From NCBI GenBank assembly GCA_016185705.1, contig JACPMZ010000003.1, positions 1-64,000 of the forward strand: a stretch of DNA of 64,000 nucleotides. Reading direction: 5' to 3'. The position numbers were made by a program, and so were the translations under genes. Each line of letters opens with the position of its first letter. Position 1 is the first letter of the stretch. Source of the DNA: Candidatus Woesearchaeota archaeon. GTDB taxonomy: Archaea > Nanobdellota > Nanobdellia > Woesearchaeales > UBA10216. This document shows positions 1-64,000 of this stretch, piece by piece. Under the pieces are notes generated by a model. It was not told the DNA's origin, searched no databases, and worked only from the letters and a program-made list of their open reading frames with translations.

Positions 1-89
1 TTTTTCACCACCGGCGCAATACAAAATTTCGCTTGGCAACTTTTGAACTCTCAATCCCGCCAAGCTTCTTTTATTCCCCGCATTTTTTA

Positions 90-232
90 GGTAATCTCAG
101 GTTAAGTGGCAAAACCGTCGCATCCTTCCCTGATTTTTTTCTCCCCCCCTTAAAAAATAAGGGGGGAGAAAAAAATCAGCCAAGCAGGCATCGGCAAGCT
201 CAGGAGCGCAGGACACCCAACCTGAAATTACC
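90..232. mobile_element. MITE-like element, copy A (143 bp)
   Basis: TIRs GGTAATCTCAGGTT / AACCTGAAATTACC; central hairpin CTGATTTTTTTCTCCCCCC...GGGGGGAGAAAAAAATCAG; near-identical copies at 17151 and 61002; flanked by CATTTTTTA / CATCTTTTA (8/9 target duplication). Confidence 0.88.
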
Positions 233-436
233 CATCTTTTAAGCAGTATCTCTGCATGCGCACAATCTTTTTTTCTGCAAAGCTGCTGCGAAAGGCGATT
301 AGCCATTTTTCAACCTTAAAATAAACAACGAAATTGCTAAAGATGACTCTGCCGATAAAGTTATGATAATGGGCAAATCGGAAATTCCAACACCAAACGC
401 CACCCATAGCGGTGCCCAGTCATATATGAATTAATG

Positions 437-1213
437 TCAGCCTTCCCGCATGCACGTCAGCCAGATTGACTTCTCAGCGGAAACGCCGCCGCCACAGGAG
501 AGGAAAACGCTCTCTATGGTAGGCAGAGAGCGCCAGGAATTGGTATAGCCAGGCGTTCCCTCAGTCACTCCCCTTTCTCCCGGACGGAGGCTTTCCATCC
601 TGTTCCCAATCCTGCACTGCCCACCGTAATTAACTATGGATCCGTCCGTGCACGACGCATACATCTGGTGGCCGAAGTTGCATTTAACTGAGATGCCAGC
701 ATCCTGCCGGGTTACATCGCCGTCACCATTGCAGTCGCCCCTTGAAGTCCTAAACTCATAAGTGGGCGAAGCAGGCTGGGCTGAGCCAACGAACGTGACA
801 ACCTTTGCCGCAGGGTCAAAGCACACTGTGCTTGAGGAAGAGCCGCCTATAAGCTTTATCTGCTGCTCATCAACTATCTCAAACAACGGCTGCTTTTCAG
901 GAGAAGATGGGTTTTTAAGTTGGGGCTCGGCGGATGTCAAAGAGCCGGCAAGTTCACCCTTTGAAACAGAAGGATTCTTGTCAGCAGAATCGCCAGCTGA
1001 AGGCCCGCTCTTTTCAGCCGCCTCAAGGGGCTGCTCTTTGGCGTAAAAGCTTTCCTTCTCGGCAGAAGGCTGCTGAGCTGCCTTGGAAGGCGCAACAGCC
1101 TTCGCACTGCCTGTGAACCAGTCAGTGACTGAAAATGCAGCGAAAGCCTGCGAAGACATAAGTACAAGAGCAAGGACGAGCAGGAGCGCAAGGACTTGCC
1201 GTGCCATTTTCAA
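437..1213 (-). CDS. secreted protein with N-terminal signal and dockerin-like DCNGDGDVTRQDAG Ca-binding motif
   Basis: ORF; hydrophobic N-terminus MKMARQVLALLLVLALVLMSSQAFA; D-x-D-G-D motif. Confidence 0.6.
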   Translation of the reverse strand: MKMARQVLALLLVLALVLMSSQAFAAFSVTDWFTGSAKAVAPSKAAQQPSAEKESFYAKEQPLEAAEKSGPSAGDSADKNPSVSKGELAGSLTSAEPQLKNPSSPEKQPLFEIVDEQQIKLIGGSSSSTVCFDPAAKVVTFVGSAQPASPTYEFRTSRGDCNGDGDVTRQDAGISVKCNFGHQMYASCTDGSIVNYGGQCRIGNRMESLRPGERGVTEGTPGYTNSWRSLPTIESVFLSCGGGVSAEKSIWLTCMREG

Positions 1214-1253
1214 GCTTCTGGCTCACAGGATATTTAAAGCTTTTCATATTCTC

Positions 1254-1397
1254 GACCTTATTGAAAAGTTCACGCAGCCTCGCTCTGTTGCTGGCTTCCC
1301 TTCCTGCTTTTTCCCTCCCCTGAATATTTAAGGGAGGGAAAAAGCAGGAAGAACAGCGGGATAAACGCAGCGGTAAAATGAACTTTTCAATAGGTCC
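1254..1397. repeat. nested palindrome element D
   Basis: outer IR TATTGAAAAGTTCA (1259-1272) / TGAACTTTTCAATA (1379-1392); inner perfect 19-bp stem TTCCTGCTTTTTCCCTCCC / GGGAGGGAAAAAGCAGGAA. Confidence 0.8.
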
Positions 1398-1437
1398 ATA
1401 TTTTCATATAAACAGCATCTCCGGACAGATGCTGTTT

Positions 1438-2547
1438 CTATCCAAGAACTATGCTGCCGAAGACTCCGCCCAGAATTTTGTTGGCGAAATAGAAAAGAGA
1501 TGCGCTTATGATTATGAAGGCGGGTATGTACCTCAGGCCGTTTCTTATGCCGCCTTTCTTGATGGTGGAAACAGTCATGGCAGCCAGCAGAGCAGTAACG
1601 AACAGGTTAAGGTATGCGAACGTCAGGAAATCCTGGTGGCTGATGCCAACACCCACTGATATCAGCGCCAGCTGCGAAGAGCCTGCGCTGGAAACCTGGA
1701 TGTTGCTGGTAATGCCTGTGATAACTGTAAGCAGCTGGTTTGAAAGGGCAAACATTATCGGCGCGACAATAACTGCAGAGACGCTGATGAAAATCGCATA
1801 AGCACTGACGCCTGCCTCCATCTCTTTCCTCAGTATCCTGTTGTCCTGGATGCCGACAGATATGTTGTGCAGCAAATCGCCAATCTCCCCGCCTGCCCGC
1901 AAGCCCTCAATGATGAGACTTATGGTGTTTTTAAGCACAGCCGAATCATACTTCTCCCCAAAATTGCGCAGCGCAAACTCAAGGTCAGCTCCGCTCATCG
2001 TTTCCTTGGCTACATGCTCCATCTCCTTTGCGAGCACCCCGAACCGCGGGCGCACGGCATACCACAAAGCCCTGTCAATCGGCATGCCCGCACGGATGTT
2101 TGCGGAAGCAAGCAGAAGGAAGTCCGGAAGCACGTCCTCAATGCGAACGCGGCGCCTGTAGCTCAGCAAATCAAAACTCATATACATGGCCAGCCATAAC
2201 GCAAAGAACACAAGCAGGAAAACTGCCAGCCACGCTGTAACCAGAAAAAGCAGCATGAACAGGAAATTATCTATCTGGAAGAAAGAGTGATACCTCTGTA
2301 TGAGAAAAAAGGCAACTATGAGGTTAATGGCTATGCTGGTACGGAATATCCATTTTGACATCACATCCGGCTTTAAGTCCAGCCCAGCCTTGACAAGGGT
2401 CTGCCTGAGAAGGCGGCGGCGCGCTGCCAGCCGCTTTTTAAGCCGCTCGCGCCTTATGGATTCTGTCCTGGAAAGCCGGCGCTTCTTCAGCAGCCTGTCC
2501 CTGAATTCACTCCAGGCCTTCAGCTTCTCAGCATGCTCGTCCTTCAT
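1438..2547 (-). CDS. type II/IV secretion system F-domain membrane protein (TadC/FlaJ-like)
   Basis: T2SSF-like segment ANIRAGMPIDRALWYAV...GLRAGGEIGDLLHNIS with several TM helices; adjacent to TadB-like and ATPase genes. Confidence 0.8.
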   Translation of the reverse strand: MKDEHAEKLKAWSEFRDRLLKKRRLSRTESIRRERLKKRLAARRRLLRQTLVKAGLDLKPDVMSKWIFRTSIAINLIVAFFLIQRYHSFFQIDNFLFMLLFLVTAWLAVFLLVFFALWLAMYMSFDLLSYRRRVRIEDVLPDFLLLASANIRAGMPIDRALWYAVRPRFGVLAKEMEHVAKETMSGADLEFALRNFGEKYDSAVLKNTISLIIEGLRAGGEIGDLLHNISVGIQDNRILRKEMEAGVSAYAIFISVSAVIVAPIMFALSNQLLTVITGITSNIQVSSAGSSQLALISVGVGISHQDFLTFAYLNLFVTALLAAMTVSTIKKGGIRNGLRYIPAFIIISASLFYFANKILGGVFGSIVLG

Positions 2548-3362
2548 TGCAACCCCACAGCAGGCCTCTGGCTCCTGATGAACAGCAAAAATAAAACCTG
2601 AACCAAGCCAACAAAGCCAGCAACCAAAAGCAGGATGGTCAGATTAATGCTGATGGCCAGGAATCCTGAAAACACGATAAACATAATAATCCCGATGGAA
2701 GGGAAGATAACAGCCACCACCATGTAAAACATAACCATGGGGTTAAGCTTCTTGCCATACTCCCTCACCTGAATTATCTGGTCAGCTGCAATCTGGTCAA
2801 TATTGACCTTCAGGGCCGGAGCCAAATCCGCGCCGGTCTTAAGAGAATTGTAAAGCTGCCACAAAAGCTTCCTGAAATTCGCAGAGGGAGTAAGGTCAAT
2901 GGACTGGTTGATGGCATCTTCCACCGGCGTGCCTATGTCCACGCGGTTGGTTATTTCCCTGAAATTCCTGCCGATTATGGGATAAGAGTGCGCAACGCTC
3001 TTCATTGCATCATAAACCGGAACGCCGGACTGCAGCTCAATAACAAGGAATTTTCCGGCAAAAACAACCTCGCGGTCAAACTCGCGCTGCTTCCTCCTTA
3101 TAATCACATCAGGGCGCTTGATAAAGTTGAAAAACAATACAAGCAGCAGCACCGGGAAAAGGGCAGCAGAAAACCACTTCAATGTCTGCAACCTAATCAG
3201 GACCAGACTCATTCCCACTATTACAAAGGTTGTAACGTAGAAAGCAATAAAAAATGACTTGCGCACAAATTTTTCAGGCTTTTCCAGAATTCCTGCCTGC
3301 ACCAGCTTATCTTCAAGCCCTGGAAAAAATCTTGCAATTATTTTAAATATGGGGGGCACCAT
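2544..3362 (-). CDS. type II/IV secretion system F-domain membrane protein (TadB/FlaJ-like)
   Basis: ELQSGVPVYDAMKSVA...SLKTGADLAPAL; overlaps the downstream partner by 4 nt. Confidence 0.8.
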   Translation of the reverse strand: MVPPIFKIIARFFPGLEDKLVQAGILEKPEKFVRKSFFIAFYVTTFVIVGMSLVLIRLQTLKWFSAALFPVLLLVLFFNFIKRPDVIIRRKQREFDREVVFAGKFLVIELQSGVPVYDAMKSVAHSYPIIGRNFREITNRVDIGTPVEDAINQSIDLTPSANFRKLLWQLYNSLKTGADLAPALKVNIDQIAADQIIQVREYGKKLNPMVMFYMVVAVIFPSIGIIMFIVFSGFLAISINLTILLLVAGFVGLVQVLFLLFIRSQRPAVGLQ

Positions 3363-3364
3363 TC

Positions 3365-4951
3365 TCAGATAAAGTCAGGTTTCCTCAGCTTCCTGACAGT
3401 CTGCATGAATGAATCATGATTTGTATAATACTCTGCCATTGCCTGGCCAACTGTGTCAACAAAGTCAATCTTTTTCTTAACGAGCCATTTGAGCACGAGC
3501 TCTTTCTCAGCCTGGTCGCGGCGAATCTCTGCAGGAGCCATGCCTGTATAGGTTTCAATTGAGGAGATGAAAGACTTTGAGGAATTCGCCTTCACCAGCC
3601 TGTCTTTTTTCAGGTCTGCCTGGACAAGTATATTGGCAGTGGAATCAGGCAGTATCTCGGCTATCTGGAAAGTCCTTCTTACGCCTGTGCGGCGGTTGCG
3701 GTGCTGCACCACAATGAGCGAGATGGCAGGAAGCATGCTCTTCGGAACCTCAATGGGCGGGCTCGTAACCCTTGTAATTGCCTCAGCTACGTTGTTCGCG
3801 TGCAAGCTTGCGTATACGCTGTGGCCTGTATGGATGGCCTCAAACAAAACCTCAGCTTCCCTTTTGCGGCGAATCTCGCCAACAAGAATGCGGTCAGGCC
3901 TCATCCTCAGGGAATTGACCAGCAGGTCAAGCATGCTTATCTCACCCTTGCCTTCAACATTCGGAAGCCGCGTAATCATCGGAACCCAGTGCAGGAACTT
4001 TGGCAGCTGCAGCTCGTGCGTATCCTCAATGGATATTATCCGCTGATTGGGAGGGAAAAAGTTTGAGATGACATTCAGCATGGAAGTCTTTCCGGAAGCA
4101 GTCCCGCCGGTTATAAGCATGGACAGCTCATACTGGACAGCAGTCCATATGAGCGCGGCAGCATAAGGGTCAATGCTCTTCCGCACAAGAAGGTCAGTAA
4201 TGGTCCACGGCTTGGCAGAGAACTTCCTGAAAGTAATTGTGTTTCCCCGAAGGGAAATAGGGGCGAGCGTGGCATTAACCCTGTCGCCTGTCCCCATGTT
4301 CGCATCCATCAAAGGAGTGAGAATGGAAATCTGCCTGCCAATTTTCCTGCCGACAGTGGAAGCATAATGCTTAACCTGGTCCTCGCTGGCAAGAACGATG
4401 TTGGTCTTCAGCCAGCCGTAAGTCCTGTGATAAAGCCATACGGGCTCGCCTGCAGAGTTGACTGCAATCTCCTCAACGTTCACGTCATTCATCAGGATTT
4501 CCAGGTCTCCCAGCCCGAGACTGCGCTGGACCAGGTATGCCTCAAGAATTTCAACCGTATTCCTGTCAGCGTCGGGAAAGTACTTCTTGATGAGAATTCC
4601 AATGGCTTCCCTGAACTTGTCCTCAATTCCCGTATTCTTGCTGGTGTTCAAAATATCAAGTATGCCGAGGCTTATCTCGTTTATCAGCTCCTGCCTGATG
4701 TGCTCAAGAACGATTTCAGTGTTCCTGCTTATCTGGGGAATGTTTACTTCGTAAGTCGGAACGTAATCGCCCTTTTTGGAATAAATCCTTATGTGAACGA
4801 TAACCTTATTGCTCTGGAACTTATATTCCTCCTTAACCGACACAGGCACCTTCGGCTTTGCCATAAGATTGCCGGGATAACTGCGCTTTGTAATTGCGGA
4901 ATTCACTGAAAAAATTTTTGCAGGTTTAACCCTCAGATTGCGAAATTTCAT
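3365..4951 (-). CDS. type II/IV secretion ATPase (TadA/VirB11-like)
   Basis: Walker A GGTASGKTSMLN, ISIEDTHELQLP, MRPDRILVGEIRRKREAEVLFEAIHTGH. Confidence 0.92.
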   Translation of the reverse strand: MKFRNLRVKPAKIFSVNSAITKRSYPGNLMAKPKVPVSVKEEYKFQSNKVIVHIRIYSKKGDYVPTYEVNIPQISRNTEIVLEHIRQELINEISLGILDILNTSKNTGIEDKFREAIGILIKKYFPDADRNTVEILEAYLVQRSLGLGDLEILMNDVNVEEIAVNSAGEPVWLYHRTYGWLKTNIVLASEDQVKHYASTVGRKIGRQISILTPLMDANMGTGDRVNATLAPISLRGNTITFRKFSAKPWTITDLLVRKSIDPYAAALIWTAVQYELSMLITGGTASGKTSMLNVISNFFPPNQRIISIEDTHELQLPKFLHWVPMITRLPNVEGKGEISMLDLLVNSLRMRPDRILVGEIRRKREAEVLFEAIHTGHSVYASLHANNVAEAITRVTSPPIEVPKSMLPAISLIVVQHRNRRTGVRRTFQIAEILPDSTANILVQADLKKDRLVKANSSKSFISSIETYTGMAPAEIRRDQAEKELVLKWLVKKKIDFVDTVGQAMAEYYTNHDSFMQTVRKLRKPDFI

Positions 4952-4968
4952 ATTGCCTCTTTTTACAG

Positions 4969-6123
4969 CTACATCTTCTTGAAAATGTTCAGGAGCCTGC
5001 CGACCTGCCTGCCGTAATCTTCTTTCTTCCCCGACAGAACAGCAAACTTGTCCTCAAACTCCCTGATGTAATCGCGCGCTTTGCTGGACTTTGGAGTAAC
5101 ATGCACAATCATGGCTTCATCGCTCAAATCCTTAAGCTCTTTCCTGAGTACGGACATATCAGCATCAATCTTGCTTATCAGATTATCAGCAGCAAGCTTC
5201 TTCCAGAACAGTCTGCGGAACCTTGCGACAGTCTTCTTTATCTCAGGGCTGCTCAGCCGCTCAGTCCTTTTTGTAACCGCCTCAATCCTGCCAAGAAGCC
5301 TGCGCTTAAGCTCATCCACCTTCTGCTCATGGCTTTTGCTTTCCGCAGCCAGCTCAGCAAGCTTCTGCCTCTGCTGCCCAATCTCATCCCTTGCCCTGCT
5401 GATTAAAGACCTCAGGTCGCCAACATGGCTAACGGTCTGGTCAATAAGTTCCCTGCTGTGCCTTATCTTTTTGTCGTAAACATCAGCCCTGTCAAGTATT
5501 GCGGACAGCCTTTTCTCAAGCTGCGCCTCGCTCCTCATGAGCAGCCTGGCAAAATTCTCCTCCTTGAGAAGCTCCTGCGCCTTCCTGTCAATAAGCTTCA
5601 GGCAGCGGTTGATTGCGCGCCTGTTCCTTGCAATCTCACTTTCCACATGGCTCCTGTGCTCGCTGAACTCGCGTTCCTGCCTGCCTATCTGGCTGTCAGC
5701 AGCCTTCTTCATCTCGTCGTAAACGCTCAGAAGATAAAGCTCCTTCTTGGCGCTGCTGGTCTTGGAGTCAACCTCCCGGGCGAGCTCCTGAAATTCGCTT
5801 TTGAGCTTTCCAATCCCCTGCTTTTCCCTGTCAAGATACTGAAGAACCATGTCAATCCTGCGGACAAAACCTTCCCTGCGGCTGTCAAAATTTTTTGAGC
5901 GCTCGCTTGACTCCTGCTTTGTCATCTCCCTGTAAACAAGGTAGGTCTTCCCCAGCTTATACTCCAAGCCTATTACTTCCTTGTCCTCGAGAAAATCAGC
6001 CCACTCCTCAACAAGAATTTTTGGCAGCGAGAGCTCCAGAGCAGCATCTTCAAGAGTAATGCGCTTTTTCCTCATGACAAGCTGCACGAGCCTGTCAACT
6101 CCTGTTGTAACAGCTTTCCCCAT
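4969..6123 (-). CDS. N-terminal HTH-like plus long coiled-coil protein associated with the pilus locus
   Basis: heptad-rich, Lys/Glu-rich sequence; operonic with the ATPase. Confidence 0.6.
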   Translation of the reverse strand: MGKAVTTGVDRLVQLVMRKKRITLEDAALELSLPKILVEEWADFLEDKEVIGLEYKLGKTYLVYREMTKQESSERSKNFDSRREGFVRRIDMVLQYLDREKQGIGKLKSEFQELAREVDSKTSSAKKELYLLSVYDEMKKAADSQIGRQEREFSEHRSHVESEIARNRRAINRCLKLIDRKAQELLKEENFARLLMRSEAQLEKRLSAILDRADVYDKKIRHSRELIDQTVSHVGDLRSLISRARDEIGQQRQKLAELAAESKSHEQKVDELKRRLLGRIEAVTKRTERLSSPEIKKTVARFRRLFWKKLAADNLISKIDADMSVLRKELKDLSDEAMIVHVTPKSSKARDYIREFEDKFAVLSGKKEDYGRQVGRLLNIFKKM

Positions 6124-6178
6124 GTATATGCTCCCCAGCCCTAACGCAGTTTCCGGCTATAAAAATGTTTCTGAGACT

Positions 6179-6204
6179 GGATAATGGCAAGTTAAGTGGG
6201 AAAC
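6179..6204 (+). repeat. solo left-end remnant of the 143-bp MITE family
   Basis: GGATAATGGCAAGTTAAGTGGGAAACC vs MITE left end GGTAATTTCAAGTTAAGTGGCAAAACC. Confidence 0.55.
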
Positions 6205-6235
6205 CTGTATATAGCCTTTTTCTCAGAAATATGTT

Positions 6236-6276
6236 CGGATGGCAACCAAAATGGCAAGGTAGCCTGATTGCCATCC
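6236..6276 (+). promoter_or_regulatory. 5'-leader hairpin abutting the Shine-Dalgarno site of the small zinc-ribbon ORF
   Basis: GGATGGCAA ... TTGCCATCC followed directly by GGAGGT-ACAAA-ATG; TATA-like TGTATATA about 27 nt upstream. Confidence 0.55.
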
Positions 6277-6287
6277 GGAGGTACAAA

Positions 6288-6431
6288 ATGTTACAGACTG
6301 ACTTAAGTAGCTTTAGCTATAAAAAGGGTTCGCTTGTACCCTTTTGTAAGAAGTGCGAAGCACAACACACATTCAGCAATAAATTTATGGAAAATCTATA
6401 CATGAACGGTAGTTGTCTATTCTGCACTTAG
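6288..6431 (+). CDS. small zinc-ribbon protein (47 aa)
   Basis: [47 protein letters not shown]; two CxxC; strong SD GGAGGT. Confidence 0.6.
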
Positions 6432-6636
6432 AAATCCTTTTTATTGTTTTGTGCCATCCATTAAGAAAGCCGTATTTCTTTAAGGCCTTTATGCCATAAT
6501 CGGAGCAAGAAGGATAAAATCTACAACTTGTTCCTTTTTTGTTTAATTGTGGTGAGATGCGTTTTTGATGGATATTTTTAATTAGCCAAATACAAGTTTT
6601 AACTAAAAGATTATCATCGTTTTTCATGATAAACAT
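6385..6636 (-). CDS. yidD: YidD-like membrane protein insertion efficiency factor
   Basis: [47 protein letters not shown] matches the ISP...CRFyPtCS-Y-AL-k-G...kRi-rC signature. Confidence 0.8.
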
Positions 6637-6913
6637 CGGTCTTTGTTATGTTGGTCGTTCCACATGCAGGGCATTTTTTAAATTTATCAAGTTCCTGTTC
6701 CCATTTGCCTTGTTGCTGCTTAGAGTATACCTGAATAGGCAAGCAACAGGTCATCTGACCATAAGCGCTCCAACACTTTTGACTTTTTGCTCTTTTCTCT
6801 TCTTTTTCTAAGTAATGCCAAACTTTACCGCATTCATTACAGTCACATTTTATTTCCTTTATGTGCTTCTTAGAATTAAATTGTTCTGCGGTTATACTTT
6901 TTTTCTTTTTCAT
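6614..6913 (-). CDS. zinc-ribbon hypothetical protein
   Basis: [10 protein letters not shown] and CPACGTTNI motifs; overlaps yidD. Confidence 0.5.
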
Positions 6914-6924
6914 TCTTTATCACC

Positions 6925-7980
6925 TTAACCAAACTGCTTAAATAAATCATCCATCTGTTTTTGATAATCCTGCATGTATTCTTCCATCTGCTTATCTACT
7001 TCAGCCTGTTCTGTCATGCAACAAACCTGTCCAGACGGACAATCTTTCTGGCCAACATCAGAATAAGCTGCACAACTTGAAGAGCATTTAAGTGGAGAAT
7101 TGCATTTGCTCATAATTTCGTCCATCTTTTTTTCTCCCTCAGCCATTGCATCACCCCATACCTTAGCTTGTTCAGCTTTTAAAGTTGTATCAGTATTAAT
7201 GCTCCTAACATTATCGATAGCTATTACAACTTTAGATACAGATGTCCAGTCACCACTAATTTCAAGCTTTAAATCCGTGCTATCTTTTGGCAATTCAAAC
7301 ACTATAGCCCCCTCAAGCGGCAATCCTGGTTGTAATTGCTCACCAAAATTGATTCCATCGCTTATGTAGAAAGTGTCGTCACTAACTCTGTCAAATCGCC
7401 TATCTTGCGAATCTATGAGTTTAAAGCGTGGAGTAAAAATCTGTTGAGTTTCCTTACCAGCATTTGTGATCTTTAAATACACTTTAATAAATTTGCCGAT
7501 GGTTGTCTTTTCGAATAGACTCGTACCCATCTTTGTAAAAGACTCTGATTTAGTTACCTTGTAAACAAGGTCGTCAACCGCAACATCTTCACCCATAGAA
7601 TGAATAATAGGTTCAGGATCTTTACACTCGTAATTGACAGTGCATTTTTGTTGTGAGTTGCAGTCAGCATCAGAAAGACATTGAATACCGCATTTGCCAT
7701 TCGTTAATCCAACTTCAATCTTATCCTTACAACCATCAGCATTTACTTCACATTTAACAAATTTCCATCCATTACAGCCATCTTCGCTACATTCGTCAGT
7801 ACAAGCGATTTGCTTGTTCGTTTCGGTCTCTACTTGCTGTGGCTGTTGAGAAATTTTTGGCTGTTGCTGAGCTTGTTGCTCAGAAACAACAGCTCCAGTA
7901 ATTGCATCACTTTCGGATTTTGAGCAGCCAGCAATTAATAGAATGGCTACTATTGTTAAGATTGTGATTAAAGTTCTCAT
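6925..7980 (-). CDS. lipoprotein with DUF4352/telokin-like domain and Cys-rich segments
   Basis: lipobox LLIAGCSKSE after a TM; ITNAGKETQQIFTPRFKLID...FELPKDSTDLKLEI; start taken at MRTLITIL. Confidence 0.6.
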   Translation of the reverse strand: MRTLITILTIVAILLIAGCSKSESDAITGAVVSEQQAQQQPKISQQPQQVETETNKQIACTDECSEDGCNGWKFVKCEVNADGCKDKIEVGLTNGKCGIQCLSDADCNSQQKCTVNYECKDPEPIIHSMGEDVAVDDLVYKVTKSESFTKMGTSLFEKTTIGKFIKVYLKITNAGKETQQIFTPRFKLIDSQDRRFDRVSDDTFYISDGINFGEQLQPGLPLEGAIVFELPKDSTDLKLEISGDWTSVSKVVIAIDNVRSINTDTTLKAEQAKVWGDAMAEGEKKMDEIMSKCNSPLKCSSSCAAYSDVGQKDCPSGQVCCMTEQAEVDKQMEEYMQDYQKQMDDLFKQFG

Positions 7981-8227
7981 GTAACCCCCTTCCCATAAAC
8001 CACCCATAAGTTATTTAAATATCTTACGATTTATAGGGCTTCTTGGACATCCTCACTCACCTCGTCATAACTGCTGTGCTAGCAGCAGTTACTTTTAATG
8101 CAGTCTCGTCGTTGTTTAGCAGCGGGTTTTTCAAACTTTTTTGCACTAACAACCGGTCAATGTTGTAGGTGAGAAACCTGCAAAGAAGCTCAATTTTCTG
8201 CATGTCAATGCAGCGCGTTCACCAAGT

Positions 8228-9163
8228 TCACTTAGCAATGTCCTCTGCCTGATACTTTTCAAGATGCTCAGCGTCCAGCCTGAACCAGTCCTCAAAAGTC
8301 CCGTTAATCACGTAGATTTCAGGGTTTTCATTGCCGAAATAAACGTAGTCAACGCTGCTGCGCTCGTACACAGGCAAGCCCTGCTCCTGAAGGTCAGGAA
8401 GCACCACTATGCTCTCAATGCCAAATTCTGAATCATTAAGGTTTCCTTCCAGCCGCATCAGATAGCTTGGGCCGGATGAGTTTGCATAGTACAGCGCGTT
8501 TATGTGCCCTATCAGATTTTCAGTATTAGCCCCGGAGACATAATTGCCTTCGTAAGGAGTTATGTTGATTGTTCTCAGAACCTTTCCCTGAGTGTAAATA
8601 GTGTATACAGGGTCCTTCAGGCCTGCAAGCTCAGCGCTGCTTTCTATGAAAACATTCCTTCTGAATGACGCTGTGGAGGAGGTGTCTGTAACATTATATG
8701 AAACATTTGAGTAGAAGTCTATCTGCCACGGGCTGCTCTGGTTGATGTCTAGGATGAAGCTGAAATTAACCAGAATTCCCACTGTGAGCGCCTGCGCCCG
8801 GATTCTGCCTGTCCATTCGGTAAGCGTGCTCTGGTCCATTATTCCGGCAGTTTTCCCTTCAATAGTTCCGTTAAGCATTGCCTCAATTAAGCTGCCCTCA
8901 GTATCGTCGAGAAATTCATTTTTCTCAGATATGTGCTGGTTGGCAGCGATGAGCGAGCGAAAGCCGGCTATAAACAGGCCGCGGGCAATGTCCTCATCAA
9001 GGTTGTTGACAAAGGAATTCAGCGTGGCAGTCTTCACCCTTACAATCTTGTCAGCCTGGTCTGCATGCGGCGCTGCCTCAAACAGCAAATCGGCGAATAC
9101 CAAAGAAAGAAGCAGCAAAGCCGAGAGCGTGAAGAAAACGCCTTTCTTATGCATTACTGCCAT
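8228..9163 (-). CDS. membrane-anchored extracellular protein of the pilus locus
   Basis: N-terminal TM MHKKGVFFTLSALLLLSLVFADL; overlaps the next gene. Confidence 0.5.
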   Translation of the reverse strand: MAVMHKKGVFFTLSALLLLSLVFADLLFEAAPHADQADKIVRVKTATLNSFVNNLDEDIARGLFIAGFRSLIAANQHISEKNEFLDDTEGSLIEAMLNGTIEGKTAGIMDQSTLTEWTGRIRAQALTVGILVNFSFILDINQSSPWQIDFYSNVSYNVTDTSSTASFRRNVFIESSAELAGLKDPVYTIYTQGKVLRTINITPYEGNYVSGANTENLIGHINALYYANSSGPSYLMRLEGNLNDSEFGIESIVVLPDLQEQGLPVYERSSVDYVYFGNENPEIYVINGTFEDWFRLDAEHLEKYQAEDIAK

Positions 9164-11880
9164 ACCCTCACCTCAACAACTGTCGGCCCCCACAAGGAGG
9201 GCACGTTCTGAATGGTGTTTGTGCTTACGTCAAGGTTGCCGGGCTCAAACTTAACGTCAAGAAGCCCGTCGCTGTCAAAATCAAGGGCTGTGAGCAGCCG
9301 GAAAACAGCATCGTCAACCGCGTCATCAGCCGGATATGCGGCAGATGAAAAGCTGCATTCCTCAGAGCCGGAGTAGCTGTCAGGAACTGAAATAGCTGCC
9401 TGCGTCAGGTCTTCAAACTCAACGCTCCACATGCACCCGTCTGCTTTGCTGAAAACGCCTGCTTCAGGAACAGAATTCGGGACAAGGAGCGTGTAAATAA
9501 TTACGTTGTCCTCTGAACCGCCAGTGCTGTTGGAAGGGCTGATTCCGGTGCTTACATGCACCAGATTATCGCCCTGAGCAAACAGCCCGGAATCTGCATA
9601 GACGACAAACGGATCGCCAACCGCAAGATAGTCATTTGTTATAGCTGACAGGGAAAAAGCAGCAGCATTGCTTATGGTTAAGTTATCTGTCCACGTATCT
9701 GCCGAGTAGCTGGTAACCCTGGCCTCGCTCAGCGTCAGGTCGGGAAGCGTTAAAGCTATGTCTGAGAGGATGTTGCCGAAGCGCGGCGACTCCAGAGCAG
9801 CAGGAATAACCCCGAATTCAGCCGGAATATAGGGCGTGTAGTTGTACTCAATGTACGAGTCTCCGAACAGGATGCCTTCTGCTGAAGCATTGCCGGTTAC
9901 ATTAATCAGCTGCTTCTCGAAACTTACGCTCTTGATTTTGCTGGCTATTTCCTCATAGGTTGCAATAAGCTCATCAACGTCAGTGGCATTGTAAAATGCG
10001 CCGCCGTTGCATACCATGTCCTGCAGCGTTTCCTGGTCAGCATCGCTGCCAAAAGCAACCGTGCTGACAGAAATGTTGAAATCGCTGCATGAGTCCTGCG
10101 CTGCCTTTACTGCATCTGCCTTGGCATTGCCAGTGCCGACGCCAGTGCATTTGTCAGTCGCTTCGCCATCGCTCATCAAAACCATTGACATTGCCCTGCT
10201 GTCGCCAGCCCCTGCCAGCATCTCCCTTGCCCTTACCACGCCGCAGCATATGCACGTTCCCCAGTATGCATCCATGTAAGTGTCTGCATGGGTTTGCAGC
10301 TGGGTAATGTTCTGCGTCAGATTTTGCGTGCTGACAATGCCGTCAGGGAAAGGGGCAAACCTGTCAGTCCAGCTGCCGCCTTCCGGTATTACATAAGGCC
10401 AAGAGTTGCTGTAGCCGACTATTCCCATCCTGTTGCCGCTGCCCAGAAGAATTGATGTAAATGCATTGGTGGCATTAACTGCGATGTCAATCTTTCTGCT
10501 GTCATTGCTCTGGCAGAAAGCATGCCAGCGCGCTGAGCATACTGCGCCAAAATCAGGGAGAAAATAGCTTTCAGTTGACAAGTTGCAGTAAGCGCCAACC
10601 TCTGGCTTGTAATTTGCAGAAGTGCCGCAGTACCTTTCCGGGCCAAGCGCAGAGGTTTCGCACGGGCTGCCAGCGCACCACTCCATGCTCCCTGACAAAT
10701 CGTTAACCAGTATAACGTCTTCAGTGCCTTCGCCGCCTCCGGTGGATATGTTGTCACCGCCGGCAGAAGCGCCGAATCTGAGAGGAACTGTTCTTCTGCC
10801 CATGTCATCGTATTCCAGCTGGAGCCGCAGGTCGCTGTCAGGCAAATTTATTATCTGCTCGCCAGGCATTTCCAGCGTCCAGAGCGTTGTGTTTCCTACT
10901 GTGAAGAATGTGCTTGCATTCGCATCAAAATGAAGCCTCACAAACATTGACTCAAGCTGCCCGGGTATAAAAAAAGAGTCATAAAGGTTTACAGAACCCC
11001 TGATGCCGGGGAAATAGTAGCGCTGGCTTTCGGTCCCGCTGAAAAAGGATACCGGCCCGGCAGAAGTGAAGTACGCTGCTTTCAGGAAACCGCCGCCAAC
11101 AAATCCCGCAGAATTAGAGAATGAAAGGTTAATTAGGTTGGCGCCCGGCTTAAAATGCGCAACATAAGAGCTGTTCAACTCCCACTTATCTGCGCGCCTG
11201 TAGCCGCCGCCAGCGCTGGCCTTCACGTAATCACCGGCAAAATTATCATTTATGTAAAGCGTGAAGTTATCGCTGGCATCAAGCTCAAGGTATGCAGAAG
11301 TAACATTGGCAGACAAAGGCAGGTCCATGCGCACAGACAAGTTCCCCTGACCCACGAAGCCGCCAAAATAATAATATGAATTGTCCTTTCTGGCAGTGAA
11401 GCTGGTAAGCTGGGCGCCGGAAACAAAGCCCTCAACCGGGCTGCCCTTCTGGATTCCTGAAATCAGCTGCTTGGAAGACACAAGGTTTGAAGGAGCAGTA
11501 ACATTGCTGCCGTAAACCAGCTCATTGCCAAAAAACACCCCGACAGAAAACTGCTCTGGCACCACTCCGGCAGTCAGATTAAGGAGCTGAGCCGCCAATT
11601 CCGGACTGCCTTCAGCCCAGAACTGGGCGGCCTGCGCAAGCACGGTTTTATTGGCATCAGAAATCTGGCCGGAAGCAATCAGCTGATTAACGTAGCTGCT
11701 GTTCAGCTCGCTCAGCCTTACTATAGACAGGATATTAATCGCATCCTGAGAATAAAACTCAATGCTTGTTGTCTGAGGCTCCTGAACGTAGTTTGAGGAG
11801 GCAACAAGCAGACCAATAAGCAGCAGGGTTGCTGCAAGGATGGCGTCAATGCTGTAGTAATACCCCTTGCTCATATCCAC
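9154..11880 (-). CDS. von Willebrand factor A-domain surface protein
   Basis: MIDAS motif VNDLSGSM; N-terminal pilin-like segment SKGYYYSIDAILAATLLLIGLLVA. Confidence 0.8.
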   Translation of the reverse strand: MDMSKGYYYSIDAILAATLLLIGLLVASSNYVQEPQTTSIEFYSQDAINILSIVRLSELNSSYVNQLIASGQISDANKTVLAQAAQFWAEGSPELAAQLLNLTAGVVPEQFSVGVFFGNELVYGSNVTAPSNLVSSKQLISGIQKGSPVEGFVSGAQLTSFTARKDNSYYYFGGFVGQGNLSVRMDLPLSANVTSAYLELDASDNFTLYINDNFAGDYVKASAGGGYRRADKWELNSSYVAHFKPGANLINLSFSNSAGFVGGGFLKAAYFTSAGPVSFFSGTESQRYYFPGIRGSVNLYDSFFIPGQLESMFVRLHFDANASTFFTVGNTTLWTLEMPGEQIINLPDSDLRLQLEYDDMGRRTVPLRFGASAGGDNISTGGGEGTEDVILVNDLSGSMEWCAGSPCETSALGPERYCGTSANYKPEVGAYCNLSTESYFLPDFGAVCSARWHAFCQSNDSRKIDIAVNATNAFTSILLGSGNRMGIVGYSNSWPYVIPEGGSWTDRFAPFPDGIVSTQNLTQNITQLQTHADTYMDAYWGTCICCGVVRAREMLAGAGDSRAMSMVLMSDGEATDKCTGVGTGNAKADAVKAAQDSCSDFNISVSTVAFGSDADQETLQDMVCNGGAFYNATDVDELIATYEEIASKIKSVSFEKQLINVTGNASAEGILFGDSYIEYNYTPYIPAEFGVIPAALESPRFGNILSDIALTLPDLTLSEARVTSYSADTWTDNLTISNAAAFSLSAITNDYLAVGDPFVVYADSGLFAQGDNLVHVSTGISPSNSTGGSEDNVIIYTLLVPNSVPEAGVFSKADGCMWSVEFEDLTQAAISVPDSYSGSEECSFSSAAYPADDAVDDAVFRLLTALDFDSDGLLDVKFEPGNLDVSTNTIQNVPSLWGPTVVEVRVWQ

Positions 11881-12389
11881 ACCTGCACGCTGATTTTTGC
11901 TATGTCTGCCTCATGGATAACCAGCCGTTCAATGCTCACAAGATGCTCCTTCGGGGAGATGGTGAAGTTCTCGCATACCTGAGCTGTAATGTTTTCCACG
12001 ACAATCCCGGCATTATTCAAGGCGCAGCCATTGAAATTAAGGACATTATTGTGCCTGTCTTTTACGAATACAATAAACTTTGCGCTGGTTCCAAACAAAT
12101 CCTGCGCCAGGGCAGGAGACATGTTCATCAGGGAAGAAACCTTGCTGGAATTCAGGCGGTGCTGCCCGTCTGTAAGCCCGATTTCGTTGACGTTATCAGC
12201 GCTCCACCCGTCAGGATTGCCTGCTGACAGCACTGACGAGGCAATTGCAGCTGCATCGCCCACAACCAGGCCAAACACATCATCCCTCTCCCCAATGTTG
12301 CTGTTAAGCATGAGGAACAGGACCACGGCAACCGCAAAAATAGCTGTTCCAATGATTATGTCAGCATAAAAAATCTGCGCCTTAGCCAT
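11871..12389 (-). CDS. pilin-like/minor pseudopilin protein
   Basis: N-terminal hydrophobic helix ADIIIGTAIFAVAVVLFLML; cluster position. Confidence 0.5.
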   Translation of the reverse strand: MAKAQIFYADIIIGTAIFAVAVVLFLMLNSNIGERDDVFGLVVGDAAAIASSVLSAGNPDGWSADNVNEIGLTDGQHRLNSSKVSSLMNMSPALAQDLFGTSAKFIVFVKDRHNNVLNFNGCALNNAGIVVENITAQVCENFTISPKEHLVSIERLVIHEADIAKISVQVWI

Positions 12390-12762
12390 TTATGACTACA
12401 CTCCCGTTAAGATTTGTAATGCGGTTCATGCCCTGATTAAGCGTGCCCAAAACCGGCTGGACAGGCAAGGCGAATGAACCATCATCAGCAGACACCACTA
12501 TGAAGCTGCCTTCAAGACTTATTGAATAGTTTTTGCTGCCTGCAGCCAAAGGCAGCTCAAAAGCCCTTTCATAGCCCTGCTCCATTGACGATGCAATGTC
12601 AATTTCGTTCTTCACAGTAGATGCAATTCCCCGAAGCTCTGAATTGGTCTGGCCTGAATTGATTTCCTTCATCCTGTCAGATGCGAACAGGGCAAATGCA
12701 GCCGCAATAATGATTACAACAACCAGCATAGACAGGAACTCAAACGATGCTTGCGATTTCAT
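12382..12762 (-). CDS. class III signal peptide pilin-like protein
   Basis: MKSQASFEFLSMLVVVIIIAAAFALF: Q-x-S-x-E-F class III motif. Confidence 0.75.
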   Translation of the reverse strand: MKSQASFEFLSMLVVVIIIAAAFALFASDRMKEINSGQTNSELRGIASTVKNEIDIASSMEQGYERAFELPLAAGSKNYSISLEGSFIVVSADDGSFALPVQPVLGTLNQGMNRITNLNGSVVING

Positions 12763-12806
12763 TTGTCATGACACCCTGCTGCCTGCAGCAGTTGGGATTT
12801 TTATTT

Positions 12807-13262
12807 TCAGCTGTAAACTTCAGATACAATGACAGAGCTGTTGGCTGCCTGAATCCGAAGCTTGTGCGTGCCGCTCTTGGAGCTGACGCTGCCTGTAATG
12901 TTCATTGAAACCTTTTCAGAGATTGAAGTGATGCTGCTGCCAGACTTGACCTGAATAACGATGTTGGAGCCGTTCAGATAAACTGCCTGAACGCCCTCAG
13001 GCATGTACACGCTCAGCGTCTTGGTAGTGGGCTCGCCGTAGGCATAAACAGATTCAGCATTGCCTGCAATCTTCCGCGCAATCTGGGAAATCTGGGCCAT
13101 GTTCACCTGGGTAACTGCGCTCTGCGACTCACTCACGAAATATACGATGAACGGAATGAGAATGACAAAAATCAGCGCCACTACCAAAAAGAATTCCATG
13201 CTTGCCTGCGCACCTCTTTCCATGGCTCTTACTGCCTGAGAATTGTATATAAATCTATTCAC
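12807..13262 (-). CDS. class III signal peptide pilin-like protein (likely start at MERGAQASMEFF, ~13223)
   Basis: ERGAQASMEFFLVVALIFVILIPFIVYF. Confidence 0.75.
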   Translation of the reverse strand: MNRFIYNSQAVRAMERGAQASMEFFLVVALIFVILIPFIVYFVSESQSAVTQVNMAQISQIARKIAGNAESVYAYGEPTTKTLSVYMPEGVQAVYLNGSNIVIQVKSGSSITSISEKVSMNITGSVSSKSGTHKLRIQAANSSVIVSEVYS

Positions 13263-13296
13263 AAGCTTTAAAACCGGCGCACAATTTCAATGTTCA

Positions 13297-13827
13297 ATGA
13301 ATGATTCTTTATCGGGAAAGCAGCTGCAAAAAAGGCGTGAAAGAACAATAAAGAGCCTGCTATTGTTGATTGCAATAGCTGCCTTAGCCCTCTTTCTCAG
13401 AAACATTCTGATATATGCGCTTATAACCTTAGCCACCGGAATAATAGTCTATGCCATAAACAAAGTGAAATCGCCGTATGACTTTTCGCCTGTATTTATC
13501 GGAAGCTTAATCGTGATGCATCACTACGGCATCTGGCACGTACTGCTGTTTTTGCTGCTGGCAAGCATTATACCAAGCATGCTGGCAGGAAGCATGATAG
13601 ACATTGTAAGCGTGCTTGCCCTCACCTCTATTGCATTAATCAGCATGCTAAGCGCAGCAACAGGCGCATCAACTCCGAGTTTATTTGCAATGATAGGGCT
13701 TTATGCTGCGACCGTATTCATAATCAACGCAGCCCTCAGCAGTCCCGGAAAGGCAGCAGCAACCTCTGCAGTTTCCATTGCCGTAAACACAGCATATTTT
13801 CTCCTTCTGGGAAGGGTGGCGTTATAG
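13297..13827 (+). CDS. polytopic membrane protein, unknown
   Basis: multiple TM helices; TTTAAAA promoter-like box upstream. Confidence 0.5.
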   Translation: MNDSLSGKQLQKRRERTIKSLLLLIAIAALALFLRNILIYALITLATGIIVYAINKVKSPYDFSPVFIGSLIVMHHYGIWHVLLFLLLASIIPSMLAGSMIDIVSVLALTSIALISMLSAATGASTPSLFAMIGLYAATVFIINAALSSPGKAAATSAVSIAVNTAYFLLLGRVAL

Positions 13828-13904
13828 CGGCTGCAAACTATATATTAAAAGCTGAAAAACTTTATCAATAACGTATTAACTATGCATATAAAGTATGATT
13901 AAGT

Positions 13905-14459
13905 GTGAGGTATTATATGGAAATTGAACCGCAGAATAATAATGGAGTTATGCATGCTGAGCTGCCATACGCCAGCTTGGAACCGCTTGGACAAACTACT
14001 GCCCTGAAACCGCAGAATGGCAGGGGCTTTATGCATGCTGAATTGCCTTATGTCAGGGTAAATGGCGATGGCGATGCTTTTTTTTACAGAAGAACAATTG
14101 ATGCAAAGTTTAGCCAACTTATGGGCGACGTAGAAGTTCGATTCAGCCCATCAGCTGGTCTGGAAACCATGCTGCGGGCCAAGCAGGAAATATTAGCGAC
14201 ATTAGGAACGCTTGTTTTTGAAGGAGAGCCGGAATATGTTTGGATTGATATAAGCAGCGGGGAACGGCGGATTGGAGAATATTCCATACAAGCACAGGGC
14301 GGAGCCATTACACGTTTCGGGCTTCCGAGCGGGCGTTATGTTACTTATCAACAAATAAACGACAATTCCGTTTGTCTTAATACCCGCATTGAAGGCAGAC
14401 CTGTAAATGTTGTGCTTCATGGCGAAAAAATGTCGCATCCTGCATGGGATTTTCAATAA
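13905..14459 (+). CDS. hypothetical protein with duplicated PQNxxGxMHAELPY motif
   Basis: ORF; PQNNNGVMHAELPYA and PQNGRGFMHAELPYV. Confidence 0.5.
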   Translation: MRYYMEIEPQNNNGVMHAELPYASLEPLGQTTALKPQNGRGFMHAELPYVRVNGDGDAFFYRRTIDAKFSQLMGDVEVRFSPSAGLETMLRAKQEILATLGTLVFEGEPEYVWIDISSGERRIGEYSIQAQGGAITRFGLPSGRYVTYQQINDNSVCLNTRIEGRPVNVVLHGEKMSHPAWDFQ

Positions 14460-14513
14460 GCCCCAAAGCAATATTATGTGGAGCTGCATAACGCCCAGAA
14501 GACGCAACAGAAA

Positions 14514-14936
14514 TCAGCCTTCACGGTGATTTAAGCCGACTTGGTCGTCCACGTCGCCTGCAATTTTCTTGATGAATTCCAGCGCATTTAAGACCTCTCT
14601 TTCCACTTCGTTTATAGTAGCGAGGAGACTGTGCATGCGCAACTCATAGCCAGAGTCTATCTTTACAATCAGCCCGGCTTTCATCAGCCTTTTAAGGTGG
14701 TATATGACAGAGCCGACAGTTGGCTTGACAACCCTGGCAAGCTCTTCGCTGGTGAGGCTGCTGCCGTTTTTAGAAGCTTTAATAACTGCTTTCAAAATCC
14801 TATAAGCAGTTTTATCCTGGTCCCTTGGAGTGATAAAACCAAGGCTGTTGCACACCCATTCTACGTCGCTGTCCAGCTGCTTCTCAGTCGGCTCCTTAAG
14901 CTTGCGTATGGTGTACTGCTGCAAAACCTTGGTCAT
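14514..14936 (-). CDS. winged-HTH transcriptional regulator (ArsR-like)
   Basis: SLTSEELARVVKPTVGSVIYHLKRLMKAGLIVKIDSGYELR. Confidence 0.7.
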   Translation of the reverse strand: MTKVLQQYTIRKLKEPTEKQLDSDVEWVCNSLGFITPRDQDKTAYRILKAVIKASKNGSSLTSEELARVVKPTVGSVIYHLKRLMKAGLIVKIDSGYELRMHSLLATINEVEREVLNALEFIKKIAGDVDDQVGLNHREG

Positions 14937-15057
14937 CCAGTAAATTGCAGGGAGGGCAGGACTATTTAAATCTTACTAAATATTCAACCTTAAATTAAAT
15001 AATATGTATAACGTAATATAATAAACTTTAAATAGTTACATGCACTATTAATATAGC

Positions 15058-15351
15058 ATGATTAACATATCACGATTAGAGGAGCTGCAGCGAAGGATTA
15101 CGGCTATGGAGTGGGACATGGAGCAAGGGCAATTCAACAAGCGCAAGTCATCATACTACCAGCAACTGCTGGCAGAGAGGCAAAGCCTGCTGCAGGCGCC
15201 GCTTGACCACGGCTGGGAGGAGGACGAGAATGATGAAGGCGATGAAGATGATAATTGGCAGGACAATTTTGGGAGAAGCCAAACCATAGGCATTAATCAG
15301 GGGCTGCTGCGCAATGCACCTGCCGGAACTGTCAAACAGTGGACAAAATGA
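15058..15351 (+). CDS. small acidic hypothetical protein
   Basis: ORF with EEDENDEGDEDDN tract; AT-rich promoter upstream. Confidence 0.4.
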   Translation: MINISRLEELQRRITAMEWDMEQGQFNKRKSSYYQQLLAERQSLLQAPLDHGWEEDENDEGDEDDNWQDNFGRSQTIGINQGLLRNAPAGTVKQWTK

Positions 15352-15536
15352 AGAAAAAGCATTTAGAGCGAAGGATGCGAAAAAGAAAAATCTGCTCCTA
15401 AATCCTTCACATCGCAAATGGGTAAGAAAACCGGGAGTAGGCCTGCAAATTAACCTTTGCAGGTCTTATTTTCAATCAGCAGACATACTCTTTACCGAAT
15501 GAAAAACTTCCTGGCTGCCATCCTGCTTCTCAATGC

Positions 15537-15654
15537 TCAGTACCTGCGCAAATAGCTAATCTGCCTTCACAACCGCGCTCTATTTCTCCCCCTTAATTTT
15601 TGAATGGGGAGAAATAGAGCGCGGAGGGAAAAAGTCCAGTTGCGCAGGTACTGA
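15537..15654. repeat. nested palindrome element E
   Basis: perfect 15-bp outer TIR TCAGTACCTGCGCAA / TTGCGCAGGTACTGA; inner CGCGCTCTATTTCTCCCC / GGGGAGAAATAGAGCGCG. Confidence 0.82.
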
Positions 15655-15788
15655 TGGCAGGAGGCGCAAATCAAATCTCAGTGATTTTGCAAGCACCATG
15701 TAATACTGCATCGGCTGTGACTAGAGAACTTGCAATGCGATAGCCAATAGCGCGTTGCCCTGCAACTGGCTGACTTTGCCAAGCACAG

Positions 15789-17105
15789 CTACCTTTCGTA
15801 AACCGCAGCATTGCCTGTGAAAGCTGATGCTTGCGAAACATCCGGAAAAAATTCTGCTTTTAGCCTGCGGTCATCAATAAGCTGGAACAAGGCAACACCG
15901 CGAATTTCACCGTCATTTAACGATTCTATGTTTTCAGCGTAATGGCTTTCGTTCCATTCCTCACCGCCAACAAAGTAACCGAATTCGGTAAGCGTGTAAT
16001 GGATAATGCCTGAAGATGGGCCAACATCAGCAGGGTCAGGGCTGTTTTCCATTACTCCAAAGACCGTTGACTGGCTGCGGAAATCACCGATTCCAATTCT
16101 TATCTGCGAAGGGTCAATTGAGTCATAAACAATGCTGAGGTGCGTGCTCCAATAACGCTCAGGATCTGAGCCGCGGTATTTGCCAGAACCTTCCTTAAAC
16201 CAGTTGCCTATTAATCTGCTGTCAATGTCGTAATCAATTTTGCCGCCAAGAGGAGCAGCAGCCCTGACGTTCTTTGCCAGAAGCCGGCTGCGAAGCGGCT
16301 CATCATAGTAATCAAAGGTATCAACTGTATGAATCTTCCACGGCTCTCCTTCATAAGATTCCGGACTGGCAAATCCCTGCAGAGTAACATCGCCATCAAC
16401 AACTGAAAAATCAAACTTGCCGACTCCGACAGTGCCAATAACATCGCCCTCACCGACTTTTATTCTCGGCCATGCATGCTCGCGCTCAGCAGTAGCAGGG
16501 TCAAAGTCAACTTCTGCAAGAATTTTCTCTGACAGCCGGTCTATGTGAATGAAGATGGTGTAGAACGTGCAGGAATGCTCAATAACAACCCGGTAATCCT
16601 CGCCTTTTTCAATGTCAACAATAAAGCCGTCAGCAGGCGCGTAAATCTCAAAGCGGCCCAGATTAGTCGTATCCTCTGAACGGCCGTCAGACTCAACCGT
16701 ATCCCAGTACTGGTGGTCGGTTGGCGTTACATGGTATGCGGAAAGCCCGCCCATTGGCCTGATTTTTTCCAAATTTTCCAAAGCAATGGGAGCGCTTCCC
16801 AGCTTAAAAGAGCCCTCACCTTCACAACCGCGGGGGCTCAGAAGGCCGGTTTTGACAGACTCCTGCGATGCCTTGTTAGCTGAAGCAGCAGGAGCAAGCT
16901 GCTGACCAATTTCTTCCACAAACATTGCCCCATCAGCGCTGCACTGGCGCGGATAGCTTTCCATAACAGGATTTCCTGCGTTAACACATTCTTCAAAGCT
17001 GTTAATGGCATGCTCAATATCCCCTTCGCCTGCTGGAGGCTGAGCAAACTGCGCTGCAGAACATCCGGCAGCAAACACGGCAATCAAGACAATCAGCAGC
17101 TTCAC
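15789..17105 (-). CDS. lipoprotein with peptidase-M23/biotinyl-lipoyl-like segment
   Basis: lipobox VFAAGCSA; APADGFIVDIEKGEDYRVVIEHSCTFYTIFIHIDRLS...VGEGDVIGTVG. Confidence 0.5.
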   Translation of the reverse strand: MKLLIVLIAVFAAGCSAAQFAQPPAGEGDIEHAINSFEECVNAGNPVMESYPRQCSADGAMFVEEIGQQLAPAASANKASQESVKTGLLSPRGCEGEGSFKLGSAPIALENLEKIRPMGGLSAYHVTPTDHQYWDTVESDGRSEDTTNLGRFEIYAPADGFIVDIEKGEDYRVVIEHSCTFYTIFIHIDRLSEKILAEVDFDPATAEREHAWPRIKVGEGDVIGTVGVGKFDFSVVDGDVTLQGFASPESYEGEPWKIHTVDTFDYYDEPLRSRLLAKNVRAAAPLGGKIDYDIDSRLIGNWFKEGSGKYRGSDPERYWSTHLSIVYDSIDPSQIRIGIGDFRSQSTVFGVMENSPDPADVGPSSGIIHYTLTEFGYFVGGEEWNESHYAENIESLNDGEIRGVALFQLIDDRRLKAEFFPDVSQASAFTGNAAVYER

Positions 17106-17150
17106 AATTGAGCATCCTGATTAGATGATATTTAAATGTTCGCAAAAATT

Positions 17151-17293
17151 GGTAATTTCAAGTTAAGTGGCAAAACCGTCGCATCCTTCCCTGATTTTTT
17201 TCTCCCCCCTTAAAAAATAAGGGGGGGAGAAAAAAATCAGCCAAGCAGGCATCGGCAAGCTCAGGATTGCAGGACACACAACTTGACATTACC
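17151..17293. mobile_element. MITE-like element, copy B (143 bp)
   Basis: TIR GGTAATTTCAAGTT / AACTTGACATTACC; perfect 9-bp target duplication GCAAAAATT (17142-17150 and 17294-17302). Confidence 0.95.
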
Positions 17294-17374
17294 GCAAAAA
17301 TTGGGCTGTAAAGCCAGCGACACCTGATTAGGCTCAAAACTAATCGGGCACTGCACACTTCAAAAGCTATTTTC

Positions 17375-18736
17375 TTAATTAAATCCAATAGCTTGCGCAA
17401 TTTTAGGAAGAGTCCGCCTGAACCAGAAATATCCGGCAGTTCCTGCCACAACATTTCCCATAGCAATGGCAATCCACACGCCAAGGATTGAAGATTGGAA
17501 TGCGTGAATCATAATCAGACTGACTGGCGCAGCAACTGCCGCTATGCGCAGCATGGAAATCCAGAAGCCGGGCCAAGACCTTCCAATGCCCTGGAAGGCA
17601 AATGCTTCAATGAACGTAATGCCCATAAAGCCGTATGTAAACGGAATTGACCACAGATAAAGCCGGGTGTACTGCGTAACTATCGGATCTGCTGTGAATA
17701 ATGCTATCAAAGGCAAAGCAAAAATGGCTGCTGCAATGCCTATGACAGCTGAAGAGCCAAACCCGATTTTGAATGAGTGCATGAACGCCTGCCTTGCTCG
17801 CGCAAAATTCTTAGCGCCAATGTTCTGTCCGAGCATTGCCATGCCGCCAAAGCCGTAGCCAATCGCAGGAAGAAACGCAAAAAATTCAACGCGGAAGGCA
17901 AGCGAAGCGCTGATAGCGCCTGATTCGCCGAACGCTGAGGCAGCGATAGCAAGCAGAACTGCCGTGCCCAAAGGACCAAGCGCGTTTGTCAGAGCAGCAG
18001 GGAAGCCAATGGACAGCACCTTTTTTACAGAAGCCAGCTTAATGCCGAGCTTTCCCGGCTGAAGCTGAACCATCATGGACGGCCGCGAAAGCACATAGAT
18101 GCCTGCAGCTATGAAAACAAACTGCGAAATAAGAGTTGCAATAGCCGCTCCCTGAATGCCCATTGCAGGAAACTGCTTCCAGCCGAAAATGAACAGCGGG
18201 TCAATAACAGTGTTAAGAATCGTTGACAGAGCCAGCAATTTCGTAAGCGTAAAGTTGTCGCCCTGCGCGTTGAAAGCAAAAATTATAGTCATCAAAACAA
18301 AGAGCAATATGAGTCCAAAGGAAGTTACTGTATAATACTGCATTGCCAGCGGAAAAATTGCGCCGGTAGCGCCAGCTGCCTTCAACAAAGGACTGCCGAA
18401 CAGGATTGCGATAACAGTAAATACAATGCCTGCAATTCCGGCAAGCACAAAAGACTGCGCAAGGATGCGCTTTGCCTCCTCCATGTTTTTTGCGCCAATG
18501 CTCATAGCCATCAAAACACCAGAGCCGGCAGTCATGCCCATGCTCAAAGCAACCATGACAAACAGAACAACCTGCGAAATGCTGACAGCAGCAATTGCCT
18601 CAGCAGATAATTTGCTGACCCAGAAAGCATCCACAGTGCTGTACAAAGCGTAGAAGAAAACCGAAAGCATCAGCGGCCAGGCAAGCGACCACATCTGCCT
18701 CGGAATATTGCCTTCACTAAGGTTTTGTCCGTGCAT
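17375..18736 (-). CDS. MATE family efflux transporter
   Basis: SLAWPLMLSVFFYALYSTVDAFWVSKLSAEAIAAVSIS...GQNIGAKNFARARQA; start taken at MHGQNLSEG. Confidence 0.85.
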   Translation of the reverse strand: MHGQNLSEGNIPRQMWSLAWPLMLSVFFYALYSTVDAFWVSKLSAEAIAAVSISQVVLFVMVALSMGMTAGSGVLMAMSIGAKNMEEAKRILAQSFVLAGIAGIVFTVIAILFGSPLLKAAGATGAIFPLAMQYYTVTSFGLILLFVLMTIIFAFNAQGDNFTLTKLLALSTILNTVIDPLFIFGWKQFPAMGIQGAAIATLISQFVFIAAGIYVLSRPSMMVQLQPGKLGIKLASVKKVLSIGFPAALTNALGPLGTAVLLAIAASAFGESGAISASLAFRVEFFAFLPAIGYGFGGMAMLGQNIGAKNFARARQAFMHSFKIGFGSSAVIGIAAAIFALPLIALFTADPIVTQYTRLYLWSIPFTYGFMGITFIEAFAFQGIGRSWPGFWISMLRIAAVAAPVSLIMIHAFQSSILGVWIAIAMGNVVAGTAGYFWFRRTLPKIAQAIGFN

Positions 18737-18771
18737 CCCGCACAGAACCAGACATTTGTTTATAAATGTAT

Positions 18772-18892
18772 GCCAGCTGTAAGGCAAACTTTCCAATGGC
18801 AACCAGCCCTGCCAGAGCGCTTTATTTTCCCCGCATTCAATGGAGAGAAAATAAAGCGCTGAAGGCTTTGGCTCAACGGAAACTTTGCATAA
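18772..18892. repeat. nested palindrome element F
   Basis: outer imperfect TIR TGTAAGGCAAACTTTCC / GGAAACTTTGCATAACA; inner GCGCTTTATTTTC / GAAAATAAAGCGC. Confidence 0.75.
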
Positions 18893-18964
18893 CACCGGTT
18901 TCTGCGCTTAACCGGCTATGGTACCATCTTATAGCCGCCAAATTCCAGAATCGTCAATACTGCA

Positions 18965-19102
18965 TTAATACAATTCCTGCTGCAGCAAACGATTATTTCC
19001 ATGAACATTTTTCTCATGCATATAAACCATTTCTGCGTAATTACCACAGTAGAAGCAAACGCCGTCAAGCTTTTCCTCACTGTCTTTTTTCTGTTCTAAC
19101 AT
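18965..19102 (-). CDS. small C2H2-type zinc finger protein (45 aa)
   Basis: MLEQKKDSEEKLDGVCFYCGNYAEMVYMHEKNVHGNNRLLQQELY; C-x2-C-x9-H-x4-H; GGTGA upstream. Confidence 0.55.
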   Translation of the reverse strand: MLEQKKDSEEKLDGVCFYCGNYAEMVYMHEKNVHGNNRLLQQELY

Positions 19103-19485
19103 TTTTTTCACCTATTAATTTCCGAACCTGTTCGGTATTATCCATCTGCGCTTTTCTGACAACATTGTCAATTTCATACACAATGCCAAGAAAATCGCAA
19201 TCCCCCCAAAAGAGGGAGGATTTTACTCCTCACTTTACTTTAACTTATTAACTCTTCGCCTCGCCTTCCGGCTTACGCTCTTTACCGCCTTCTGATGGCG
19301 CATTTGTCTCTTCGCTCATTCTGTTCACTTCCCGGCTAATTTATCCACCTGCGGCAGAACATAAAACATGCTGCCATAACATTTCTTAGCATCCTGTTAA
19401 TCCTTTCCACACAAAGCAGAGAACATTAGCAGATTTACCTGCAAATGAAAAAGCTGCCTGCCTATATAAACTTATGTATTTTGTA

Positions 19486-19618
19486 AGGCAAACTTTCCAG
19501 TTTCCTCCAATCCTGGCCTGTTCAAGCGCTTTATTTTCCACTACCTTAACCTTAAGGGGGAAAATAAAGCGCAGAAAGTTGAGAAGCCACTGGAGCTTCA
19601 CATAACCTGTTTTGGATG
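19486..19618. repeat. nested palindrome element G (homologous to F)
   Basis: TGTAAGGCAAACTTTCCAG...AGCGCTTTATTTTCC...GGAAAATAAAGCGC...CACATAACC. Confidence 0.7.
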
Positions 19619-19664
19619 CTACTCTGCAAGGTATTAAATAGTAACAGTACTTTCTGCTGTTAAA

Positions 19665-19805
19665 GTGGCAGATTACAATGTTGTGCTGTTCTGTAAAGGA
19701 TGCAAAAAGCGCTTAGTGGTGGCTTCCAAGGATAAAAGGAGACTGTTCTGCAACAGCTGCCAGAAGAAATCAGATGCGTACAGGAAAGAAATGGATAAGG
19801 AATAA
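19665..19805 (+). CDS. small zinc-ribbon protein (46 aa, GTG start)
   Basis: VADYNVVLFCKGCKKRLVVASKDKRRLFCNSCQKKSDAYRKEMDKE; two CxxC; TATA-like ATTAAATA about 30 nt upstream (leaderless). Confidence 0.55.
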   Translation: MADYNVVLFCKGCKKRLVVASKDKRRLFCNSCQKKSDAYRKEMDKE

Positions 19806-19894
19806 AGCGGCGGAAATTTTGGGTGAGAGTTTCTCATCGATCAAAATGCAGCGGCAGGCAAATTTTTTTGATAACTTTTGCAGTGAGCGGCCGC

Positions 19895-20239
19895 TCAGTA
19901 CAAAAAATCCAGCTCATCCGAGCGCACCGTAATTTCGGTTTTCACTTTTTCAGGTTTTTCTTCCGGCTTTTCCTGCGCCTTTTGCTGCGGGTTCATTTCC
20001 AAAACCTTCTTCAGGTTAATGTTGCCGCAGCGCAGGCAGTTTGCATAAGCGCCCCATTTTCCCTCCTTTATGTCAACATAGCTTCCGCAGGCGCATTTCA
20101 AGCCGGAAAGCTGCATTTTCCTGTGGGCGATGCATACAGGGATGCCCTGCGCGCTCTTTACCACGCCCTGCTTCCCGCAGAACGGGCAGGAGTCAACTCG
20201 CGACGCGCCGTAGCGCTTTCTTAAGTACATGGAATTCAC
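19895..20239 (-). CDS. zinc-ribbon hypothetical protein
   Basis: CPFCGKQG and CLRCGNIN motifs; overlaps htpX. Confidence 0.55.
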   Translation of the reverse strand: MNSMYLRKRYGASRVDSCPFCGKQGVVKSAQGIPVCIAHRKMQLSGLKCACGSYVDIKEGKWGAYANCLRCGNINLKKVLEMNPQQKAQEKPEEKPEKVKTEITVRSDELDFLY

Positions 20240-21132
20240 ATCTCTTCAAGCCTTCTGACGCGCTCCCCAATCGGCGGGTGGGTCATGAACAAGCCGTTTA
20301 AGAAGCCTTTCGACTTTCTAAACGGGGTTGAAATGAACAAATGAGCTGTTGCCTGATTCGCCTTGTCAACAAGCGGGTCAGGGTCATTCGCTATCTTTTT
20401 CAACGCTCCCGCAAGGCCAGCAGGGTAGCGCGTCAGAACAGCTCCGCCAGCGTCTGCCATAAACTCCCGCTTCCTGCTGACCGCAAGCTTAATCATCTCG
20501 CCAATTACAGGGGATAATATTGCCAGCAAAAGCCCTGCCAAAATGAGGATGATGGCAACCTGACTGCTGCTCTTCCTGCCTCTGTGCCCGCCCCACAAGA
20601 AGCTGCGCAAAAGAAACTGGCTCATCAGAGTGACAACGCCAACCAGAACAACAGTAAGCATCATGAAACGAATGTCAAGGTTCTTTATGTGCGACATCTC
20701 ATGGGCAATGACGCCCTCAAGCTCCTGCCGGTTCATCGCCTTAAGCAATCCGGAAGTGACAGTTACCGAAGCGTGCTTCGGATCGCGCCCTGTAGCGAAA
20801 GCATTAAGCGCAGAGTCGTCTATAACGTAAGCTTTAGGGGCTGGAATTCCTGCAGCTATTGACAGCCCCTCAATCGCATGATAAAGATGCGGCAGCTCCT
20901 TCTTTGTTACCGGCTTTGCGCCAGACATTCCGAGAATCATCGAATCGCCAGCCCCCAACATTATAAGCGAATAAACCACTGCAGCAATAAGCGCCAGAGC
21001 CACGCCGAAATACATGCTGCCGTAAAAAAGGCCAAACGCCGCTCCAAGAGCGCTGATTACAACAGCAAAGAGAAGTATAAGCAACCAGGACTTCAGCTTA
21101 TTCGCCCTAACCTCGTCAAAAGCTATTCGCAT
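20236..21132 (-). CDS. htpX: M48 family zinc metalloprotease HtpX
   Basis: GVIAHEMSHIKNLDIR; SRKREFMADAGGAVLTR; MTHPPIGERV. Confidence 0.93.
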   Translation of the reverse strand: MRIAFDEVRANKLKSWLLILLFAVVISALGAAFGLFYGSMYFGVALALIAAVVYSLIMLGAGDSMILGMSGAKPVTKKELPHLYHAIEGLSIAAGIPAPKAYVIDDSALNAFATGRDPKHASVTVTSGLLKAMNRQELEGVIAHEMSHIKNLDIRFMMLTVVLVGVVTLMSQFLLRSFLWGGHRGRKSSSQVAIILILAGLLLAILSPVIGEMIKLAVSRKREFMADAGGAVLTRYPAGLAGALKKIANDPDPLVDKANQATAHLFISTPFRKSKGFLNGLFMTHPPIGERVRRLEEM

Positions 21133-21144
21133 CAGCGCACCAAA

Positions 21145-21699
21145 TCAGAACTTAACCTTGACGTTCTTTCTCTCTTCTGCAGAAGCCTCAAACAAGCCTT
21201 CCTTTCCGAATTTAAGCTGCCTTGCAAAGATGCTGTTCGGGAATGTTTCTATCTTCGTATTGAACGCCATGACAATGTCGTTGTAATGCTGCCTTGCATA
21301 GGAAATCTTGTTTTCAGTGCCTGCAATCTCCTCCTGAAGCTGAATAAAGTTCTCATTCGCCCGCAAAGTCGGGTAGTTTTCGGATACTGCAAAAATTGAC
21401 TTAAGTGTTTCACTCATCATGTTAGAAGCCTTTGCTTTCCCTTCCATGGTCTTCGCTGACATGATTGAAGTGCGGGCCTTAGTCACGCTCTCCAGAAGAG
21501 TCTTCTCATGCTTCATGTAACCCTTCACAGACTCAACAAGGTTCGGAATGAGGTCATTGCGCCTCTTCAGCTGGACATCAATCTGCGCAAAGCTGTTTTT
21601 CACCTGATTGCGCAGCCTGATAAGACTGTTATAAAGAAAAATGACAAACAGCACAACGAAAACAACTACGCCGCCCGCAATAATAAACGCGCTTACCAT
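21145..21699 (-). CDS. lemA: LemA family protein
   Basis: YNSLIRLRNQVKNSFAQIDVQLKRRNDLIPNLVESVKGY...IFARQLKF. Confidence 0.95.
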   Translation of the reverse strand: MVSAFIIAGGVVVFVVLFVIFLYNSLIRLRNQVKNSFAQIDVQLKRRNDLIPNLVESVKGYMKHEKTLLESVTKARTSIMSAKTMEGKAKASNMMSETLKSIFAVSENYPTLRANENFIQLQEEIAGTENKISYARQHYNDIVMAFNTKIETFPNSIFARQLKFGKEGLFEASAEERKNVKVKF

Positions 21700-21866
21700 G
21701 CATTACCTTTTTTTGAGAAGCATAGTTCAATATATAAATGTTTTTTTTTCCAGCTGCCTGCACTCAAGCATATCTGCCTCAGCATATAAGTTTGCTGCTT
21801 AAATTGCGGTTTGCTATTTAGTAAATCCCGCTCTTTATTCATAAATTAATGAGATTTACTATTACA

Positions 21867-22460
21867 TCAAGCGCTCTCCCTGAACTTCCCTTCCATCATT
21901 ATTTCTTTAAGCGGACGCCTGCCGCCCGGCGATTCTGCCGGCTGAGCTTCAATATCCCTGCTGCCCCTTTTTCCAATTGCTATCATGGCTTCAACTTCAT
22001 AGCCGTCAGGTATCTCAAGCTGCTTCCTTGCCTTGCCATAGTCAAACCCTTCCATGCCATGCACCACCAAATCCCTGCTTACGGCTTCTATAGCGAGGTT
22101 TTCCCACGCTGCTCCGGAATCAAAACTATGTGTCTTTGACGGAGTTCCATTAACCTCAAATGTTTTTCTGGAAATTACAACAACCAGCACAGCAGCATTC
22201 CTGGCCCACTTCTTATTGCCCTCTACCAGCAGGTTAAGGAATGTATCCCAGTGCTCTGTGTTGCGCCTTGCATAAAGAAATCTCCACGGCTGGGCATTGT
22301 ATGAGGATGGCGCCCATTTTGCCGCTTCAAACAGCGGCATCAGCTCATTCTCAGCAATCTCCCCGCCACTCATCGCCCTTGGAGACCATCTGCCCAGTAT
22401 AACCGGATTAATTTTGTGCTCCGGCTTTCTCGCGCTTAAAGCCATTTCCTGCAGTTTCAT
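21867..22460 (-). CDS. nitroreductase family protein
   Basis: RWSPRAMSG...FEAAKWAPSSYNAQPWRFLYARR. Confidence 0.85.
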   Translation of the reverse strand: MKLQEMALSARKPEHKINPVILGRWSPRAMSGGEIAENELMPLFEAAKWAPSSYNAQPWRFLYARRNTEHWDTFLNLLVEGNKKWARNAAVLVVVISRKTFEVNGTPSKTHSFDSGAAWENLAIEAVSRDLVVHGMEGFDYGKARKQLEIPDGYEVEAMIAIGKRGSRDIEAQPAESPGGRRPLKEIMMEGKFRESA

Positions 22461-22540
22461 TTTTCACCTTTCCATTGTAGTTAAGGCTGCGCCACAGAGT
22501 TCTTTCGCAGAGTCCTGCGCTTCAGACGCTCAACCTCTGC

Positions 22541-22675
22541 TCAGCCCTTCTTTATTTTCTCTATCTGCTCAGACACGCCCTCTGATTCCCTGTCAAGAGA
22601 TTCCTTGTACTCTGCCAGTCTCTCTATCTTCTCCTCTTTCGTGAGGAAGCTTCTGCCCGGTTCGCATGCGCACAT
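22541..22675 (-). CDS. small conserved PadR-associated protein (44 aa)
   Basis: MCACEPGRSFLTKEEKIERLAEYKESLDRESEGVSEQIEKIKKG; divergent from padR. Confidence 0.6.
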   Translation of the reverse strand: MCACEPGRSFLTKEEKIERLAEYKESLDRESEGVSEQIEKIKKG

Positions 22676-22692
22676 CTTGGTACCTCCACCAA

Positions 22693-22749
22693 TATCGGTT
22701 ATCCGATAAGAAAACAGAGGTAATATTTATATTTATCGGTTATACGATA
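22693..22749. promoter_or_regulatory. two PadR-type operator palindromes
   Basis: TATCGG-TTAT-CCGATA (22693-22708) and TATCG-GTTATA-CGATA (22734-22749) flanking an AT-rich TATA region between divergent genes. Confidence 0.7.
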
Positions 22750-22772
22750 TCGCATATCCGAAAAAACTATAA

Positions 22773-23105
22773 ATGAGCTTACAGCATGGACGTGCTATGA
22801 GAAGATGCTGCGACATGAAAGGGTTCCTGAGCTTCCAGGTTTTGAGGCTTATAGGCAACAAGCCAATGTCTGGCGAGGAACTGCGATGCGAGCTGGAGAA
22901 AAGAAGGGGCAGCAAACCCAGCCCCGGCACCATCTATCCGGTGCTGAAATCATTAGCTGAGAATGGATGGATAAAAACCAGGGATTCCGGGAAGGAAAAG
23001 AAATATCAACTGACTTTAGCGGGCCGCAAGGAGCTGAATGACGCGACAGGAAGATTCATCTCCATATTCTGCGACATGGGGGAAGATTTTAAGAGGGCAA
23101 AATAA
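22773..23105 (+). CDS. PadR family transcriptional regulator
   Basis: GEELRCELEKRRGSKPSPGTIYPVLKSLAENGWIKTRDSGKEKKYQLT. Confidence 0.88.
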   Translation: MSLQHGRAMRRCCDMKGFLSFQVLRLIGNKPMSGEELRCELEKRRGSKPSPGTIYPVLKSLAENGWIKTRDSGKEKKYQLTLAGRKELNDATGRFISIFCDMGEDFKRAK

Positions 23106-23266
23106 ACATGCGCAACGGATTTTCTTAAAAACAGGTATTGCAACTGAACCCATAATGGCGACAATGACGCTATTTGCCCTATTGTTCATATGATTTACTT
23201 CAAATTTTTTTGTCCTGGTCGTAAGCTCTGCTGATAATGCGGCATTTCGCTTTCATGCTTCACCCA

Positions 23267-23314
23267 CTGCCTTTTCATCTCCCCCCGAATTTTAAGGGGA
23301 GATGAAAAGGCAGC
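23267..23314. repeat. palindrome element H
   Basis: 18-bp perfect stem CTGCCTTTTCATCTCCCC / GGGGAGATGAAAAGGCAG. Confidence 0.75.
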
Positions 23315-23413
23315 GGATTTGTGGTTGGAGATGAGATTTTCAACATAGTTTCCTGGTTGTCAAAAAGTTTAAAAACAGCAGTCAATAAAACCATCTAAAA
23401 AAGAGGTGTTTTT

Positions 23414-23572
23414 ATGGGTTGCAAGAAGTGTGGCGGCAAGACAGGGGGCTACAAGTGCGACATATGCGGTGCACTTGCTTCGCATCATATCGAAGACCAT
23501 TCCTGCGGAGGTTCCCACTGCATGCCTATGTGCTCTGCCTGCAATCAAGCGGAAGTAAAGTGCAAATGCTGA
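23414..23572 (+). CDS. small Cys-rich putative metal-binding protein (52 aa, 10 Cys)
   Basis: MGCKKCGGKTGGYKCDICGALASHHIEDHSCGGSHCMPMCSACNQAEVKCKC; GAGGTG upstream. Confidence 0.65.
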   Translation: MGCKKCGGKTGGYKCDICGALASHHIEDHSCGGSHCMPMCSACNQAEVKCKC

Positions 23573-23679
23573 AAAATTTGCTGAAAATTTTGTAAATTTC
23601 TTTAAAATGGTGGATGCGCTGCTGGTTTATGCACAGCGGCTGGAAAGCATCTGCCTTTTTAGGCTCTTCTGATCTCCTC

Positions 23680-23934
23680 CTATAATTTTTTGTAAATTCT
23701 TTTCCTGTGATCAATTTCAAAGACAAGAATGTGCAGCTGCTTATGAACAATTTCTGCTATAACCCTGTAGTCACCTACTCTTAGCTTATGAAGGTCTTCT
23801 CCCACTAATCGCTCAAAATGCTGTTCCGGGCGTATTCTTGCACGTTCCAAAGCAAAAACTATTCTTCCTGCGACTGCCTGAGGCAATTTCCTAAGCTGTT
23901 TTCGTGCCTTTGTTGACAGTATTACTTCATACAT
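23680..23934 (-). CDS. RelE/ParE family toxin
   Basis: YEVILSTKARKQLRKLP...HKLRVGDYRVIAEIVHKQLHILVFEIDHRKRIYK. Confidence 0.85.
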   Translation of the reverse strand: MYEVILSTKARKQLRKLPQAVAGRIVFALERARIRPEQHFERLVGEDLHKLRVGDYRVIAEIVHKQLHILVFEIDHRKRIYKKL

Positions 23935-24153
23935 TTACAATCCCAGCTCCTTCTTGACTACCGAGAGCGGGATGCCTTTACCTTCAGCTATTTCCTTGCG
24001 AGCAATTGCTATATCTCTTTTAGTCTGCTCAGAAAGCTCCATAGTGTCTTCCAACAAGTCCCAGAGTATTTCTTCATAAGTATCTTTATCAGAGAAGCGC
24101 CTTTTTGCCAAAGCATCTTTCAAATCTTCACTGACCTGAATTGTGGTTACCAT
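23935..24153 (-). CDS. cognate antitoxin (RHH-like)
   Basis: TTIQVSEDLKDALAKRRFSDKDTYEEILWDLLED; immediately upstream of the toxin. Confidence 0.75.
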   Translation of the reverse strand: MVTTIQVSEDLKDALAKRRFSDKDTYEEILWDLLEDTMELSEQTKRDIAIARKEIAEGKGIPLSVVKKELGL

Positions 24154-24224
24154 AGCGAATCTATTGTATTACTATAGTTTATAAGCTTTTCGTCCGGGAA
24201 AGAGGCGTCTATCATGAAAGAAAG

Positions 24225-24236
24225 CGCCGCGGGGGA
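24225..24236 (-). pseudogene. tRNA-Ser 3'-end remnant (acceptor segment, 12 nt plus shared flank)
   Basis: GAAAGAAAGCGCCGCGGGGGA vs GAAAGAATACGCCGCGGGGGA at the intact tRNA 3' end. Confidence 0.5.
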
Positions 24237-24246
24237 AACTAGGTGA

Positions 24247-25206
24247 CTACATTTTCTTCTTTTTGTAGCCACCCAGTTCCTTTTTCAGGCTTTTGCATTC
24301 CTTGAGAACTAAGTCAAGCGTTGGTCGTATACTCCTCCTTTTTTGGTATTCCTGCAATGCATTATAGTATTCCCTCCTGTTTTTTAGGCTTATATTAATC
24401 GGAGGCAGTTTGTGTTTAAGCAGTATGTTGTTGAGTAGCAATCTTCCAACCCTTCCGTTACCGTCCTGAAATGGGTGTATGGTTTCAAATTGGTTGTGCA
24501 CAACTGCAGCCAACAGCAGCGGAGAATATTTTTTCCTGTGTTTTTCATACCACGCTTCAAGCTCTTCAAGCAAGCCGCGTATTCTGTTGGCCGGAGCACC
24601 AGCATGAACAATATCACCTAACGCATTTCTAATTACGACTTCTATACCTCTCGGTCTAAGCTTGCCTGCAAATGATTTTGAGTTCTTAAAGACTATCTTA
24701 TGCAATTTTTTGATTAACTGGACAGAAATATGCTCTTTTGATTTCCTAATGCAAGCAATCGCCTCTGCAACCCCATAAGTTTCCGAAATGTCTCTTTTAT
24801 TCGCATCGTGAGGCCATTTATCCTCTTCCAGTATTTCTTTAACTTCTCTCTGTGCAAGCTCTGAGCCTTCAATGGCATTGGTATTATAAGTAAACAATTC
24901 AGTAAATGTTCGCCAATCAGCATCTGAAAGATGGATTACGCTAAGGTTTGCCCTGTCCTCCATGTCTTTCAGAAGTTCAATCTCGTTACTGCTTAATTCA
25001 TGGCTCAGCGGATCTTTAATAATCCTGTAGCTCTCAATTTGCTGCCGTATAATCACCCCAGCCCTACCTTTAAGCCTTTCCAACTCTTTTTCAGAAAGAT
25101 TGACCCCCAAGTAGCGCCTTATCTTCCTGACTTTCTTACCTTCCCTGAAAGAATGGGCCAAATAGTACTTCTGCTTCTTCCCCATCCTTCGGATTTCCAC
25201 GTTCAT
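24247..25206 (-). CDS. Fic family protein
   Basis: HPFQDGNGRVGRLLLNNIL Fic motif; N-terminal TNAIEGSELAQREV. Confidence 0.9.
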   Translation of the reverse strand: MNVEIRRMGKKQKYYLAHSFREGKKVRKIRRYLGVNLSEKELERLKGRAGVIIRQQIESYRIIKDPLSHELSSNEIELLKDMEDRANLSVIHLSDADWRTFTELFTYNTNAIEGSELAQREVKEILEEDKWPHDANKRDISETYGVAEAIACIRKSKEHISVQLIKKLHKIVFKNSKSFAGKLRPRGIEVVIRNALGDIVHAGAPANRIRGLLEELEAWYEKHRKKYSPLLLAAVVHNQFETIHPFQDGNGRVGRLLLNNILLKHKLPPINISLKNRREYYNALQEYQKRRSIRPTLDLVLKECKSLKKELGGYKKKKM

Positions 25207-25310
25207 ATAATCATAATAGGGTGACTACATATTTAAACTTTTCTATAAATAGGTGGGTACAACTGCAGGAAGTTCCAGAAGGCTTTACCATTACATTTGG
25301 AAGAATAAAA

Positions 25311-25343
25311 CGCTGCGGGGAGATTTGAACTCCCGTGCCCTTT
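25311..25343 (-). pseudogene. tRNA-Ser 3'-end remnant (T-arm plus acceptor), att-like
   Basis: CGCTGCGGGGAGATTTGAACTCCCGTGCCCTTT vs intact tRNA CGCCGCGGGGGAGATTTGAACTCCCGTGCCCTTT. Confidence 0.8.
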
Positions 25344-25407
25344 TAGCTATTTTTGGCAAACTTCAGCTTTTGCGTTCCCATATAGGAACTGCCGGTTCCC
25401 AATAAGG

Positions 25408-25962
25408 TTACTTTATCAGCGCCCTCATCGCCTCAACAAATTCTTTCGCATCTTTTAGTGAGTCTTTAGCTGCAGTCTCTTTCACAGCCTGAGCTACTTC
25501 GTAGTTCACGTTTCCTCTGCGGGTCCTGGCTGTTTCAAGCTTTTCTATCATCCGAATGGCCTCGTCTTTCGCTTCTTTTGCATCTTCAAGCATGAAAAAA
25601 AGCTTTCTTGCCATCAGTCCCTGGTATGCATAGTAATGGTACATGCCATTCAGAACCGCTTCATGCACGTTGTCTTCAGATGCATACACCGAGATTTTTG
25701 CCAGAACTCCCCGTGCAGAATGGAACATGGAATAGTAAGCAATCACAACAACCCAGTTGAAGAATGCAGACTGCAATAGTTTGTCCTTTTCCTTTGAGCC
25801 TGCGTCAAAGTTTGTATTTGCAACTTGAAGGTCCCGCTCGCCTTTCTGCAAGAACAGGGTGCTGAGCGAAGAGACTGTAGGGTGCTTCTCAACAATCTCC
25901 TTGATCCTCTTATGCTGCTCAATCAGCTCCCTTATTCTGTATTCATCTCTTACCATAAGCAT
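25408..25962 (-). CDS. HEPN domain protein (HEPN/MNT module)
   Basis: helical ORF with ...FNWVVVIAYYSMFHSARGVLAK; overlaps the MNT gene. Confidence 0.75.
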   Translation of the reverse strand: MLMVRDEYRIRELIEQHKRIKEIVEKHPTVSSLSTLFLQKGERDLQVANTNFDAGSKEKDKLLQSAFFNWVVVIAYYSMFHSARGVLAKISVYASEDNVHEAVLNGMYHYYAYQGLMARKLFFMLEDAKEAKDEAIRMIEKLETARTRRGNVNYEVAQAVKETAAKDSLKDAKEFVEAMRALIK

Positions 25963-26596
25963 CCTTTACCATTTGATAATACAATTCAGCTCCATAAAGC
26001 AAAACATGAGCTTTTAAAGATTCTTTCCCAACATTTACTTCCTCCTTACTGAGCAGCATGTTTTCGTAATCTTTTTGCACAGTTACGAAAGCATTTATTT
26101 TTTTGGTATACACTGCTTGCAGATGCCTTATTTCCTTGCTTATATTGGCATGGTGCCTTGACTCTGCAATTATAAGTGCATCAATGTCTGATTTTTCGTG
26201 AAAAGTTCCTTTAGCATAACTGCCAAATATGAGAAGGGTAAAGAATGGTGTGTGAAGCTTTACCTGCCCTATCAACCTCTGGCTAATTTCATTAACAACT
26301 GGCGCTTTTTTGAATAGTTCATACTTTTTAACATTCTCTATGAAGGAAATGCAGTCAATAGTTCTGGATTCGTTTAAATTCAGGGAGCACAGCTTTGAAG
26401 CCCCAACTTCTTCTGTTGCGATAATGCTCTGCTCTGCAAGCTCTTTAATGCTCTCCCGTATGTTCTTATAGCTCTTACCCTTGCCAATTCTATTGGCCAG
26501 TTCCAGCTGCGTGAATTTCTTGTTGAGGTTGGCTATGAGAAAACCAAGTATTTCGATGTGGCTTCTCTTTTGGACCAGTGTTTCCTTTCGCTTCAT
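25943..26596 (-). CDS. HTH-nucleotidyltransferase (MNT) antitoxin-like
   Basis: LLIFGSYAKGTFHEKSDIDALII with N-terminal HTH. Confidence 0.85.
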   Translation of the reverse strand: MKRKETLVQKRSHIEILGFLIANLNKKFTQLELANRIGKGKSYKNIRESIKELAEQSIIATEEVGASKLCSLNLNESRTIDCISFIENVKKYELFKKAPVVNEISQRLIGQVKLHTPFFTLLIFGSYAKGTFHEKSDIDALIIAESRHHANISKEIRHLQAVYTKKINAFVTVQKDYENMLLSKEEVNVGKESLKAHVLLYGAELYYQMVKDAYGKR

Positions 26597-26684
26597 TTTC
26601 CATTAGGTCATTAATTACCTGATATTAGGGTATTATTAACCCATATATAAATTTTTTGGAAAAGATATGAGCATAGAAAGAATA

Positions 26685-26810
26685 CGCCGCGGGGGAGATT
26701 TGAACTCCCGTGCCCTTTCGGGCAGTGAATCATTGCATGCCATTGTAGGTTTCTTAAAAGCGCATGGCTTTTAGCAATCCACCGCAATGGCCAGGCTATG
26801 CGACCGCGGC
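26685..26810 (-). tRNA. tRNA-Ser(GCU) with ~41-nt intron (26731-26771) at 37/38
   Basis: acceptor GCCGCGG/CCGCGGC; T-arm GGGAG-TTCAAAT-CTCCC; variable arm TGCCC-GAAA-GGGCA; spliced anticodon arm GTGGA-TTGCTAA-TTCAC; BHB with central TTGC/GCAA and bulges TA^A and TG^A. Confidence 0.9.
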
Positions 26811-26888
26811 ATAAGGAATGAGTGGGTGCAGTGGTTTTAAATGCTTTTCTAAAGTGCCATGCAGCAGCAACGGAGAAAAAGGACTCTG

Positions 26889-27743
26889 CTACACAACCGA
26901 CAGCACCGCAATCCCAGCCACAACCATGACAGCGCCTATGACCACGTTTTTTGTTATTGTTTCGTGCTTCCTGAGGAAAATGTAGGACAGAAGTATTGTA
27001 AACAGCGCCTGCGAGCTTATGATGGGGAAAATGACTGAGACAAGCCCCTGCTCGGTTGCGAGATACCAGCCTGAGAAGCCGGTAACGATGAATATGCCTG
27101 CCGCAGCAAACAGCTTAACGTCATTGATTCTGAAAGCAAGCGCATTCCACTTCCTGAAAGAGGTTATGATGGCAGACTGCAGCAGAATGCCTGCTGTAAG
27201 CGAAATTGCCAGGCCGCTGAAGGGAGCGCTGTCTGCCTGCAGGGCAAGCTTTGTAAGAATGGCGGCTGCGCCAACAAGCACTGAAGCAAGGCATGCAACA
27301 AGCACGTACTTAAGCCGGAACAGCTTATTGCCCTGCCTAAATGCCAAAACTGCAACGCCTGCAACCACAAGAAGCGTGCCTACTGCCACGAGATAAGTGT
27401 ATGGTTCGCTGAGGAACAAAACAGCTATTGCCGTTGAAACAAGCGAAGACGCAGCCAGTATAGGCGCAGTAATGGAAACCCCAATCCTGCTGAAAGCAAA
27501 AAAAATCAGCAGGGGCGCAATGCCCGGGTCTAACAAGCCGCGGAGGGCAAAATAAACGAATCCTTCAGCGTTCGGCATCTCAAACCTGCCGAGAAGAACT
27601 ATAAGCCAAAGAATTGCTGTTGCAGCAGCAAACGCAACAAAAGCATTGAACGCAGAGCTTTTGCGGAGAAGCGCCTTCCTCAGCACAACGTTGCTGATCG
27701 CAAACGAAACGGCTGAGGCGAGGGCAAAGATTCCGGCTGGCAT
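26889..27743 (-). CDS. EamA/DMT family transporter
   Basis: 10-TM-like ORF; SPIISSQALFTILLSYIFLRKHETITKNVVIGAVMVVAGIAVL. Confidence 0.8.
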   Translation of the reverse strand: MPAGIFALASAVSFAISNVVLRKALLRKSSAFNAFVAFAAATAILWLIVLLGRFEMPNAEGFVYFALRGLLDPGIAPLLIFFAFSRIGVSITAPILAASSLVSTAIAVLFLSEPYTYLVAVGTLLVVAGVAVLAFRQGNKLFRLKYVLVACLASVLVGAAAILTKLALQADSAPFSGLAISLTAGILLQSAIITSFRKWNALAFRINDVKLFAAAGIFIVTGFSGWYLATEQGLVSVIFPIISSQALFTILLSYIFLRKHETITKNVVIGAVMVVAGIAVLSVV

Positions 27744-27793
27744 GGCAATGGCAAAAAGCGTCCGTATTATAATGTTTGCATTCCTTGATTCGC

Positions 27794-28219
27794 CTATTCA
27801 GCTTCCGTAAGAGCGCCTTTTACAGAAACCCTTCGCATACCGGCCGCTTTTGAAAATTCCTTATCGTCTGAGACAAGGCAATCAGCTTTGCGGAGCACTG
27901 CAGTTGCAACATGTATGGCATCGCGCGGAGCGAGCTTATACTGCTTTACCACATCAAACGCTTCCGCCACTACCTGACTGTCAACTTCACAAAGAGTGAG
28001 ATTTGGCATCGCCAGAAAGTTCTCCGTGAATAGCACAGCAGCGTCAAAACCCTTAAGCCTGTCCAATTTGTAAAAAATTTCGTCAAAAGCAAGCAAGGTG
28101 GTAACTGCGTCAATTTTGCCTTTTACAACCATGTCAAGAAAAGTCCTGCAATCCTTCCCAATTGCCTCTGTAGAAACGCAGGCAAAAACGAATACATTAC
28201 TGTCGAGATAGGCGCGCAT
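27794..28219 (-). CDS. PIN domain (VapC-like) toxin
   Basis: MRAYLDSNVFVFA...LAPRDAIHVATAVLRKADCLVSDDKEF. Confidence 0.85.
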   Translation of the reverse strand: MRAYLDSNVFVFACVSTEAIGKDCRTFLDMVVKGKIDAVTTLLAFDEIFYKLDRLKGFDAAVLFTENFLAMPNLTLCEVDSQVVAEAFDVVKQYKLAPRDAIHVATAVLRKADCLVSDDKEFSKAAGMRRVSVKGALTEAE

Positions 28220-28463
28220 ATTTTTCCTCTATATCGGCATAGTCCAGCCTCTTAAGGGAGCCTGCACTCACTTTACTTTTAACTCCGGATTTTGCAATAT
28301 CCTCGGCAATCTTGACTATGTCAAAAGAAGACTTCCTTATTACAATATTCTTTCCGGCATAGTCAAGAATCACTTCCTCCCCCGGCTTCAACCCGATGTC
28401 ATCCCTGAACATCTTCGGTATTACAACCTGCCCTTTTGGGCCAATCCTCATTTTCGCCAGCAT
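28197..28463 (-). CDS. AbrB/SpoVT family antitoxin
   Basis: MLAKMRIGPKGQVVIPKMFRDDIGLKPGEEVIL; overlaps the PIN gene. Confidence 0.88.
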   Translation of the reverse strand: MLAKMRIGPKGQVVIPKMFRDDIGLKPGEEVILDYAGKNIVIRKSSFDIVKIAEDIAKSGVKSKVSAGSLKRLDYADIEEKYARLSRQ

Positions 28464-28544
28464 TTTAAACCTCCAGCAATACTATTAGTAATACTTAAGT
28501 ATGACTTATATTTATACTTTATGCTTTGATTTGCATACTGTTCA

Positions 28545-28680
28545 TTCGCCTATTCAGCTTCTGCAACAGGCACACTCTTAAACGTTACGGACGCATGTCC
28601 AATGACTTTTTCCCAGACGTAGAGCAAATTTTCCGATGTTCACGAACTCTGCCCTGCTCACGAGCTTGATTTCTCCCTCC
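28545..28680 (-). pseudogene. decayed hotdog-thioesterase-like C-terminus
   Basis: two frames read GEIKLVSRAEFVNIGKFALRLGK / KVIGHASVTFKSVPVAEAE*, together resembling a thioesterase C-terminus; no N-terminus found. Confidence 0.4.
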
Positions 28681-28795
28681 TCAAACTTTTTGGGCAAGGA
28701 GAAAAGAAGCGCTGACAGCGCATTCTGAATTAATCGGCAAACTTACTGCATCCACAAAATATATATAAAAAGAAGCCGCAAATTCAGTTAAGAAC

Positions 28796-31700
28796 ATGAC
28801 GCAAATCAACAAGCTTGTCATGCAGGGCTTCAAGAGCTTTGCAAAGCGCACTGAGATGCCTTTTCCAGGCAACTTTACTCTCGTAATAGGGCCTAACGGC
28901 GCGGGAAAAAGCAACGTCCTTGACAGCCTGTGCTTCGTTCTTGGAAGACTGTCAAGCAAGGATTTGCGCACAGAAAAGCTTGCTCATTTGATTTACAACG
29001 GCGGCAAGACAAAGCAGCCGGCAGCAAAGGGAGAAGTCAGCATCTTCTTTGACAACAAGGGAAAAACTTTTCCAACAGAGGAATCTGCCGTAAAGCTGAG
29101 CAGGATCGTGAAGCCGAACGGGCAGAGCGTTTACAAAATCAATGATAAAGCAAGCAGGCGCCAGGAAATAGTAGACCTTATGGCTCTTGCAAAGATAAAT
29201 CCCGACGGATACAACATTGTTTTGCAGGGCGACATTAACCATTTCGTTGAGATGTCATCTGAGGAAAGAAGGCAGACCGTTGAAGACATTGCCGGCATCG
29301 GCGTTTATGAAGAAAAGAAAAAGAAAGCATTAGGAGAATTGGAAAGGGTTGAAGCAAGAGTCAGGGAAGCCGAGATATTACTGGCTGAAAGGAAAACCCA
29401 CCTCAGGGAGCTAAAAAAAGACAGGGACCAGGCAATGCAGTACCGCGATTTAAGCAACAAAATAAAGCAGGACAAGGCAACCTACATACACCTTCAAATA
29501 AATTCAAAAAGCGGCAGGAAAAGCGGCCTTGACAAAGACATTGCCGCTCACAAGGAGGAAATTGAAAAAATCAAATCAGCCATAGAAAAACTCAAGCTGT
29601 CTGCAGGGGAAAAGAAGAGGGAGGTAGAGGAAATAACAGCTGAAGTTGAAGAAAAAGGCGAAGCAGAGCAGATAGCAATGCACCGCGCAATTGAGCAGAC
29701 CAGAGTGGATATAGCCACTTCAAACAACCGCATAAGCATGATTAATTCTGAGATTGAAAAGGCATCAGCAAGGCGCGAGCAGCTTGCAGCAGATTCCGAG
29801 AGGCTTGAAAAAAAGATTGGAGATATAACTGAAGAATCCCTTGATTTGGAGAAAAACAAAGCTGCCATAGCGGAAGAAAAAATGCGGCTTGACAAAGAAG
29901 CCAAAAAGCTGCGCGGCAGCGATTACGGAGATGTGGCGCAGGTTGAAGAGAAACTCGTAAAGCTGGACAAGGAAGCAGAAAAGCTCCAGCAGGAAATACA
30001 AAGCATAGTTGAGCGCAAACAGCAGCTCATACGCGAAAAGGACAAAATAGAGTTTCAGATTTCAAGCACTGAGGCGAGCATCAAAAAAATAGAAGAGCTG
30101 CAGAAATCGCACAAAGCAGAGCTTAATTCCCTGGAAAACAGGCGCAAAGAATTCAAAAAAACCACGCTTGAACTGAATAAGCTGCTGGGTGAAGACTCCA
30201 CCATCTCTGCGCAGATTGGGGCTATCAAAAAACGGCTTTACCAGGCCAACGAAGAGCAGACAAAGCTGCGGATGCAGTACCTTGCATCACGGGAAAGGGC
30301 ATTTGGCAGCAATGCTGTAAAGCAGATTCTTGAGCAGGAGCAGATAAAAGGAATACACGGAACAGTGGCGCAGCTCGGCACAGTGCCGGACAAATATGCA
30401 GCAGCGCTGGAAGCAGCAGCAGGCGCAAGGATAAACAGCATAGTAGTGGACACAGACGCAGTAGCGGCACGATGCATAAAATATCTGAAAGCAAAGAAGG
30501 CAGGCAGGGCAACGTTCCTGCCGCTGAACAAAATGAAGCAGGACAGCGGACAGCCAAGCGTCAAAGAAAGCGGAGTGCACGGGGCAGCAGTGGAACTCGT
30601 CAAATTCGATCCAAGATACAAGAATGTGTTCAGCTACGTGTTTGGCAATACGCTCGTTGTAGACAGCGTAGAAACTGCAAGGAACATAGGCATCGGCAAG
30701 TACAGAATGGCAACGCTGGACGGAGATTTAACCGAGCTGTCAGGCGCAATGCGCGGCGGCTACAGGCAAAAGACAGCAAACCCGTTTGAAAGCCTGGGCA
30801 AGTCAGTTGAATCAGCAGACAGAAACATAGCAGAGCTGGAAAACTCGCTAAGCGTGCATGAACGCACCAAAAACGAGAATGAAGAACGCATTTCAAGACT
30901 GCGGGAACTGAAAGCAGCGCTTGAAGGAGAAATAATCAAAGCTGAAAAAAGCCTGCACCTTGACTCAACAGAAGCAGACGCAGGGCAAAAAAACAAGGCA
31001 CAACTTGCTTCCGAACTGAAAGGCGTTGAAAGCGAGCTTGAGGCGCTTGACCCGAAAATAGCCGGGTACAACAAAAAAATAGCTGAGCTAAAAACAGAAA
31101 AGCTGAAAATGCGCGAGCAGATAAGCGGCCTGGGAAACCCTGCAGTGGTTGCCGAGCTTTCTGCACTGGACCAGAAAATAAGCGAGCTAAACGACCAGAT
31201 AATCAGCATGAACGGGCAGCTCAACGCAAACAAAGCCCAGTCAGAAGAAGTGCTATCGCAGGAAAAAATCAGAATATCGCAGATAATAAAGCAAATAACA
31301 CGGGAAGCAGACGAATTCAGGCAGGAAAAAGAGCGCCTGCTGAAAAGCGCGAATTCAAAGAAAATGCAGCTTGCGGAAATGGAATCCAAAGCATCAAAGT
31401 TCCAGGCAAAAAACAAGTCGCTGTTTGAAAAACGAACAAAGATAATTGAGGCAATTCAGCAGGACGAAGAAAAAACAATCAGGAAAGAAGAGCAAATCAA
31501 CACAATAGAAGTAAAGATAAACAACATAACCATCAAGGCATCTGAAATAGCAGGGGAGCTTGCAGGGCTGCAGGAAGAATTTTCGCCTTATTCTGACATT
31601 AAGCTCCTTGAGAATGCTGGCGAAGAACAGCTGAAAGCAGACATATCAAAGTTTGAGCGAATGGTTGCGCAGATGGGAAACGTGAACCTGAAAGCGCTGG

Positions 31701-32266
31701 AGATATACGAGGACGTGGAAAAGCAGTACACTGAGCTGCTCGGAAAGAAGGAAACGCTTGCCAGGGAAAAGGATGAAGTAACCGCAATGATGAACGAAAT
31801 AGAGTCAAAGAAAAAAGACCTGTTCATGAACACGTTCAACACCCTCAATGACAACTTCAAAAGCACATTTACGCAGCTGTCAACCAAAGGCAGCGAAGCG
31901 TACTTAATGCTTGAAAACCCTGACAATCCGTTTCAGGCAGGCGTCAGGGTCAGGGTAAGGATAGCAGGAGACAAATTCATGGACATCCGAAGTCTGTCAG
32001 GAGGAGAAAAAACCATGACCGCGCTTGCATTCATATTTTCCATACAGGAATACGAGCCGGCAAGCTTCTACATATTTGACGAAGTGGATGCATCGCTTGA
32101 CAAAAAGAACTCGGAAAAATTTGCGCAGCTCATCAAAAAATACTCGGAAAAAGCGCAGTACATAGTAATAAGCCACAACGACAATGTCATAGCAGAAGCC
32201 AGCACGCTTTACGGAGTGTCAATGGACGAGCACGGAATGAGCAACGTTGTCAGCCTGAAGGTTTGA
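28796..32266 (+). CDS. smc: chromosome segregation protein SMC
   Basis: FTLVIGPNGAGKSNVLDSLCFVLG; long coiled coil and hinge; LSGGEKTMTALAFIFSIQEYEPASFYIFDEVDASLD. Confidence 0.97.
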   Translation: MTQINKLVMQGFKSFAKRTEMPFPGNFTLVIGPNGAGKSNVLDSLCFVLGRLSSKDLRTEKLAHLIYNGGKTKQPAAKGEVSIFFDNKGKTFPTEESAVKLSRIVKPNGQSVYKINDKASRRQEIVDLMALAKINPDGYNIVLQGDINHFVEMSSEERRQTVEDIAGIGVYEEKKKKALGELERVEARVREAEILLAERKTHLRELKKDRDQAMQYRDLSNKIKQDKATYIHLQINSKSGRKSGLDKDIAAHKEEIEKIKSAIEKLKLSAGEKKREVEEITAEVEEKGEAEQIAMHRAIEQTRVDIATSNNRISMINSEIEKASARREQLAADSERLEKKIGDITEESLDLEKNKAAIAEEKMRLDKEAKKLRGSDYGDVAQVEEKLVKLDKEAEKLQQEIQSIVERKQQLIREKDKIEFQISSTEASIKKIEELQKSHKAELNSLENRRKEFKKTTLELNKLLGEDSTISAQIGAIKKRLYQANEEQTKLRMQYLASRERAFGSNAVKQILEQEQIKGIHGTVAQLGTVPDKYAAALEAAAGARINSIVVDTDAVAARCIKYLKAKKAGRATFLPLNKMKQDSGQPSVKESGVHGAAVELVKFDPRYKNVFSYVFGNTLVVDSVETARNIGIGKYRMATLDGDLTELSGAMRGGYRQKTANPFESLGKSVESADRNIAELENSLSVHERTKNENEERISRLRELKAALEGEIIKAEKSLHLDSTEADAGQKNKAQLASELKGVESELEALDPKIAGYNKKIAELKTEKLKMREQISGLGNPAVVAELSALDQKISELNDQIISMNGQLNANKAQSEEVLSQEKIRISQIIKQITREADEFRQEKERLLKSANSKKMQLAEMESKASKFQAKNKSLFEKRTKIIEAIQQDEEKTIRKEEQINTIEVKINNITIKASEIAGELAGLQEEFSPYSDIKLLENAGEEQLKADISKFERMVAQMGNVNLKALEIYEDVEKQYTELLGKKETLAREKDEVTAMMNEIESKKKDLFMNTFNTLNDNFKSTFTQLSTKGSEAYLMLENPDNPFQAGVRVRVRIAGDKFMDIRSLSGGEKTMTALAFIFSIQEYEPASFYIFDEVDASLDKKNSEKFAQLIKKYSEKAQYIVISHNDNVIAEASTLYGVSMDEHGMSNVVSLKV

Positions 32267-32271
32267 ATATG

Positions 32272-33435
32272 CTACGCTTCCACAGCAGCGCTCCCAGCAT
32301 ACAGACGCATGCAATCAGAGAAAACATCTTTCTCAAGAATTGCTTTCACAGGCGGCTGCGAAGACAGAAAATCAACGCCCCGCTTGTGGAGATGCCCAAC
32401 CCTCGCCCCGGATATGCCAAGGTCAGCCCCCACTTTTCTGTAAGGCGAAAGTTTGCCCTCATACATCCTGACCAATAAGCCGATAGCTCTGGCACGACCA
32501 GCAAACTGTGCGCCGATACCTGCAGAGCTCAGCTCATAATAAGCAGATTTCAGCCCTTCGTCTAAGGGGGGGCGGAGCATTTCATGCACACACTGCAGCA
32601 CAGAATCCACAACATTCATGCTGCTGCTGCGAAATGCATCCCAATCCTGCCCGGCTGCATGCTGAACTGCAAATCCGGCAAGACGCTCCTCCAGTTTAAC
32701 AAGAGACCCTTTCCGGAAGTTAAGAGGATGCATGCCCTCCATAGCCAAATACAAATTAATAGGATAGGCCATTAAAGCATCCCGGCGCTCCCTCAAATCT
32801 TCCGCAATTTTTTGGCGCAAAATTTCTCCAGCAGTTGTGCAACCATTATTCCAAAGCTCAAGAGCAACCTCATACTTGATGCGTGACCGGGGATCCTGCC
32901 CTGAAATAATGAGATCAGCTATTTCCGTCCTGCGCTTTGCATGCATTGAACCCCTAAAGGTTGGACTGTTCCGGTACCATTTTTCAAACTGCCCCTGTTT
33001 TTCGCTGCCGAGAACCTGACCAATACCTGCAGACAGCGCCCTGACTGCTCCCACATGCCCTCTTTTTTCAATGGCGATTTCAAGGATGCTCAACTCCTCA
33101 TCTGGCAGCATTTTATGCGGTTCCCTGCAAACAACACCAGAATTTCGCAACCACACATCGCTACGCACCAATTGATTTCTGGAATACCCCCACTGTACAG
33201 CTAACCAATCAAAAGTTATGCGCTCCTCCACCAGAATTCCTTCCCTAACAAGATTTGACACTAATCTTTGCACGAACCGAACAGAATACGTGCCCCCAAG
33301 CTGCCTGCGAACATCAGACACCTGAAACACTTCATTATTTTGAAAAGCCTGCAGAACCTTCCGTTTCTCTGGAGTGAGGTTGCTGAAAGCCATAACAGCC
33401 CCTTTGTCCAGCACCCGAAATTTTCTTCTCAGCAT
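32272..33435 (-). CDS. HTH-containing hypothetical protein
   Basis: long ORF; N-terminal winged-helix-like region. Confidence 0.5.
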   Translation of the reverse strand: MLRRKFRVLDKGAVMAFSNLTPEKRKVLQAFQNNEVFQVSDVRRQLGGTYSVRFVQRLVSNLVREGILVEERITFDWLAVQWGYSRNQLVRSDVWLRNSGVVCREPHKMLPDEELSILEIAIEKRGHVGAVRALSAGIGQVLGSEKQGQFEKWYRNSPTFRGSMHAKRRTEIADLIISGQDPRSRIKYEVALELWNNGCTTAGEILRQKIAEDLRERRDALMAYPINLYLAMEGMHPLNFRKGSLVKLEERLAGFAVQHAAGQDWDAFRSSSMNVVDSVLQCVHEMLRPPLDEGLKSAYYELSSAGIGAQFAGRARAIGLLVRMYEGKLSPYRKVGADLGISGARVGHLHKRGVDFLSSQPPVKAILEKDVFSDCMRLYAGSAAVEA

Positions 33436-33477
33436 ATGGAAATGGTAAGCACACAGGACATTTAAATGTAACTGGCA

Positions 33478-34791
33478 TCAGATTACAAGCCTGTCCCCAT
33501 CCTTAGGAATATGAATTTTTGAGTGTCCCAGCTGCTTTGCCAGATCTGCAAGCCCATGCTTCTGCTTAATGTCTCCATGCGTGAAGATTAAAGTTTTGGG
33601 CTTCACCATCTCAATGAGTTCGCGCAGCTCGTCCTGCGCTGCATGACCTGACTGATGGACATCCACCAGTATGTGCACGCCCATGCGCTTCAGCTCCCGC
33701 TCCAAGCGCTGCCGGTTGGCAATGTTTGTAGGAGTGGGGATGGTCCTACATGAGAAAATAACATAGTCTTTGGCATCCAGGAAATTTTTTGAAATAATCC
33801 TTGAGAGGACGCTTTTTGGCTCGCCCTGATGGCCTGTGCATACCAAAAGAAAGCGGTGCTTGCCTGCCCTGCCAATGTCATGCAGCTTCCTTTCAACCTT
33901 GCTTCCGTATCTGACAATATCCGCCTTTCCTGAAATGTCAACTATGCCGCATTTCTCAGCAGCAGAAATGTACTTCGCCATGCTCCTGCCAAGGTAAACG
34001 ACTTTCCTGCGGTGCTTCTGGCCGATTTCAAGAGCGCTTTTCAGGCGGGCTATATGGGAAGAAAAAGTGGTGATAATAATTGCGTTCTTTCCTGTGTCAG
34101 CGGACTCCACAGCTTCCTTCAGCATTTCCTTAGCAACTGCTTCTGAGGGTGTCCGGCCCGGCTTGGCGCCGTAAGTAGACTCCATAATCAATGCGGCAAC
34201 GCTGTTCAGCGACTGAAGACGCTTGATGTTTGGCGGCTTTCCCAATGTAGGGGTAAGGTCAAACTTGAAATCGCTTGCATACAAAACTATGCCTTCAGGC
34301 GTATGAACCGCAATCATGGAAGAATGAGGAGTTGAATGGGTGGTATGGATAAATTCAACGCTAATGTTTTTTGAAACTTTTTTTATGCCATTGGGCTGGA
34401 TTACAGATATTTTATTTTTGAATTCAATATTGCGGTCCTTAATCATGCCCCGGATAACTTCTGCTGTGAAAGGGGTGCATAAGACAGGAGCGCGGTACTT
34501 CCCGGCCAGATAAGCAAGGGCGCCGCAATGATCAAGATGAGCGTGGCCAGGAACTATGGCCTTAATAAAATCAGCCCAGTCATCTATCGCAGAGGTATCC
34601 GGAATTGCCCCAACCTTGACAAGATTGGCTGCATTTACCTTAGCAAGATCCTCCTCATCCTCTGTGAATTTTATGTATTTTTCCGGCTGGATGCCCATGT
34701 CAATAACAACGGCTTCGTTCTCAAAGCGAATGGCAGTCATGTTCTTGCCGAACTCAGAATAACCAGAAACAGTGCAGATTTCAATAGGCAT
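33478..34791 (-). CDS. RNase J-like metallo-beta-lactamase/beta-CASP ribonuclease
   Basis: GHAHLDHCGALAYL, THSTPHSSMIAVHTPEGIVLYASDFKFD, CTGHQGEPKSVLSR, DVHQSGHAAQDELRELI. Confidence 0.92.
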   Translation of the reverse strand: MPIEICTVSGYSEFGKNMTAIRFENEAVVIDMGIQPEKYIKFTEDEEDLAKVNAANLVKVGAIPDTSAIDDWADFIKAIVPGHAHLDHCGALAYLAGKYRAPVLCTPFTAEVIRGMIKDRNIEFKNKISVIQPNGIKKVSKNISVEFIHTTHSTPHSSMIAVHTPEGIVLYASDFKFDLTPTLGKPPNIKRLQSLNSVAALIMESTYGAKPGRTPSEAVAKEMLKEAVESADTGKNAIIITTFSSHIARLKSALEIGQKHRRKVVYLGRSMAKYISAAEKCGIVDISGKADIVRYGSKVERKLHDIGRAGKHRFLLVCTGHQGEPKSVLSRIISKNFLDAKDYVIFSCRTIPTPTNIANRQRLERELKRMGVHILVDVHQSGHAAQDELRELIEMVKPKTLIFTHGDIKQKHGLADLAKQLGHSKIHIPKDGDRLVI

Positions 34792-34835
34792 GCTGCAATA
34801 GCTGAAGCAGGTGGTTTATATAGGTTGTCTTTTTA

Positions 34836-34851
34836 GTGCGGTGTTGCACAA
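34836..34851. repeat. 16-bp direct repeat, copy 1
   Basis: GTGCGGTGTTGCACAA, identical to 36028-36043. Confidence 0.9.
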
Positions 34852-35985
34852 TTAGTCTTTTGTTTTAGCTACTACAGTGAAAGTGTAAGTTTTTGCTCTA
34901 AACTTCTTGAGTAGTGTCATGAGTTTTTTTGCTTGTTCTTCTGCCACCATAAGAACACCGTCAGTTACTGGCACGTATATCATTCCATTGTGCGTGAAAC
35001 CTTTACCTGCATCCAAAGCTGCTTTGATGTTTGCGCCAATCGCTTGCTAATTTGCTTGCATCGCGGCGCGGAGCGCCTTTGGCGCTACCACGACAAACTG
35101 GGCGTCGGAATTGAGTTCTTCGCTGCCACTGAGCCCGCAACTGCCGTATCCGCCAAGGAACAAAACACGGCCTTGCGGTGTGTCTCTGTCAAACTTTTTG
35201 TTATTAAATGGGTTGCTAATAAAGATTCTGCCAGGGACGTCACCCCTTTGTAGTCTTGCTAGTTCTATTAACCTTTGTCCTTCGTCCACTCCTGCCGCGT
35301 ATGCGATTACCTGTGAGTCCGCGACTTTCCCTTGCCCATCAACTAATCTATCAATGCTGTTGTACCCTGAAAATGTCATTCTTGCCTGCTTAAGTGTTCT
35401 TACTATTGCAAATCTTGTGAAGTCTCTTAAGTGGCTTCGGTGTTCTCCTGCTTTAACTTGTTCAAAAGAATAGATTGGCACTGTTCTGCCATCAGGCATT
35501 CCTCCCTGGAGCAGGTCTGCAAACACGTCTTTTTTAAACAGCTGTCTGAGGTTTGCTGCGTAATCTGCTGTTAAGCCACCCATGTCGCTCTCATCCATAT
35601 AACCTTCTTCGTTCTCAAGTTCTTCTTCAAGATCTTCTATAGAAACGAAGTCAAAGATGTCCGGCGTTAAGATTCCGTTTCCGTCAACACCGCCGTGCAG
35701 GGTAACAACGTAATGACCTCTTACTTGTCTGAATTCTCCTGGTCCTGAGTGGTCTTCAGAATTTGCAATGTACCAATTTTTGTTCGGAAGGCTTCTTGCA
35801 AGCAGCCACATCGGTGCAACTAAGCCGCCGTCTTTGCTGTGCTCAATGGCTTTTCTTAAGGATTCGGGTATGTTGTAAACGTAGAACGGCACTCCGATGA
35901 GTTCTGTTGTTTGCACAACTCTGTCTAAAACTACTACTCTGTCTAAAACTACTGCTGCGTTTTCTCTCTTTACTTTCTTTACCAT
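34852..35985 (-). CDS. unknown protein; frame crosses TAG at 35047-35049 and continues 64 codons to TAA at 34852-34854
   Basis: ...ALRAAMQAN-TAG-QAIGANIKAALDAGKGFTHNGMIYVPVTDGVLMVAEEQAKKLMTLLKKFRAKTYTFTVVAKTKD*. Confidence 0.6.
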
Positions 35986-36027
35986 GCAGTTGCTAATAGC
36001 TTTCGCTTAATAAGCTTTTTGATTTAT

Positions 36028-36043
36028 GTGCGGTGTTGCACAA
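36028..36043. repeat. 16-bp direct repeat, copy 2
   Basis: GTGCGGTGTTGCACAA. Confidence 0.9.
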
Positions 36044-36246
36044 ATAATGGCGGTAGTTTTTTCTATAACCAACAGCAGCTGCGCTTTAGCATACTGACGC
36101 ATGCTCTCATACGCACCAGAACCTCTTTTTAGGAGCTCAAACTTTTTTTGTATTTAGCAAAATGCTTGAATTCCGATTTTTTTGGAAACCTTACAGAATC
36201 GGGCTTTACCACAAACAATTTAAACGCTGCAAGGGTATTCCTGCTC

Positions 36247-37737
36247 ATGCTATCAATAGAGGAACTGGCAGCTTTCTGCAAGAGAAAAGGGTTTGTTTAC
36301 CCCAACTCTGAGATTTACGGCGGAATGTCAGGATTTTTTGACTACGGCCCTCTGGGAGTTGAGCTGAAGAACAAGATTAAGGCCGAGTGGTGGAAAGCGC
36401 ACGTTTCCCGGAGGCAGGACGTTGCAGGCATGGACGGCAGCATCATCGCCAATCCAAAAATATGGGAAGCGTCGGGCCATGTGGAAAACTTTACTGACTT
36501 AATGCTAAGCTGCCTGAAATGCGGGCATAAAGAACGCGCAGACCACATGGTTGAAGACAAGCTGAAAATCCAGACAGAAGGGCTTTCTGCTGATGACTTG
36601 AACAGGCTGATAAAAAAGCACAAAATCAAATGCAGCAGGTGCGGCAGCGATGTGAAAGCGCCGCAGCAGTTCAACCTGATGTTTGAGACAAACGTAGGGC
36701 CTTCTGAAGACAAAAACATTGCTTACCTGCGCCCTGAAACCGCACAATTAATATTTGCAAACTTCAGACTCGTGCAGGAAAATGCAAGGATGAAGCTGCC
36801 GTTCGGGATAGCGCAAATCGGAAAAGCGTTCCGCAACGAAATATCTCCAAGAGATTTCCTGTTCAGGTGCAGGGAGTTTGAGATAATGGAGCTTGAATAC
36901 TTTGTGCACCCGTACAAAGTAAATGAATGCGATTCAGTTAAAGAGTATGAAATGCATGAGTTCAGCGTGCTGACAAGCGAAATGCAGCATAAAAAGGAGA
37001 AGGCAAGAAAGATAACTGTCAAAAGCATGCTTTCCAGGAAGCTGATACTGCCGTGGCACGCCTACTGGCTGGCGTTTGAGCACAAATGGCTTACTGGTCT
37101 GGGCGTAAAAGCTGAAAATCTGAGGATAAGGCAGCACGTGGAGAATGAGAAAAGCCACTACGCAACCGATACATGGGATTTGGAGTATGCGTTTCCTTTC
37201 GGATGGAAAGAGCTTGAAGGCATAGCCAACAGGGGCGATTATGATTTGCAGCAGCACATCAAAAAATCAGGCAAGGATTTAAGCGTTTTTGATGAAGAGC
37301 AGAAAACCAAAGTGGTGCCGCATGCAGTGGCAGAGCCGTCATTGGGAGTTGACAGGATGTTCCTTGTGTTCCTGCTTGAAGCGTATGAGTACGACAGGAA
37401 AAGGGAGAACGTGGTTCTGAAGCTGCACCCAAAACTTGCGCCCATAGATGCTGCAGTGTTCCCGCTGGTGTCAAACAAAGACAATGTTGTGAAGCTCGCA
37501 AAGAAAGTTTATGAGCAGCTAAAGGAGGAGTTTAACTGCTTCTTTGACAAAGCAGGCAGCGTGGGACGCAGATATGCCAGAATGGATGAAATAGGAACTC
37601 CATACTGCATAACAGTTGATTTTGACTCCCTGAAGAAAAATGATGTTACCATAAGGGACAGAAACACAACCAGCCAAGTCAGGGTTAAAATAAAAGACCT
37701 CAATGCCGAGCTTAGAAAAAGACTATCCGGCAGCTAA
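36247..37737 (+). CDS. glyS: glycyl-tRNA synthetase
   Basis: KGFVYPNSEIYGGMSGFFDYGPLGVELKNKIKAEWW; LRPETAQLIFANF; class II aaRS. Confidence 0.95.
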   Translation: MLSIEELAAFCKRKGFVYPNSEIYGGMSGFFDYGPLGVELKNKIKAEWWKAHVSRRQDVAGMDGSIIANPKIWEASGHVENFTDLMLSCLKCGHKERADHMVEDKLKIQTEGLSADDLNRLIKKHKIKCSRCGSDVKAPQQFNLMFETNVGPSEDKNIAYLRPETAQLIFANFRLVQENARMKLPFGIAQIGKAFRNEISPRDFLFRCREFEIMELEYFVHPYKVNECDSVKEYEMHEFSVLTSEMQHKKEKARKITVKSMLSRKLILPWHAYWLAFEHKWLTGLGVKAENLRIRQHVENEKSHYATDTWDLEYAFPFGWKELEGIANRGDYDLQQHIKKSGKDLSVFDEEQKTKVVPHAVAEPSLGVDRMFLVFLLEAYEYDRKRENVVLKLHPKLAPIDAAVFPLVSNKDNVVKLAKKVYEQLKEEFNCFFDKAGSVGRRYARMDEIGTPYCITVDFDSLKKNDVTIRDRNTTSQVRVKIKDLNAELRKRLSGS

Positions 37738-38124
37738 GAATTCTTCATAATAAGTTCCGTTGTAATAGCTGTAAATCACCGAGTGGTTGTTCTGCAGCAA
37801 AGCAACTGCCAGGCTTTGGTTGCCAACAAAAGCGTGCCTCAACAGCCTGCCGTACCTGTCGCGGTCAGCGCCTTCCTGCTCAAGCATAACTGCTTTTCCT
37901 TCAAACTGGCGCAGGAAATCAGCGGCTTCGTGATAGCCCTCCTGGCTTTTTTCAGGAGCATCAATTCCAATCAAGCGGACGTACTCGCCGCCGCTGACAA
38001 TAAATGTGTCGCCGTCCACGACCTGATAAATACTTACTTCATCTGTCAGATTAAACTCAGGCTCAAAATAGTAGGCGCAGGACGAAACCAGCATCAGCAG
38101 CGGCAAAATGCAAGCAAATCTCAT
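37723..38124 (-). CDS. staphylococcal nuclease-like (thermonuclease) lipoprotein
   Basis: VVDGDTFIVSGGEYVRLIGIDAPEKSQ...DRYGRLLRHAFVG; lipobox LVSSCAYY. Confidence 0.85.
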   Translation of the reverse strand: MRFACILPLLMLVSSCAYYFEPEFNLTDEVSIYQVVDGDTFIVSGGEYVRLIGIDAPEKSQEGYHEAADFLRQFEGKAVMLEQEGADRDRYGRLLRHAFVGNQSLAVALLQNNHSVIYSYYNGTYYEEFLAAG

Positions 38125-38221
38125 GATAAAACAGTAACTTCAGCTCTAATATACTTTTCGGTGCTCGCTAAAAGGCTTTTCCCAAAATCACGCTTAATTT
38201 TTTCTATGGCTTTTTATTCTC

Positions 38222-38250
38222 TCCCTCCCTAAATTTTAAGGGAGGGTGAA
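38222..38250. repeat. palindrome (element J), CTCCCTCCCT/AGGGAGGG stem
   Basis: CTCCCTCCCTAAATTTTAAGGGAGGG, same pyrimidine/purine architecture as D-I. Confidence 0.5.
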
Positions 38251-38335
38251 AGATGGGAAAGTGATGTGCAAGGGAAAAATAGCAGGCATCTTGCACATAA
38301 AAAAGACTTAAATATACCGATGACTTTACCACACC

Positions 38336-38908
38336 ATGCCAAAAGTAGTAAAAGAGCCGCTGGCAACGATTTATGAGCGGCTAAGAAAGCGGAAAAAGCT
38401 GATAATCGCAACAGCGGCAATTGCAGTTGCCCTTCTGGCATTTGGAATAAGCCTGAAAGACTTAATCTTATTGCCTGCGCTGTTTTTTGCGGCAGCATTC
38501 TCCCAGTATTACAGAAAGGAAATAAGAATCCCGCCTTCGTTTGAACTGGTTTCAATAACAACCGTTGTTGTCGGCATGACGCACGGCCCCTTAGCAGGCG
38601 CGGTATTCGGCGGAGTGGCCGGACTGGCAGCAGAAATACTCAGCGGCGCGATGGATGCTTTCTCGCTGAGCTACATCCCAGGCAGAATAATAATGGGAGC
38701 CATAGCAGGATTCTTCCCTGCAGCAAGCGCGCTGCAGCTCGGAATGATTTTAGTGCTGGTTTACAATGCCATCGCGCAATCGCTTTACCTGCTGCAGGGC
38801 GACCCTGAAGCGAAGATAAAAACAGCAGCCTTCGTGTTCTTCAACGTTGGCATCAACTTTATCCTGTTCTCATTGCTGGGCGAGTTTCTGGTTGGGCTGC
38901 TGCGTTAA
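38336..38908 (+). CDS. polytopic membrane protein, ECF-transporter S-component-like
   Basis: THGPLAGAVFGGVAGLAAEILSGAMDAFSLSYIPGRIIMGAIAGFF. Confidence 0.45.
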   Translation: MPKVVKEPLATIYERLRKRKKLIIATAAIAVALLAFGISLKDLILLPALFFAAAFSQYYRKEIRIPPSFELVSITTVVVGMTHGPLAGAVFGGVAGLAAEILSGAMDAFSLSYIPGRIIMGAIAGFFPAASALQLGMILVLVYNAIAQSLYLLQGDPEAKIKTAAFVFFNVGINFILFSLLGEFLVGLLR

Positions 38909-38941
38909 ATTTAATAATGCGCACAAATCGCAGAAGTCCTA

Positions 38942-38979
38942 TGCGGGGCAGCGGAAATCACAGATTTCCTGGTCCCGCA
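38942..38979 (+). other. structured hairpin in the tRNA-Leu leader
   Basis: TGCGGG...GGAAATC-ACA-GATTTCC...CCCGCA; TATA-like TTTAATAA about 28 nt upstream. Confidence 0.55.
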
Positions 38980-38993
38980 CTCACTACGTTCAT

Positions 38994-39121
38994 GCGGGGG
39001 TAGCGAAGCCTGGCTAAACGCGCAAGCTTCAGGCAGCGAGCAGCGAGCTGCTGAGGTTTCCTGCTCGCAGGAAACAGCTTGTCCCTTAGTGGGTTCGGGG
39101 GTTCAAATCCTCCCTCCCGCA
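38994..39121 (+). tRNA. tRNA-Leu(CAG) with 42-nt intron (39034-39075) at 37/38
   Basis: acceptor GCGGGGG/CTCCCGC; T-arm GGGGG-TTCAAAT-CCTCC; anticodon arm CAAGC-TTCAGG^...^A-GCTTG; BHB with inner helix GCGAGCAG/CTGCTCGC. Confidence 0.9.
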
Positions 39122-39287
39122 TTAAATGATTCAACTGACAGAGGCGGAAGCCAGCTGCCTGCAAATTCCCTATTCCAAATTTTTTTTGAACAAAGCGGGT
39201 AAGCCAGAAATCCGATGTGTTGAAAAGCAAGCTTAAGTCAAGCGCCATTCAGCTATCAAGTGCGCAAAACAATATCAATATTTGCGC

Positions 39288-40496
39288 TCATTTTAAAAGC
39301 CACTCAACCTCCCCCTCGTCAAGATTAAATTCTGCTGCCAGTTTACTGCCGTAGCTGCTTCTTATCATATTTTTATAGTAATGCATCTCCTGTATGACTT
39401 TTTTGGCTGACGTGTGGGTGCTTTCAGCTATTTTCTCTGCAATGTTTTTTCTTTTGTTGTAACGCATGTTTGCCATCCAGATTTTAAGCAAGCGCGAGGT
39501 CTGCTTGTAATTAGCTGCGGCTTCTTGTTTGGAGTCCTTGGCAGCCGCCACTCCAGCGGTCAGAAGCATCTTTATGTAAACCAGCAATCTCCAGTACTGG
39601 GAACGCGAAATCCGGCCGTTCATGACGTCTGCCCTTGACACAGATTCATAAGCTTTGGCAAGAAACTTTGGATTTTTGTACTCAGCAGGAATGTTCTCGT
39701 CAACCCACAAAAACCATTCGTTTGGCTGTTCATCAATATCATCAAAAGCATTCACAGCTATGCTGAAGTCAGTTGTTTTGAGTATCTTGGTAATGGCAGC
39801 TACCATGCCTGCAGCCCTGTTCCTGTCAGAAAGCTCATCAACGTCCTTCTGCGAAAGCTTCTGCGAATTGTGGGAAAGTATCTGCAAATCATTAATTGCA
39901 GCCCTTAAATCCCCGCCGCTCCTGTTAGCCAATGATTTTAATGCGTCAGCGTCCGCTTCAATTTTTTCCTTTGTGCAGATGCTGCTCAGAGCTTTGAAAA
40001 CAGCATCGTAAGGAAGCTGCGCAAATTCAACCATTTCAGCAGATTTTCTTAAAGCTGCAAATTTTTTGTCCCAAGGATCATTGGCAGTCATAACCATGGG
40101 AAATGACGATTTTGCGATAAGCTTTGAAAGCGCAGCAATTCCGCCGCGGTCTTTCTGGCCTGAGATTCCGTCAAGCTCATCAACAAGAATGATTTTTCCC
40201 CTGCCGAAAAGACTCATCTGCGCAGAAGCATTGCCGACAATGCCCTTTATCGAATCTGCGTTGCGGAAATCAGAGGCATTCAGCTCCAGCACTTCATAAC
40301 CAAGCTCATTAGCCAGTGCATAAACGCTGCACGTCTTTCCGCAGCCAGTTAAACCATATAACAAAGCAGACTTTTTCCTCGCAGTTTTATAGTTTTCAAT
40401 AAATCTCCTGAGCCGCTGAACAGAAACCTGCTGGCCGACAATTTCGGATGAGGTTTTAGGGATGTACTTTCGCGTCCAGGAAACTTCATAGCCCAT
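39288..40496 (-). CDS. rfcL: replication factor C large subunit
   Basis: ALLYGLTGCGKTCSVYALANELGYEVLELNASDFRN; VDELDGISG. Confidence 0.93.
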   Translation of the reverse strand: MGYEVSWTRKYIPKTSSEIVGQQVSVQRLRRFIENYKTARKKSALLYGLTGCGKTCSVYALANELGYEVLELNASDFRNADSIKGIVGNASAQMSLFGRGKIILVDELDGISGQKDRGGIAALSKLIAKSSFPMVMTANDPWDKKFAALRKSAEMVEFAQLPYDAVFKALSSICTKEKIEADADALKSLANRSGGDLRAAINDLQILSHNSQKLSQKDVDELSDRNRAAGMVAAITKILKTTDFSIAVNAFDDIDEQPNEWFLWVDENIPAEYKNPKFLAKAYESVSRADVMNGRISRSQYWRLLVYIKMLLTAGVAAAKDSKQEAAANYKQTSRLLKIWMANMRYNKRKNIAEKIAESTHTSAKKVIQEMHYYKNMIRSSYGSKLAAEFNLDEGEVEWLLK

Positions 40497-40700
40497 GCTG
40501 AGAAAAGGGTATGCGGACAATTTTTAATGGTTGCGGTGTTTGCCCAAATGGCGAGAATCCGGTATTCCCCGGTTGAATTCATCTCAGATGGTTTTCCTAC
40601 CAGCAGCAGAATTTTTTCCCTCTTTTTGAAGGATTGAAAACATTTTTTCCAAAAACTCTTCTCCCGATTGATCGCTCAACTTCATTATGGCGGCGCATCA

Positions 40701-41075
40701 CTATTGCTTTTCCTCCCCAATATTCACCTTATTCACCAGCCCCTTAAACGCCTCCCACTTTTCAGCAGGTATTCTCGTGCCCTGCTTCGTAAAGCCCGTG
40801 TATTTTTCGCTCGTGAGAAATTCTCTGATGGTTACGCCTTTCTGCCCGCCGTAATCATCAACTTTTACGACTATTTCTGTTGTGTCATTCTTTTTAACCC
40901 TTCCAACTTCCTCTTCCATCGCAAACACCTTTTCCAAGTTTTTCTTCCTGTCCCATCCAGAATAGTATTGAAGACGCTTCTCCTGCGGAACGTGAAACGC
41001 AGGATTTTTCTTCTTCTGCGCTTCTTCCTGCCGCATGCTCTCCAGCGCGTCCTGCAACTTGTTTTGTACAGCCAT
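40701..41075 (-). CDS. hypothetical protein
   Basis: ORF, Lys/Glu-rich. Confidence 0.4.
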   Translation of the reverse strand: MAVQNKLQDALESMRQEEAQKKKNPAFHVPQEKRLQYYSGWDRKKNLEKVFAMEEEVGRVKKNDTTEIVVKVDDYGGQKGVTIREFLTSEKYTGFTKQGTRIPAEKWEAFKGLVNKVNIGEEKQ

Positions 41076-41159
41076 TCAAAATATCACGGTTAAGAATAGC
41101 TATGCCTTCTGCCCATAAATATGTTGGCAATTCTTAGTCTGCATTGCCTGCAGCCGCCT

Positions 41160-42005
41160 TTAAGATGGATTGAAGTTTTTCTTCTCCTCGTCCTTCTTCT
41201 TAACCCTGTCCTTCAGCTTCCCAAACAGCTTTTTCTGCCTGTGCTTCAGAACCTTGCCGAAGTCCTGCGCTCCTGCCTGCACGTACTTTGGAAAGCCCTC
41301 ACCCCAGCGATAAGTGCCTATGGCAGTTGCAGTAGCAATACGGCCTCCTCCCTTGACGCCTTCAGGATTCATGGCAGTGCCGTAGCTTTCAACTCCTATA
41401 AGACTTTCAACCCTGTACCTTAAAGGAACTGCCGGCTTTTCATCAGAATAGCCAATCGTTATAACGCCCTGAGGCCTGATGTCCTCCTGCTGGCCGAAAA
41501 TCCTTGAAACGGCTTCCTCGTCAAACGCGCTGACAAAGCACGTTGCCAGCCCAAGGTCATGCGCTGCAAGCATAATGTTCATGGCAGCCATGGCGCAGTC
41601 CTGAATGGAATAAAGGCGGGTTCCGCGAATGCCGTAATACTGCTCTTCCTTCTGAAGCTTTGCAAAAATGACGATATGCACCGGAGCCTGCTCCATCCAG
41701 TACTGCTGTAAGCAAGCTTCTGCAATGTCCTTGCGCCTGCCGCCGCGGACAACAACAAAGCGCCAAATCTGGAGATTGCCTGCATTGGGAGCCATCATGC
41801 CTGCCTCAACGCAGGCAATAATCTTGTCCCACTCAACAGGAACATCCAGATAGGAGCGGACACTCCTGCGCTCCTTGATAGCACGTATAACAGGCGTATC
41901 ATCATCAGCATGGCGCGCAACGCCGCCCCTGACCAAGTGCTCGGGCATGGGCTGAATTAAGGCGTGGGGGTTAATAAAGTTAACTGTCAACCAAGAATAA
42001 ACCAA
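41160..42005 (-). CDS. nitroreductase family protein with C-terminal extension
   Basis: IKERRSVRSYLDVPVEWDKIIACVEAGMMAPNAGNLQIWRFVVV. Confidence 0.85.
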   Translation of the reverse strand: MVYSWLTVNFINPHALIQPMPEHLVRGGVARHADDDTPVIRAIKERRSVRSYLDVPVEWDKIIACVEAGMMAPNAGNLQIWRFVVVRGGRRKDIAEACLQQYWMEQAPVHIVIFAKLQKEEQYYGIRGTRLYSIQDCAMAAMNIMLAAHDLGLATCFVSAFDEEAVSRIFGQQEDIRPQGVITIGYSDEKPAVPLRYRVESLIGVESYGTAMNPEGVKGGGRIATATAIGTYRWGEGFPKYVQAGAQDFGKVLKHRQKKLFGKLKDRVKKKDEEKKNFNPS

Positions 42006-42048
42006 AAACTATTTAAACAAATGGACATATGTCTATTATTCTGGACAA

Positions 42049-42591
42049 TTGTTGATTAAAATGGACAAACTGCTGGAGTATTTTATTGAAGAGCCCGAAA
42101 AGGAGTTTCATGTAAGGCAGCTTGCCAAACTGACACGAAAATCACCGACTACAATATCCAAATACCTGGCAAAATTCAAAAAGGACGAGTTGCTCAATTC
42201 CAGAAGGAAGCTTAACCATCTGCTGTACAGAGCACATACTGAAAGCATTGCATTCAGGGACTTAAAGCTGTCGCATAACATCAAACAACTTCGGCAAAGC
42301 GGTTTGCTATTGTACTTAATAGAAGAATTCAACAGTCCTGAAGCCATTATATTATTCGGCTCCTACCGCAAAGCCGAAGACACAGCCCAAAGCGACATTG
42401 ACATAATGATTGTAAGTCCTTCTCAGAAACAGCTTCAGCTGTTAAAATATGAAAAATTACTTAATCGCAAAATCCAGTTGTTTGTATATGCAAAAGCTGA
42501 GATAGAGCGAATGAAAATTAAAAACAAGGAGCTACTCAACAACTTGGTAAACGGAATTGTACTGCGGGGCTTTTGGGAGCTATTCAAATGA
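42049..42591 (+). CDS. HTH-nucleotidyltransferase (MNT)
   Basis: IILFGSYRKAEDTAQSDIDIMIV; N-terminal HTH. Confidence 0.85.
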   Translation: MLIKMDKLLEYFIEEPEKEFHVRQLAKLTRKSPTTISKYLAKFKKDELLNSRRKLNHLLYRAHTESIAFRDLKLSHNIKQLRQSGLLLYLIEEFNSPEAIILFGSYRKAEDTAQSDIDIMIVSPSQKQLQLLKYEKLLNRKIQLFVYAKAEIERMKIKNKELLNNLVNGIVLRGFWELFK

Positions 42592-43007
42592 AATTTGAGG
42601 ACTTTATTCAGCATGGAAAGGTAAGGAAAGCATCTCCAGATGTGGCTTTGGCCAAATCCCTTGTTTCAACTGCCGCAGTTGATTTAAAGTTTCTAAGCGC
42701 GTTGCAGGTTAACAGCACCTCAGCCAGAAAGGTAATGACAAACTATTATGATGTATTGAGAAGCATTTTAGAGGCCATTTTGGCAGTGGAGGGCTACAAG
42801 GTTTACTCCCATGAAGCTTTTACATATTTCCTAAAGGACAAAGGAGAAAGCTTTATCGCAGAAAAGTTTGACAGATTCAGAAGGATAAGAAACAGCATAA
42901 ATTATTATGGCAAGGACATATCTGCAATTGAAGTCAAGGAAAATGCAGGAGAGATTGTTGAAATGATACAAATACTCAAGGAAAAGCATCTGAGTGGTGT
43001 GAAATGA
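42588..43007 (+). CDS. HEPN domain protein
   Basis: MTNYYDVLRSILEAILAVEGYK...FRRIRNSINYYGKDI; overlaps the MNT gene. Confidence 0.75.
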   Translation: MKFEDFIQHGKVRKASPDVALAKSLVSTAAVDLKFLSALQVNSTSARKVMTNYYDVLRSILEAILAVEGYKVYSHEAFTYFLKDKGESFIAEKFDRFRRIRNSINYYGKDISAIEVKENAGEIVEMIQILKEKHLSGVK

Positions 43008-44659
43008 AGTATTCTGAGTTAACAGAAATCTACGAAAAGCTTGGCAAAACGAGCAAGCGCCTGGCAAAAACAGAGCTGCTGTCAGAGTTCCTCAAAAAAG
43101 TGCATGGCGATGAAACAGAAGAAGTGGTTTTGCTGCTGCAGGGCAGGGTGTTCCCTGCGTGGGATGAGCGGGAAATAGGAGTTGCTTCGCAATTAATGGC
43201 AAAGGCGATTGCAATAGCTTCCGGAATTGAATTAGCCGCTGTTCAAAAGGAATGGAAAAAAACAGGAGACTTGGGGGATGCTTCTGAAAACCTGCTGAAG
43301 CACAAAAGGCAGCACACGCTTGCACACAGCGATTTGACGGTTAAGAAAGTGTTTGACAACCTCAGAAAGCTTGCCGCGGAAAGCGGCAGCGGCAGCGTTG
43401 ACAGGAAGCTTCAATTAATTGCAGAGCTGTTGACATCAGCAGGAGGCAGCGAAGCAAAATACATAACAAGAACCATTCTGGGAGAGCTGAGAGTCGGAAT
43501 AGGAGAGGGGGCGCTGCGCGATGCCATAGTGTGGGCAAATTTCATGAAAGTAAAAGATGCAACTGTTGCGAAGGCAGCAAAGCGCGGGCTTAGCGGATTA
43601 AGCTCTGTGAGAATGGTGCCGGGCAAGCCAGTCAAGGTAATGCTTGCGCTTAAAGCAGAAACAGCGGCTGAAGCTTTGGAAACCTGCGGGAGGCCGGCTG
43701 CGGCAGAGTTCAAGTACGACGGGTTCCGGCTTGAGATAACAAAAGATGAAAACGGAAACATTGGCCTGTACACCAGACGGCTTGAGAATGTTCTTGAGCA
43801 GTTTCCTGATGTGGCTGAATATGTGAGGAAGCATGTGAAAGGCAAATCCTTCATTCTGGACGCTGAAGCAGTCGGCTACGACAGAAAAACCGGGAAATAC
43901 CTGCCGTTCCAGAAAATCTCCCAGCGCATAAAAAGAAAGTATGACATCCAAAAAACAGCAGAGGAGCTGCCTGTGGAAGTTAATGTTTTTGACGTGCTTG
44001 CATACAACGGCAAGAACCTTATCAATGAGCCGTTTAAAAAAAGGCGCGAGCTGCTGCACAAAATAATTCAAAGCGCAAAGAGGAAGATAAGGCCGGCTGA
44101 ATCAATTGTAACTGACAAGGAAGAGGAGATTGAAAAATTCTTTGAAGAGGCAAGGGCAGCAGGAAACGAAGGACTGATGGTTAAGAACCTTGATGCCCCG
44201 TACAAGCCGGGAGCAAGAGTAGGGCATATGCTGAAGTTCAAGAAAACAGCGGAAAACCTCGACCTTGCCATAATCGGGGCAGAGTGGGGGGAGGGAAAGC
44301 GGAGCAGCTGGCTGAGCAGCTACGACCTGGCGTGCAGGAAAGGCAGCGAACTGCTGGAGATTGGAAAAGCAAGCACAGGGCTTAAAGAGAAGAAAGAGGA
44401 AGGACTAAGCTTTGAAGAAATGACCAAGCTGCTCAAGCCGCTGATAACAGAAGAGCATGGGCGGCATGTCAAAGTGAAACCAAAGGTAGTGATAGAAGTC
44501 GGCTACGAAGAAATCCAGAAAAGCCCAAGCTACAGCAGCGGATATGCATTAAGGTTTCCGAGGGTTGTCCGCAACCGGACTGATGAAAAGGGGGTACATG
44601 ACATAAACACGCTCCAGGAAGTTGAAAGGCTCTACAGGCAGCAGAAAAAAAGCAGCTGA
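43004..44659 (+). CDS. lig: ATP-dependent DNA ligase
   Basis: AEFKYDGFRLEI adenylation motif; EGLMVKNLDAPYKPGAR; KPKVVIEVGYEEIQKSP. Confidence 0.95.
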   Translation: MKYSELTEIYEKLGKTSKRLAKTELLSEFLKKVHGDETEEVVLLLQGRVFPAWDEREIGVASQLMAKAIAIASGIELAAVQKEWKKTGDLGDASENLLKHKRQHTLAHSDLTVKKVFDNLRKLAAESGSGSVDRKLQLIAELLTSAGGSEAKYITRTILGELRVGIGEGALRDAIVWANFMKVKDATVAKAAKRGLSGLSSVRMVPGKPVKVMLALKAETAAEALETCGRPAAAEFKYDGFRLEITKDENGNIGLYTRRLENVLEQFPDVAEYVRKHVKGKSFILDAEAVGYDRKTGKYLPFQKISQRIKRKYDIQKTAEELPVEVNVFDVLAYNGKNLINEPFKKRRELLHKIIQSAKRKIRPAESIVTDKEEEIEKFFEEARAAGNEGLMVKNLDAPYKPGARVGHMLKFKKTAENLDLAIIGAEWGEGKRSSWLSSYDLACRKGSELLEIGKASTGLKEKKEEGLSFEEMTKLLKPLITEEHGRHVKVKPKVVIEVGYEEIQKSPSYSSGYALRFPRVVRNRTDEKGVHDINTLQEVERLYRQQKKSS

Positions 44660-44802
44660 AAAAGGAGCTAAGCGCTGCAACATTTGACGAAACCATCAAC
44701 AAGCTGGCTCTCAACCTTAAAAGGCCGAAAAAAACCATGTTTGGAGCTGTCAAAGGAGTAAAAGCCAGGTTTGTGAGGGAAGAAATTGACCGTTTTAGTT
44801 GA
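44626..44802 (+). pseudogene. N-terminally truncated VapB-like antitoxin remnant
   Basis: frame reads ...QLKKELSAATFDETINKLALNLKRPKKTMFGAVKGVKARFVREEIDRFS*, no ATG or N-terminal DNA-binding strand; overlaps the lig 3' end. Confidence 0.5.
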
Positions 44803-45160
44803 CAGCTGGGCGTGGATAGAATATTTCAGGGGAACCCGCTTCGGCGAGAAGGCAAGGGGCTACATTGAAGGAGAGGAAAAAGTCATTGTAAGCGCCATCA
44901 ATGTTGCCGAGGTTCGCCTTTTTTTGCTAAGGCATAAGCGGGCTGAAGAAGCCAGGTTGATCAGATTCCTCCTTAATACATCTTTTCCTGTCCCGGTAAG
45001 TACTGAGATTGCCGTGCAGGCAGCAGGAGCGAAGCATGAGAAAAAATTCGGAATGGCAGACGCCATTATTCTGGCAACTGCAAAGATGCACGATGCAAAG
45101 ATAGTTACAGGCGACGATGATTTTAAGGGGCAAGAAGCGGCGGTTTACATTGGCGAATGA
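44786..45160 (+). CDS. PIN domain (VapC-like) toxin
   Basis: TVLVDSWAWIEYFRGT...FGMADAIILATAKMHDAKIVTGDDDF. Confidence 0.88.
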   Translation: MTVLVDSWAWIEYFRGTRFGEKARGYIEGEEKVIVSAINVAEVRLFLLRHKRAEEARLIRFLLNTSFPVPVSTEIAVQAAGAKHEKKFGMADAIILATAKMHDAKIVTGDDDFKGQEAAVYIGE

Positions 45161-45205
45161 TTCCCAGCCAGAATAAGCAAAGCTTTTATTTGATGCAGCA
45201 TTCTG

Positions 45206-45673
45206 ATGAGGCGTATGGTAAAAGATTTCCATCATTTCAAGGGCGGTGGGCTTTCGGGGTTGAAGAAGCTGAAGCGCAAAGCCGCTGAGGAAAATAAAAA
45301 AATTACTGCAGACTGGAAGAAAAAGCTGACTCCTGAGCAGTACCGCGTGCTTCGCGAAAAAGGAACTGAGGATGCTTTCAGCGGAAAATATGATGATTTT
45401 TTTGAAAGCGGGCAATACAAATGCGCTGCATGCGGAGAAATTCTGTTTGATTCCAAGACAAAGTATGATTCAGGATGCGGCTGGCCGGCATTCTTTGAGG
45501 CAAACAAGGACAGCATTGTCACAAAAGAGGACAATAGCTGTGGAATGAAGCGGATAGAAGTCATGTGCAGGAAATGCGGCGGGCATCTTGGGCATGTGTT
45601 TGACGACGGGCCAAAGCCGACTGGGAAGAGGTATTGCATCAATTCTGCTGCGCTGGAGTTTTGGAAAGGGTAG
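45206..45673 (+). CDS. msrB: peptide-methionine (R)-S-oxide reductase MsrB
   Basis: [27 protein letters not shown]...[32 protein letters not shown]. Confidence 0.96.
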
Positions 45674-45674
45674 C

Positions 45675-45980
45675 CTACCAGTGCTTCCTTAAGTTATTCA
45701 GGCCTTCCAGATAGTCCTCGTAGCTTATCTTGCTCCTCACTCCGAATTCTGTCAGCACATCCATCATCTCACTTATAGACAAGCCCGCAAGCGCTGACGC
45801 CTTGCCAAGAGACGCATGCCCTTTCTTATAACTATCAATGGCATACATTACTCTGCCCTTGTCAACCAAGTGCCTTATGGCTTTTGACACTTCTTCCTTG
45901 TTGTCTTTTGCCAGCTTTTTTACAAACTCGTAATCTCGCTTATCAATTCTTACGCTTAAAGTCTTTTGCATTTTCATCAC
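45675..45980 (-). CDS. UPF0175-like antitoxin
   Basis: ORF paired with and overlapping the PIN-like gene; SIDSYKKGHASLGKASALAGLSISEMMDVLTEFGV. Confidence 0.65.
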   Translation of the reverse strand: MMKMQKTLSVRIDKRDYEFVKKLAKDNKEEVSKAIRHLVDKGRVMYAIDSYKKGHASLGKASALAGLSISEMMDVLTEFGVRSKISYEDYLEGLNNLRKHW

Positions 45981-46467
45981 TCCTTACCCTGTTTTTCGCA
46001 TTTTCCATTATATCCTGTTTGTATCTTCCATACCTTGCCAGTTCGCTTAGCTTTGATAATGCCTCTTTTTTTGTCAAGAGATTTTTTTCATTTGCCCTCA
46101 CTATAAAATCAACTGCTGTCGTAAACTGGATATTTAACACCTTACACGCATTAATGGCATTTTTGTCGTCAGTTGCTAAGAGACTGTTCTTCTCATAATT
46201 AGCCACTGCAACAGACTCAGCCTCTCCTCGGTCTAATTTGAAGTCTTCCATCAGCTTTGCTGCCAGTTCTTCAGGCGCCGCCACTGCCTCAATTTTACCC
46301 TCCATTATGCGTTTCTGTATTAACAACCCGTCAAATGTTTTCTTAGCAGCAGTTTCCCTTTCAGCTTCTTTCGGAAGAACTGCTTTGCCTTTATAGTCGC
46401 CCAAAAACAGGTCTAACGCTTCCACCTTAGCTAGCAATATTAATGTGGACGAATCGAATACAATCAT
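45943..46467 (-). CDS. PIN-like/DUF3368-type toxin
   Basis: MIVFDSSTLILLAKVEALDLF...LDRGEAESVAVANYEKNSLLATDDKNA. Confidence 0.75.
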   Translation of the reverse strand: MIVFDSSTLILLAKVEALDLFLGDYKGKAVLPKEAERETAAKKTFDGLLIQKRIMEGKIEAVAAPEELAAKLMEDFKLDRGEAESVAVANYEKNSLLATDDKNAINACKVLNIQFTTAVDFIVRANEKNLLTKKEALSKLSELARYGRYKQDIMENAKNRVRSDENAKDFKRKN

Positions 46468-46554
46468 GATTGCAATTTATTACATACGTAATATATAAAT
46501 TCTTTGGTTTTCTAACTCATAATCTCTGCTGCGCTGGAGTTTTTTAAGAAATAG

Positions 46555-47628
46555 CTAAAATTGGGCCTTGAAAGCCTCAACAAACCTGTCAAAATCCTCC
46601 GCTTTCACCGCAGCGCCGCATGCATACTCGTGGCCGCCGCCGTAGCCGCTTATATTCTTTAAAGCCGACTGAAGCTTTGGCAGGATTATGTTTTTTCCGC
46701 TGCCGCGGAGACTCATTCTGACCTCGCCTTCCCTGATTCTGCCTACAATAATGATTTTGTCAGGATACAAATGCAACAGCTCGTTGGAAACCTCGCTTGA
46801 AAAGCTTTGAGTTCCTTTGTATGTGTGTATAAGAAATCTGTCTTCGGCAACAGCAGCTTTTGCCTTGTCATAGACTTCCTTGTATTCCTTGTTTATTTTT
46901 TCATATTTGCTGTAAAGGTATTTTCCTGCAGGAGTCTTCTGCTCAAGGATTTCGTAAGGGTCGTTTATTCTGGTCAGGATTTTTATGCACTTCACGGCAT
47001 CAGGGGTTGGACCTTTCTGAACGAAGGAAAAAATCTTCACCAAAATTCCCAGCCTGGTGTCGTAGAGCGCATCATCGGGCTTTTTTACATTCCCCCACAA
47101 GTCAGGATACGCTTTCGCAAATTCGTCTGCAAACTCAGGAACCATCCAGTCGCCAACAATGCCTGTCATTGCTATCCACAAATTTGCTTTGTCTCCGTTC
47201 ACTTTGTAGCAGAGGTATGAGGCAGGGTAGTTGTCATCAATTTTGCTGCTTCTTGGATTGAAATATTTCACGTTTTTCAATTTTATCGGCTGGTGGTGGT
47301 CAATCCAGATAACCGGCTTTTTGACCGCATCCACAAATGACTGCTCGACCATGGCTATGTCAGCAATGAAAACCTTGTCAAACCTCGGCTGAGAAGCTGT
47401 CTGAGTAAAGCGCTCATCAACCTTTGGAACTGCCTTGACCATCATCCCGCTGCCGCGCTGCACGAGTTTGTAAAGAAGCAGGAATGAAGTGAGCCCGTCA
47501 GGGTCGTCATGAAACAAAAACAAAGGGTTTTCGCTTTCCTGCAGTTCCTTCCGGATTTCTCCGTATTGTTCTTGCGTGAGCATCTTAAACTGCAGCTTGC
47601 CCGAGTTTAAAAACTTGTTGCTAAACAT
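46555..47628 (-). CDS. DHH family phosphoesterase
   Basis: LFHDDPDGLTSFLLLYKLV; VIWIDHHQP; SGYGGGHEYACGAAVKAEDFDRFVEAF. Confidence 0.88.
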   Translation of the reverse strand: MFSNKFLNSGKLQFKMLTQEQYGEIRKELQESENPLFLFHDDPDGLTSFLLLYKLVQRGSGMMVKAVPKVDERFTQTASQPRFDKVFIADIAMVEQSFVDAVKKPVIWIDHHQPIKLKNVKYFNPRSSKIDDNYPASYLCYKVNGDKANLWIAMTGIVGDWMVPEFADEFAKAYPDLWGNVKKPDDALYDTRLGILVKIFSFVQKGPTPDAVKCIKILTRINDPYEILEQKTPAGKYLYSKYEKINKEYKEVYDKAKAAVAEDRFLIHTYKGTQSFSSEVSNELLHLYPDKIIIVGRIREGEVRMSLRGSGKNIILPKLQSALKNISGYGGGHEYACGAAVKAEDFDRFVEAFKAQF

Positions 47629-47697
47629 ATTTTAGTATAGCTATTGGTAACATTTATATAGTGGTAATTCATACAGTATACCAGTGGGGTGGGATAG

Positions 47698-48114
47698 TTG
47701 GTAATATTATTTGACCAGTATCACTTGCCAGAGGACGTGTACGAAACCATATTTGCGACAAACCAGCAGCGGATAGTTGCAAAAGTCCTGATAAATTCCA
47801 TGAAGCAGAAAGGCGGCGAGATGAACAAGACAGAGATGAGCTTCTTCGCAACCAAGCTGCATGACGGCGAGCTCGTTACTGAGATTGACACGCCGGAATA
47901 CAAGGGCAAGAAAGTAAAGCTTTCATACAACAAGCGCCAGTTCTACGACCGCATCCTGACGCCGATGAAAACAATGGGAATGATAGACTACGACATGTAC
48001 AAGAAAACGTATAAGGTGAGTGACGCTTTCTACAGAGAAATCCTCAAAATCGGGCTGATGTGGCAGCAGGAAGTAAGGAGTCCTGTGAGCGAGTATAAGG
48101 TGAAGAAGAATTAG
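47698..48114 (+). CDS. HTH-like hypothetical protein
   Basis: ORF with promoter-like TTTATATA upstream. Confidence 0.5.
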   Translation: MVILFDQYHLPEDVYETIFATNQQRIVAKVLINSMKQKGGEMNKTEMSFFATKLHDGELVTEIDTPEYKGKKVKLSYNKRQFYDRILTPMKTMGMIDYDMYKKTYKVSDAFYREILKIGLMWQQEVRSPVSEYKVKKN

Positions 48115-48980
48115 CCAACATTTCCCGCATAGACCGATTTTGCCTGCGCTGCAGAATTTGCCTTTATTATTGCCCGGCCATCGCTGAACAATGTCATGCC
48201 ATTGAAATGGATGCAGCTTCCAAAATTCCTGACGCTAACCCTGCTTTTTTCCAAATTTTTCAGCAGCAACTGCAAATCAATTTTTTTGCCTTTTACCTGA
48301 TAAGTGCCTGTGCCGCAAAGCCTGACAACCCCTGCTCCTTTTTTACCTGCCAGATACTCGTAGCTGCCGCTGCATGCAGGGCAGTTTTTGTTCTTTCTGA
48401 CTTTCAGCTTCAGCAATTTGGAAGAAATGCGAACCATATCTGTTTCATGCGGCTGGCTGCTGAGGATTTTCAGCGCTCCATCAGCCTGCAGCCCGGCAGT
48501 GGCAGCAACTGCGCTGTAAGCAACACCTGCTGTATCACAAGTTTCCAAGCCTGAGTGATTGCTGAAAATGCAGCGGAAGCACGCTTTGCCCGGCAAAACA
48601 CTGTAAACTGTTCCAGTATTTCTTACAACAGCAGCATAAATCCACGGAATATTGTTCTTTCTGCAGTAATCGTTTATCAGAAATCGTGCGTCAAAGTTGT
48701 CAGTGCAGTCAAGAACAAGGTCTGCATTCAGCAAATCGGCATTGTTACGGTCAAGGTCCGCAACCACTGCTTTTTTGATGGACTGCAGATGCTTTTTGGC
48801 AGCTGCAGCTTTCGGCATTCCAACATCCTCCCTGGTGTATAAGCGCTGGCGGCTGAGATTGCCCTCCTCCACAAAATCCCGGTCTATGACTGTTATTTCC
48901 CTTATGCTGCCTGACAAATGCTGCAAAACGGCTGTTCCGATTGCTCCGGCGCCAACCACCACTACACTTTTATCAATCAT
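48111..48980 (-). CDS. ThiF/MoeB/HesA-type adenylyltransferase
   Basis: VVVGAGAIGTAVLQHLSGSIREITVIDRDFVEEGNLSRQRLY; DLVLDCTDNFDARFLINDYC. Confidence 0.92.
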   Translation of the reverse strand: MIDKSVVVVGAGAIGTAVLQHLSGSIREITVIDRDFVEEGNLSRQRLYTREDVGMPKAAAAKKHLQSIKKAVVADLDRNNADLLNADLVLDCTDNFDARFLINDYCRKNNIPWIYAAVVRNTGTVYSVLPGKACFRCIFSNHSGLETCDTAGVAYSAVAATAGLQADGALKILSSQPHETDMVRISSKLLKLKVRKNKNCPACSGSYEYLAGKKGAGVVRLCGTGTYQVKGKKIDLQLLLKNLEKSRVSVRNFGSCIHFNGMTLFSDGRAIIKANSAAQAKSVYAGNVG

Positions 48981-49069
48981 GCAGAAAAGGCAATTCAGGA
49001 AGCTTTATTAATTGTTTGGTGTCTCCTTATGGCGGTGCAAAGTTAAAAATCCTTAGTTCAGGCCATGAC

Positions 49070-49124
49070 TTTGCTGCTGCTTTTTTCCATCCCTTAAAAT
49101 TTAAAGGGATGGAAAAAAGCAGCG
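49070..49124. repeat. palindrome element I in a divergent promoter region
   Basis: GCTGCTTTTTTCCATCCCTT / AAGGGATGGAAAAAAGCAGC. Confidence 0.75.
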
Positions 49125-49160
49125 GTGAAAATGGCATGAGCAAGAAGAAAGCACTACAGA

Positions 49161-50114
49161 ATGGCAAAAATAATGTTCAGCAACATTTCAGGCAGCTATC
49201 TGTTCAGCGAAAGCTATGAACTGCTGACTAAAACAATGTTCAGGGATGCTATTGCTGCCAACAGCAAGCTTGAGAACAATGAATGGCTTGATGAGGAGAA
49301 AAAGCTGATTAACAGCAGCGATAAAATACTTTTCCTGGGCTTTAAGAGAGAGAAGCCGGGCAACGTAACCCTGACGAATGACATCAAAAAGCTGGAAGCA
49401 ATCGGCAAAAAAATGCAGCAGGATGCAAGAAAAGCCATTATTGCCGTCGCCAAACAAAAAGTAAGAAACGCGGTAACTGAAGATGAGCTGATAATACAGG
49501 CAGCAAGCTCTGTGCAGGAGCTTGACAAATCCACAGCTATGCTGACAAAGCGGCTGCGCGAATGGTACGGGCTGCAGAACCCTGAGGATGCCTTCACCAT
49601 AAGCGACAGCGAAAGATTCATTGAAGCAGTGAAGGAAGGAAAAAAAGGAGAGATGGGCGTGCAGCTTGGAGAAGATGACAAAAGGGAAATGAATGAGCTG
49701 GCAAACAGCGCAACGCAGCTGCTTCAGCTGCGAAAACACCACGAGCAATACCTGGGAAAGCGGATGGAAAGCGTTTGCCCAAATCTGCTTGCAGTTGCAG
49801 GAGCTGCCGTAGGAGCAAAGATTCTTGCTGCAGCTGGCTCGCTGAGACGGCTGGCGACGATGCCTGCAACCACTCTCCAGCTTTTAGGAGCAGAAAAGTC
49901 GATGTTCAAATACCTGCGGAAAAAATCAAAGAAAATGCCGCGTTTCGGAATACTGCACGAGCACAAACTCATCGCTGCTGCCAAAGAAAAGGAAAAAGGA
50001 AAAATGGCGCGGCTGCTGGCAGACAAAATAGCCATAGCAGCGCGAGTTGACTACTTCAAGGGAAAATTTGTTGGAGACAAGCTGCTAAGGGAGATTGAGG
50101 AAAAATCAAAATGA
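49161..50114 (+). CDS. C/D-box RNP protein Nop5
   Basis: NOP domain CPNLLAVAGAAVGAKILAAAGSLRRLATMPATTLQLLGAEKSMFKYLR. Confidence 0.95.
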   Translation: MAKIMFSNISGSYLFSESYELLTKTMFRDAIAANSKLENNEWLDEEKKLINSSDKILFLGFKREKPGNVTLTNDIKKLEAIGKKMQQDARKAIIAVAKQKVRNAVTEDELIIQAASSVQELDKSTAMLTKRLREWYGLQNPEDAFTISDSERFIEAVKEGKKGEMGVQLGEDDKREMNELANSATQLLQLRKHHEQYLGKRMESVCPNLLAVAGAAVGAKILAAAGSLRRLATMPATTLQLLGAEKSMFKYLRKKSKKMPRFGILHEHKLIAAAKEKEKGKMARLLADKIAIAARVDYFKGKFVGDKLLREIEEKSK

Positions 50115-50740
50115 GGCAAATACTTCCGGGAGTATACGAAGAGAACAAACGATTCCTTGCCGAGGCAACTGAAAAGATTTTCAGCGAAGAATTGGTTAAA
50201 GTTAACGGCAGGCAATACAGGGAATGGCAGCCGACAAGGAGCAAGCTGGCAGCAGCAATAGCAAAGGGGATTCAGGTTCACATTGGCAGCGAAAGCAAAA
50301 TGCTGTACCTTGGAGCTGCGCACGGCTACACTATTTCATTTCTGCCGTGCAAAAAAATTTTCGCAGTGGAATTTGCTGCGAGAGTTGCCCGCGAATTGGT
50401 AATGCTTGCTGACCAGCGTGAAAACATACTGCCCATAATTGAAGACGCAAACCAGCCCAACAAATACTACCACATGATGGAAGCAGTTGACATAGTTTTC
50501 CAGGACATAGCGCAGCGAAACCAAGCTGAAATACTGGCTAAGAACTGCGATTTGTTCCTGAAAAAGGGCGGGATAGCCATGCTTGCAGTGAAATCACGAA
50601 GCATTGACGTTACCGAAAAGCCGTCAAAAATATTTGCTGACGTGAAAAGGCAGCTTGAAGAGCGCTTTAAGATTCTTGACTACCGCAACCTTGAGCCAAT
50701 GCAGAAAGACCACGCTTTTTTCGTGTGCCTTAAACGCTGA
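50111..50740 (+). CDS. flpA: fibrillarin-like rRNA/tRNA 2'-O-methyltransferase
   Basis: WQPTRSKLAAAIAKG; KMLYLGAAHGYTISF; overlaps nop5. Confidence 0.95.
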   Translation: MRQILPGVYEENKRFLAEATEKIFSEELVKVNGRQYREWQPTRSKLAAAIAKGIQVHIGSESKMLYLGAAHGYTISFLPCKKIFAVEFAARVARELVMLADQRENILPIIEDANQPNKYYHMMEAVDIVFQDIAQRNQAEILAKNCDLFLKKGGIAMLAVKSRSIDVTEKPSKIFADVKRQLEERFKILDYRNLEPMQKDHAFFVCLKR

Positions 50741-51188
50741 TATTGTATATACCTTAAATTTAAAAAGCGGATTAGATTCGCTATTAGCTACAACGGGGTC
50801 GCTTCTCCGGTTCATCCCTAAACATCCGGAGAGAGAACTTACAGATGTGGTTGAAGAGCAGCAGTCCCAGAGGCTATCCTTTCTGCATTTAGCTGCACTC
50901 CATATGAAGGCTGTTTTAGGCAACCCCCTTGGATGCCATTATATAAACTCGCAAACAGAGGAAACAACATATTTTGACGATGTGGTTGAAAGACAGAGAT
51001 TTCTGGAAAAACATTACCCGGATTAATGAATCTGGCATAAGCGATAACTTTTAAAACCTTATTCTTCAATTTTTCCGAATATTCCACTGGACATTCCGGA
51101 AGATTTTCGGATTTTTTCAGTCGAGAAAAACACCATTGGACACTGGACATGTGTAGATAGGGTATATAAAGGAGTAATTCTTAATGCT

Positions 51189-51373
51189 CGGAGGACACGC
51201 AAAACCCCTAAATTATGCTTTTTGGTCAAAGACGCGAAAAGCAATTACGGAGTTTTGCTAAGAAGTCCTCCTCGCCAACTACGAGATTTCTTTCAACAAG
51301 TGAAAGAAACTAAAACTTGCCTAGCAAGTTTTAGTCCTGAAAACTTACACTTTTGTAAGTTTTCAGAAATCTC
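51189..51373 (+). ncRNA. multi-helix structured leader RNA upstream of the LAGLIDADG ORF
   Basis: GGAGGAC/GTCCTCC (51190-51196 / 51265-51271); GAGATTT/AAATCTC (51283-51289 / 51367-51373) enclosing CTTTC-GAAAG, an 11-bp perfect hairpin (51310-51334) and a 12-bp perfect hairpin (51337-51366); TATATAAAG promoter-like box upstream. Confidence 0.65.
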
Positions 51374-51406
51374 AACGTTAGATTGGGGTTTTTGGAGGTG
51401 AAGAAA

Positions 51407-52543
51407 ATGAAAGATGAAGCAACAATTAACTGGTACGATTTAAAAGATAGCCAAGTTTTGTATTTAGAATACTGTACAATGAAGGATTTAATTGATAAAG
51501 GAATTAAGAAAGCTGGTTCTTTGAGCAAATTAGGTTTAGAGCTTAATTCCATGCAATTTTATAATATATTGAGAAATAATGAAGGACTATCTGTTAAGAA
51601 CTTGAAAAAACTTTTGGAATTTTTGAAAATAGAGTACGATTTTATAAATGGAGAGATAACGGAAATAAGAAAAGGAAAAAAGTGTTCTATTAGAAACCCC
51701 AAATACCCTATTGGTTTGCATAACCCTAAAATGGGTTCTTTATTGGGACATTTGATGTCGGACGGTTGCTTGTATTATGATAAATCTAGGGAAAATCTAA
51801 TTAGAACTAAATATTGTGGTGATGAGCAAGAATTAATTGATAAGTTTATGAATGATTTAAAGGATGTTTTCGGAGAAGTTCATTTTAATCGCGAATTTGA
51901 AAGAAACTGCATACAAATAAGAATAGGAAACGGAATTGTTGGTGAAGTTTTCAGGAGAGCAGGGGCAACAATAGGTAAAAAGTATAAATTAAATAACGGT
52001 TTACCTTGGATTGTAAAAAAAGGGGGTAAAGAACTCAAAAGGTCTTATTTATCTGCCATATTTGATGATGAGGGTTCAGTTGGAAATAACCCTTTCCCAT
52101 ATGTTATCTTATCAAGGAACATTCACTGGACGTTTAGTGACACAGAAAAGCGTATATTATCCAGACACATTGCGCCATTAATGAAAACCAATTTTTTCCC
52201 AACAGGTCATTTTACAAAGCGAATTTCAATCGGAATGTTAAAGAATGTTTTAGTAGAAACTAATGCGAAAGAGCTATTAACCAGAATATTGGAAGCGAAG
52301 CCTAAGCTGCTTGTTGAGGAATCACAATTACTGGAAAAAACTTTTAACATAACGAACTACACTTATGTGATTTCTTTCCAATTAACGTCTGGGAATAGTT
52401 ATAGCCTGCAGTCCTCGCTTGTGATAAGAAATAAAAAAGATGTCATAAAATTTTATAATGAGATAGGTTTTTCATTAACAAAAAAGCAAAAGAAATTAAA
52501 AGAGGCTCTAACCAGTAAAAGGTGGTTAGATTATGGTGCTTAA
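51407..52543 (+). CDS. LAGLIDADG homing endonuclease
   Basis: two LAGLIDADG motifs LLGHLMSDG and YLSAIFDDEG; AT-rich; SD GGAGGTG upstream. Confidence 0.85.
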   Translation: MKDEATINWYDLKDSQVLYLEYCTMKDLIDKGIKKAGSLSKLGLELNSMQFYNILRNNEGLSVKNLKKLLEFLKIEYDFINGEITEIRKGKKCSIRNPKYPIGLHNPKMGSLLGHLMSDGCLYYDKSRENLIRTKYCGDEQELIDKFMNDLKDVFGEVHFNREFERNCIQIRIGNGIVGEVFRRAGATIGKKYKLNNGLPWIVKKGGKELKRSYLSAIFDDEGSVGNNPFPYVILSRNIHWTFSDTEKRILSRHIAPLMKTNFFPTGHFTKRISIGMLKNVLVETNAKELLTRILEAKPKLLVEESQLLEKTFNITNYTYVISFQLTSGNSYSLQSSLVIRNKKDVIKFYNEIGFSLTKKQKKLKEALTSKRWLDYGA

Positions 52544-53967
52544 ACTATATGATACCTTAAAGAGAAAAAAGGAAGCCCTGAAGCTTAAGGGAAAATCACT
52601 GGGGATATATACTTGCGGGCCAAACAAAATCTCTGAATAGAGTTTTTGGGCATGCCGTTTACGATTATCCTCACATCGGCAATTACAGGGCTTACATAGT
52701 CAGCGACATCCTCAAGCGGTATCTGCGCTACCGCGGATTCAAGGTAAAGCAGGTTATGAACATAACAGACGTGGACGACAAAACAATCAAGGGAGCGCAG
52801 AAGCAGAAAATACAGCTAAAGGACTTCACCAAAAAATATGAAGATGCTTTCTTTGAAGACCTGAAGACGCTGAACATCCTGCCTGCCGACAAATTTCCAA
52901 GGGCTACCGAGCACGTTCCTGAAATGATTGAATTGACCAAAAAACTGATAAAAAAGGGGCTTGCATACAAAGCAGATGACGGCAGCGTGTATTACAGCGT
53001 GGGCAGGTTTAAAGACTACGGCAAGCTTGCCGGACTTGACATTAAGAAGCTTAAAACAGGAGCATCCGGCAGAGTATCAGCGGACGAATACTCAAAAGAG
53101 AATGTGCAGGACTTTGCGCTGTGGAAAGCATACACTCCTGACGATGGAAAGGTTTTTTGGAATACAGAGCTGGGCCGCGGAAGGCCGGGCTGGCACATCG
53201 AATGCAGCGCCATGTCAATGAAATACCTTGGAGAGACGTTTGACATCCACTGCGGAGGAATTGATCTGGTGTTCCCGCACCATCAGAATGAAATTGCGCA
53301 GAGCGAAGGCGCAACAGGCAAAAGATTTGTCAGGCACTGGGTGCATAACGAATGGCTGCTTGTCGAAGGCCAGAAAATGTCAAAATCGCTTGGAAACTTC
53401 TACACTTTAAGAGATGTGCTGAAAAAGGGTTATGACAGCAAGGCAGTTCGCTATTTGCTGCTTTCAACGCATTACCGGCAGCAGCTCAACTTTACGTTTG
53501 CAGGATTGGATGCTGCGAAGAACGCTGTTGAGCGGCTGCAGGAAGCCATACGGAACCTGAAAAACGCCAAGACTGCCAAGGATGACGAAGAAATAACCCT
53601 GATGATAACAAAAGCGAGAAAGCAGTTTGACGATGCAATGGATGACGACCTCAACATCAGCGAAGCACTGGCAGTGGTGTTTGAATTCACAAAAGCCATC
53701 AACAAAGCTCTGGAAGCAGGCGTAAGCAAAAGCGATGCAGACGACGCCATCGCTTTGCTTGAGGATTTTGATGAAATTCTTGGCGTAATGGACTTTACCG
53801 AGGATGTTGCATTAACAACTGAGCAGCGCCGCATGATAAATGAGAGGGAGCAGCTTAGAAAACTCGGCAGGTACAATGAAGCTGACAAAATAAGGGCGCG
53901 ATTAAGCAGGATTGGCATACAGCTGGACGACACTTCTGAAGGAGTCAGAGTCAAAAAGCTTAAATAG
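52533..53967 (+). CDS. cysS: cysteinyl-tRNA synthetase, interrupted by 31-nt putative BHB intron (52624-52654)
   Basis: MVLKLYDTLKRKKEALKLKGKSLGIYTCGP[31 nt]TVYDYPHIGNYRAYIVSDILKRYLRYRGFKVKQVMNITDVDDKTIKG...KMSKSLGNF. Confidence 0.93.
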
Positions 53968-53996
53968 GCAAGCATGCAGCAGATGAGAGGGCAAAA

Positions 53997-54521
53997 ATGA
54001 GGCACGTACGGCATTCTCTGTTCGCATTCATGGTGTTGGTGCTGCTCATAGCAGGCGTCATCGGCTTCAACAGCTCAGAAAACATTACTGGAATGGACGC
54101 GTTCCACGCAACAGTTGCAGCATTAACGTTCTCGAGCGACAGCACAGGATACACAGACCAGGGCCGGCTGCTGAACAGCGCGCTTGCATTGGCATCAGCA
54201 GCAGTCATAGTATGGGCGTTTGTCAACTTCCACGTGAGAAGCGCTGACGCAGACAGCCAGGCATCAGAATACTTCAAATTCATACCAAAAGGCGAAGGGC
54301 TAATCATGAAGGAAATACTGATAGCGAAGAAAAGCCACATGGCAGGCAAGAAAAAACTGGAAGTGCTTCAAAAAACAGGCACTGTAGTCATGGGCGTAAA
54401 AAAAGCAGACAGCTTCCAGCTAAACGTACCTTTTACCCAGGCAGTGACTGCGAATTCAAGAATACTTGCAATGGGGACTGCCTCCCAGATAAAAGAGCTG
54501 GAGAGAGAGGCGAAGGGATAG
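53997..54521 (+). CDS. membrane protein, unknown
   Basis: ORF with 2 TM segments. Confidence 0.5.
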   Translation: MRHVRHSLFAFMVLVLLIAGVIGFNSSENITGMDAFHATVAALTFSSDSTGYTDQGRLLNSALALASAAVIVWAFVNFHVRSADADSQASEYFKFIPKGEGLIMKEILIAKKSHMAGKKKLEVLQKTGTVVMGVKKADSFQLNVPFTQAVTANSRILAMGTASQIKELEREAKG

Positions 54522-56894
54522 TTACAGCTTTACTTCCAATTTATCGCCATAGCATATTTTCCTGATTTTATGCGCTCCAATAAGGTCTTTTTCCATCACT
54601 TTAAGCCCTTTTGGCACTGTGATTTCAGCAACCTCTGATTTCAGCGACAGCCCGCGGTCTTTCTTTGCCTTCCAGATTGCGCTGTCAATGTCGATTATCT
54701 GCTGCGTGTCCAATTTTGCACTTATCTGCCTGGGCTTTGGGAAGCTCTCAGAGTGGATGTCTTTTCCTGCCAGTTCCCAGAAGATTTTGGCTGTAACCAT
54801 GGGCGTAATCGGAGCCAACAGTTTCAGCAGCGTGTAGAGGCATTCGTACAGAGTATGTTTGGCAGCATTCTGCTCGTCTTTAGTGAAAAAGCTGCCCTCG
54901 TTGTAAGCCCTGTTCTTGACAAGCTCAAGATAATGGCTGGCAAAAGTTTCCCAGATGAAGTGCTTAATCATTGCTGCAGGAGTGTGGAAATCGTACTGCT
55001 CGTAGCTTTCATTCGCGAGCCTGACCAATTTATTCAGTTCGCTTAAAATCCACCTGTCCAGCTCTGTTGGCGTTCCAGCAGTTTGGTCAAACATTGAAAT
55101 GAATCTTGCAGCGTTCCACAGCTTCATAATGGTCTTGGAAGCGCCTTCAATGCGCTCAAAACTGCATCTAAAATCAGAGGTGGTAATGTTGCCTTCTATT
55201 GCGCACCATAAGCGGAACGGCTCAGCTCCAAACTTATCAAGGATTTCACTCGGAGCAATGACATTGCCGATGCTCTTGCTCATCTTCTTGCCGCGGTCAT
55301 CAACAACATAATAATTAATCCAGACGTCTTTGAAAATCAGTTTTCCGGTTATCAGATAATTTTTCAGCAAAGTGTAGTAAAGCCACGTCCTGATAATTTC
55401 ACGGCCCTGAGGCCTTAAGGTGCATGGGATGTGCGCCCTGAAAAATTTATCATCGCGGCCATACATCAGGATGTGCAGCGGAGTGTTTGAGCTGTCAAAC
55501 CACGTATCCAGAACGCGCTTGTCGCCCTCAAACTCTGAAGAGCCGCACTTGCATTTTTTCGCAGGGCAGGGCTGCTTCCACGGCTGATAGTATCTGCCTT
55601 TTTCAGGAACAATAACTGCTTTGCACTTTTTGCAGTGCCACAGCGGAACTTCAGTAGCGTAAAACCTGTTTCGCGAAACAGGCCAGTCAATGCTAATCGT
55701 CTTAATCCAGTCAATCAGGATCTGCCTGCTTGCAGGAGCAAAAAAATTCAGTTTCTCAGCAAGGCCAAGCATCCTGTCCTTAACGTCTACCTGCTTAAGA
55801 TAAAGCTCAGCAAGCATAATGTACTCAATAACGTGCTTGCTTCTTTCGCAAATAGGAGTGCGGTGCATGATTTGGTGCTGCTTCTTGAGAACGCCTGCCT
55901 TCTTCAGCTCATCAATAATCTTATCGCGGGCTTCAGCAGATTTCATGCCCTTAAGCGGGCCGGCAATGTCCAGCATCCTGCCATCCCTGCCAATAGCCAT
56001 GACTGGCTCCATGTTCACTTCTCTCAGGAAGCGTATGGCATTCTGGTCGCCGGCAGACTTGGACATAAAAACAAGCCCTGTTCCGAACTTGGGGTCAGCC
56101 ATCGGATGAGCTTTGACTGGTATTTCAAGCCCAAAAAAAGGGACTTTGGCAGATTTGCCCTCCAGTTTTTTGTAGCGCTTATCCTCGGGATGGAAAATAA
56201 CCATGCCTGCAGTGCACAGCAGCTCAGGACGGGTGGTTGCTATGGCAACTTTTTCCTTCCCAACAGTAAAATCAACCTCGTTCAGCATAGTCGGGCGCTC
56301 CTCATAATCAACTTCAGAATCAGCAATCGTAGTCCTGCATCCGGGGCAGTAGCTGGTCAGCTGCGTTCCTTCATAAATAAGGCCTTTATTATAAAGGTCA
56401 ATAAACGTGCCCTGCGTCATGGCGCGGTATTCTTCAGAATCAGTAAGGTAAACATCGCCAATATTGCTGCCCTGCTTCCATGAATTGAAGCTGATGCCCA
56501 GCCTGGCAAATGCGTCAGTAGAGATTGAAGATGACTCTCCAAGCAATTTTTCGCAGTAGCCAAGAAACTCTTCCCTTGGCATGCCAAGCGCAGAAATCCC
56601 GAATTTCTTCTCAGCAGCCATCTCAATAGGCAGCCCGTTCCTGTCCAATCCGAGCGGAAACAAAACATTATGCCCGGTCATCCTCTTAAAGCGGGCAAAC
56701 ATGTCCATGAGAGTGTAAGTAGCTGCATGGCCAATATGAATCGGAGTGTTAACGTACGGAGGCGGAGTGTCAATGGAATAGAATGGCTTTTTGCTTTTAG
56801 CGTCAAACTTATACGGCTCAGCATTTTTCCAGTAAGAAGAAATATGCGATTCCATCTCCTTGGTGAAGCGGCTGCCCTTGAGCTTGGGTTCCAT
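54522..56894 (-). CDS. valS: valyl-tRNA synthetase
   Basis: IDTPPPYVNTPIHIGHAATYTLMDMFARFKRMTGHNVLFPLGLDRNGLPIE; KKMSKSIGNVIAP. Confidence 0.92.
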   Translation of the reverse strand: MEPKLKGSRFTKEMESHISSYWKNAEPYKFDAKSKKPFYSIDTPPPYVNTPIHIGHAATYTLMDMFARFKRMTGHNVLFPLGLDRNGLPIEMAAEKKFGISALGMPREEFLGYCEKLLGESSSISTDAFARLGISFNSWKQGSNIGDVYLTDSEEYRAMTQGTFIDLYNKGLIYEGTQLTSYCPGCRTTIADSEVDYEERPTMLNEVDFTVGKEKVAIATTRPELLCTAGMVIFHPEDKRYKKLEGKSAKVPFFGLEIPVKAHPMADPKFGTGLVFMSKSAGDQNAIRFLREVNMEPVMAIGRDGRMLDIAGPLKGMKSAEARDKIIDELKKAGVLKKQHQIMHRTPICERSKHVIEYIMLAELYLKQVDVKDRMLGLAEKLNFFAPASRQILIDWIKTISIDWPVSRNRFYATEVPLWHCKKCKAVIVPEKGRYYQPWKQPCPAKKCKCGSSEFEGDKRVLDTWFDSSNTPLHILMYGRDDKFFRAHIPCTLRPQGREIIRTWLYYTLLKNYLITGKLIFKDVWINYYVVDDRGKKMSKSIGNVIAPSEILDKFGAEPFRLWCAIEGNITTSDFRCSFERIEGASKTIMKLWNAARFISMFDQTAGTPTELDRWILSELNKLVRLANESYEQYDFHTPAAMIKHFIWETFASHYLELVKNRAYNEGSFFTKDEQNAAKHTLYECLYTLLKLLAPITPMVTAKIFWELAGKDIHSESFPKPRQISAKLDTQQIIDIDSAIWKAKKDRGLSLKSEVAEITVPKGLKVMEKDLIGAHKIRKICYGDKLEVKL

Positions 56895-56927
56895 GGAAAG
56901 AAGCGGTCTGAATGGTTATTTAAATGT

Positions 56928-57431
56928 TTACTCACTGCGTTTTTTGTACTCGTTTATCGCCCTTACTGCCTGCTCTACCAAGTCCTTTGTAATGAAAAGG
57001 GACGATACGCTATGGAGTTCCCTGATTTTTTTTACAGCAGCTTCCTTGCCGATAATTTTTTGCCTGAAAGCCCTGAGAACTATGCCAATAGTTCCATGCA
57101 CTTCTATGCTGTGCGCAGCTGCCACTGTCCTTGCATCCAAGTCGTCTGTTAAAAAATAATCAGGTTTTTCCTGAAGGCACAAAGCGATTGACTGAGCTTC
57201 TCCAAGATCAAGAGAAAACTTGTTAACAAAAATATTGGCTGCATCCTTGTACTCTCTCCGGAGCGGTTGCATTTTTATATTTTTCAAATCTATCTGCACT
57301 TTATTTCTGTAAAGTTCTATCCTGACTTCGTCTGAAATAAAAACTTCGCTCACTACCAGCAATGCATTAACCAAGCTGACCTCTGCAAGGTGGATTAATG
57401 GGCCGGTGTTGCATACAGCTCTACTTACCAT
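56928..57431 (-). CDS. PIN-like/DUF3368-type toxin
   Basis: AVCNTGPLIHLAEVSLVNAL...LDLGEAQSIALCLQEKPDYFLTDDLDARTVA. Confidence 0.8.
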   Translation of the reverse strand: MVSRAVCNTGPLIHLAEVSLVNALLVVSEVFISDEVRIELYRNKVQIDLKNIKMQPLRREYKDAANIFVNKFSLDLGEAQSIALCLQEKPDYFLTDDLDARTVAAAHSIEVHGTIGIVLRAFRQKIIGKEAAVKKIRELHSVSSLFITKDLVEQAVRAINEYKKRSE

Positions 57432-57621
57432 GCAGACCCCACAAAATGTCCTCTTTTATGGCTGACTCCAACCGGTCTGACTTGCTTTTTCTGATAAGCA
57501 ATCTAACTGCGTCCCTTATCAGTTCTGATTTGTTTGCATACCACCCTTCACGAATCAATTCATCTGCCTCTAATATGAGTTTTTCTGTTAATTTTGCCGG
57601 AACTGTTTCCATGCCAATCAC
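57421..57621 (-). CDS. RHH antitoxin
   Basis: METVPAKLTEKLILEADELIREGWYANKSELIRDAVRLLI; overlaps the toxin. Confidence 0.8.
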   Translation of the reverse strand: MIGMETVPAKLTEKLILEADELIREGWYANKSELIRDAVRLLIRKSKSDRLESAIKEDILWGLHGK

Positions 57622-57754
57622 CTCAAAAGTATTACTATGGTGATACTATTTAAAACTTTACTTTTTACCGTTGCAGCGAGATAAAAAAACCAATACCCAA
57701 CCAGTATACAAAAACGTAACATTTATATACTAGTCTTACTATTAGATTTACTAT

Positions 57755-57818
57755 CATTGTGGCTCCCTAAGAACACCTGTTTCTTCCCCCAACCCCAATC
57801 GGGAGCCTTTATTTTTTT
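57755..57818 (+). ncRNA. candidate small ncRNA with terminator-like end
   Basis: TATA-like CATTTATATA near 57720; GGCTCCC (57761-57767) / GGGAGCC (57801-57807) followed by a T-rich run; no ORF. Confidence 0.4.
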
Positions 57819-59509
57819 AATAAATTCAAAAACTGCTTGGCAGAAGCAGTATTTACAACGTCCTTTGAAGCAAGCCAGGCCCTTCGCGCAACTGCTGTGC
57901 CAAGCTGCATGTACTCTAAGCCGGCAGTGCTGTGCGCATCCGTGCTTATGACGAATCTGCAGCCCTGCTGTTTTGCTGCCATTACGTTAATGTCGTTAAG
58001 GTCTGTGCGCTCAGGATGCGAATTGATTTCAAGATAAACATGATTGTCGGCAGCTGCCCTGAACACTTTCTTTAAGTCTGCATCATACGGTTCGCGCCTG
58101 CCAATCAGCCTGCCTGTGGGATGGCCTAAGATGTCCAAATGAGGATTTTGCAAAGCAGTTATTATGCGGGAGGTCATTTGTTCGCCTGAAGATTTAAAGC
58201 GGGAATGAACTGAACCAATCACGACGTCCATTTTTTTCAGCAATGAATCAGGATAATCAAGGCCGCCATCAGGAAGAATGTCAACTTCTGAGCCGGCAAG
58301 CACCTTTATCCCCTTAATTTTTTTGCCAACAGCTTTTATCCGATTAATATGCGAAAGCATTTTTTCCTCGCTTAATCCGTGAGCAATCCTCGTGCTTTTT
58401 GAGTGGTCGGTAATGGCAATGTATCCGTAGCCAAGCTTTTTGGCAGCTGAAACCATGTCCTCAACTGAATCCGCGCCGTCAGAAAATCTGGTGTGGGTGT
58501 GCAAATCCCCAAGAATGGAATTGTAAGGAATTATTTTAGGAATCCTCAATGAAAGCTCGCCGCGGTTTTCCCTGAGCTCCGGCTCCATATAGCCGATGCC
58601 GAGCTTCCTGTAAATCTCTGCTTCTGTTTTTCCGGCAATCCGCTTTTTGCCCCTGAACAAGCCGTATTCATTCAGCTTGAGGCGCTTCCTGGCTGCAATT
58701 TCCCTTAAAGCGATATTATGCTCCTTGCTGCCTGTAAAATACTGCAATGCAGCTCCAAAACTGGAAGCATCAACAACCCTCAGGTCAACCTGCAGGCCGC
58801 TTTTCAGAAGGACGCTGGATTTAGTCATTCCTTTTGCAAGAACCCTTGAAACATCAGGCATGCTGACAAAGTAATTCATGACCTTGCCGGGATTGGAAGA
58901 AGCAGCCAGAATGTCAATATCCCCGATAGTTTCCTTCCGCCTTCTAAGCGAGCCGGCAATGCTTACATTATCTGCAGCTCCCTTAAGCATGGCTTCTATT
59001 TCCAAAGCCTGCGGCAAAGCATAGCCGAGAAGCATCCGCTCCCGGCCGCGCCTGAAAATTCCAATGCCTTTCAGAATATCCTCTTCGCTGGTTTTTCCAA
59101 AACCTGCCAGAGCGCTGATTTTATGCTTTTTAGCAGCATCTTCAAGCTGGCTCAGGTTTGAAATTTTTAATCTGCCATGCAGCAGCCTGATGCGCTTCGG
59201 ACCCAAGCCGGGAACCTCCATAAGCTCAGAGATGTGCTTTGGAAACTGCTTCTTAAGCTTCTCGTAATAACCCAGTTTTCCTGTAGTCAGAAGCTCCCCG
59301 ATTTTCTCAGAAATAGAAGCGCCAACCCCGGCAAATTTTTTCTGCAAAGCAGCGCGGCCGCTGGCCTTATAAACAGCATTTACATCCTCAGAGGATTCCT
59401 CAACAGAACGCGCAGCCTTCCTGTATGCGTTCGGCTTAAACTGGATTCCCTGCATCTCAAGCATATCAGCGATTTCATACAGAACATCAGCGACTTCCGA
59501 GTTTTTCAC
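57809..59509 (-). CDS. polX: DNA polymerase X family with PHP domain
   Basis: helix-hairpin-helix repeats, [37 protein letters not shown]. Confidence 0.95.
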
Positions 59510-59678
59510 AGCAGCATATTAGCATCTGCTGTATTTAAAATTTTGGGATGGCAGCGAGAAAACTGACTTCCAGGCAACGCCATAACTGCTTAACAACTCC
59601 AGCACCATCAATCCGGCTCACGGAAAAAATCAGGGAGAAAAAGAAAAAAAAAACAAAAAAATTCAGGTGTCAATATGC

Positions 59679-59780
59679 TTACTGGTCTTCTGGAGAGCTT
59701 TCGCCTCCGTCTCCGCCGCCAACATCGCCTGAGTCGCCGGAGTCTCCTGAATTGTCTCCTCCTTCATCATCGTATTTCAT
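59679..59780 (-). CDS. 33-aa acidic Gly/Ser/Asp-rich microprotein
   Basis: MKYDDEGGDNSGDSGDSGDVGGGDGGESSPEDQ with GGAGGTG SD 6 nt upstream. Confidence 0.45.
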   Translation of the reverse strand: MKYDDEGGDNSGDSGDSGDVGGGDGGESSPEDQ

Positions 59781-59909
59781 ATTGCCCACCTCCTTCCTGT
59801 AGTGGTAAGATTAACCTAAAAAGCCGATTCTTGGCTGAACTATAAAAAGTTTTCTGTTATCCTGCAATTATTTTTTAAAAAAACTTTTAAAGCAGCCATA
59901 GAATTTTTT

Positions 59910-60950
59910 TTAATCAGCTTCATCGGCAACAGGCGATGCTTGCCTGGTTTTTCGCCGGGCGTTTACAGCAACGGCCTTCAGATGTCCTATTACCTGCCTG
60001 TATGATTCGATAACACCTGTCTCTATGTAAGGAAGATTATTTTTCCTGCAATACCTGACAATAAATGGCTTGCACTTCCTCAGGTTGTTCCTGGGCATAG
60101 TCGGAAAAAGGTGGTGCTCTATCTGGTAATTGAGGCATCCGTAAAAAAAGTCAATGTGCCTGCTGCCTTTGAGGTTGCGGGTGGTGCAGACCTGCTTTTC
60201 CACCCAGCCAAGCTTTTCTCCATGGCGCACAATCCTCATTCCCTTATGATTGGAAGCGCTGACTGTGCCAAAGTAAGCGCCTGACAACAGCCGCAATGCC
60301 AGAATGTACAGGACAGCTTTCCACCATGCAAAAAACAAAAAGAAAGGCACCCAGACAACAAATATGTGCGCTGCCATGAGAAAAGAGTCAGCCCATTTCT
60401 GAAAAGAGTTTTTCATAAAAACATTGTGCGCAATACCGCGGATGTGGAAAAACATGACGTAAAGGCTTACGATAGGCAGATAAAGCAAATGCTGCCTTTC
60501 GTAAATGAACCTGAGCAGGCCCTTCTTGCCGGTTATAACCTCTTCTGACTGGGCAAAAGCCGTGAAATCAGGGTCATCATCCTCATGGTTGGGGTTGGCG
60601 TGGTGCTCGTTATGGCGCGAAGCCCAGTAATTGTAGCCAATGCCTCCGATAAAGCCAAAGGAAAGCAGCCCCAAAGCGTCATTCCAAAGCGCGCTCTTAA
60701 AAGCTGCCTGGTGGCCGCCGTCATGGCCGAGGAACGCAAACTGCAGCGTCGCAATGACCAGTCCAATGATAAGAAGCAATTCCATCCAAACATTTGAAAC
60801 CGTAAAAAGCAAGTACAAAAATGCAAAAAACATAACCAGCGAGGAAACAATCTTGAAGGCATAATACCCGTACTGCCTGTCAAGAAGCCCGGAATCCATT
60901 ACCTCTTTTCTTAGCGCAGCGTAATCCATCCGAAGAAACTGTGAAAGCAA
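59910..60950 (-). CDS. fatty acid desaturase family protein
   Basis: GHDGGHQAAF, SRHNEHHANPN, NYQIEHHLFP histidine boxes. Confidence 0.95.
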   Translation of the reverse strand: MLSQFLRMDYAALRKEVMDSGLLDRQYGYYAFKIVSSLVMFFAFLYLLFTVSNVWMELLLIIGLVIATLQFAFLGHDGGHQAAFKSALWNDALGLLSFGFIGGIGYNYWASRHNEHHANPNHEDDDPDFTAFAQSEEVITGKKGLLRFIYERQHLLYLPIVSLYVMFFHIRGIAHNVFMKNSFQKWADSFLMAAHIFVVWVPFFLFFAWWKAVLYILALRLLSGAYFGTVSASNHKGMRIVRHGEKLGWVEKQVCTTRNLKGSRHIDFFYGCLNYQIEHHLFPTMPRNNLRKCKPFIVRYCRKNNLPYIETGVIESYRQVIGHLKAVAVNARRKTRQASPVADEAD

Positions 60951-61001
60951 TCACTTAAATATTTGACGGTTTTGAGCTGATTCTGACTTTAAAAATTATA
61001 A

Positions 61002-61144
61002 GGTAATTTCAAGTTAAGTGGCAAAACCATCGCACACTGCTCTGATTTTTTTCTCCCCCCCTTAAAAAATAAGGGGGGAGAAAAAAATCAGCCAGGCAGG
61101 CATCGGCAAGCTCAGGATTGCAGGACACACAACTTGACATTACC
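61002..61144. mobile_element. MITE-like element, copy C (143 bp)
   Basis: TIR GGTAATTTCAAGTT / AACTTGACATTACC; perfect 9-bp target duplication AAATTATAA (60993-61001 and 61145-61153). Confidence 0.95.
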
Positions 61145-61188
61145 AAATTATAAAAACCTATAAATACACACTTAAGTGCTGTGGATGC

Positions 61189-63681
61189 ATGAACGACAAG
61201 GAAATCAAGGAGCAGCTGAGGAAAAAAGCGAGCAATGATCCGGACAGGTATTATGCCACTTCTGTGCTGAAAGAGGAGGGATTTAAGCGTGAAAGCTGCC
61301 AGAAATGCGGGCGGTTTTTCTGGAGAGTAACAGACAGCAAAGTTTGCGGCGACCCTGCGTGCAGCGGCGGCTTCAGGTTCATAGACGAAAGCCCTGCGAA
61401 GGAAAAGCTGGATTACGTTGAAACATGGAAAAAGTTTTCGCTTTTCTTTAAAAAACTGGGCTACACCCCGATAAAAAGATACCCCACTGCTGCCCGCTGG
61501 AGGGACGACACTGATTTTGTGCAGGCGAGCATATATGATTTCCAGCCATATGTTGTTTCAGGAGAGGTAGAGCCGCCTGCCAATCCTCTTGTAGTTCCCC
61601 AATTTTGTCTGAGGTTCAATGACATAGATAATGTTGGCATTACCGGAGCGCATTATACCGGTTTCGTGATGATAGGGCAGCATGCGTTCGTTCCCAAGGA
61701 CAAGTTTGACCAGCCAAAATATTTTGGAGATATTCATGCGTGGCTGAGCAAAGGGCTTGGGCTGCCGAATGAGGAAATAACATACCACGAGGATGCATGG
61801 GCCGGAGGCGGAAACTCAGGACCGTGCATGGAGTATTTCAGCCGAGGGCTTGAACTGGGGAATCAGGTGTACATGCTTTATGGAGCATCCGGCAATGGAT
61901 ATAAGGAACTGCCCCTGAAAGTCCTGGACATGGGCATGGGGCAGGAAAGAAACGCATGGTTTACAGGGCAAAAAGCGACGAGCTATGAAACCACTTTCCC
62001 GACGGTTGTAAAAAAGCTGAATGAGCTTACAGGCATAAAAGTTGACAAAAACCTGCTGCAGAGATTTTTGCCGTACAGCAGCTACCTTAACATTGACGAA
62101 GCTGATGACATAGATAAAAACTGGGATTTTGTCAGCAAAAAAGCAAAGGTAAGCAGCAATGAACTGAAGAAGCAAATACTGCCTTTGGCTGCGCTGTATT
62201 CAGTTGCAGAGCATTCCAGGTCATTGCTGCTGGCAATATCAGACGGAATGCTGCCAAGCAATGTTTCAGGAGGATATAATCTGAGAGTTATTTTAAGGCG
62301 AGCGCTGGGATTCATAGATGAGTATGGCTGGAAAATTGACCTGGCAAAACTGTGCGAGGAGCACGCAAAGTACCTGAAGCCGCAGTATCCTGAACTGGCA
62401 GAAAATCTGAGAGAAGTCGCGGAGATTCTTGAGGCTGAGAAACGGAAGTATAATGAAAGCAAAACCAGAGCCAAGCAAATTGTTTCCAAACTGATGGAGC
62501 AGGGGAAAATAACCGATGACAGCATGATTGAGCTGTACGACAGCCAGGGAATTAATCCAAAGCAAATAGCTGAAGAAGCTGCCAAAGAAGGCAAAAAGGT
62601 TGCGGTGCCTGAAAACTTTTACGCAAAAATTGCCGAAAGGCACGAGCAGAAACTTCAGAAATCAGCAACCAGGCGGGACGAGCAGCTGGACCTGGAAGAT
62701 GTCCCTGCTACTGCAGCTTTGTACTATGACGATTACAAAAAAACAAAATTTGAAGCTACGGCAGTCAAGATAATTGACAACAAAGTTGTGCTTGACGAAA
62801 CTTATTTCTTCCCCACTTCAGGCGGGCAGATTAATGACACTGGGAAGATTAACGGGCAAAAGGTAGCTGATGTGTTCAGGGCCGGGAAGCACATAGTGCA
62901 TGTTCTGGAAGGCAGGCCAAAGTTTAAAGTTGGAGATAATGTCAGGGGAGAAATAGATTTTGACAGAAGAAGGCAGCTTTCACAGCACCATACCGTAACG
63001 CATGTTTTCAACCAGCTGATGAGGCAGCATCTCGGAAAGCATGCATGGCAGGCAGGCACTGCAAAATTTCTTGACAAAGCAAGATTGGACATGACGCATT
63101 ATGCCAGTTTGACTACGGAGCAGCTAAAAAAGCTTGAGGAAGATGCAAATAAAATCATCAAAAAAGACCTGAAGGTTGAGAGCAAATTCGTGCCGAGAAC
63201 AGAGGCAGAGCAGAAGTACGGATTCGGGATATATCAAGGGCCTGTTGTGCCTGGGAAAGAGCTGAGACTGGTGGAAATAAAAGGGTTTGACACCGAGGCG
63301 TGCGGCGGGACGCACGTGCACAGCACAGCAGAAATTGAAGCAGTGAAAATTATCAAAAGCAGCAAGGTCCAGGACGGAGTTGTGAGGATTGAGTATTCTG
63401 CAGGAAACGCGATGAAAGCAATAAGCAGCGGCAGCGAAAAAATAACAGAAGAACTGGCAGAGCTGCTGCAGTGCAAGCCAGAGCAAATACCTGCAAGGGC
63501 AGAGGAGCTGTTTGAAAAGTGGAAAAACAAAGTAAAGAAAGGAAAAGAAGCTGATGCCAGATTAAGCAGCAGCGGCAGCTACAGCGGCGATGTAATAAAG
63601 AAAGCAGCAGAAATATTCAGGACCCAGCCAGAGCATCTGGTGAAGACAGCCAAGAGGTTTTTGGAGGAACTGAATGCATAA
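61189..63681 (+). CDS. alaS: alanyl-tRNA synthetase (archaeal type)
   Basis: CQKCGRFFWRV N-terminal zinc motif; QHHTVTHVFNQLMRQ; GFDTEACGGTHVHSTAEI. Confidence 0.97.
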   Translation: MNDKEIKEQLRKKASNDPDRYYATSVLKEEGFKRESCQKCGRFFWRVTDSKVCGDPACSGGFRFIDESPAKEKLDYVETWKKFSLFFKKLGYTPIKRYPTAARWRDDTDFVQASIYDFQPYVVSGEVEPPANPLVVPQFCLRFNDIDNVGITGAHYTGFVMIGQHAFVPKDKFDQPKYFGDIHAWLSKGLGLPNEEITYHEDAWAGGGNSGPCMEYFSRGLELGNQVYMLYGASGNGYKELPLKVLDMGMGQERNAWFTGQKATSYETTFPTVVKKLNELTGIKVDKNLLQRFLPYSSYLNIDEADDIDKNWDFVSKKAKVSSNELKKQILPLAALYSVAEHSRSLLLAISDGMLPSNVSGGYNLRVILRRALGFIDEYGWKIDLAKLCEEHAKYLKPQYPELAENLREVAEILEAEKRKYNESKTRAKQIVSKLMEQGKITDDSMIELYDSQGINPKQIAEEAAKEGKKVAVPENFYAKIAERHEQKLQKSATRRDEQLDLEDVPATAALYYDDYKKTKFEATAVKIIDNKVVLDETYFFPTSGGQINDTGKINGQKVADVFRAGKHIVHVLEGRPKFKVGDNVRGEIDFDRRRQLSQHHTVTHVFNQLMRQHLGKHAWQAGTAKFLDKARLDMTHYASLTTEQLKKLEEDANKIIKKDLKVESKFVPRTEAEQKYGFGIYQGPVVPGKELRLVEIKGFDTEACGGTHVHSTAEIEAVKIIKSSKVQDGVVRIEYSAGNAMKAISSGSEKITEELAELLQCKPEQIPARAEELFEKWKNKVKKGKEADARLSSSGSYSGDVIKKAAEIFRTQPEHLVKTAKRFLEELNA

Positions 63682-64000
63682 ACTGCCGGTTTTTAAGCTA
63701 AATAATTTTACAATCAGGCCATTTAAGAAAGGCGATGAAGCCACTCTGCGGAAAAACATCAACAGCAGAGCAATTTACAGAAATACCCTGAGGATACCGC
63801 ATCCTTACACCCTGAAACACGCAAATAAGTGGGTAACAACTGCCGGCAAAATGAGGAAAACGCAGCTTAACTTGGCTATTGACATTAAAGGCGAAGTTGT
63901 TGGAGGGATTGGCTTTTCCAAAATCAGGAACAGAAAAGCTGAGATTGGCTACTGGCTTGCAAAGAAACACTGGAACAGAGGAATAATGACTGCTGCTGTA
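63674..64000 (+). CDS. GNAT family acetyltransferase (truncated by window edge)
   Basis: MHKLPVFKLNNFTIRPFKKGDEATLRKNINSRAIYRNTLRIPHPYTL...GEVVGGIGFSKIRNRKAEIGYWLAKKHWNRGIMTAAV. Confidence 0.85.
   Translation, partial: MHKLPVFKLNNFTIRPFKKGDEATLRKNINSRAIYRNTLRIPHPYTLKHANKWVTTAGKMRKTQLNLAIDIKGEVVGGIGFSKIRNRKAEIGYWLAKKHWNRGIMTAAV

Follow-up and report, generated by a model that had tools for sequence, protein, structure and literature searches.

Since 2002, short BHB introns have been recognised in archaeal protein genes; their size leaves no room for an endonuclease ORF, which makes their spread a standing question (PMC2738675). In a 64,000-nucleotide stretch of a Candidatus Woesearchaeota assembly (GCA_016185705.1, contig JACPMZ010000003.1, positions 1 to 64,000; hereafter the window), a homing endonuclease gene with an elaborate leader adjoins a cysS gene that carries an insert of this kind (Table 1). 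The locus raises two linked questions, namely what the RNA in front of the endonuclease gene is, and whether an endonuclease can serve an intron that lies outside its own gene. The genomes compared here are sequence data alone, mostly assemblies from uncultured organisms.

Table 1. Features of the endonuclease cassette and of cysS in the window
Feature	Position	Strand	Basis
Promoter: CACTGGACA boxes (51085-51094, 51141-51150) and TATA box (about 51163-51169)	51085..51169	+	
Conserved structured leader RNA (new family; models R1/R2)	51187..51397	+	covariance models; Rfam without match
5' domain: P1 51190-51196/51265-51271, P2 51199-51208/51249-51258, P3 51216-51222/51237-51243	51190..51271	+	pair counts, structure-free covariation
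P4 hairpin, 3' domain; enlarged here by two inserted hairpins (51309-51335, 51337-51366)	51283..51374	+	
LAGLIDADG homing endonuclease (predicted), 378 aa, N-terminal helix-turn-helix-like domain	51407..52543	+	profile, structure, selection evidence
cysS exon 1	52533..52623	+	sequence comparison
BHB intron (predicted) in cysS, 31 nt, GGGCCAA^...^CCGTTTAC	52624..52654	+	empty site in 13 relatives; identical in 79% locus
cysS exon 2	52655..53967	+	sequence comparison

The original prediction described a free-standing ORF with two LAGLIDADG motifs whose stop codon overlaps the start of cysS. Both motifs, LLGHLMSDG and LSAIFDDEG, are present with their catalytic acidic residues, and the TAA of the ORF overlaps the cysS ATG at 52533. 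The ORF is preceded by a strong SD sequence (GGAGGTG), and the D and G of its first motif are invariant in a 16-protein alignment. Its Pfam match is weak (LAGLIDADG_3, E 0.006). An AlphaFold2 model built from 16 relatives (pLDDT 85) matches PI-PfuI (Z 17.2, rmsd 2.4, 196 aligned), I-Tsp061I (Z 14.3) and I-DmoI (Z about 13.8), by which the product is modelled as a LAGLIDADG-fold endonuclease, with DNA cleavage predicted. The gene is under preserving selection, since dN/dS is 0.12-0.13 among three relatives. A search of contigs returned a single locus, 79% identical, in Candidatus Woesearchaeota isolate ARS1199 (G002, locus L031). Viral contigs gave no relative of the protein, and two patterns conserved in the RNA had no exact counterpart there; a tRNA finder detected no tRNA gene within the window. 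Elsewhere, a tRNA-like gene beside a distant endonuclease relative appears to hold more than one insert (G036, L007 near 1310-1460).

The leader had been predicted to hold two perfect 7-bp long-range stems, one of them closing a cloverleaf. Both stems are real (GGAGGAC/GTCCTCC, which is P1, and GAGATTT/AAATCTC), and the leader folds with an energy of -83.8 kcal/mol (z = -8.3, 0/200 shuffles). The cloverleaf stands in part: GAGATTT/AAATCTC does enclose arms, of 5, 12 and 13 bp, but the two long ones belong to an insertion carried by this copy. In their place, the 79%-identical locus has one plain hairpin, and among the close relatives compared they occur in the window's copy only. The conserved element is P1-P2-P3 together with hairpin P4, the elaborate cloverleaf being specific to this copy. 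Within the 5' domain lies a near-invariant internal loop, YAAAUWA/AUUAY.

Homologous leaders were found at the 79% locus and, in part, at a 71%-identical locus (G016). A further copy in G018 lies inside cysS, before an unrelated PD-(D/E)XK-like ORF, and shows compensatory changes in P1, P2 and P3. The G018 cassette (L062:2998-4350) divides cysS into two ORFs, the second of which starts in overlap with the endonuclease stop; the gene may be either split or interrupted by a larger intron. A first covariance model (R1), built from these four leaders (window, G002, G016, G018), found about 140 copies in 71 of the 352 genomes of the order (Woesearchaeota), with up to seven per genome, and a second (R2), built from 87 copies, added more genomes, including one (G626) from a different order of the same class; the E-values of such home-made models are rough and the genome counts are not phylogenetically independent. 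In the 87-copy alignment, 93.4% of cells are paired and 26 of 37 pairs have double-sided changes, although these pairing counts are favoured by an alignment fitted to the structure. Lack of covariation in homologues had been named beforehand as a refutation; 405 compensatory cells were counted, against 107.5 +/- 9.5 in shuffles (0/500). Slid controls reduce pairing to 37-50%, a structure-free mutual-information scan places its top eight column pairs all within the model, and individual leaders folded alone adopt the same structure. The leader matches no family in Rfam. It is a new RNA family, and searches of open-access papers yielded no description of the RNA, of the endonuclease/mini-intron pairs or of the CACTGGACA promoter box.

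Almost every intact copy is directly followed by an ORF, mostly a LAGLIDADG endonuclease, which bears out the suggestion of a structured RNA element associated with these genes. Pfam assigns 51 of 82 downstream ORFs to LAGLIDADG_3, five to HNH_repeat and two to 23S_rRNA_IVP, in addition to the PD-(D/E)XK-like ORF; the RNA is therefore independent of nuclease type. The two IVP cases (L134:947-1303, L168:3702-4064) place the RNA before a 23S rRNA intervening-sequence protein, a four-helix bundle and not a nuclease. Of the 87 copies, 83 are followed at a near-constant distance by an SD and start codon. Upstream, 75 of 86 copies carry a CACTGGACA box between -39 and -60 relative to the first nucleotide of the RNA (control windows, 11/2311), and a TATA box lies mostly 21-33 nt upstream; together they locate the start of transcription at, or close by, the beginning of the RNA. 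Because of this promoter position and the SD and start codon that follow, the RNA is most simply a 5' untranslated leader.

Such an RNA could be a ribozyme, self-cleaving or lariat-capping, through which the endonuclease mRNA has its 5' end processed, in the manner of GIR1 upstream of I-DirI. Its near-invariant unpaired nucleotides, its location at the mRNA 5' end and a fold conserved across many ORF types would suit this role. Rfam ribozyme and group I models give no match at E up to 10, nor in a further search at E up to 0.5, and the 5' domain is a single extended P1-P2-P3 hairpin in which no pseudoknot was detected, so that we consider a ribozyme improbable. The earlier suggestion of a degenerate group I-like ribozyme is likewise unsupported, the Rfam group I model giving no match either at the gathering threshold or with E relaxed to 10.

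An RNA that acts in trans, as guide or cofactor of a nuclease ribonucleoprotein of OMEGA/HEARO type, would account for RNA and nuclease genes being constantly side by side and behaving as mobile elements. The HEARO-like layout that had been predicted is indeed present, but nucleases with at least three unrelated folds share this RNA, and comparison with the flanking DNA gave no guide-like match. Longest matches between RNA and flanks show no excess, with 10.1 nt against 9.8 nt in controls (8.5 against 8.4 near the insertion), and no variable segment of guide length stands out in the RNA alignment. We regard a trans-acting RNA as very improbable.

The role that fits best is that of a cis-acting mRNA leader. 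In some subgroups the SD lies within the 3' strand of P4 or in a covarying stem, yet SD pairing over all leaders is not above that of shuffled leaders (0.63 vs 0.76), which speaks against simple SD sequestration as a general mechanism. The cassette of G004 (L270:60-330) keeps the promoter and the 3' hairpin but has no P1-P3, a loss of the 5' domain in nature that weighs against the cis-acting role.

The CACTGGACA-TATA pattern is not confined to cassettes. It occurs several times per genome, also in genomes in which no RNA was found, and never in the reversed control. In Woesearchaeota it precedes radA, Cas4-like nuclease and DinD-like ORFs (L238, L222, L228, L235, L231, L234), the last named by eye, as Pfam gives only Bro-N. 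Among 20 readable radA loci (L239-L268), a box lies within 900 nt upstream in 15 and box plus TATA in 11, compared with 0/20 in downstream controls. These promoters may mark a candidate DNA-repair regulon in these archaea, from which the endonuclease cassettes would have borrowed theirs; the papers searched describe no such regulon. The shared promoter also invites the reading that the RNA itself is a host regulatory leader, either riboswitch or protein-binding, of this regulon and was captured with the promoter by endonuclease genes. However, none of the 87 copies examined lies before a host repair gene, and G001, G005, G012 and G028 have the promoter with no RNA found; capture of a host leader is thus unlikely.

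The second question concerns the insert in cysS. Its junction lies exactly where it had been predicted. The close relative G001 has the exact empty site TGCGGGCCAACCGTTTAC, and 13 relatives in all lack the insert and have an empty site. Every cysS with an insert of 31-33 nt has the endonuclease directly upstream or, in G018, a remnant of a lost endonuclease (0/1000 shuffles align as well) beside a retained intron. Two further genes, carB and rnhB, show the same arrangement, their introns being 20-38 nt long. At carB, G004, G007, G010 and G013 of the window's family have both endonuclease and intron, as do G197 and G213 from a different family; G011 has the intron alone, and six relatives have neither. 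The nuclease ORF at carB is of LAGLIDADG type in G007, G010, G197 and G213 but of HNH-repeat type in G004 and G013; an intron site is therefore not bound to one type of nuclease. At rnhB, G211 and G007 have introns of 22 and 38 nt, respectively, that interrupt the same codon, and a cassette adjoins each, in differing orientation.

Drawn by hand, the cysS, carB and rnhB inserts all fit a 3-4-3 BHB geometry (two 3-nt bulges, 4-bp helix), the outermost central pair in cysS being G-A. Predicted excision restores the reading frame at conserved motifs (CGPTVY, AGEFDYSGSQ and DEAGRGP). The carB BHB is 96.4% paired with 13 compensatory cells (0/500), and its exon-intron helix covaries from GGC/GCC to GGT/ACC, a synonymous exon change matched in the intron; the rnhB helix similarly changes from GGC/GCC to GGA/TCC. 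An automatic BHB scan of neighbouring genes gave 32 matches near cassettes and 275 in 1928 control windows, a weak excess over a background too high to count alone, and only motif-restoring cases were kept. Many RNA copies have no recognisable intron in the neighbouring gene, and the intron link therefore rests on the conserved-motif cases.

Several further arrangements were seen at these genes. Two BHB-like mini-introns lie close together in the first codons of carB in G011 (L279 near 1390-1500) and G013 (L120). In G010 (L066:5328-6347), the endonuclease reading frame continues across carB exon 1, in the frame of that exon, to a stop codon within the intron; splicing would therefore fuse endonuclease and CarB. 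Intron-free rnhB genes beside cassettes (L157, L174) read GIDEARRGP or GIDESRRGP in place of GIDEAGRGP, possibly a recoded, cut-resistant site. Cassettes also recur in different genomes at the 3' ends of mcm (L138, L151, L162) and htpX (L115, L163, L169), and at those of rtcB (L149, L179) and superoxide dismutase genes (L175, L178), which suggests targets at gene ends.

Within the window's family, the intron is present in 7/7 cases with the endonuclease (3 cysS, 4 carB) and absent in 19/21 cases without it (cysS 13/14, carB 6/7), an association with a Fisher p of 3e-5 across species that are not independent. This joint presence and absence at two genes, together with the empty sites, favours the earlier proposal of an endonuclease/BHB-intron pair acting in trans. 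Alternatively, the inserts could be old BHB introns inherited vertically, which lie near endonuclease genes by chance because such genes favour conserved neighbours; the introns without endonuclease in G018 cysS and G011 carB, and the other endonuclease cassettes with no intron nearby, are what this reading expects. Against it, distribution is patchy within genera and is shared at two genes, and an identical intron occurs in species whose cysS synonymous sites are saturated. Old vertical inheritance therefore seems an unlikely source of the pattern. Between G000 and G002, the leader is 91% and the ORF 82% identical and the intron is identical at 31/31 positions, while the rest of cysS is 72% identical. 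These values fit a recent exchange of cassette and intron between species. For carB, transfer of the cassette between families was considered from RNA identity alone and dropped, as the difference was too small (0.66 vs 0.60).

On balance, the explanation that we hold to be probable is a homing cassette that is mobile, has a conserved mRNA leader acting in cis and spreads a separate BHB intron devoid of an ORF. Computation has established a structured RNA family that lies near the expected 5' end of the transcript and accompanies endonuclease ORFs, the pairing of endonuclease with intron, and a cassette and intron more similar between species than the gene around them; cleavage and splicing we infer, as we do cis-regulation and any ligand. 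The cassette would consist of a promoter common to host repair genes, the structured 5' leader RNA, a strong SD and the LAGLIDADG ORF, inserted directly upstream of cysS. The endonuclease would cut cysS alleles that lack the intron, at the conserved CGP-TVYDY codons or close to them (junction CGGGCCAACCGTTTAC; intron-free junction TGCGGGCCAACCGTTTACGAT), and repair from the carrier chromosome would copy the adjacent cassette together with the separate 31-nt intron, which would destroy the cut site and block recutting. The tRNA splicing endonuclease, a family present in 7/7 genomes checked, would remove the intron from cysS mRNA. The leader RNA, a riboswitch-like 5' domain beside a ribosome-binding region, would control or stabilise in cis the expression of whichever endonuclease it is carried with.

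In phage collaborative homing, the endonuclease gene lies outside the intron and adjoins the intron-bearing gene, and both are co-converted. Such trans homing by free-standing endonuclease genes with neighbouring ORF-less introns (PMC2988022, PMC3984707) shares with our loci an endonuclease outside the intron, its place beside the intron-bearing gene and the proposed co-conversion. The loci described here differ in being archaeal, in having a BHB rather than a group I intron and LAGLIDADG rather than phage-type nucleases, and in the conserved leader RNA. Introns in cbf5 of Desulfurococcales and Sulfolobales are likewise short (16-44 bp) BHB introns of pre-mRNA, in a conserved protein gene and with patchy gain and loss (PMC2738675); no endonuclease was linked to them, whereas here an adjacent cassette supplies one and the genes are cysS, carB and rnhB.

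The leader RNA also has partial parallels. The mRNAs of phage T4 homing endonucleases are controlled by hairpins, which are small and gene-specific. Like these mRNAs (post-transcriptional control in T4 is reviewed in PMC3014915), the cassettes have a structured 5' region near the ribosome-binding site; unlike the T4 hairpins, it is a conserved two-domain RNA family before many nuclease types. HEARO and the OMEGA RNAs of IscB are similarly structured RNAs recurrently beside an endonuclease ORF in mobile elements, and differ from the upstream mRNA leader found here in their unrelated structure and in the several nuclease folds and missing guide match of our family (PMC9755519). No IscB/HNH-RuvC partner was encountered, the partners of the RNA being LAGLIDADG, PD-(D/E)XK, HNH-repeat and IVP proteins. 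In archaea, Woesearchaeota included, the group I introns that come with LAGLIDADG genes are catalytic introns in rRNA genes (PMC6125680); they too combine LAGLIDADG genes with structured RNA, but our leader gives no group I signal.

The cysS, carB and rnhB cases offer a testable proposal for how BHB introns spread, with an adjacent cassette working in trans. As the leader RNA is common to unrelated homing nucleases, its function probably concerns homing generally and not one enzyme. A bolder reading, which we advance only tentatively and think rather doubtful, is a new class of DPANN mobile element in which interchangeable endonucleases with unrelated folds have in common a single RNA module for sensing or catalysing something that homing requires, stand under a repair promoter, and spread minimal BHB introns in trans. 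If this were true, the RNA would be a new riboswitch or ribozyme class, and the origin and movement of ORF-less archaeal mRNA introns would be explained.
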